Assembly (NCBI GenBank): GCA_025454475.1
Contig: JALOOJ010000021.1
Coordinates: forward strand, 1-33,419
DNA length: 33,419 nt
DNA from: Anaerolineae bacterium
GTDB lineage: Bacteria > Chloroflexota > Anaerolineae > B4-G1 > SLSP01
Direction: 5' to 3'
Every line of letters starts with the position of its first letter. Position 1 is the stretch's first letter. The translations under genes and the position numbers were made by a program. Shown one piece after another: positions 1-33,419 of this stretch. The notes beneath the pieces are model-generated. The model was not told the origin of the DNA and searched no databases. It saw only the letters and a list, made by a program, of their open reading frames with translations.

Positions 1-339
1 GACATCGGGGTGCGCTTGAAGGTAGGCGACAAGCTCCTGAGGTGCGTTGCCGACCACCTCTGTGTCGGGGTTCAGCAACAGCACATAATCCCCTGCAGCC
101 GCAGCCAGGCCCTGATTGTTGGCCCCAGTGAACCCGCGGTTGGTCGGGTTGGCGATCAGATGCGCGTTGGGGAAGGTCCTGCGGACCATGTCCGGCGAGC
201 CGTCGTGGGAAGCATTATCGACGACGATGAGCTCGGTGCTGACCCCAGTATCAGGGGGCGTCGGGATCGAGCTCAGGGCTCGGAAGAGCAGTTCGCGGAC
301 ATTCCAGCTCACGACCACGACCGACAGGGTGGGGGCCAT
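1..339 (-). CDS. Glycosyltransferase family 2, N-terminal part (truncated by window edge)
   Basis: Reverse-strand reading from ATG at 339: MAPTLSVVVVSWNVRELLFRALSSI...ELIVVDNASHDGSPDMVRRTFPNAHLIANPTNRGFTGANNQGLAAAAGDYVLLLNPDTEVV, the GT2 (GT-A fold) N-terminus. Absent from ORF track because it runs off the edge. Confidence 0.93.
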   Translation of the reverse strand, partial: MAPTLSVVVVSWNVRELLFRALSSIPTPPDTGVSTELIVVDNASHDGSPDMVRRTFPNAHLIANPTNRGFTGANNQGLAAAAGDYVLLLNPDTEVVGNAPQELVAYLQAHPDV

Positions 340-349
340 GGGAACCCGC

Positions 350-1333
350 TCAGTAGGCGCGGTCGACCGCGAAATGGACGAGCTCCTCGAGCGCACAGCG
401 GTGAGGCGTGTCGGGGTGCTTCCGTAGAAGGCTCAGAGCCTCCTCGGCACGCGCATCGGCGTAACCCATGGCCTGGTCGACTGCTGCAGAGCAACGAAGG
501 TCCTGGATGAAGCTCTCGATGGTGTGCTCGTCCGCGGACCGGGTGAGGATCGCCTCGATCCGGTGATCATCTGGGTAGCCGGCCCGGTACAACAAGACAG
601 GCAAGGTAGCCAGCCCCTGCCTGAGGTCAACGCCAACCGGCTTTCCCGTCTCATTGCTGTCGCCCCGCAGATCAAGGACGTCATCAGTGATCTGGAACGC
701 TTCGCCGAGAAGTCTGCCGAAACGCCTGGCTTCGGCCACGACTTCGTCGGGGTACTGGGCAAGGAGCGGACCGATCTCGGCACAGAGCGCAAACAGTGAC
801 GCCGTCTTGGCGAAAATGCGATCGAGATACGCCTGTAGCGTCGGAATCGTGCCAGCGCTCCCGAACATCTGGCCAAGCTCGCCGAGACAGATGACCTCCA
901 ACGCTACCGCGAAGCGCTCGACGATGACAGGCTCTCGCGTCTGCGCAATGAGCTTGGCGGCCTGCGCGAACACGATGTCACCCGCCAGTACCGCAGCCGT
1001 CGCGGGCCATCGCGCGTTCACAGTCATGATACCGCGCCGGACTGCGGCATTGTCGATGATATCGTCGTGGATCAGGGTGGCGGTGTGGAGCATCTCGACT
1101 GCTGCGGCGGCTAGGAGAGCGCGCTCCTCGTCCGCAGCGAACAGGCGAGCGACCAGCAGCAAGAACGCAGGACGTAATCGCTTCCCGCCGCCGTTGATAA
1201 GCGCCTCGACGGGACCACGGACTGGCACGGGAATGACGTGGCAGGAAGACAGCAGGAGCGCCTTCGTGGCCTCAAGGTCGTTGTGTAGCAGCGTTCGGTA
1301 CTGGAGCTCGTTCGCGGCTTTTCGGGCGTTCAT
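350..1333 (-). CDS. Polyprenyl (trans-isoprenyl) diphosphate synthase
   Basis: 327 aa; both Asp-rich motifs present: LIHDDIIDNAAVRRG and QITDDVLDLRGD; GGGKRLRP motif. Confidence 0.95.
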   Translation of the reverse strand: MNARKAANELQYRTLLHNDLEATKALLLSSCHVIPVPVRGPVEALINGGGKRLRPAFLLLVARLFAADEERALLAAAAVEMLHTATLIHDDIIDNAAVRRGIMTVNARWPATAAVLAGDIVFAQAAKLIAQTREPVIVERFAVALEVICLGELGQMFGSAGTIPTLQAYLDRIFAKTASLFALCAEIGPLLAQYPDEVVAEARRFGRLLGEAFQITDDVLDLRGDSNETGKPVGVDLRQGLATLPVLLYRAGYPDDHRIEAILTRSADEHTIESFIQDLRCSAAVDQAMGYADARAEEALSLLRKHPDTPHRCALEELVHFAVDRAY

Positions 1334-1348
1334 ATGTCTGTCTGCAGG

Positions 1349-1354
1349 ATTATA
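1349..1354 (-). promoter_or_regulatory. Putative -10 (TATAAT) for polyprenyl synthase
   Basis: Perfect TATAAT on minus strand about 15 nt upstream of the ATG at 1333. Confidence 0.4.
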
Positions 1355-1420
1355 CCACAGGGGATGCGCGGAGCCCTCGGAGCAGTATCGGCTGATGGCG
1401 CTGCACCGGCTAGTGGGCCG

Positions 1421-2310
1421 TTAGGTTGGCAGCTGGTGTTCGTGGTAACGGCATCCGCAGTCAGATCCGCTGAAGCGGTCAGTGCCCCCCAGCTGGCTTG
1501 AGTACTCGAGCGGAAACAGGGCCGCGGCATTACGTGTTGTGGCCGTCTCAACTTCGCGGAGAGGCACGCCCCGGAGATCAGCAATGCGTGCGGCGATGAG
1601 CCCGAGATAGGCAGGCTCGTTTCGCTGACCTCGATGCGGAACGGGCGTAAGGTAGGGCCCATCCGTCTCCAGTAGCAGGCGATTCAGGGGCACCTGGCGC
1701 GCGACCGCGTGAAGATCCGGCGCCCGATCAAAGGTGACCGGGCCATCTATCCCGACGTAGAAGCCAAGCTCCAGAGCTTCATTCAGCAGATCAGGCCCGG
1801 CGGCATACGCGTGGAACGACCCTCTGGCCGTAGGATCGCCGGCCTTCCACGCGCGCAGGATGTCGATCGTGTCTCGATGGCCCGATCGTGGATCACGACG
1901 GGCAGCTTCAGGCTGCTCGCCAGCGCTAGCTGGCGTTCCAGTGCAGCGCGCTGCGTTGCAGGTTCGGCGCAGCGCCAACTGCGGTCGGGTCTTTCGGGCC
2001 AGTAGTAGTCCAGACCGATCTCGCCGATCGCCACAACTCCATCGGATGCAGCGAGCGCCGCCAGCGAATCAAGCGCAGCAGCATCGAGCAGGTACGCCTC
2101 AGTGGGATGGATGCCCACGGCAACGCGGATCTGACAGGGCGAGGTACCATCGAGGCGGCGGGCGAGGTCCAGCGCGGCCGCGCTGTCGTCGAGCGTCGTG
2201 CCCGGGATGATGACCGCGGTGACACCCGCGACAGCCGCGCGGAGGATGACCGCGGATAGGTCCTTCGCGTACCTGGGGTGCTGTAGGTGCACGTGTGTAT
2301 CGACCAGCAT
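1421..2310 (-). pseudogene. TatD family metal-dependent hydrolase, interrupted by a single-nucleotide frameshift
   Basis: ORF 1783..2310 gives MLVDTHVHLQH...VAIGEIGLDYYW...KLPVVIHDR; ORF 1421..1978 continues with HRDTIDILRAWKAG...GSFHAYAAG...LLLETDGPYLTPVPHRGQRNEP. Frames join around 1876-1882; total span 890 nt (3n+2). Confidence 0.88.
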
Positions 2311-2404
2311 TGCCTAATCGCCTGCTCGAGCCGATCGGCGTGAGCAGACACACGCGCCGGCGGCGTCGAGCCCATCTGAGCTCGCAGAGAGATTATACCC
2401 AGAT

Positions 2405-2556
2405 CGTCGCAGCGGTGCCCACTGAAAACGCCGCTAACGTCGCATCTACGCGACGCAAATGTGTTTCTAATGCTCGTGTGTTATAATCGCCAAACTTAGC
2501 TCATAGGTGCAACGAGGGCGTCGCTTCATGCCGGCGACGTTTCATAGAGTGCGACG
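2405..2556. promoter_or_regulatory. lon upstream region with repeated CGTCGC/GCGACG half-sites and a TATAAT box
   Basis: CGTCGC at 2405, 2438, 2519; GCGACG at 2450, 2534, 2551. Two form inverted repeats (2438-2455, N6; 2519-2539, N9). TATAAT at 2482-2487. Confidence 0.5.
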
Positions 2557-2607
2557 GATGGAGAGTGGCGCTATGCGCTGGCTCTGCCACTCCATAGGAG
2601 GGTTGAT

Positions 2608-5097
2608 ATGCTGCCTTGGTTCAATATGCAGGACCAGAACATCGAAGAACTGGTCAGACGAGTGCCCGAGGAGTTGGCCGTACTGCCGCTCCGGAACACC
2701 GTCGCTTTTCCGTACATTGTGATGCCGTTGGCCGTGGGCATCCCGCGATCGGTGAAGCTTATTGAGGAGGCCGAGAAGTCCGGGCGCGTCATTGGGCTCG
2801 TAGCGATGACGGATCCTTCGGTTGAGGTCCCTGATCCATCGCAGGTGCATTCGATCGGGACTGCGGCGATCATCCACCGCGTTATGCGCGCCGACGATGG
2901 CACACTGACGGTCTTCATTCAGGGGCTGGAGCGGTTCCGCGTTGTTGAGTGGACGGCTGAAGACCCCTATCTTCGGGCGCGCATCGAGATCGCCCCTGAC
3001 GTGGTGGAGGAGTCGGTGGTGGAGGAAGCGCTGCGCCGCAACCTTCTCGACATCGCCACACGGTTGGCTGAGCTCATTCCGCAGTTTCCGGACGAGGCGG
3101 TGCGCTTCATCCAGCAACTCACCGATACGCGTCTCCTGGTCTATCTCATTGCGTCGAACATGCGCATCGATATGGATGAAGCGCAGCAACTGCTGGAGCT
3201 GGACCAACTGGCTGCCAAGATGACTTTCCTGATCAAAGTACTGACTCGCGAACTGGAGGTTCGGGAGATTGGACAACAGATCCAGGAGAAAGCCAAAGAG
3301 GAAATCGAGAAGAACCAGCGAGAGTACTACCTCCGACAGCAGATGGATGCGATCCGCAAGGAACTCGGCGAGGGCGACGAGGGCAAGGAAGACGTAGCCG
3401 AGTACCGCCGCAAGATCGAGGAAGCCGGCATGTCTGAGGAGGCCAAAGAGGAGGCGTTGCGCGAGCTCGCACGGCTCGAGAAGATGCCGCCCCAGGCTGC
3501 CGAGTACTGGGTGATCAAGACATACCTTGACTGGCTCACCTCGCTCCCGTGGCAGGTGCTTACGGAGGACAAGCTGGAGATACCTTTCGCGCGACAGGTG
3601 CTTGACGAGGATCACTACGACCTTGAGGACGTCAAAGAGCGTATCCTGGAGTTCCTGGCCGTGCGCAAGCTGCGTCAAGACCGCGGGCTTGACCAGGATG
3701 TCGCCGCAGACCTGCAAGGCCGCAAGGTCGAGGGGATGGGCGCAATCCTGGCACTGATCGGTCCTCCCGGTGTGGGCAAGACGTCTCTGGGTCAGTCCAT
3801 CGCTCGGTCGCTTGGGCGCGAGTTCACGCGAATGAGCCTCGGCGGTATGCGCGACGAGGCTGAGATCCGCGGACATCGGCGCACCTACATCGGCGCGATG
3901 CCAGGGCGCATCATGCAGGCGGTGAAACGCGCAGGCGTGAAGAACCCCGTGTTTATGCTTGACGAAGTGGACAAGATTGGGTCTGACTGGCGTGGAGATC
4001 CCTCGTCGGCGCTGCTGGAGGTCCTGGACCCGCAGCAGAACCACGCGTTCAGGGATCACTACCTGGATGTGGACTTTGACCTAAGCAAGGTGCTGTTCAT
4101 CTGTACCGCGAACACGACGGCAACGATTCCGGCCCCGTTGCTCGACCGCATGGAGGTCATCCAACTTGATGGGTATACGGAGTACGATAAGCTGCACATC
4201 GCGGTTCAGTACCTCGTACCGCGGCAACTACTGGTGAACGGGCTGAAGGATGAGGAGATCACGTTCAGCGAGGACGCGCTCCGGGCGATGATCCGCGACT
4301 ATACGCGTGAGGCAGGCGTGCGCCAGTTGGAGCGCAGTATTGGCAAAGCGTGTCGCAAGGCCGCGACCCAGATCGCCGAGGGCGTTGCGGAGACGTTGCC
4401 GATCGTCGTCGATGCTGCCAAGGCCCGCGATTTCCTGGGCAAACCCCGCTACCGCTTTGAGGCAGCGCTGCGCACTGAGAAGCCTGGTGTTGCGACAGGC
4501 CTGGCCTGGACACCCACAGGTGGCGAGGTGCTCTTTGTGGAGGCGGCAGCAATGCCCGGTTCAGATGAGCAGTTCATCCTGACTGGGCAGCTGGGCGACG
4601 TCATGCGCGAATCGGCTCGGATTGCGCTCAGCTACGTGGAGTCACACCTTGAGGAGCTGGGCCTGGCAAAGGAGAAGGGGTGGGGTAAGGTGCACCTGCA
4701 CGTTCCGGCTGGCGCAGTCCCGAAGGATGGACCGTCTGCAGGCGTGACCATGGTGACGGCACTCGTTTCGTTGCTGACCAAACGGCCGGTGGATGCGACG
4801 ACCGGTATGACCGGTGAGGTGACGCTGCAAGGGCAAGTTCTGCCGATCGGAGGACTCAAGCTTAAGGCGTTAGCTGCTCACCGCGCCGGCCTGAAACGGG
4901 TGATTGTGCCAAGCCTGAACGATGTAGACCTGGATGAGATCCCTGAAGCAGTGCGGGCCGATATGGAGTTCATCCTCGTAGACAACGTCTCCGAGGTCCT
5001 TCAGCACGCGTTGGCGCCTGCTGCACCAGAGGCTTTGGAGCCGACCATACCTGTGATCGTCGACGAAGCTGCACTGCCCGAGCCCGTCGCAGCGTAG
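2608..5097 (+). CDS. lon: ATP-dependent Lon protease (endopeptidase La, LonA)
   Basis: 829 aa; LAVLPLRNTVAFPYIVMPL N-domain, Walker A GPPGVGKT, catalytic KDGPSAGVTMVTAL; RBS AGGAGGG upstream. Confidence 0.98.
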   Translation: MLPWFNMQDQNIEELVRRVPEELAVLPLRNTVAFPYIVMPLAVGIPRSVKLIEEAEKSGRVIGLVAMTDPSVEVPDPSQVHSIGTAAIIHRVMRADDGTLTVFIQGLERFRVVEWTAEDPYLRARIEIAPDVVEESVVEEALRRNLLDIATRLAELIPQFPDEAVRFIQQLTDTRLLVYLIASNMRIDMDEAQQLLELDQLAAKMTFLIKVLTRELEVREIGQQIQEKAKEEIEKNQREYYLRQQMDAIRKELGEGDEGKEDVAEYRRKIEEAGMSEEAKEEALRELARLEKMPPQAAEYWVIKTYLDWLTSLPWQVLTEDKLEIPFARQVLDEDHYDLEDVKERILEFLAVRKLRQDRGLDQDVAADLQGRKVEGMGAILALIGPPGVGKTSLGQSIARSLGREFTRMSLGGMRDEAEIRGHRRTYIGAMPGRIMQAVKRAGVKNPVFMLDEVDKIGSDWRGDPSSALLEVLDPQQNHAFRDHYLDVDFDLSKVLFICTANTTATIPAPLLDRMEVIQLDGYTEYDKLHIAVQYLVPRQLLVNGLKDEEITFSEDALRAMIRDYTREAGVRQLERSIGKACRKAATQIAEGVAETLPIVVDAAKARDFLGKPRYRFEAALRTEKPGVATGLAWTPTGGEVLFVEAAAMPGSDEQFILTGQLGDVMRESARIALSYVESHLEELGLAKEKGWGKVHLHVPAGAVPKDGPSAGVTMVTALVSLLTKRPVDATTGMTGEVTLQGQVLPIGGLKLKALAAHRAGLKRVIVPSLNDVDLDEIPEAVRADMEFILVDNVSEVLQHALAPAAPEALEPTIPVIVDEAALPEPVAA

Positions 5098-5118
5098 CGG
5101 CTACCTACAGGAAACTGA

Positions 5119-5155
5119 CACAGTGCGCCACCGTCCCGGACGGTGGCGCACTGTG
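5119..5155. terminator. Bidirectional intrinsic-terminator-like hairpin
   Basis: CACAGTGCGCCACCGTC-CCG-GACGGTGGCGCACTGTG: 17-18 bp perfect arms between convergent lon and NIPSNAP genes; no long U tract. Confidence 0.8.
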
Positions 5156-5168
5156 TTATGCGATCTGC

Positions 5169-5489
5169 CTAGCGGATCACTGACTTCGGAGTGGGTGTCA
5201 GACGCGTCACCACGATGCGCTCGCGATCTAGCATGTCGTTCGTCAGCGGCGCGATCTCGTTCTTCCAGGTGTCGCTCTGGTACACCTTAGCGTAGAGGGC
5301 CTCGCGATCCTCTTCGCTCTCAAAGCGGCGGATCCAGACGTAAAGGTCATCTTCCTGCTCACCAATGAAGCTGCCCACAACGACCATTCCCTGTGATATC
5401 TGGAACGGGATGATGGTCTCCTCCATGAACTTGACCCATTCATCACGCTTCCCGGCTTTGATTCTGTACTGCCTCAACTCGAATAGCAT
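5169..5489 (-). CDS. NIPSNAP family protein
   Basis: 106 aa MLFELRQYRIKAGKRDEWVKFMEETIIPFQISQGMVVVGSFIGEQEDDLYVWIRRFESEEDREALYAKVY; typical NIPSNAP ferredoxin-like fold sequence. Confidence 0.9.
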   Translation of the reverse strand: MLFELRQYRIKAGKRDEWVKFMEETIIPFQISQGMVVVGSFIGEQEDDLYVWIRRFESEEDREALYAKVYQSDTWKNEIAPLTNDMLDRERIVVTRLTPTPKSVIR

Positions 5490-5633
5490 ACGCTGCTCCT
5501 CATCGGTCGATTCCCGCCCACGCGGTTGGGCAGAGTGTAGCGCTGACTATGGGACTGTCAAAGGCGCGGCACCCAGGGCCGGTCAGGAACACGGCCAAGC
5601 CGGAGCGGGTTTCGTGACTTCGGTCGGCTCTGC

Positions 5634-5639
5634 TATAAT
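5634..5639 (+). promoter_or_regulatory. Putative -10 (TATAAT) for methyltransferase operon
   Basis: Perfect TATAAT 40 nt upstream of GTG start at 5679. Confidence 0.4.
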
Positions 5640-5678
5640 GGCCCAAGCCTGGTAAACGCCGTCGAAGGGAGTCAATCC

Positions 5679-6644
5679 GTGGGCGATTTGGTGGTCTTTT
5701 GCGACCGTGACAGTCTGGAAACCCGCTACCTGACCGAATTCCTGTCAGAGCGACGTGTGCCGCAGAACCTGTTCTACCTGATGAACGGAGCGGATTCCTT
5801 CTATAGCTACCGCAACGCCGAGGTCGAGCAGATCCCCTGGCGCCAGGAGTATGACTTCTTCACACGCCAGGCGCTTTGGACCAGAGGGCAGCGCATCGGT
5901 TTTGTTAGCCTCGGATGTGGCAACGCGCGCCCGGAGCAGATGCTGCTGAGGAGCCTCCACCGCGACGGTTATGACGTTGCCTACTTCGGGGTTGACTCCT
6001 CTGATGCTATGCTGACGCTTGCCGGCGAGACTCTGGAGAACGAGAGCTTCGAGAGGTCGTATGTTCTAGCGGATTTCGGCGAGCCCGATTTCCCATCGGG
6101 TCTCTGGCGCCTGGTCGGAGGTTGCGACAGCAGGCTGTTCGCGATGATCGGCGCGACCTTCGGCAACTTCGACCAGACGTTCATCGCGGATCTACTCGGC
6201 AGGCTTGTACCCCCCAACGACTACGTGTACCTCGATGTGGTCCCGATGTTTCAGGCTGAGGACCAGAACGGCAAGCTTCGCGCCAGGCTCTCCCGCGTCC
6301 CCGAGAATCTGTCGCGGTTCTTCGATCGGCTCTTGGGGATGCTGGGTCTGTCGCTTGCTCAGGGGCGTGTCGTCTGCACCGAGAGCGGCGATGGAGATCT
6401 CCACACGATGCGCTTCACATTCCACTTCGAGGTGGAGTCCAGGATCACCGTCTCGTGCCTCGGCACTGAGGCCGACCTCCTGCCCGGTGAACGTATTGAG
6501 CTGCTGAGTATACGCGCCTATGATGCTGAGTCACTGAAGCAATTCCTGGAGCATCGGGGCTTTCGTTTCCTGGACACCTATGTGCCCGACATCGGGCACT
6601 ACAGTCATCTCTGGCAGAGGCTGCTCTTCGTCAAGACCGCGTGA
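5679..6644 (+). CDS. SAM-dependent methyltransferase, EgtD/histidine-specific methyltransferase-like
   Basis: 321 aa, GTG start with RBS GAAGGGA; SLGCGNARPEQMLL SAM motif, YFGVDSSDAML, MIGATFGNFD typical of the EgtD-like family. Confidence 0.75.
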   Translation: MGDLVVFCDRDSLETRYLTEFLSERRVPQNLFYLMNGADSFYSYRNAEVEQIPWRQEYDFFTRQALWTRGQRIGFVSLGCGNARPEQMLLRSLHRDGYDVAYFGVDSSDAMLTLAGETLENESFERSYVLADFGEPDFPSGLWRLVGGCDSRLFAMIGATFGNFDQTFIADLLGRLVPPNDYVYLDVVPMFQAEDQNGKLRARLSRVPENLSRFFDRLLGMLGLSLAQGRVVCTESGDGDLHTMRFTFHFEVESRITVSCLGTEADLLPGERIELLSIRAYDAESLKQFLEHRGFRFLDTYVPDIGHYSHLWQRLLFVKTA

Positions 6645-6698
6645 CCCATCGACGGGCGGCGTGGTGAACCCAGAGTGCGGCAAAGGAGGACACGCGCT

Positions 6699-7586
6699 AT
6701 GCGAATCAACAAAGCGGTGATCACGGCAGCGGGCAGAAACCAACGTAGCCTGCCTCTCCAGACGCTCATCGATCGCGACGGCGAGCAGAAATCCGTGCTT
6801 GAGATCCTCGTGGATGAGGCGGTCAGTGCGGCCGTCGACCAGGTTGCGGTCGTTGTCATCCCCGGGGACGAAGTGCGCTACGCCGAGGTTCTGCACCGCC
6901 ACGAGGGTGTCGTGCGGTTCATCGCTCAGGAGCGCGCTCTGGGCTATGGGCACGCCGTGTATTGCGCGCGGGGCTTCGTGGGCGACGATCCCTTCTTGCA
7001 CCTTGTGGGCGATCATCTCTACGTGAGTCGCGAGAAGAGGACGTGCGCTCAGCAGCTTGTGAGCGTCGCCGAGTCCGAGGCGTGTGCCGTGTCGGCGGTG
7101 CAGGCGACCCGTGAGACGCTGCTCCCATACTATGGCACGGTGGGTGGGCGTCGGGTCCCCGGTCGCAAGGACCTGTACGCAGTCGAGTCGGTTGCAGAGA
7201 AGCCCACACCCACGCAAGCGGAGATGAGCCTCATCGTGCCCGGGCTCCGCGCCGGTCATTATCTGTGTTTCTTTGGTATGCACGTTCTGACGCCGGCCGT
7301 GATGGAGATACTGGGGCGTCTCGTCGACGCATCCACCTCCGGGGCGCCCGCGAAGCCGAAGACTGTCGCGCTCTCCGACGCTCTCGCGGAACTGGCCCAA
7401 CAGGAAAAGTACCTGGCGCTTGAGGAACACGCGCAGCGCTATGATGTGGGTGTCAAGTACGGGCTGTTGACGGCGCAGCTCGCGCTCGCGCTGACGGGGC
7501 GCGATCGCGAGGAGGTGCTGTCGCGACTGGTTGAGCTTCTGAGCGTCCGCGAGCTGGGTCAGGATCTGTCCGGGGTGGGAGCTTGA
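6699..7586 (+). CDS. GalU-like NTP-sugar nucleotidyltransferase with degenerate signature
   Basis: [58 protein letters not shown]...[35 protein letters not shown]...[20 protein letters not shown]. Start at 6699 preferred over 6675. Confidence 0.85.
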
Positions 7587-7588
7587 CG

Positions 7589-10500
7589 ATGCATAGTCTG
7601 TTGATTGAGACGATCACCTCCGACAACCCGGTGGTGCGAGATCGGTCTCTGGATGCACTCTGTGCGTCGATGTCGGCAGCCGAGTTGCGGTCCGAATGCG
7701 AGGCTCTGGAGGCTTTTCGTCGGCAGAGCGGCAACCTCTATGAGCGTGTTCGAGCGCTCTTCTTCCTGTACGCGATCCATCGCTTCCACTTGCCACACGC
7801 CGGCGGGCTGCAGAGGCGAGGCACAATCCCATTCCGAGGCTATGAACACCTCTTGCAGCGCCGGTTTGAGGAGGCTATCCGGACGTTCCTTGAGGTGCAG
7901 CGCGTCTCAGGGATGACCCAGGGTACCACCAGTGCGCTTGCTGAAGCCTACCATCGTTTGGGTTTCCAGACGCTGGCAGACCAAGTGCGGCGGAGTGTCC
8001 GCGCCGTACGTGGTAACCAGTGGATGTTCCGGATGGGCCATCCCGCCGACCACCCCCTGCGCGTCCGGCCCGAGTTGCTGTCGCGGACCCCCGGAGGGCT
8101 GTACCCGATCCTATATGAGGCGACGCCGGTTCGGATGGACCTAAGTCACAGTGGGTGGAGTGACATCTTCTTCCTGGGGATGGATTATCCGGAAGGGGCG
8201 CGGGTACTGAATGTCTCCATCGACCTCGCCGTGCGCGGACGCGATCGGTTTCCCACACCGCCAGTCGAGGCGTACGTGCGCGTCATCGATGCGCCGATCC
8301 TGCGGCTTACGAGTGTTGACCTTGGCGCAAGCGCGGAGATACGTGACCTTGCCGAGGTGTTCGACTTCGCGAGGGACTACCTCGGTCTGCTCAAGGCGGC
8401 TATCATCGCTGCCGGCATTATCCCGCCGGGGATCGAGGGCTCTGGAGAGCAGTTGTCCGATCTTCTTGCTCGCCTCGTCGGACCCGGCCTGGGCCTTGAG
8501 GTGGTTAGCTGTGTCAAAGGCATTCCCAAGGGATCCCGGCTTGCCGTCTCGACGAGCCTCCTGGCGTGCCTGATCGCGGCGTGTATGCGCGCGACTGGAC
8601 AGGCTCGTGCCCTGGAAGGGCAGTTGGTCGAGGAGGAGCGACGTCTCGTAGCTGCACGAGCGATCCTCGGCGAGTGGTTGGCAGGATCGGGGGGCGGGTG
8701 GCAGGATAGTGGTGGCGTCTGGCCGGGCATGAAGCTGATCACCGGTGAGTTCGCTGGGCCCGGTGATCCGGAGCACGGCGTTAGCCGCGGGCGTCTGCTG
8801 CCGGCGCATCACATCCTGGACGAAGCCGAGGTCAGCGCAGACACGCGTCGCCGGCTGCAGGAGAGTTTGGTTCTGGTCCACGGCGGCATGGCGCAGGACG
8901 TGGGCCCGATTTTGGAGATGGTGACCGAGAAGTATCTGTTGCGATCCGGTGCGGAATGGAACGCTCGGCAGGAGGCGGTACGGCTGTTTGACCGGATCGT
9001 GACATTCCTCCGGCAGGGCGCTATCGAGAGTATCGGAGGAGCGACGACGCGCAACTTCTTCGGCCCGATCGAGACGATTATCCCGTGGGCCAGCAACCTG
9101 TACACGGTCACACTCATCGACCGGGTTCGCGAGAGTTTCGGCTCGGGTTTCTGGGGATTCTGGATGCTGGGCGGTATGTCGGGTGGGGGGATGGGGTTCA
9201 TCTTCGACCCTGAGCGCAAGGTCGAAGCGCAGACAAAGTTGCTCACCACGATGCTCGAGACCAAGGGCGACCTTGCGGAGGCCCTTCCATTTGCTATGGA
9301 CCCGGTGGTCTACGATTTCGCCATCAACCAGCGGGGCACCTATGCGGAGCTCCTCGCCGGTGATGTGCGCGATCAGCCAGGCAGCCCTGGCGCCGCGATG
9401 ATGCCTACCGGTTACTACACCTTGCTTGCGCCTCAGATGCTGCGTATGGGATGGCATACGCTGTCGCCCCTGCTGCGGGCCGAGCTCGATGCCTTTGGCA
9501 CGTTGTGCCGGACGGTGCCTGAGCTATCGAGCACGGTCCAGGTGTTGTTCGACCAGATGCTACCGCATTCAGATGGCGAATCGTCTGATGGCCGGACGCT
9601 TGGTGCCCTGCTGGACGAACTGGGATTCGATCGCGCTCAACACGAGAAGATCCGCACGGATCTCAGGGCCGGACGAATCGGTCTCGCCCAGAATCGCCTG
9701 GCTCCGACCACTGAGGTTCGGGATGTGCACGAGGGGGATGTGCTGGACCTTGCCGATGTCAATGAAGGGCGTGACCACGAATACACGGCACTGGGCCACG
9801 CTGCCCTCGCAGCGGGCAAGGTGGCCGTCGTCACGCTTGCTGCGGGCGTCGGAAGCCGCTGGACGCACGGCGCCGGCGTGGTCAAGGCGCTACACCCCTT
9901 CTGCAAACTCGATGGTGTGCACCGCACGTTCACCGAGGTGCACCTCGCCAAGAGCCGTCGCGTCGGCAGCCATGCAGGCGCCCCGATTCCCCATATCATC
10001 ACTACCAGTTATCTGACACACGACGCGATCCGCCGGTTCCTCGACAAGCGGGGCAACTACGGCTACCCAGGGCCGCTCTTCCTGTCGCCAGGTAGAACCG
10101 TTGGGCTGCGCCTCGTGCCAACGGCGCGTGACCTGCGCTTCGCCTGGGAAGAGATGCCGCAGCAGGTGCTCGATGAGCAGGCCCAGAAAGTGCGGGAGAG
10201 CCTACGATCTGCCTTGATGAACTGGGCGGTCAAAACGGGCGAGGCTTCGGATTACCGAGACAACGTTCCGCTGCAGTGCCTGCATCCGGTCGGGCACTGG
10301 TTCGAGATACCCAATATGCTGAAGAACGGTGTGCTGGCGCAGCTCCTCGCCGAGCGGCCGCAGCTGAAGGTCCTGATGATGCACAACATTGACACAGTGG
10401 GCACAGACGCGTCACCTCTGGTCTTGGGGGCGCACCTGGCCTCCGGTGCGACCATGACCGTGGAGGTGATCACGCGCGAGGTCGACGACCGAGGCGGCGG

Positions 10501-10945
10501 CCTGGCGCGCGTCGATGGGTCCCTGCGCCTGATCGAGGGGATGGCTCTACCACGCGAGGAGGACGAGTTCCGGCTCTCGTACTACAACACCAATACCGTG
10601 TGGATCGACATTGACAAGCTGCTGCGGGTGTTCAACCTGGAGCGGTCGATGCTCTCAGACGTCGAGGCGGTCTCGGCCGCGATTCGCGTGCTGGGATCGC
10701 GGATGCCAACATACGTTACGCTGAAGGATGTGAAGAAGCGTTGGGGTCACGGTCAGGAGGATGTCTTCCCGGTTGCGCAGTTCGAGAAGCTATGGGGCGA
10801 CATGACGGCCCTGCCCGAGATGGACTGCCAATTCGTGTGCGTCCCGAGGATGCGCGGGCAGCAACTGAAGGAGCAGGCTCAACTTGACGGGTGGGTGCGC
10901 GACGGCTCGGCTGCGTACACCGCCTCACTGTGCGATTGGGCCTAG
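7589..10945 (+). CDS. Putative bifunctional sugar kinase (fucokinase-like GHMP) / UDPGP-family sugar-1-phosphate nucleotidyltransferase
   Basis: About 1118 aa. N-terminal half: PKGSRLAVSTSLLACLIAA (GHMP motif 2-like), SGGGWQDSGGVWPGMKLITGE (fucokinase GGGWQDQ-like), GGMSGGGMGFIFDPE (GHMP motif 3-like). C-terminal: VVTLAAGVGSRWTHGAGVVKALHPF, HPVGHWFEIP, MMHNIDTVGTDASP, YYNTNTVWI (UDPGP family). GGGAG RBS upstream of ATG 7589; track start is TTG 7583. Confidence 0.8.
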   Translation: MHSLLIETITSDNPVVRDRSLDALCASMSAAELRSECEALEAFRRQSGNLYERVRALFFLYAIHRFHLPHAGGLQRRGTIPFRGYEHLLQRRFEEAIRTFLEVQRVSGMTQGTTSALAEAYHRLGFQTLADQVRRSVRAVRGNQWMFRMGHPADHPLRVRPELLSRTPGGLYPILYEATPVRMDLSHSGWSDIFFLGMDYPEGARVLNVSIDLAVRGRDRFPTPPVEAYVRVIDAPILRLTSVDLGASAEIRDLAEVFDFARDYLGLLKAAIIAAGIIPPGIEGSGEQLSDLLARLVGPGLGLEVVSCVKGIPKGSRLAVSTSLLACLIAACMRATGQARALEGQLVEEERRLVAARAILGEWLAGSGGGWQDSGGVWPGMKLITGEFAGPGDPEHGVSRGRLLPAHHILDEAEVSADTRRRLQESLVLVHGGMAQDVGPILEMVTEKYLLRSGAEWNARQEAVRLFDRIVTFLRQGAIESIGGATTRNFFGPIETIIPWASNLYTVTLIDRVRESFGSGFWGFWMLGGMSGGGMGFIFDPERKVEAQTKLLTTMLETKGDLAEALPFAMDPVVYDFAINQRGTYAELLAGDVRDQPGSPGAAMMPTGYYTLLAPQMLRMGWHTLSPLLRAELDAFGTLCRTVPELSSTVQVLFDQMLPHSDGESSDGRTLGALLDELGFDRAQHEKIRTDLRAGRIGLAQNRLAPTTEVRDVHEGDVLDLADVNEGRDHEYTALGHAALAAGKVAVVTLAAGVGSRWTHGAGVVKALHPFCKLDGVHRTFTEVHLAKSRRVGSHAGAPIPHIITTSYLTHDAIRRFLDKRGNYGYPGPLFLSPGRTVGLRLVPTARDLRFAWEEMPQQVLDEQAQKVRESLRSALMNWAVKTGEASDYRDNVPLQCLHPVGHWFEIPNMLKNGVLAQLLAERPQLKVLMMHNIDTVGTDASPLVLGAHLASGATMTVEVITREVDDRGGGLARVDGSLRLIEGMALPREEDEFRLSYYNTNTVWIDIDKLLRVFNLERSMLSDVEAVSAAIRVLGSRMPTYVTLKDVKKRWGHGQEDVFPVAQFEKLWGDMTALPEMDCQFVCVPRMRGQQLKEQAQLDGWVRDGSAAYTASLCDWA

Positions 10946-10961
10946 AGTAAGGGGGCGGCGC

Positions 10962-11002
10962 GGCCACCTGAACAGACCCGCGGGGCGCCGTGTCAGGTGG
11001 CC
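10962..11002. terminator. Hairpin between convergent genes
   Basis: GGCCACCTGA ... TCAGGTGGCC 10-bp perfect arms between stop at 10945 (+) and stop at 11016 (-). Confidence 0.6.
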
Positions 11003-11015
11003 ACAGCCAGGGTAC

Positions 11016-11429
11016 TTAGCCGGATGCGCGCTCGAGCGCCTCTTCCTCCTCGGACGTCACGAGATTCCGGGCGCGGTACGCCTCGGCTGCTTCGTAGACC
11101 AAGCGGGCTGTGAACGGGGCGTGCAGCTCCAGCTCCAACCGCCGGCCAAGATCCTGCAGCTCTGAATACGAGGCTCTGCCTGGTCTCAGCATGCTGTAGA
11201 TCGCGAGTACGTCCTCGTTCGAGATCTGCGTCAACTCCGCCGCTCGTCGCAAGTTCGCGGCCACCTGGGCGTATCCGGCCGCCGCGGCAGCGTCCGCCTG
11301 GTGGCTGAGCGTCTCGCCGCTGATGCGAAAGTCTGCCTCTGTGAGCTCCTGCCCGATCACTGCCTCAAGGGTCAGTTCGCCGAGTGACCTACCACTCTGA
11401 GTACGGATGTCACGTAGCCTCGCGTCCAC
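11016..11429 (-). CDS. Diol/glycerol dehydratase small subunit (PduE-like)
   Basis: VDARLRDIRTQSGRSLGELTLEAVIGQELTEADFRISGETLSHQADAAAAAGYAQVAANLRRAAELTQISNEDVLAIYSMLRPGRASYSELQDLGRRLELELHAPFTARLVYEAAEAYRARNLV; GTG start at 11429 with AGGGAGG RBS. The longer track ORF to 11702 overlaps ilvD and is over-extended. Confidence 0.9.
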   Translation of the reverse strand: MDARLRDIRTQSGRSLGELTLEAVIGQELTEADFRISGETLSHQADAAAAAGYAQVAANLRRAAELTQISNEDVLAIYSMLRPGRASYSELQDLGRRLELELHAPFTARLVYEAAEAYRARNLVTSEEEEALERASG

Positions 11430-11442
11430 CCGTGCCTCCCTG

Positions 11443-13119
11443 CTATTCGTCAAAGCGGTTGGCAATGACCGCACCCTTGCTCGCGGACGATGCCAGTTGC
11501 GCGTAGAGAGCCAGGTATCCACCTTTGATGCGGGGGGCGGGGCGGTGCCACTCATCTCGACGGGCGGCAAGTTCTTCGTCGCTGACGTGCAGATGAAGGC
11601 TCCGCTTGGGTACATCGATGGTGATGGTGTCGCCATCCCTGACCAGGGCGATCGGGCCACCCTCCGCAGCCTCAGGCGATACGTGCCCCACGAAACACCC
11701 ATTGTTGGTCCCCGAGAACCGCCCGTCAGTCACGACCGCGGTCGTCAGGGCCAGCCCACGCCCATACAGGAGTTTCATGGCGATGTACATCTCGCGCATA
11801 CCTGGGCCACCCTTGGGGCCCTCATAGCGGATGACGATGACCTCGCCTGCCTGCACGTGCCCGCCCAGAATCGCCTCATTGGCCGCCTCTTCTGAGTCGA
11901 AGCACCGCGCCAGGCCGCTGAACGTATGCATATCGGGATGGATGGCGGCGGGTTTGGTGATCCCCGTGTCGGGGGCCAGGTTGCCCTTGAGTACAGCGAT
12001 ACCGCCGCCGGAACTCCACGGGTCCTCCCACGACCGTATGACGCGGCCATCAGGATCGGGGGCATTGGCGACGTTGTCGCCCATCGTATGACCGTTGACG
12101 GTCAAAGCGTCGCGGTGAATCAACGGCAGAAGCTGCTTCATAACAGCGGGGACACCGCCGGCACTATGGTAGTCCGGTACATTTGGTGCTGCTGCGGGGA
12201 AGATACGGGCGATGTGCGGCGTTGAGCTGCAAAGCGCCTCGAACTGCTCCATCGTGACTTCGTAGCCTGCCTCGTAAGCAATGGCCGGCATATGGAGCGC
12301 AACATTCGTGCTTCCGCCGATGGCGGTGCTCAGCCGGATCGCGTTCTCGATGCTATCCGGGGTGATGATGTCGCGGGCGGTGATTCCCTGATGCACCAGA
12401 GCAACGATCTGCCGCCCGGATTCCTGTGCGGACCGAAGCCTAGCCGCATGGGTTGCTGGTATCGCTGCACTCCCCGGCAAGCACATACCGAGAGCCTCCG
12501 CTACGCTGCACATCGTGTTGGCGGTGCCCAGGAAGGCGCAGGAGCCGCAAGTCGGCGTAGCGCAGTCCTCCAGATCGCGGTACGTCGCTGCGTCGATGGT
12601 CCCGGCTGCTAGCATGCCCAGTCCCTCGGTGAGCGAGGTCGTGTCTGCAGCGCGATCGTCGAATGTGCAGCCACCCTCCATCGGGCCGCCGACCACGACG
12701 ATGGCGGGGATATCGACCCGCGCTGCTGCCATCAGCATCCCCGGCACGATCTTGTCGCACGAGCAGAGGAGGACGACGGCATCGAGTCGATGCGCCTGCA
12801 CCATCATCTCGACATCGTTGGCGATGAGGTCGCGGCTGGGCAGGATGTAATGCATGCCGGCATGTCCCTGGGCGATGCCGTCGCAGGGCGCCATAATCCC
12901 GAACTCGACGGGCGTTCCGCCGCCCTGTAGAATGCCCTGCTTCACGTAGTCAGAAACCAGATCCAGGTTGTAGTGTCCTGGCACGACCCGATTCCAGGAG
13001 TTTGCCACTCCGATCAGCGGTCTAGCCAGGTCATAGTCGCTGTAGCCCATCGATTTCCATAGAGCTCGATGCATCGACCACTCGGGTCTCTCCAGTATGT
13101 CTTTGCTGCGCCAGGTCAT
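11443..13119 (-). CDS. IlvD/EDD family dehydratase (dihydroxy-acid dehydratase or sugar-acid dehydratase)
   Basis: LIGVANSWNRVVPGHYNLD, LLCSCDKIVPGMLMAAARVDIPAIVVVGGPM, CGSCAFLGTANTMCSVAEALGMCLPGSAAIPA, SGGGIAVLKGNLAP, VVTDGRFSGTNNGCFVGHVSPEAAEGGPIALV. ATG 13119 follows AAGGAGACACCA. Confidence 0.92.
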   Translation of the reverse strand: MTWRSKDILERPEWSMHRALWKSMGYSDYDLARPLIGVANSWNRVVPGHYNLDLVSDYVKQGILQGGGTPVEFGIMAPCDGIAQGHAGMHYILPSRDLIANDVEMMVQAHRLDAVVLLCSCDKIVPGMLMAAARVDIPAIVVVGGPMEGGCTFDDRAADTTSLTEGLGMLAAGTIDAATYRDLEDCATPTCGSCAFLGTANTMCSVAEALGMCLPGSAAIPATHAARLRSAQESGRQIVALVHQGITARDIITPDSIENAIRLSTAIGGSTNVALHMPAIAYEAGYEVTMEQFEALCSSTPHIARIFPAAAPNVPDYHSAGGVPAVMKQLLPLIHRDALTVNGHTMGDNVANAPDPDGRVIRSWEDPWSSGGGIAVLKGNLAPDTGITKPAAIHPDMHTFSGLARCFDSEEAANEAILGGHVQAGEVIVIRYEGPKGGPGMREMYIAMKLLYGRGLALTTAVVTDGRFSGTNNGCFVGHVSPEAAEGGPIALVRDGDTITIDVPKRSLHLHVSDEELAARRDEWHRPAPRIKGGYLALYAQLASSASKGAVIANRFDE

Positions 13120-13164
13120 TGGTGTCTCCTTGTGTGTGGTTTGGTCCATGAGACCGCAGCAGGC

Positions 13165-15405
13165 TCAGACGCCCAGTCGCCGCAGCTCGGTTGGTCGCCT
13201 ATCTGGCTCCACCATCTCGGTCTCGCGGCGGTGGAGCAGCGTCGTCTGCACGATCAGGCGTAACCGTGCCGTGTTGTCGATCCGGACCGGCGCTGGCGTC
13301 GTGGGCTTGTGTTGTGCATAGCGGGCCGCGTTACGACCGATCTGTGTGTAGGACTGCAGATCGAGATTCGGGGCCATGGAGAACAGCTCTAGATTCTCGA
13401 GTGGCGCGAGGTCGCGCTGGTGGATCACAGTTGTGCCTTTCGACTGAATGCCAATCGCGACGCCTGAACCACTGAGCTGTGCGCCGGCGTGACCGATGAA
13501 GGCACAGTCAGATGTTGCGTGCACGCGTATGATGCGCGCCGGTAATCCCTCGTCCGCGATGCCCTGGAGCATTGCATCCAACACATCGCGCAGGTCCAGG
13601 CCACTCAACGCGTGCTGAATGCCGATGCCAAACGCCGGTCCGATGGCCACGACTACCTCCGCGCGACTGCCCTCAGCCGCGGGCCCGATCTCCTGAAGCC
13701 AGGGATCGCAGGTGTCGCAGTCCAGATCGCGCACAAACTGCTGAGGGTCCCACGCTTGCGGAAGCGCCTGGAGCTGCTTCCAGCGACGTCCGTCTACGAG
13801 GTAGCCGGTGCCCGGTCCGCGATAGTCATTGGCGTCTGTGAGCGCGCTGATCACACGATAGTTGCCGGGCGCATCTGCGGCGAAGATGCCTGAGGTCTGG
13901 AGGTAGTCTCCAATGACTCGTTGCCGCTGCATCTCCAGCAGGTTCACAGCTAGGTCGGTGAAACCTGCCTGTGCCAGCGTTCGGATTACCTCGACGATGG
14001 TGATGGGGCCGTCAAGGAGCATTCTGGCTGCCCTGATGTCGGCGATGCGGTCACGATCGGGAACGTCCTCGCTGCTGAAGGCAGTGACGGCAGCGTCTAC
14101 CTCCGCATCACTGATCTCGGCGAAGTCAAAGGCGTCAAAGATGGCCTGGATAGCCCTGGCACCCCGTTGTCGCGCCTGCAGCACCTCCTCGTCGCGGATA
14201 GGGTGGATGCCACCATCGACACGCATATCCCGCTGTATGACGTACCAGTCGTCGAGCTCGGTGGTGTCGAAGTTTCCGCCGCCAAACATGTTGTCGTAAC
14301 GGGGAATCGACCCATATCCTGAGGTGATGAAATCCGTTCCCGGTATGAACTGCAGCATCAACTTGGCGCTCTTGCGCATTTCTGAATGCGAAGCCAGAGC
14401 GTCGTTGCCCGATGCTACCTCAAGGCCAAGCATCATCGCGATCAGGTTCTCAGCCAGCACAGCCCGCACGCCCTCGGGCAGCGATTCAGGCAGCGCTATG
14501 CAGCTTATCGACCCGTTCTGGGTGCCCTGACTGCCGGCGCCGCGGGTGACGAGGAGACAGCGCGCCTCGAGGTACAGCATGGACTGGCCGTTCGCGTGGC
14601 CCATCAGGGCCTCGGAACCGGTACCTGATGTGAACCGGGTTTTCACGCCGCGGCTCGCGTAGGCCGAAGCCAGAAACGCCTTGGACCACGGCGTATCATC
14701 ACCATCGACAAAGGCGCGCTCAGTGCCGTAGACCGACAGCGTTTCGGAGTAGGTAGTGAGTCCGCGGAATCCCAGTCGCAGGTTCGTGGCTTCCTCTACC
14801 GAGCACTGCGTCAGGACGCCGCCGTTCCCGACCTGGGACCCCACGAGGATCGCCAGAGCATTGAGCGGCGCGTAGCGGCTTACGCCGACTGTGGTCTCAA
14901 TCTCACGGAAACCGCGTAGCGCGGCTTCGGCCGCATCGGCAGCCAGCAGAGCAGGATGTTCCTTGCGATTGGTGACGTGAGCCTGGTTGGCAGGCGTGCG
15001 CCGCGCTCGCATTTTCGTGAGCCCCATCATCATCTCAAGGACCGTCATCTCGCTGACGATGTCGACCAGCTTGGCGGCCGTGCAGCCACGCGTGACGCTT
15101 AGCACCTGGTCGCGCGTCACGTTGATGTCGACGAGCATCCGAGCAATGTCGCGAGACGGTGTAGCCATAGCAGATTCGGCGACGGCGAGGTCAATGCCCC
15201 GCTGCGCGACGAAGTGGTCGATCAGATCGAAGTCCGCGACCAGCCTGCCATCCATCTCGGTAACCATGCCTGACTCGATGCACAGGCTGGGCTCCGGGTC
15301 GGCAGGGCTTCCGACGGCGATGAGACCCGCCTCCGGCCACGGCTCGATGAACGTCTCCCGGTTCACCGGACGTTTCTGGCGGGTTTCGTGGCGCTTTGAG
15401 ACCAT
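13165..15405 (-). CDS. B12-dependent propanediol/glycerol dehydratase, fused large + medium subunits
   Basis: 746 aa; NQAHVTNRKEHPALLAADAAEAALRGFREIETTVGVSRYAPLNALA, YSETLSVYGTERAFVDGDDTPWSKAFLASAYASRGVKTRFTSGTGSEALMG, ASGNDALASHSEMRKSAKLMLQFIPGTDFITSGYGSIPRYDNMFGGGNFD (large); C-terminal EVVVAIGPAFGIGIQHALSGL...RIIRVHATSDCAFIGHAGAQLSGSGVAIGIQSKGTTVIHQRDL (medium). Confidence 0.95.
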   Translation of the reverse strand: MVSKRHETRQKRPVNRETFIEPWPEAGLIAVGSPADPEPSLCIESGMVTEMDGRLVADFDLIDHFVAQRGIDLAVAESAMATPSRDIARMLVDINVTRDQVLSVTRGCTAAKLVDIVSEMTVLEMMMGLTKMRARRTPANQAHVTNRKEHPALLAADAAEAALRGFREIETTVGVSRYAPLNALAILVGSQVGNGGVLTQCSVEEATNLRLGFRGLTTYSETLSVYGTERAFVDGDDTPWSKAFLASAYASRGVKTRFTSGTGSEALMGHANGQSMLYLEARCLLVTRGAGSQGTQNGSISCIALPESLPEGVRAVLAENLIAMMLGLEVASGNDALASHSEMRKSAKLMLQFIPGTDFITSGYGSIPRYDNMFGGGNFDTTELDDWYVIQRDMRVDGGIHPIRDEEVLQARQRGARAIQAIFDAFDFAEISDAEVDAAVTAFSSEDVPDRDRIADIRAARMLLDGPITIVEVIRTLAQAGFTDLAVNLLEMQRQRVIGDYLQTSGIFAADAPGNYRVISALTDANDYRGPGTGYLVDGRRWKQLQALPQAWDPQQFVRDLDCDTCDPWLQEIGPAAEGSRAEVVVAIGPAFGIGIQHALSGLDLRDVLDAMLQGIADEGLPARIIRVHATSDCAFIGHAGAQLSGSGVAIGIQSKGTTVIHQRDLAPLENLELFSMAPNLDLQSYTQIGRNAARYAQHKPTTPAPVRIDNTARLRLIVQTTLLHRRETEMVEPDRRPTELRRLGV

Positions 15406-15449
15406 ACTTAGCTCCCCTCGTCGCGCTGTGGACCTAGCATTGGGACTCG

Positions 15450-15477
15450 ATCATAGTATCAGGCAGGTCTCTGTCAA
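15450..15477 (-). promoter_or_regulatory. Putative sigma70 promoter of the diol dehydratase operon
   Basis: Minus strand TTGACA (15477..15472), 16-nt spacer, TATGAT (15455..15450). Confidence 0.55.
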
Positions 15478-15625
15478 GATCGACCATCGGTCAGAGTCCT
15501 GACCTTCCTCACGACATATCCAGGAAGAGGGTGATGTGCGAACCTCACGGATGATGGTATAGTGTTTCCAAAGTACAACACAGCACGAGACCGTTAGCCA
15601 GACATCCAGAGAGGAGCGAACGCCA

Positions 15626-16363
15626 ATGAGTCCGATAAGAGTCACCGTGTGGAATGAGTTCCGTCACGAGAAGTCCGATCCCAAGGTTGCCGCGCTCTAT
15701 CCGGAGGGCATCCACGGGGCAATCGCGAAGTTCCTCGGAGCGCAGGGCTTTGAGACCCGCACCGCCACGCTGGATGAGCCTGAGCATGGGCTCACCTCGG
15801 AGGTCCTTAGGAATACCGACGTTCTGACCTGGTGGGGCCACATGGCGCACGGCGCCGTCCAGGACGAGATCGTGAACCGTGTGTACGCGCGGGTGATGGA
15901 GGGGATGGGTCTCATTGTGCTCCACTCCGGGCATATGTCCAAGATCTTCACCAAGCTGATGGGGACTACGTGTGACCTGAAGTGGCGCGAGATAGGCGAG
16001 AAAGAACGTGTCCACGTGATTGAGCCAGGGCACCCGATCGCGCAGGGCTTGGGGGAGTCTTTCGAGATTCCCCATGCCGAGATGTACGGGGAGCGCTTCG
16101 ACATTCCCGCGCCCGATACGCTGGTTTTCATCAGCTGGTTCCAGGGCGGGGAGGTGTTCCGTAGTGGATGCTGCTATCACCGTGGTGCGGGGAAGGTGTT
16201 CTACTTCCGACCCGGTCACGAGACGTTCCCGGTCTACTACCAGGCTGAGGTCCAGAGGGTTCTGACGAACGCCGTCCGTTGGGCTGCGCCGGTTGCCGGC
16301 CCAAAGATCACGTTCGGGCACCGGCCCCAGCCAGTTGAGCACGTTGAGGCTTATCAGGGCTAG
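15626..16363 (+). CDS. ThuA-domain protein (trehalose utilization family)
   Basis: [16 protein letters not shown]...[13 protein letters not shown]...[30 protein letters not shown]...[19 protein letters not shown]; ThuA signature. Confidence 0.92.
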
Positions 16364-16401
16364 TGTTTTGCACCATCACCGATGAGAGGAGCCGAGACCC
16401 G

Positions 16402-17154
16402 ATGTTGCCACCCGTAGCACTTCAGCTGTATTCCGTGAGGGAGTACGCGCAGACGTCGTTCGAGGACGCTGTGCGGCGTGTCGCCGCGATGGGGTATGCA
16501 GGGGTCGAGCCTGCGGGGTTCCCTGGGACGACGCCCGAGGCTGCCGGGGCGCTCTTCCGTGAGCTCGGCCTGGCCGTGCCGAGCGCCCACACTGCGCTGC
16601 CACTTGGGGACCAACAAGCAGCCGTGATCGAGGCGGTTGATGCCATCGGCTGTAGCCGCATCATCTCCGGGATGGGGCCCGACGCCTTCTCCTCAGTCGA
16701 TCAGACCCGGCGAACTTGCGACGTGTTCAACCAGGCGGCTGCGGTTGCCAGGGCGCACGGTAGGACGTTCGGCATCCACAACCACTGGTGGGAGTACACG
16801 CCGGTGGAGGGACGCTATCCATATCAGATGATGCTCGACTGGTTGGACTCCGACATCTTCTTCGAAGTAGACACCTACTGGGTTCAGACCGCAGGGGTGG
16901 ATGTGGTGAGCGTTCTCAAGGAGTTGGGCGCTCGAGCGTCCTTGCTCCACATCAAGGATGGCCCCTGTGTCCAGACCGAGCCGATGACGGCGGTAGGGGC
17001 GGGCGCGATGGACTTCCCCACGATTCTCGAGGCCGCTGGTGATGTCCCGCAGTGGCTTATCGTGGAGCAGGACCGCACAGCCGGTGATATGATGGCCGAT
17101 GTGGCGCGCAGCGTGGCGTATCTCGTCGAGAAGGGGCTTGGGCGCGGGAAGTAG
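16402..17154 (+). CDS. TIM-barrel sugar phosphate isomerase/epimerase (IolE-like, AP endonuclease 2 fold)
   Basis: MLPPVALQLYSVREYAQTSFEDAVRRVAAMGYAGVEPAGF...FGIHNHWWEYTPV...FFEVDTYWVQTAG...LLHIKDGP; start after GAGAGGAG, downstream of track start 16363. Confidence 0.88.
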   Translation: MLPPVALQLYSVREYAQTSFEDAVRRVAAMGYAGVEPAGFPGTTPEAAGALFRELGLAVPSAHTALPLGDQQAAVIEAVDAIGCSRIISGMGPDAFSSVDQTRRTCDVFNQAAAVARAHGRTFGIHNHWWEYTPVEGRYPYQMMLDWLDSDIFFEVDTYWVQTAGVDVVSVLKELGARASLLHIKDGPCVQTEPMTAVGAGAMDFPTILEAAGDVPQWLIVEQDRTAGDMMADVARSVAYLVEKGLGRGK

Positions 17155-17178
17155 CAGATCGCGGGTACTGCTGACACG

Positions 17179-17218
17179 GAGCGCGAGGGTGCCCGCCTAT
17201 TGGGCGACCCTCGCGCTC
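17179..17218. terminator. Bidirectional terminator-like hairpin
   Basis: GAGCGCGAGGGT ... ACCCTCGCGCTC 12-bp arms extended by GCCC/GGGC with a bulge, between convergent genes. Confidence 0.7.
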
Positions 17219-17249
17219 TCTCGTTGTCTCGAACGCGCGTGTCGTCGGG

Positions 17250-18443
17250 TCAGTACGCGACGTCCACGTGTCGCTTCGTGCGTGCCGACTCCAGGATTGC
17301 CGAGGAGACGCAATCCGCGCGATAGCCGTCCTCGAACGTCGCACCATAGGGGCCGACGTCCCGGTCATTGACCACACAGTCGATGAAGTGGGTCAGCTCG
17401 TGGATGAAGCCGTGTTCCCAGCCGATCATATGGCCCTGCGGCCACCAGTTTGACCACCACGGATGGCTCGGCTCACTGACCTTAACGTTCACGAACCCCT
17501 GAGTCTCCTTGGGTTCTGCGCCCACCCAGTAGACGTTCAACTCGTTCAGCCGCTCGAGGTCAAACTCGATCGAGCCGTTCTCACCGTTGACCTCGATGAT
17601 CTCATGGTTCTTGCGGCCCGCGGCGAACCGCGTTGCCTCAAGCGTGCCGATTGCGCCGTTCCGGAACCCGATGGAGGCTACGAATGCATCATCGATCTCC
17701 ACTGAACCCACGCGTCCGTCCGCCGTGGGACGGTGCTCAGTGAAGATCCGCGTCATAGCGGCCACACTCTCGATCTCGCCGACCAAGAAGCGGCCAAGGT
17801 CGATCAGGTGCGTGCCAAGATCACCCAGTGCGCCGCAGCCTGCCACGTCCTTCTCCAGGCGCCACGTCATAGGGGTGTGGTAGTGCGGTAGAACCCATTC
17901 CTGAAGGTAAGTCGCCCGGTAGTGGTAGATCCTGCCCAGCTTCCCCGTCTCGATCAGCTCCCGCGCCAGACGGATAGCAGGCAGGAAGCGGTAGTTGAAC
18001 CCGACCATATGCTTGACGCCCGCCTCGGTCACGGCATCGAGCATAGCCTTCGACTCCTCCGGCGACCGGCCCAGCGGCTTCTCGCAGAAGACGTGCTTGC
18101 CGGCCTGCGCGGCAGCAATGCTTGGCGCCATATGAGCGCTGTTGGGCGCACCGTTGTCGAAGATCTGGATCTCGTTATCTGCAAGCATCTCGCGCCAGTC
18201 GGTGTAGTAGCGTCTGTAGCCATAACGCTTGGCGGCTTCCGCCACCGCATCAGCACTGCGCCCGCAGATGGCGACCAGGTCCGGGATGGCCGGCGGTGGA
18301 TACATCATGTAGGGGATTTTCTTGTAGGCATTGCTGTGCGCCTTGCCCATGAACGCATAGCCCAACATGCCAATGCCGATATGTGGCGCTTCACGTTCGG
18401 CGCGCGCGCCCGCCATCGTGGTGAAACCACCTGCCTCCGACAT
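17250..18443 (-). CDS. Gfo/Idh/MocA family oxidoreductase
   Basis: IGIGMLGYAFMGKAHSNAYKKIP...AQAGKHVFCEKPLGRSPEESKAML...MVGFNYRFLPAIRLARELI...GCGALGDLGTHLIDLGRFLVG. Confidence 0.93.
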   Translation of the reverse strand: MSEAGGFTTMAGARAEREAPHIGIGMLGYAFMGKAHSNAYKKIPYMMYPPPAIPDLVAICGRSADAVAEAAKRYGYRRYYTDWREMLADNEIQIFDNGAPNSAHMAPSIAAAQAGKHVFCEKPLGRSPEESKAMLDAVTEAGVKHMVGFNYRFLPAIRLARELIETGKLGRIYHYRATYLQEWVLPHYHTPMTWRLEKDVAGCGALGDLGTHLIDLGRFLVGEIESVAAMTRIFTEHRPTADGRVGSVEIDDAFVASIGFRNGAIGTLEATRFAAGRKNHEIIEVNGENGSIEFDLERLNELNVYWVGAEPKETQGFVNVKVSEPSHPWWSNWWPQGHMIGWEHGFIHELTHFIDCVVNDRDVGPYGATFEDGYRADCVSSAILESARTKRHVDVAY

Positions 18444-18477
18444 ATGATCCTCCTTGTCCCAGGTCAGAAGGGTGAGA

Positions 18478-19476
18478 TCAGTCGCTGCTGAATGCTGCGT
18501 CGAATGCCACGTCCGATGGTCGAAAGTCCTGACGCCGGATCATCGCCAGAGCCTCGGGCGCTCCGTAGTCGCGGTCCATTCCGCTATCCTCCCACTCGAT
18601 GGATAGCGGGCCTTCGTATCCAATGCGGTTGAGCGCCCTGACGATTGGATCCCAGCGCACATCACCGTGGCCCGGAGAGACGAAATCCCACCCGCGGCGC
18701 GGATCACCGAAGTCGAGGTGTGACGCTAGGATACTGCTGCGACCGTTCAGGCGAACACGGGAGTCCTTCACGTGCACGTGGAAGATGCGATCGGTGAAGG
18801 TCTCGATGAACTCCACTGGATCGATGAACTGGTGGATGAGGTGGCTGGGATCGAAGTTGAACCCGAAGGAAGCGTGTCGGTTCAGAGCCTCAAGGGCCCG
18901 CTGCGCCGTAACGATGTCGTAGGCGATCTCGGTGGGATGCACCTCCAGCGCGAACCTGATGCCCTCGCGTTGGTACACATCCAGGATGGGCAACCACCGA
19001 TCCGCGAAGTCCTGGTACCCGGCCTGGACATACGCCTGAGTCGTCGGCGGGAAGAAGTAGAACGCGCCCCAGACGGAACTCCCGGTGAAGCCGTTCACTG
19101 TCTCCACACCAAAGAGCTTCGCTGCCCGAGCCGTGTTGGCCATTTCCTCGGCGGCGCGCTGTCGGACACCTTCAGGATCGCCATCGCCCCAGATCCGGTC
19201 GGGCAAGACCGACTTGTGGCGTTCGTCGATGCGATCGCAGACGCACTGACCGACGAGGTGGTTGCTGATTGCGAAGCATTTGAGCCCGTACTTCTTGAGG
19301 ATGTCCCAGCGCCCGCGGACATAGCTATCGTCGTCCAGTGCCTTGTCGACCTCAAAGTGATCGCCCCAACAGGCGAGCTCAAGGCCATCGAAGCCCCAGT
19401 CACTTACTTTCTGCGCTAGCATCTCTAGCGTCAGGTCCGCCCATTGCCCGGTAAACAGCGTGATTGGTCGTGCCAT
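18478..19476 (-). CDS. TIM-barrel sugar phosphate isomerase/epimerase
   Basis: [44 protein letters not shown]...[14 protein letters not shown]...[21 protein letters not shown]...HVHVKDSRV...[12 protein letters not shown]. Confidence 0.9.
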
Positions 19477-19656
19477 AGTCCCAACCCCTTTCTGTGCGAG
19501 GATCTACTTATGGCTGAACGCCACAGTCTGAGTGTATGCAGAACTGCGAACCCACGCAAATTGGGGGTTCGGCAGCGGAGAGTGGTGCCTTGCACGTCTG
19601 AAACGGGGATCTGAAGCGTCCCTAGCGCTCCGAGTGGCCCGGATGCTTGAGCTTGG

Positions 19657-20631
19657 CTAGGCGAAAGCCTGCCTCCAGGCAAGGAGATCACGGGCTGTCT
19701 CGAGCAGCGAGCGTGAGCGGTAGCCCAACTCGGCGGCAGCCTTGGCCGAGCTGAACTGAGCATTCGCAGCAAGAGTACGCAGCGAATAGGGCGTGAACTG
19801 CGGCGTCGCCTTTGTCATGCGGTAGACGTGCTGCATTACCCTGGCGATCGCCAGTGCAAGCTTCCAGGGGAGCACGATCTGCCCGGAATGGAAGCCAGCA
19901 GCCTCCTGGACGATGGCTTTCGCCTCGGCCAACGTAGCGTAGTGTCCAGACACGATATAGATCTCGCCGGTGCGACCCCTGTCGTGGGCTGCGATGAGAC
20001 CATCAGCGACATCGCGAACATCGACGAAGTCATAGGCGCCGGGCACCAACAGATGCACCCTGTGCCTGGCGAAGTTGGATAGAGCCTTGCCGAGGAGCGA
20101 CTGCAGGAAGTCGTACGGACCTATGATGGCCGAGGGACAGGCGACAACGGCATCGAGGCCCTGCTTCACGGCATCCAGCATAGCAGCGACTCCCCTGGCC
20201 TTGGTCTCGTCATAGGTGCCCGCTGCGGAATCGAGCGCCAACGGAGTCTCCTCGTTGATCACCTGTCCGTGGGGCATCCGCTTGAAGGCGTGGACAGAGC
20301 CAACATGCACGAGCCGGTTCACGCCGTTCCTGAGCGCGGCGGAGGCGACGTTGACCACACCCTCAACGTTGACCCGATGCATCAAGGTCTCGGCGCCCGT
20401 GACGATCGAGATGATCGCCGCCAGGTGGTAGACAGAATCAACGCCATGCATAGCGCGGTCGAGAGACTCAGGGTCAAGGACGCTGCCCCTGACGGGCTCG
20501 ACCTCCAATGTGTCGAGCGCCGTGCATCTGTCGCAGGGGAGCACCAAGGCGCGGACGCGCGCGCCGCGCAACACCAGGTTCCTGACGAGAACGTTGCCCA
20601 GATGGCCTGTAGCACCAGTGACCAGAATCAT
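19657..20631 (-). CDS. NAD-dependent epimerase/dehydratase (extended SDR)
   Basis: MILVTGATGHLGNVLVRNL (Rossmann), VDSVYHLAA, YDETKARG (YxxxK), DFVDVRDVADG. Confidence 0.92.
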   Translation of the reverse strand: MILVTGATGHLGNVLVRNLVLRGARVRALVLPCDRCTALDTLEVEPVRGSVLDPESLDRAMHGVDSVYHLAAIISIVTGAETLMHRVNVEGVVNVASAALRNGVNRLVHVGSVHAFKRMPHGQVINEETPLALDSAAGTYDETKARGVAAMLDAVKQGLDAVVACPSAIIGPYDFLQSLLGKALSNFARHRVHLLVPGAYDFVDVRDVADGLIAAHDRGRTGEIYIVSGHYATLAEAKAIVQEAAGFHSGQIVLPWKLALAIARVMQHVYRMTKATPQFTPYSLRTLAANAQFSSAKAAAELGYRSRSLLETARDLLAWRQAFA

Positions 20632-21227
20632 GGGTCTCTCCTTAGCCCGTCAAGCAGAATACGAATGCTCATCTCGGCGACCGCACCCCAGTCGGATCCT
20701 TCGGGGTCGAGCAGGCCCTGGAAAAAGAGGCCGCTGGCCACAGACAGGAGCACCTGGGCTCCGGCAACCGGATCCACGTCTCGCAAGTCACCGTGATCGA
20801 TGCCCTCAGAGATGATGCCCTGGAAGAAGCCCTGGAACCTGCTGTAGGGCGTGAGAACAGCCTGGCGGATGGCCGCGTCACGTCTGGCTTGGGTCCAGAA
20901 CTCGAGCACGAGGGCCGTTTTCTGGGTCTGAGAGCCGAGGATGGCTCGGAAGGTCCTCGCCATAGACAGCAGCCACTCCGAAGCAGCCTGGCCCGCAGTC
21001 CTGGTCCCGGCGAGCGACGATTCCAGCTCGCCTAACCATAGCTCGACGAGCGCGATGAAGACCGCTTGTTTGGATGCGAAATGGTAGTAGAAGGCGCCCT
21101 TGCTGATGCCGGCCAGCGAACACACTTCCGCGACGCCAGTCGCATCGTACCCTCCCTCGGCGAACAGATGGGCGGCTGCATCCAGGATGCTGCTGCGCGT
21201 CTCCTCACGTCGCTGCTGATTCCTCAT
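20628..21227 (-). CDS. TetR/AcrR family transcriptional regulator
   Basis: RREETRSSILDAAAHLFAEGGYDATGVAEVCSLAGISKGAFYYHFASKQAVFIALVEL; 4-nt ATGA overlap with the SDR gene. Confidence 0.95.
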   Translation of the reverse strand: MRNQQRREETRSSILDAAAHLFAEGGYDATGVAEVCSLAGISKGAFYYHFASKQAVFIALVELWLGELESSLAGTRTAGQAASEWLLSMARTFRAILGSQTQKTALVLEFWTQARRDAAIRQAVLTPYSRFQGFFQGIISEGIDHGDLRDVDPVAGAQVLLSVASGLFFQGLLDPEGSDWGAVAEMSIRILLDGLRRDP

Positions 21228-21242
21228 CAGCGTCCTCTCTAG

Positions 21243-21260
21243 ATACCGACCGGTTGGTAT
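21243..21260. promoter_or_regulatory. Putative TetR operator palindrome
   Basis: ATACCGACCGGTTGGTAT, 18-bp near-perfect palindrome 15 nt upstream of the tetR start codon. Confidence 0.7.
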
Positions 21261-21380
21261 GTTTCTATGATAGCATAGCAGTACCTGCTGTCAATGGCCA
21301 ATGCTGAACGTTTGACCGGGCGTGCGAGTGTGATACAGTGCCGCGTGAAGCGTCCTCGTTGGCGGAGTAAGGAGGTCATT

Positions 21381-22409
21381 GTGCCCAGTGCGCTGTCTGC
21401 TGTGCTGGTAGGATGCGGAGGCATAAGCCGAACGTGGTTGCGGGCGCTCGGCGATCTGCAGGACGTGCGGCTTGCCGCGTTAGTGGACCTGAACCTGGAA
21501 GCGGCCCGCGCGCGTGCTGACGAGTTTGGCCTTCTGGCGGCGGGTGTATCCGATGACCTCGGGGAGACGCTGGATCGCTTCAGGCCGGACCTCGTCTTTG
21601 ACTGCACCGTTCCGCCCGCTCACCACGACGTGACGCTTGCGGCGCTGAAGCGCGGATGCCACGTCCTGGGAGAGAAGCCGCTCGCCGACACGCTGGAGAA
21701 CGCGAGGGAGATGGTGGCGGTCGCAGAGGCCTCAGGCCGTCTCTATGCCGTCATGCAGAATCGGCGCTATGATCCCAACATCCGCCGGCTCCGGGCGTTC
21801 CTCGAGTCAGAGGCGATCGGCCGAGTCACCACGGCGAACTGCGACTTCTACATCGGCGCCCATTTCGGCGGGTTTCGCGACCACATGGCGCATGTCCTGC
21901 TCGTCGATATGGCGATCCATACCTTCGATGCTGCCCGGTTCATCACCGGAACGGACGCTATCGCGGTCTACTGCAAGGAGTGGAACCCAGGCGGGAGCTG
22001 GTACGACCGTGATGCATCGGCCGTTGCCGTTTTCGACATGACCAACGATGTCGTCTACACCTACCGGGGTAGCTGGTGTGCTGAGGGACTCAACACGACG
22101 TGGGAGAGCCGATGGCACATCATCGGGGAGCGAGGCAGCGTGTTCTGGGATGGCGCTGGAGGCTTCCAGGCTGAGGTAGTCAAAGAGGCGGGCGGATTCC
22201 TCTCAGAGCTGCGGTCGGTCGACGTTCCGGCACGTGATGACCCCGCCAAGGGGGGAGGACACACGGGCGCAATCCGCGAGTTCGTCCACTGCGTGCGCAC
22301 GGGGTGTGTGCCCGAGACCGTGTGCACCGATAACATCCGCAGCCTGGCGATGGTCTTTGGCGCAGTCGAGAGCTCAGAATCAGGGCGGACGGTCACGATC
22401 ACGGTCTAG
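21381..22409 (+). CDS. Gfo/Idh/MocA family oxidoreductase
   Basis: VPSALSAVLVGCGGISRTWLRALGDLQDVRLAALVDLNLEAAR...GCHVLGEKPLADTLENAREMVAVAEASGRLYAVMQNRRYDPNIRRLR; GTG start after AAGGAGG. Confidence 0.92.
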   Translation: MPSALSAVLVGCGGISRTWLRALGDLQDVRLAALVDLNLEAARARADEFGLLAAGVSDDLGETLDRFRPDLVFDCTVPPAHHDVTLAALKRGCHVLGEKPLADTLENAREMVAVAEASGRLYAVMQNRRYDPNIRRLRAFLESEAIGRVTTANCDFYIGAHFGGFRDHMAHVLLVDMAIHTFDAARFITGTDAIAVYCKEWNPGGSWYDRDASAVAVFDMTNDVVYTYRGSWCAEGLNTTWESRWHIIGERGSVFWDGAGGFQAEVVKEAGGFLSELRSVDVPARDDPAKGGGHTGAIREFVHCVRTGCVPETVCTDNIRSLAMVFGAVESSESGRTVTITV

Positions 22410-22433
22410 GTTCGACGTAGAGCGCCCGAGCTG

Positions 22434-22468
22434 AACGCCCCGAAGCTGGCTTGCCCTCGGGGCGTTTT
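22434..22468 (+). terminator. Rho-independent terminator
   Basis: AACGCCCCGA-N13-TCGGGGCGTTTT: 10-bp stem followed by T run. Confidence 0.8.
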
Positions 22469-22520
22469 CACATACACTGGGGAACCTATCCTGTCTCCGC
22501 ATTCATCTCTGGAGGTCATT

Positions 22521-23381
22521 ATGCCAACCGTTTCTATTGTCACAGATTCCGACGCCAGCCTGCCGGACGCGCTTGCCGCGCAATACGGTATTCGGCAGGT
22601 GCCCATCAACATCCACTTCGGCGATGAGACGCTGCGATCGGGTGTTGACATCGACGACACCGAGCTGTTCGTGCGGGCCAACCGCGACGGTGCCCTGCCG
22701 ACCACATCAGCACCATCGCCGGGCCAGTTCGCGGCGGCCTACAGTGAGGCCCTCGATGCGGGTAGTGACTCTGTCGTCTGTCTCTGCGTGAGCGGCGAGG
22801 TGAGCGCGACGTACAACGCGGCGGTTCAGGCCTGCCAACTGCTGCCCGATCGGCAGATCACCGTCATCGACACACGGAGCATCTCTATGGGACAGGGTTT
22901 CATGGTGCTGGAGGCGGCTCGGGCAGCGCGCGAGGGCGCCACCGTTGATGAGATCGTAGCCCGGGCCGAAGCGCTACGGGAGCGGACCTATCTGTATGCA
23001 GCACTGGACACACTCAAGTACCTCGCGATGAGCGGGCGGGTCGGGCATCTGACCGCCGGTATGGCGACGCTGCTCAATATCAAGCCGATTCTCACGCTGC
23101 AGGCCGGCAAGCTGGACATGCTGGAGAAGGTACGCACGCAGAAGAAGGCATGGGCGCGGGTGGCGGAGCTTGCGGCGACAGGCTTGAATGGACGTCCGGC
23201 CGAGCAGGTCGCCATTCTGCACGTCAGCGCGTCCGAGGAAGCGAAGCGGTTTGAGGCGTATCTCCGCACGGTCATCGCGTGCCCGCCGGATGTGATCCAC
23301 GCCGACTTCACCGCAGGGCTCTCGGTGCACACCGGCCCTGGTATGATCGGCGTAGTGGCCGTCGCCGCGGAAGGTGCCTGA
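22521..23381 (+). CDS. DegV family (fatty-acid binding) protein
   Basis: MPTVSIVTDSDASLPDALAAQYGIRQVPINIHFGDETLRSGVDIDDTELF...LPTTSAPSPGQF...VIDTRSISMGQGFMVLEAAR. Confidence 0.93.
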   Translation: MPTVSIVTDSDASLPDALAAQYGIRQVPINIHFGDETLRSGVDIDDTELFVRANRDGALPTTSAPSPGQFAAAYSEALDAGSDSVVCLCVSGEVSATYNAAVQACQLLPDRQITVIDTRSISMGQGFMVLEAARAAREGATVDEIVARAEALRERTYLYAALDTLKYLAMSGRVGHLTAGMATLLNIKPILTLQAGKLDMLEKVRTQKKAWARVAELAATGLNGRPAEQVAILHVSASEEAKRFEAYLRTVIACPPDVIHADFTAGLSVHTGPGMIGVVAVAAEGA

Positions 23382-23450
23382 CGATCCGCAGTCATCCTGC
23401 GGACAGTGAACGAAGACTGAGCGCCCAAGACACTTCAGGAGGGAACACTT

Positions 23451-24821
23451 ATGGGTCTGCGCCTCTATGACACGTATACGCGGAGCTTGCGCGAGTTCGA
23501 GCCGTTGAAGCCACCTGAGGTGGGGCTGTATACGTGCGGTCCCACAGTGTACGACTATGCCCATATCGGGAATCTCCGGACGTACGTCTTCGAGGATGTA
23601 TTGAGGCGTGCTCTGGTGCTCAATGGCTACCAGGTCAAGCACGTGATGAACATCACGGATGTTGGCCACCTCCTGTCGGATGGCGATGTTGGCGAGGACA
23701 AGATGGAGGTCAGTGCGCGACTGAAGGGTAAGTCGGCGTGGGAGCTGGCCCAACACTACACCGATGCGTTCAAGACGGATCTCGCCCGCCTCCACATTCA
23801 GGAACCCACTATCTGGGCTCGCGCGACGGACCACATCCAGGAGCAGATCGACACGGTGAGGTGCATCGAGGCGAAGGGCTTCACGTACCGGACGGAAGAT
23901 GGTATCTACTTCGATACGTCGAAACTCGACGACTATGGGCATCTTGCGCGCCTGGACCTGGAGGGCCTTCAGGCTGGCGCCCGCGTTCGCGTGGGTGAGA
24001 AGCGTAACCCCACGGACTTCGCGCTCTGGAAGTTCAGTGCTGCGGGTGAGCGGCGGCAGATGGAATGGGACAGTCCCTGGGGGGTGGGGTTTCCTGGATG
24101 GCACATCGAGTGCTCCGCAATGTCCGCCAAGTATCTCGGGTCATACTTCGACATCCATTGCGGTGGTGAGGATCACATCAACGTGCACCACTCGAATGAG
24201 ATTGCTCAGACTGAAGCGTGCTATGGCACACGCCTGGCGAACTTCTGGATGCATGCCTATTTCCTGCAGGTCGATACCGGCCGAATGGGCAAGTCCGCGG
24301 GCAACTTCATCAGGCTGCAGGATGTAGTGGAGCGCGGATACGATCCGGTTGCGTATCGCTATTTCTGCCTCGGCGCTCACTACCGATCGCGTCTAACTTT
24401 CTCGTGGGAGGCCCTCGACGGCGCCGTAACCGCACTCGAGCGACTGCGCGAGACAGCCTACGGCTGGGGCGCGCCAGGGTCGGTTAGTGAGGAGTGGATG
24501 GACACCTTTGTGGCTCAGGTCAACGAGGATCTTAGTATGACGCGCGCGCTTGCCGTAGCGTGGGATCTGACACGAAGCACTCTCTCCGACGCCGAGAAGA
24601 AGGCCACGCTGCTCAGGTTCGATGAGGTTCTCGGTTTGGGTCTGGGCGACTGGCGCCCTGCAGGAGTCCCGGACGCAGTCGCGGCGCTTGCGAGACAGCG
24701 AGATGCGGCTCGTGCTGCCCGGCAGTGGGCTGAGGCTGATAGGCTGCGCGACGAGATTGCGGCGGCGGGGTACGAAGTGCGCGACACGCCTGAGGGCGCT
24801 GTCGTCCGCAAGGCGACTTGA
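23451..24821 (+). CDS. cysS: Cysteinyl-tRNA synthetase
   Basis: [30 protein letters not shown] (HIGN), [45 protein letters not shown] (KMSKS-like). Confidence 0.97.
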
Positions 24822-24983
24822 TCCTCGCAGGGGCACTTCATCGCGAATCCATCCAGATTGGCCAGGCCGTCGTGATGAATGGGGAGACAGAGAGTTCCGC
24901 GCCCAGCCAATTATAGTATAATACTCTCATCAATATCGTTACAACTGGTCTGGATGCAGGGCCAGTCACCGTGGAGGGACAGT

Positions 24984-25424
24984 ATGAGGGACCCGCACCG
25001 TCGCAGCATCAGCCTTGTCATAGGTGCCTTTCTGCTGCTCAGCGCGTGCAGTGGCGCGGTGGGCACAGCGCAGGTCGAGCAGGTTGCCGTCGCTGTTGGG
25101 GCCATAGCGGAGCTACCCCCGGATGTTACCCCAGAGGAACTGGCGGCGCTCCTCGATACCGGTGAGGTAGTTGTCGTCGATGTGCGCGAGGAGGATGAGT
25201 ACGCTGCCGGCCATATCCCAGGCGCCATACTCATACCGCTCGGATCACTTACCTCGCGGCTTGGCGAGGTGCCCACAGATAGGCCGGTCGTGCTGGTGTG
25301 TCGAAGCGACAACCGAAGCGGCGAGGCGTACCGGCTCCTCACTGACCGGGGCTTCGACAATGTCAGCAACATGGTAGGGGGGATGATCGCCTGGCAGGCC
25401 GCGGGTCTGGAGGTGGCCAGGTAG
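24984..25424 (+). CDS. Rhodanese-domain lipoprotein
   Basis: Signal peptide with lipobox LLLSAC; LLDTGEVVVVDVREEDEYAAGHIPGAILIPLGSL...PVVLVCRSDNRSGEAYRLLTDRGFDNVSNMVGGMIAW. Start 24984 preferred to 24879. Confidence 0.92.
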   Translation: MRDPHRRSISLVIGAFLLLSACSGAVGTAQVEQVAVAVGAIAELPPDVTPEELAALLDTGEVVVVDVREEDEYAAGHIPGAILIPLGSLTSRLGEVPTDRPVVLVCRSDNRSGEAYRLLTDRGFDNVSNMVGGMIAWQAAGLEVAR

Positions 25425-25488
25425 CTCCTGGGCAGCTTGTCGTGCACCATCGAACCAGTCCGCCTGGGCACTAGTGGACAGCAACTTT

Positions 25489-25583
25489 GGTTCGTAGTAA
25501 CCGCTTCAGCGGTTCTGCTGCCGCCCAGTCTGCTGGGCGCGCCTGTTGAGGCACCGGAACGACTGAAGTCGTTACTACGAACC
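25489..25583. repeat. Structured inverted-repeat element (REP/MITE-like)
   Basis: 13-bp perfect terminal inverted repeats GGTTCGTAGTAAC/GTTACTACGAACC enclosing three perfect tetraloop hairpins: AACCGC-TTCA-GCGGTT, GCCCAG-TCTG-CTGGGC, AACGAC-TGAA-GTCGTT. Confidence 0.85.
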
Positions 25584-25606
25584 CCAAACGTCAGCTTATC
25601 TGACCC

Positions 25607-27010
25607 CTAGGTCTGAGGTGTCGGGGCAGGCTGGGCGTCGTGGTCGGGCAAGATTGCCTCGGCGTCACGGACCGCGCGGAACAGGTACCCTGCCACGCCG
25701 ACGAGCGCGGATAGCAGGCCGGCCAGCGCGAGTTGGACTCCCATGCCTGTACCCGGACCTGTGCCGAATAGGGTGGTCAGCAGGCCACCGGCGCCGCCGG
25801 TGGATGCGAATGCAGGTTCCATAACACGATCTGCAATGGGACCGGCTGCGAGCTGAGCCAGGGGCGACACGAGCCAGGCGATCAGTCTTCTAGTAGCGAA
25901 TACGCGACCCTGGACGTCAGGCGGGACTTTCGCCTGCCATATGGCCTGGTTCGATCCATTTACCAACGGGACGACGACCATAGACAAGAAGCTAGCCACG
26001 AGCCACGGTACAAGGGATCGCGACACACCCATGGCGACAAGGGCGAGACCACCAAAGGCCCAGCCAACCAGTACACCGTGGACGCGGCGCTTGAACCCGC
26101 CCCAAGCTCCTACAGCGATGCCACCGATGATCCCCCCCACGGCCCCTGCGGTCTGAATGCTTCCGAAGGTTACCGCGTCGCTGCTCGTGCGCGCGAGCAC
26201 CATGGGATCCCAGACTGAGGTGCCCAGTGAGCTAAAGAAGTTGCCCCCGAGGAATACGAGCTGAAGCCCAAGTAGGCTCGGTCGCGCAAGGATGTAGCGT
26301 AACCCATACATCGCCTGATGGCCGAAGCTGCCTCGAGCCTCCACCCCGCTTGTTGATTGCTCAGGTTGGGGGATGTGCACGAAGAGCAACGATCCGATGG
26401 CGAAGGATGCACTGAGCAGGTCCAGTATGAGGAGTGCCAGGAGCCCGGTGTCGCCCGAGGCCGTCTGCGCCAGATCGGCGAACGTCCGGGTCATCCACAC
26501 GCCCAGTGGCCCGATCAACGCGCCCGCAATCAGCGGGGCAAAAACGCCCGAGGCGTTGCCCGCCGTCTCCAACATCGCATTGGCGCGCGTATAGTCCTTC
26601 TTGTCGAGCATCGTGGTGATCGCTGCGGAGTAGGCAGGCCACTGAAAGCCCTGGAACGTCCCCGTGATGAACGCCGTGATGTAGAGATGCCAAACTTGAA
26701 GATGGCCTGTGGCAAACAGGATGAGAACGAACAGCGTGGTCAAGGCCGCAGCGAGGTCGCTCAACATCATCATGAGCTTGCGGTTCGCCCGATCGACGAG
26801 CACTCCAACGAGCGGCGTGAAGGCCACCATCGGAACGAAGAAGAAGAAGCCTATCAACGTCATCGGCGTGGCCTGTCCGCCGCTGGCGTCGAATACCCAA
26901 AGTCGGAGCCCAAACTGGCCCACAGCCGTGCCCAAGAGCGACAGGATCTGCCCGATCCAGATGATGCTGAACGCTGTCATCCCTGACACGCGTTTCGTAT
27001 CGCTTCCCAT
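25607..27010 (-). CDS. MFS transporter (macrolide/siderophore-efflux-like, DHA3 type)
   Basis: 467 aa, about 12 hydrophobic segments; GLRLWVFDASGGQATPMTLIGFFFFVPMVAFTPLVGVLVDRANRKLMMMLSDLAAAL; VNGSNQAIWQAKVPPDVQGRVFATRRLIAWLVSPLAQLAAGPIADRV. Confidence 0.92.
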   Translation of the reverse strand: MGSDTKRVSGMTAFSIIWIGQILSLLGTAVGQFGLRLWVFDASGGQATPMTLIGFFFFVPMVAFTPLVGVLVDRANRKLMMMLSDLAAALTTLFVLILFATGHLQVWHLYITAFITGTFQGFQWPAYSAAITTMLDKKDYTRANAMLETAGNASGVFAPLIAGALIGPLGVWMTRTFADLAQTASGDTGLLALLILDLLSASFAIGSLLFVHIPQPEQSTSGVEARGSFGHQAMYGLRYILARPSLLGLQLVFLGGNFFSSLGTSVWDPMVLARTSSDAVTFGSIQTAGAVGGIIGGIAVGAWGGFKRRVHGVLVGWAFGGLALVAMGVSRSLVPWLVASFLSMVVVPLVNGSNQAIWQAKVPPDVQGRVFATRRLIAWLVSPLAQLAAGPIADRVMEPAFASTGGAGGLLTTLFGTGPGTGMGVQLALAGLLSALVGVAGYLFRAVRDAEAILPDHDAQPAPTPQT

Positions 27011-27098
27011 CTAGCCTCCTACGCGCGCCCCGACCCTAGCGCTCCAAGACTACTCCAATGGAGGGCAACGCCTTCAGCACGATCCAACTCACGATTCG

Positions 27099-27126
27099 AT
27101 TCTATGACCGATTTTCGTATTGTCAA
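27099..27126 (-). promoter_or_regulatory. Putative sigma70 promoter for the MFS gene
   Basis: Minus strand TTGACA (27126..27121), 16-nt spacer, TAGAAT (27104..27099). Confidence 0.55.
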
Positions 27127-27223
27127 GGTCTAGGTTTACATATTGGTATGCGTAGATCAATATTCTTGAGCTCCTCAGGGGCCGGCAGGTTGGACGCAGA
27201 CTGAGTGAGGTAATGCGGTCCTG

Positions 27224-27646
27224 CTAGGTAGCAGGGCTATCGAACCTGAGGACCGTCTCTCCAATGCCGATACGGTCGCCGGAGACCAGCGGCCTGGGCT
27301 TCGTGACGCGGTCGTCGTTGAGGTATGTGCCGTTGTGGCTGCCTAGGTCCTCAATCCACCACGTGTTATCGCGCCAGGCCACAATGGCATGGTTCGACGA
27401 GGCGAAGGGATCATCGATAGTGACGTGGTTGTCGCGACCGCGGCCGATGGCTGTGACGGGGCGCAAGGTGTAGCGCTGATCGGCTGAAGCCTCCCCCTCG
27501 ATGGCCAGAGATGCGGAAGGGCATAGAGGAGCGGCTTCTTGGCCGCGCTCCCGAAGATCCCTTGCGATCACGAACAGTGCGAGCGCCAGGAAGCCGTACA
27601 ACAGAACGACAAGCACGATTCGCAGCGCGAGGAGCAGCTCTGGCAT
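27224..27646 (-). CDS. FHA-domain protein with N-terminal TM helix (FhaB-like)
   Basis: LLALRIVLVVLLYGFLALALFVIARDLRERG TM, then IGRGRDNHVTIDDPFASSNHAIVAWRDNTWWIEDLGSHNGTYLNDDRV. Confidence 0.9.
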   Translation of the reverse strand: MPELLLALRIVLVVLLYGFLALALFVIARDLRERGQEAAPLCPSASLAIEGEASADQRYTLRPVTAIGRGRDNHVTIDDPFASSNHAIVAWRDNTWWIEDLGSHNGTYLNDDRVTKPRPLVSGDRIGIGETVLRFDSPAT

Positions 27647-27648
27647 CG

Positions 27649-28467
27649 CTACTCCAGATGCGGAACGAGAGGCTGCGTGTGGCCGGCCTGAGACCGTTCG
27701 AGCGGCTCAGATTCTGCGTAGATGAGGTCGACACCTGAGAGTGAGATCAGATCGCCAGGGCGCAGCACGATCTCGTGCACGAAGAAACCGTTGACGGTGG
27801 TGCCTCCGGTGCTGCCGAGGTCCTGCAGAATGTAACGCTGATAGCGTCTGCGGAGCTGCGCGTGATAGCGGGACACCTGGCGGTCCTCGAGAATGAGGTC
27901 ATTGTCGAACGCACGGCCGATACGCACGATCGGCGTTAACAGGTCGAAAGTGCGATCGCCCATAACGATGAGGTAGGCGCGTGGAGTGGGTTCGTCGGAC
28001 GGTCGCTCCAGCGTTTGACGTAGTCGACTAGGCCCGATCTCCTGGGTGGCGTCGGGGACATGTGTCTGACCTGCACTTTGTCTGCCTGGCCGATCTGCCG
28101 GGCGGATGTCGACGGCGCGCGGGGGGAGATATTTGTTGGCCCTTAGCAGGACCGCCGGAGGCTCGTGCGTCCGCAACGCGATTCGCGCCACTAACGCTTC
28201 CAGGGCCTCGCGTAAGCGCTCGTCCAGGTCGGGATGGTGACGGCGGAGCGCGATAAGATCGTCGGGATTCAGCTCAACGGTGTACCTGCCGGGAACCTCC
28301 ATCGCGCCATCTGCTCCCACACGCTCACCGTCCTCCAGAGCGTCCACAAGGTGACGAACCACATCATGCGGGAAGAGGCGCCCGGCGAATAGGCGCACGA
28401 ACGGTTCCTCAACCAACTGCTCGATCCAGCGTTCCAGGTGCATAAAGCCGTTCATACAGAAGGCCAT
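27649..28467 (-). CDS. DUF3662 + FHA-domain protein (FhaA-like)
   Basis: MHLERWIEQLVEEPFVRLFAGRLFPHDVVRHLVDALED...VPGRYTVELNPDDLIAL...IVRIGRAFDNDLILEDRQVSRYHAQLRRRYQRYILQDLGSTGGTTVNGFFV. True start may be the Met at 28443. Confidence 0.9.
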   Translation of the reverse strand: MAFCMNGFMHLERWIEQLVEEPFVRLFAGRLFPHDVVRHLVDALEDGERVGADGAMEVPGRYTVELNPDDLIALRRHHPDLDERLREALEALVARIALRTHEPPAVLLRANKYLPPRAVDIRPADRPGRQSAGQTHVPDATQEIGPSRLRQTLERPSDEPTPRAYLIVMGDRTFDLLTPIVRIGRAFDNDLILEDRQVSRYHAQLRRRYQRYILQDLGSTGGTTVNGFFVHEIVLRPGDLISLSGVDLIYAESEPLERSQAGHTQPLVPHLE

Positions 28468-28543
28468 TATAGGCGGGTTTCCGGGGCGGGCCAGGGGCTG
28501 GTGATGGTTGAGATGGGATAGAGCAGTGGGGACCGCAAGAGTG

Positions 28544-28577
28544 AGCGCCCAGGGCCTTACAGACGACCTTGGGCGCT
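28544..28577 (-). terminator. Hairpin downstream of the hydrolase gene
   Basis: AGCGCCCAGGG ... CCTTGGGCGCT, 11-bp arms with one mismatch, 3' of the minus-strand hydrolase. Confidence 0.5.
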
Positions 28578-28617
28578 GCTGTACGGACTGGTGCGCGGTT
28601 CTGGATCCCGCATCCCT

Positions 28618-29582
28618 CTACTCGCCGCGGACCTGGGCCAGCACACTCAGGATCGCGTCAGCGACAGCCTGCGGCTGGTCCAACTGGATCATATGGCTGC
28701 TATCCGGGACAGCCATATGGATGCCGTGCGACGAGAGCTTGGCTAGGTCCTGTTGCATCCTAACCCACTCCAGCTCGATGGTGATCACTAGATCAGGGTC
28801 GAGGCCCTTCTGGTCGAAAGCCGGCAGACTGCGAGTGAGCACTACGAGTGGGATATTCCCCAGAGAGCCCGTCACACGCACTTGAGCGCAACTGGCGCCG
28901 AGATCAACCTGCTCCGTCCCGCGGACGGTGAAGGCAGTATCCTGACGGAACAGCTTGGGTGCGACGCTCTCAGACGGCGACTCTTCCGGCAGAGCCGCGC
29001 GAAAGCGATCCGCCTGATCGGGGTGAGTCACGTCGACAAGCACCATACCGACGACGTCCTCGGGGTACTGGCTGGCGTAGAGCCGGGCGTTAAGCCCCGT
29101 CAACGAATGCACCGCCAGGACGTAGGGGCCGGAGATCTGGGCCTTGCTGAGAGCGCGTGGAGATCGTCTGCCTGGTCCTGCGTCGTGCAAGGCAGTGTCG
29201 GGCGCGGATCGCTCTGACCTAGCCCAGCTCGATCATAGACACAGACGCGTGTGGCATAGGCGATCCTCCGCTGCACCACCATCCAGCCTTTCCGGTTGCG
29301 GTCCAAGCCCGCGTCGCAGATCACAGTCGGGCTCCCCTCGCCGTGGCAGCGAATGTAGAGCGAGCTGCCGCCGATGTCCACACTTTCCTCGAAGCTCGGC
29401 GTCGGCGCGGGAGGCCGTGGCGTCGGCGTTGGCGTGGTAGGGCTAGACGTTGGCGGTGCCGGGATAGTTGGCTCGGCGACGGGCGTGGCCGCAGGGAGTG
29501 TACCGGTCGGGGTGCCGCACCCGGCCAACACTGCAAGGAACAGCAGACACGTCAGCAGCCGCCGAACTCGAACGTCGCTCAT
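28618..29582 (-). pseudogene. Alpha/beta-hydrolase lipoprotein with single-nucleotide frameshift
   Basis: ORF 29100..29630: lipobox LAVLAGC, PT-rich linker, RIAYATRVCVYDRAGLGQSDPRP; ORF 28618..29190 continues LSKAQISGPYVLAVHSLTGLNARLYASQYPEDVVGMVLVD...PDSSHMIQLDQPQAV. Frames join near 29148. Confidence 0.85.
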
Positions 29583-29932
29583 TGCCTCACTCTTCTCCGT
29601 AACGAAACGCGCTGACCTACCGAGCTCCATTCGGGGCCGTGGTCAAGCAGGACTGTGGACCAGCCGCCTCAAGGCAGCCAGCGGACGTGTGGAGTGCCGG
29701 TTTGGTGCGAGCAGGGCCGGTGAGCAGCGAACGCGGCACGCTCTCATTCTGCGCGGATCGAGGTGACAGCAGAGAGGCTGCGGTGACGGGTTGAGCGATG
29801 ACGAAGACAGTATACCACGGCAAGCGCGCGATGCATCAGCCCTTGGCTGCGGAGCCTGGTGCCAGTTGGCCCCGCCGCCACGTATCCGTCCGGGCGCGCG
29901 GGGGCCGCCTTAGCGGTTCCGGTGCCAGGCAG

Positions 29933-29938
29933 TATAAT
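29933..29938 (+). promoter_or_regulatory. Putative -10 (TATAAT), very close to the start codon
   Basis: TATAAT 8 nt upstream of ATG at 29947. Confidence 0.45.
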
Positions 29939-29946
29939 CGGCGCCT

Positions 29947-32900
29947 ATGAGACGACGACCAGTGCTAGCGCTCGCGTTGGGCTTGGCGCTCGTGGCGTTG
30001 GGGGTGCTTGGCGCGGCGCAGTGGCGCGCGCGCGAGGCCTTCGGGACGCGCGGGTGGACGATCGATTCTTCTGAGCCCGTGGCCGATACGCCGGGTGCTA
30101 CGGGCACGACGCTGAGCCGCGCCTGCGCTAACGCTGCCTTGGATGCGTATGCCGCGGACGACCTACCCTGGGCGCTCGACGCAATCCGGGAGGGCGGGTT
30201 CGCCTGGATACGGCAGCGGGTTTCGTGGGCGGCAGTCGAGCCGGTTCCAGGAGCGATGGATTGGACAGAGTTCGATGCGATTGCGGCCGGCCTCGAAGCA
30301 CGAGGGGTGGGGTTGTTCGCGGTTCTGGATGATGCCCCTTCCTGGGCCGGCTCGCCGCCAGATCCGGCAGCGTTTGCACGGTGGGCGGGCGCTGTGGCTG
30401 AGCGGTATGGCGAGCAGCTAACCTACTACCAGATATGGCACAATCCCAATCTCGGCGACGGCTGGGGCGGTGGTGCTGACCCTTACGCGTATGCGGCGCT
30501 TCTGTCGCAGGCTGCAGAGGCGATTCGGTCGGTCGATGTCGATGCGCGTATCGTGATGGGCAGCCTGGCGCCAACGGTGGAGCGGGGCAATCGCAACTAC
30601 GCTGAGGCGCTCTTCATTGGTATGCTCTATGATGCAGGCGCCGGGCCCTTCTTCGACATCGTGGCTGTGCAGCCGTACGGGTTCGACACTGGGCCGGATG
30701 ATCGGCGCGTGTCAGCCCATGTGCTCAACTTCTCACGGCCGATCCTGGTTCGTGAGGCGCTGGTAGCGCACGGTGAGGGTCACAAGGCGGTATGGGCCGC
30801 GACCTTCGGCTGGAACAGCCTGCCTGCCGACTGGCCGGGTCCAGCGTCGATCTGGGGCAGCGTGGACCAGGCGGCGCAGGCCAGGTACACGCTGCAGGCG
30901 TTGGAGCGCGTGGAACGCGAATGGCCCTGGATGGGACTCATGTGCGTGAATGGACTGCAGCCCAGGCCGGACATGAACGCCAGCACCGGAGGTGAGATGC
31001 CGGAAGCCGGCACCGGCGTACCGGATGCCCAGGAGCATTGGGGGTTTGCCCTGGTCGGGCCGGCAGCGGATGGCGGACTCGGGCAGGGCGAGTTCAGACC
31101 TGTGTATGAGGCGCTCCGTGAATGGGCACAGGCGCCGCCGGTGGCGGTCGCGGGTGTCTACCGGGCGGACACGAATCTGGCTGTGTTCGAGGGAACGTGG
31201 ACGCTTGGGCCTCAGGGCGCCGATATCGGTCAGTCGGGTGACCGGGTGAGCTTCGAGTTCGAGGGAACCGACGTCGCGCTGACCGTGCGACGCGGACCCT
31301 ACCGGGCGTTCCTATTCGTGACGGTCGATGGCCTGCCCGCGCCGGCTTTGCCACGTGACAGGGAAGGGCGCGCCTACGTTGTGCTGTACGATCCGCTGTC
31401 GGCCGTAGCGACGGTCCCGCTGGCACAGGGATTGCCCGCAGGAAGGCACACCGTCGAGGTGACTGCGGAGCGGGGATGGGGTCAATGGGCTCTGGCGGAC
31501 TGGCGCGTCCTGAGCCGGCCTGCCGCCGGGCTCTCCAACGCGTGGGGATACGCCGCGTTTGGCGCCCTGACGATGCTGGGGCTGGCAACCATCGCCAGGG
31601 CGGCCCCGCTGGTCGACTGGAGGACGTTTTCTGCGGCGGCCGACCGGCTGCGGCACCGAACTGGGGGATGGCTCGGGATCGCGATAGCTGCGGGTGCCAC
31701 GGCGGTGACTCTCTTTTCGGCCTGGCAGACGCTGATCGGCAACTCGGTCTTCCGCCGGTTGGGCGACCACGGACAGGGCGCAGCGCTCCTGTTGAGTGCG
31801 GGGCTCTTCTACCTGTCACCATGGTTCGTGCTGGCCCTCGGCGCGGGTCTGGTGATGGCCGTGATGGTGTTCCTGAGGCCCGCGCTGGGGCTCGCTCTGA
31901 CGATGCTCGCTGCGCCGCTCTACCTACACCCGCTGTCGCTCTTTGGGAAGTCGTTCTCGCTTGCAGAGCTGGTGCTGCTGCCTACGCTCGTAGGATGGGC
32001 GGTGCAGTTGGCTGGGGCAGGACGCCGGGGACGAGAGGCAAGGGGGCGGACGGGCCTGGGGTTGAGCGCCACGCGGCGGCTTCTGAGGCCGGTCGCGGCA
32101 TTCGTGATGATCGCGGTGCTTGCGAGCCTCGCTGCGGAACACCAGCGCGAGGCATTCCGCGAGCTGCGACTGGTCGTGCTGGAACCATCGCTGCTATTCC
32201 TGGCGTGCGCCACTCTACCCATGGACCGGCGGTCCAAGTGGCGGATCGTCGATGCGTGGGTGCTCAGCGGCCTGATGGTGGCGACGGTCGGGCTTGTCCA
32301 GTACCTGCTGTTGGGCGATGTGATCACGGCCGAGGGCGGTGTGGAGAGGCTCCGCAGCCTGTACGGTTCGCCGAACAACGTTGGGCTCTATCTCGGCCGG
32401 TTGTTGCCGGTGATGCTGGCTGTAGTGCTCTGGGGCGACAGTGCGGGCGCGGGGACAGTGGGCCAGCGATGGTTTGTGGGTGTGAGGCGCTGGGGCCGCG
32501 ACCTTGTGCGCGACGGGCGGCGGTTCGCCTACTTGGTGGGTCTGGCGCCACTGGCGTTGGCGCTGCTGCTGAGCCTCTCCCGCGGCGCCATAGTGCTGGG
32601 GATCCCGGCCGCGCTGCTGGCGATGGGATGGATGGCCGGTAAGCGTTGGCGTACAGCAACGCTCGTTGCCCTCGCGCTGGGAATCATGGTACTGATACCA
32701 CTACTGCAGACGCCACGGTTCGCGGACATGCTGAACCCGACCCAGGGCACCACCGGATTTCGCGTAGCGCTCTGGTACAGCACCCTGACGCTGGTTCGTG
32801 ATCGTCCACTCTTGGGCGTGGGACCCGATAATTACCTCTATGCGTACCGGACGCGGTACGTGTTGCCAACGGCTTGGGAGGAGTTCAACCTCTCGCACCC

Positions 32901-33183
32901 ACACAACGTCCTGCTTGACTTCGCTGCCAGGCTGGGTCTTCCCGGTCTGGCTGTGTTCCTCTGGCTGCAAGTGGCGTTCTGGCGCAGCTTGGCAGCGCTG
33001 AGGACCCGACGGCGCTGCAGCGGGTGGGCGCGGGCACTGGCGATCGGGATGGCCGGATCGATGGTGGACTTCCTCGCCCACGGGATGGTCGATGCGGCCT
33101 ACTTTGTGATTGACTTGGCCTTGGTGACTATGCTTTCACTATCCGTCGTCGTTTGGCTCAGCGATGGATGGCTTGATGGTTAG
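29947..33183 (+). CDS. Clan-A glycoside-hydrolase-like domain fused to O-antigen ligase/polymerase (Wzy/WaaL) membrane domain
   Basis: 1078 aa; N-TM; GGFAWIRQRVSWAAVEPVPGAMDWTEFDAIAAGLEARGVGLFAVLDDAPSWAG...YYQIWHNPNLGDGWGGGADPYAYAALL (GH39/GH5-like barrel); then multi-TM region with GSPNNVGLYLGRLLPVMLAVVL, LLLSLSRGAIVLGIPAALLAM, RDRPLLGVGPDNYLYAYR, LSHPHNVLLDFAARLGLPGL (O-antigen ligase signature). Confidence 0.88.
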   Translation: MRRRPVLALALGLALVALGVLGAAQWRAREAFGTRGWTIDSSEPVADTPGATGTTLSRACANAALDAYAADDLPWALDAIREGGFAWIRQRVSWAAVEPVPGAMDWTEFDAIAAGLEARGVGLFAVLDDAPSWAGSPPDPAAFARWAGAVAERYGEQLTYYQIWHNPNLGDGWGGGADPYAYAALLSQAAEAIRSVDVDARIVMGSLAPTVERGNRNYAEALFIGMLYDAGAGPFFDIVAVQPYGFDTGPDDRRVSAHVLNFSRPILVREALVAHGEGHKAVWAATFGWNSLPADWPGPASIWGSVDQAAQARYTLQALERVEREWPWMGLMCVNGLQPRPDMNASTGGEMPEAGTGVPDAQEHWGFALVGPAADGGLGQGEFRPVYEALREWAQAPPVAVAGVYRADTNLAVFEGTWTLGPQGADIGQSGDRVSFEFEGTDVALTVRRGPYRAFLFVTVDGLPAPALPRDREGRAYVVLYDPLSAVATVPLAQGLPAGRHTVEVTAERGWGQWALADWRVLSRPAAGLSNAWGYAAFGALTMLGLATIARAAPLVDWRTFSAAADRLRHRTGGWLGIAIAAGATAVTLFSAWQTLIGNSVFRRLGDHGQGAALLLSAGLFYLSPWFVLALGAGLVMAVMVFLRPALGLALTMLAAPLYLHPLSLFGKSFSLAELVLLPTLVGWAVQLAGAGRRGREARGRTGLGLSATRRLLRPVAAFVMIAVLASLAAEHQREAFRELRLVVLEPSLLFLACATLPMDRRSKWRIVDAWVLSGLMVATVGLVQYLLLGDVITAEGGVERLRSLYGSPNNVGLYLGRLLPVMLAVVLWGDSAGAGTVGQRWFVGVRRWGRDLVRDGRRFAYLVGLAPLALALLLSLSRGAIVLGIPAALLAMGWMAGKRWRTATLVALALGIMVLIPLLQTPRFADMLNPTQGTTGFRVALWYSTLTLVRDRPLLGVGPDNYLYAYRTRYVLPTAWEEFNLSHPHNVLLDFAARLGLPGLAVFLWLQVAFWRSLAALRTRRRCSGWARALAIGMAGSMVDFLAHGMVDAAYFVIDLALVTMLSLSVVVWLSDGWLDG

Positions 33184-33192
33184 GGGGACCGC

Positions 33193-33419
33193 GTGATAAG
33201 AGGCCTGGCGGGGTGGATGATCTGCGTTGCGACGGTATGGCTGACCGGGTGTGGTGGCGGCCCGCCTGCGCGAGGCACGGTAGCGCCAACCCCAACTGTC
33301 TCGACGCTCGGGCCGGCGCCACAGGTGACTGTAGCGCCCGAAGCCCCGGCTGATGGAACCAGTGTCGCGGCGCCGGCCGCTGTAGCGCTCTCCGTGCAGC
33401 CGACGACGGTCGCCGTGGG
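33193..33419 (+). CDS. Putative lipoprotein, N-terminal part (truncated by window edge)
   Basis: GTG start: MIRGLAGWMICVATVWLTGCGGGPPARGTVAPTPTVSTLGPAPQVTVAPEAPADGTSVAAPAAVALSVQPTTVAV; lipobox LTGC then P/T/A-rich linker. Confidence 0.7.
   Translation, partial: MIRGLAGWMICVATVWLTGCGGGPPARGTVAPTPTVSTLGPAPQVTVAPEAPADGTSVAAPAAVALSVQPTTVAV

Follow-up and report, generated by a model that had tools for sequence, protein, structure and literature searches.

A barrel and a ligase half in one protein

In the window, by which we mean the whole 33,419-nucleotide stretch of DNA analysed, we confirmed an open reading frame at 29947..33183 (+) that encodes a fused GH39-like and Wzy_C protein of 1078 residues, and we found orthologues of it (all coordinates of its parts given below are likewise on the + strand). 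The chain begins with MRRR and one membrane helix (residues 3-33; 29953..30045) in our AlphaFold2 model, continues as a GH39/PslG-like (beta/alpha)8 barrel (residues 59-395; 30121..31131) recognised by sequence match, AlphaFold2 and Foldseek, then as a beta-sandwich (residues about 403-524; 31153..31518) seen in the model, and ends in a polytopic membrane half whose WaaL fold is evident from AlphaFold2 and Foldseek (residues 530-1072; 31534..33162). The model was of the whole chain, was built with 49 sequences, and reached a pLDDT of 87.8 and a pTM of 0.84. An earlier note on this DNA had described the N-terminal glycoside hydrolase domain as extracytoplasmic, and we concur, since MRRR followed by a membrane helix would place the barrel outside the cytoplasm under the positive-inside rule.

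The only Pfam match above cut-off in the protein was Wzy_C (PF04932; residues 866-1005; 32542..32961), which scored 71.7 bits against a curated cut-off of 31.7. The Pfam scan found no GH39 match in the 1078 residues, and a CE2_N match within the sandwich (residues 424-482, E-value 0.00089) fell below the Pfam cut-off; annotation based on Pfam thus reads O-antigen ligase and overlooks the other half of each fused protein. Among solved proteins, PslG was the one closest in sequence to residues 76-321 (E-value 2.8e-11), and a profile of the window's clade matched PslG at 5.3e-21. Foldseek searches of the PDB also ranked PslG first, both with the whole-chain model (3.7e-15) and with the barrel and sandwich alone (3.9e-21). 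The clan GH-A barrel that the earlier note had assigned to GH39 or GH5 is therefore PslG-like GH39 in fold; the GH5 part was dropped, as was GH42, the Pfam hints to these families being weak and PslG a far better match. A phage origin of the barrel was also considered and rejected, the support for it being a 26% match of the barrel to a Caulobacter phage xylanase and nothing more.

The same whole-chain model matched WaaL (7tpg_B) with an E-value of 9.4e-9 and a TM-score of 0.65 by target length. Alignment to WaaL located an H-P-H-N motif at residues 984-987 (32896..32907), whose invariant His986 corresponds to the second His of the 7tpg HAHN, and an invariant Arg939 that is likewise aligned with WaaL; S-R-G-A lies at 878-881. 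We take His986 and Arg939 to be the catalytic residues of the ligase site, and by family the membrane half would have ligase activity.

Immediately after the fused gene there is a GTG-start, lipoprotein-like open reading frame (33193-33419, +) that is cut by the contig end. The other neighbours of the fused gene are FHA proteins and an MFS protein, and those of its clade include DUF4230 and TruD, so that we set the neighbourhood aside as uninformative about the function of the window's gene; a polysaccharide operon around the fused gene was not seen at the loci of the window's clade. Elsewhere in the window, a 1120-residue reading frame (7583-10945, +) has a UDPGP match at its C-terminus only and none in its first 900 residues, and a single reading frame at 13165-15405 (-) joins the large and medium subunits of a B12-dependent diol/glycerol dehydratase, with an IlvD-like dehydratase adjoining. 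The window's genome holds seven Wzy_C matches and one Wzz, and at another of its loci (L227, G000:C308) a very large Wzy_C-like protein (frame of 1177 residues) lies a few kb from a stand-alone GH39-like gene.

Catalytic positions in the barrel and its relatives

The nucleophile of PslG is Glu276 and its acid/base is Glu165; Asn164 makes contact with the -1 sugar (PMC11912335). In both sequence and profile alignments the PslG motifs WNEPN and TEWGW fell on W164-H165-N166-P167-N168 (30436..30450) and on W283-A-A-T286-F-G-W289 (30793-30813) of the window's protein, so that Asn164, Glu165 and Glu276 are replaced by His165, Asn166 and Thr286 (30802..30804), respectively. In the AlphaFold2 model these motifs end strands beta4 (158-165) and beta7 (281-287) of the barrel, which are the clan GH-A positions of the acid/base and the nucleophile. 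The earlier note had quoted IWHNPN and AATFGW and concluded that both catalytic Glu were apparently missing, which the PslG alignment and the model bear out; a third residue of the pocket, the Asn preceding the acid/base Glu, is gone as well. An active retaining GH39 has an Asn-Glu acid/base motif on beta4 and a Glu nucleophile on beta7, and the window's protein has neither. Other acids at the catalytic positions, which would have spoken against the note, were looked for among the conserved columns of 116 fused relatives and none was found: the well-conserved acids (E98, D110, D197, E212, D237, D252, an acid at 277, and E325) are common to intact relatives and all lie away from these positions.

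The fusion proved to be widespread in Anaerolineae-like Chloroflexota and present in other classes of the phylum. Of 99 genomes of this class, 98 contained matches to the window's protein, and these included many full-length fusions; the GTDB collection yielded 457 candidate loci, the best of which carry the titles Anaerolineae, Thermoflexia or Chloroflexi. One locus titled PVC group bacterium (L164, 223-3363) encodes a protein that nests among Chloroflexota sequences, and this record is probably misbinned. In a single-contig genome (L056, 3887-7261, -) two in-frame stops break the fused gene, and the acid/base position of the fragment is unreadable.

Column counts were made on 116 non-redundant fused proteins, and the loss of Glu that the earlier note had proposed to look for across the family was plain to see, with the acid/base Glu absent in 30 and the nucleophile Glu in 94. 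The residue before the acid/base was Asp in 87, His in 27 and Asn in 2; the acid/base column held 86 Glu, 26 Asn and 4 Gln; and the nucleophile column held 22 Glu, 35 His, 15 Asn, 11 Ser, 10 Ala, 9 Gln, 5 Asp, 3 Leu, 2 Pro, and a single Thr, Phe, Arg and Gly. Both Glu were retained in only 17 fused proteins, and the full Asn-Glu...Glu set in none. Of 17 usable stand-alone paralogues, several from the window's own genome, 16 had this set, as did (in the form WNEPN...E) 12 of 14 fused proteins from other classes of the phylum. Nearly all members of the window's clade carry W-H-N-P-N, a newly conserved motif, with Asn166 in 25/25 and His165 in 24/25. Because the Glu are absent across so many fused relatives, the loss is not a one-off, and a sequencing or assembly error as its source is ruled out by more than 100 relatives. 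At two loci, L202 (2380-3636 and 3470-6799) and L205 (11035-12291 and 1309-5046), it is the stand-alone GH39-like protein that is degenerate (WHEPN, with Ala at the nucleophile) and the fused one that is intact.

A tree of the ligase half required at least 11 changes of state at the nucleophile and at least 6 at the acid/base, and a barrel tree built without the catalytic columns gave 14 and 5, respectively; these counts are approximate, since many inner branches of the quick trees are weak. Unrooted change counts were used, as rooting the barrel tree on L004, which has a very long branch, is arbitrary; an irreversible-loss count of 27 was set aside, and a count of losses with weak branches collapsed, which did not differ from the count with those branches kept, was likewise unused. 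The ligase-half tree has some small clades of good support in which Glu and non-Glu members occur together (e.g., L166/L168/L173 and L187/L177/L193). The N-E...E set is general in clan GH-A, and this together with the intact relatives is what gives polarity to the series, the trees themselves being unrooted. The likely order is a separate intact enzyme, then an intact fusion, then a change of Asn to Asp, then repeated loss of the nucleophile, and then, in the window's clade, replacement of D-E by H-N.

Selection, surroundings and rival readings

In close pairs within the WHNPN clade the barrel had a dN/dS of 0.08-0.19, which was no higher than that of the ligase half in most pairs. Next to the dead sites, W164, P167, N168, W283, G288 and W289 show little or no variation across the 116 proteins, and N166, P167, N168, W283, G288, W289, R89 and E212 are unchanged in the window's clade. 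It is very improbable, then, that the barrel is a neutrally decaying relic on its way out; the variability of the nucleophile column (entropy percentile 0.86, among the more variable columns) would fit such decay, but the low dN/dS, a reading frame kept intact in more than 100 proteins and the invariant neighbours on either side of the dead residues do not. Purifying selection about as strong as that on the ligase half, together with the near-fixed W-H-N-P-N, argues that the barrel is a maintained pseudoenzyme, as judged from these sequence comparisons, and is not decaying. Sequence, family alignment, fold and selection tests thus agree with the earlier note that a Wzy/WaaL-type membrane domain is fused to a degenerate hydrolase.

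We therefore read the protein as a glycan ligase or polymerase of the WaaL/Wzy superfamily whose tethered PslG-type GH39 domain no longer catalyses and now serves to handle glycan, and we put the probability of this reading at roughly 55%. The GH39 domain would be held on the external side of the membrane, in one covalent chain with the ligase or polymerase; its cleft would still bind the glycan chain that the membrane half makes or transfers and would keep this chain near the ligase site, as a clamp, selector or ruler; and such handling may already have been done by the ancestral hydrolase domain and have outlived cutting. The sugar binding, with presentation or measurement of the chain, that the note had suggested is plausible from the sequence, since many aromatic and polar motif residues at the strand ends stay invariant. 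Any glycan binding would differ from that of PslG, given that the -1 subsite, which Asn164 contacts in PslG, is altered. The lack of a polysaccharide operon around the genes of the window's clade also speaks against a glycan-handling role.

The conservation of the barrel could equally come from a protein-protein role, and specifically the dead barrel might be a scaffold that no longer meets sugar and docks an intact GH39, a co-polymerase or a second Wzy_C protein. Consistent with this, outside the class stand-alone GH39-like relatives adjoin fused genes or a separate Wzy_C gene, an intact one often lying beside the fused gene (in G317 the order is intact GH39-like, intact fused, Wzy_C, LPG_synthase_TM, GT4); the window's genome has several intact paralogues in addition to its Wzz protein; and PslE binds PslG in a two-hybrid assay (PMC6813494). 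The invariant residues, however, are mostly motif Trp, Asn, Tyr and Arg common to intact enzymes, which favours a kept cleft over a new surface, and we consider the scaffold rather unlikely. We see a minor but real chance that the membrane half is instead a protein-glycosylating or cell-wall-attaching member of the superfamily, with the dead barrel recognising that acceptor. Wzy_C by itself cannot tell polymerases from ligases, and to our knowledge neither lipid A nor classical LPS is to be expected in the Chloroflexota hosts. At 39 of the 116 loci a secreted Ig-like-repeat protein with an SGNH/GDSL-like end is encoded directly upstream on the same strand (e.g., L195:2-1660 and L177:1738-6315) and is a possible acceptor or modifier, but it is absent beside the window's gene, and in many class members the genes downstream (a nucleotide-sugar epimerase, a second Wzy_C protein, a GtrA-like protein and a GT4) fit polysaccharide assembly.

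The W-D-E-P-N sisters raise a different question, since an invariant Glu is not an evident requirement of a domain that only binds; some members of the family may thus catalyse by a different route. One such route would be substrate-assisted catalysis, in which the change of Asn to Asp has created a consecutive D-E pair at the end of beta4 and a 2-acetamido group replaces the beta7 nucleophile, the window's clade having later lost the chemistry with the change to H-N. Changes were counted in 69 proteins that lack the nucleophile and lie outside the window's clade: on the ligase tree their nucleophile column changed 24 times and the acid/base Glu not once, and the Asp before the Glu was kept in 65 of the 69. 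Loss of the acid/base Glu was confined to the WHNPN clade and to proteins that retain the nucleophile Glu (4 Gln, 1 Asn). In GH20 an Asp-Glu pair sits at the beta4 end, and we know of no substrate-assisted GH39. The GH20 pair is consecutive, with the acetamido group of the substrate acting as the nucleophile, and the lacto-N-biosidase LnbB, which requires Asp320-Glu321, resembles the W-D-E-P-N sisters in this respect (PMC9016705). LnbB belongs to another family, though, and the likeness is one of motif only; moreover, the Glu may be held by structure or ligand binding, and we regard substrate assistance in the sisters as decidedly unlikely. A consecutive Asp-Glu on beta4 is present in many sisters and in neither the window's protein nor its 24 clade-mates, and with H-N in place of D-E substrate assistance is inapplicable to the window's protein. 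Slightly more doubtful still is the longer account in which Asn to Asp and substrate-assisted chemistry freed the nucleophile, after which the window's lineage dropped the chemistry (W-H-N-P-N) and fixed a glycan clamp or ruler within the ligase.

Relation to known polysaccharide systems

The need of polysaccharide assembly machines for a glycoside hydrolase has been called an open question in the literature (PMC9075953). The fused proteins bear on it as a graded natural series, running from the separate intact enzyme through the intact fusion, the fusion that has D-E and keeps the nucleophile and the fusion that lacks the nucleophile to the one that lacks both Glu; the series allows binding to be separated from cutting and suggests a role of the barrel that outlasts catalysis. 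The lasting absence of the cutting residues throughout a large bacterial lineage is a natural experiment on the reason for having sugar-cutting proteins in polysaccharide-making systems.

PslG and WaaL are known separately, and both halves of the fused protein belong by fold to known families, with the barrel outside the definition of an active GH39 enzyme; we found no description of a PslG-like GH39/Wzy_C fusion, or of its dead form, in the open-licence literature. In P. aeruginosa, PslG is mainly at the inner membrane in the Psl synthesis complex, which fits our reading; with E165Q and E276Q combined little Psl is made, so hydrolytic activity itself appears to be needed (PMC6813494), and the keeping of a dead version is therefore not what PslG would predict. 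PslG, the GH39 endoglycosidase of the Psl system (PDB 5bx9, 4zn2, 9g17), is the closest sequence and shares the barrel fold and a membrane-linked role in making extracellular polysaccharide, but it is a separate active protein with Asn164, Glu165 and Glu276 intact, whereas the window's protein has His, Asn and Thr and is covalently joined to a ligase half. The O-antigen ligase WaaL (PDB 7tpg) of the Wzy_C superfamily is alike in its membrane fold, Wzy_C match, H-P-H-N region and conserved Arg, and differs in having no large extracytoplasmic glycoside hydrolase domain. PgaB, PelA and AlgL are hydrolases or lyases within polysaccharide synthesis machines; like the fused protein they have a polymer-acting domain built into a synthesis or export machine, but they are of other families, are catalytically active, and are not fused to a Wzy_C ligase.
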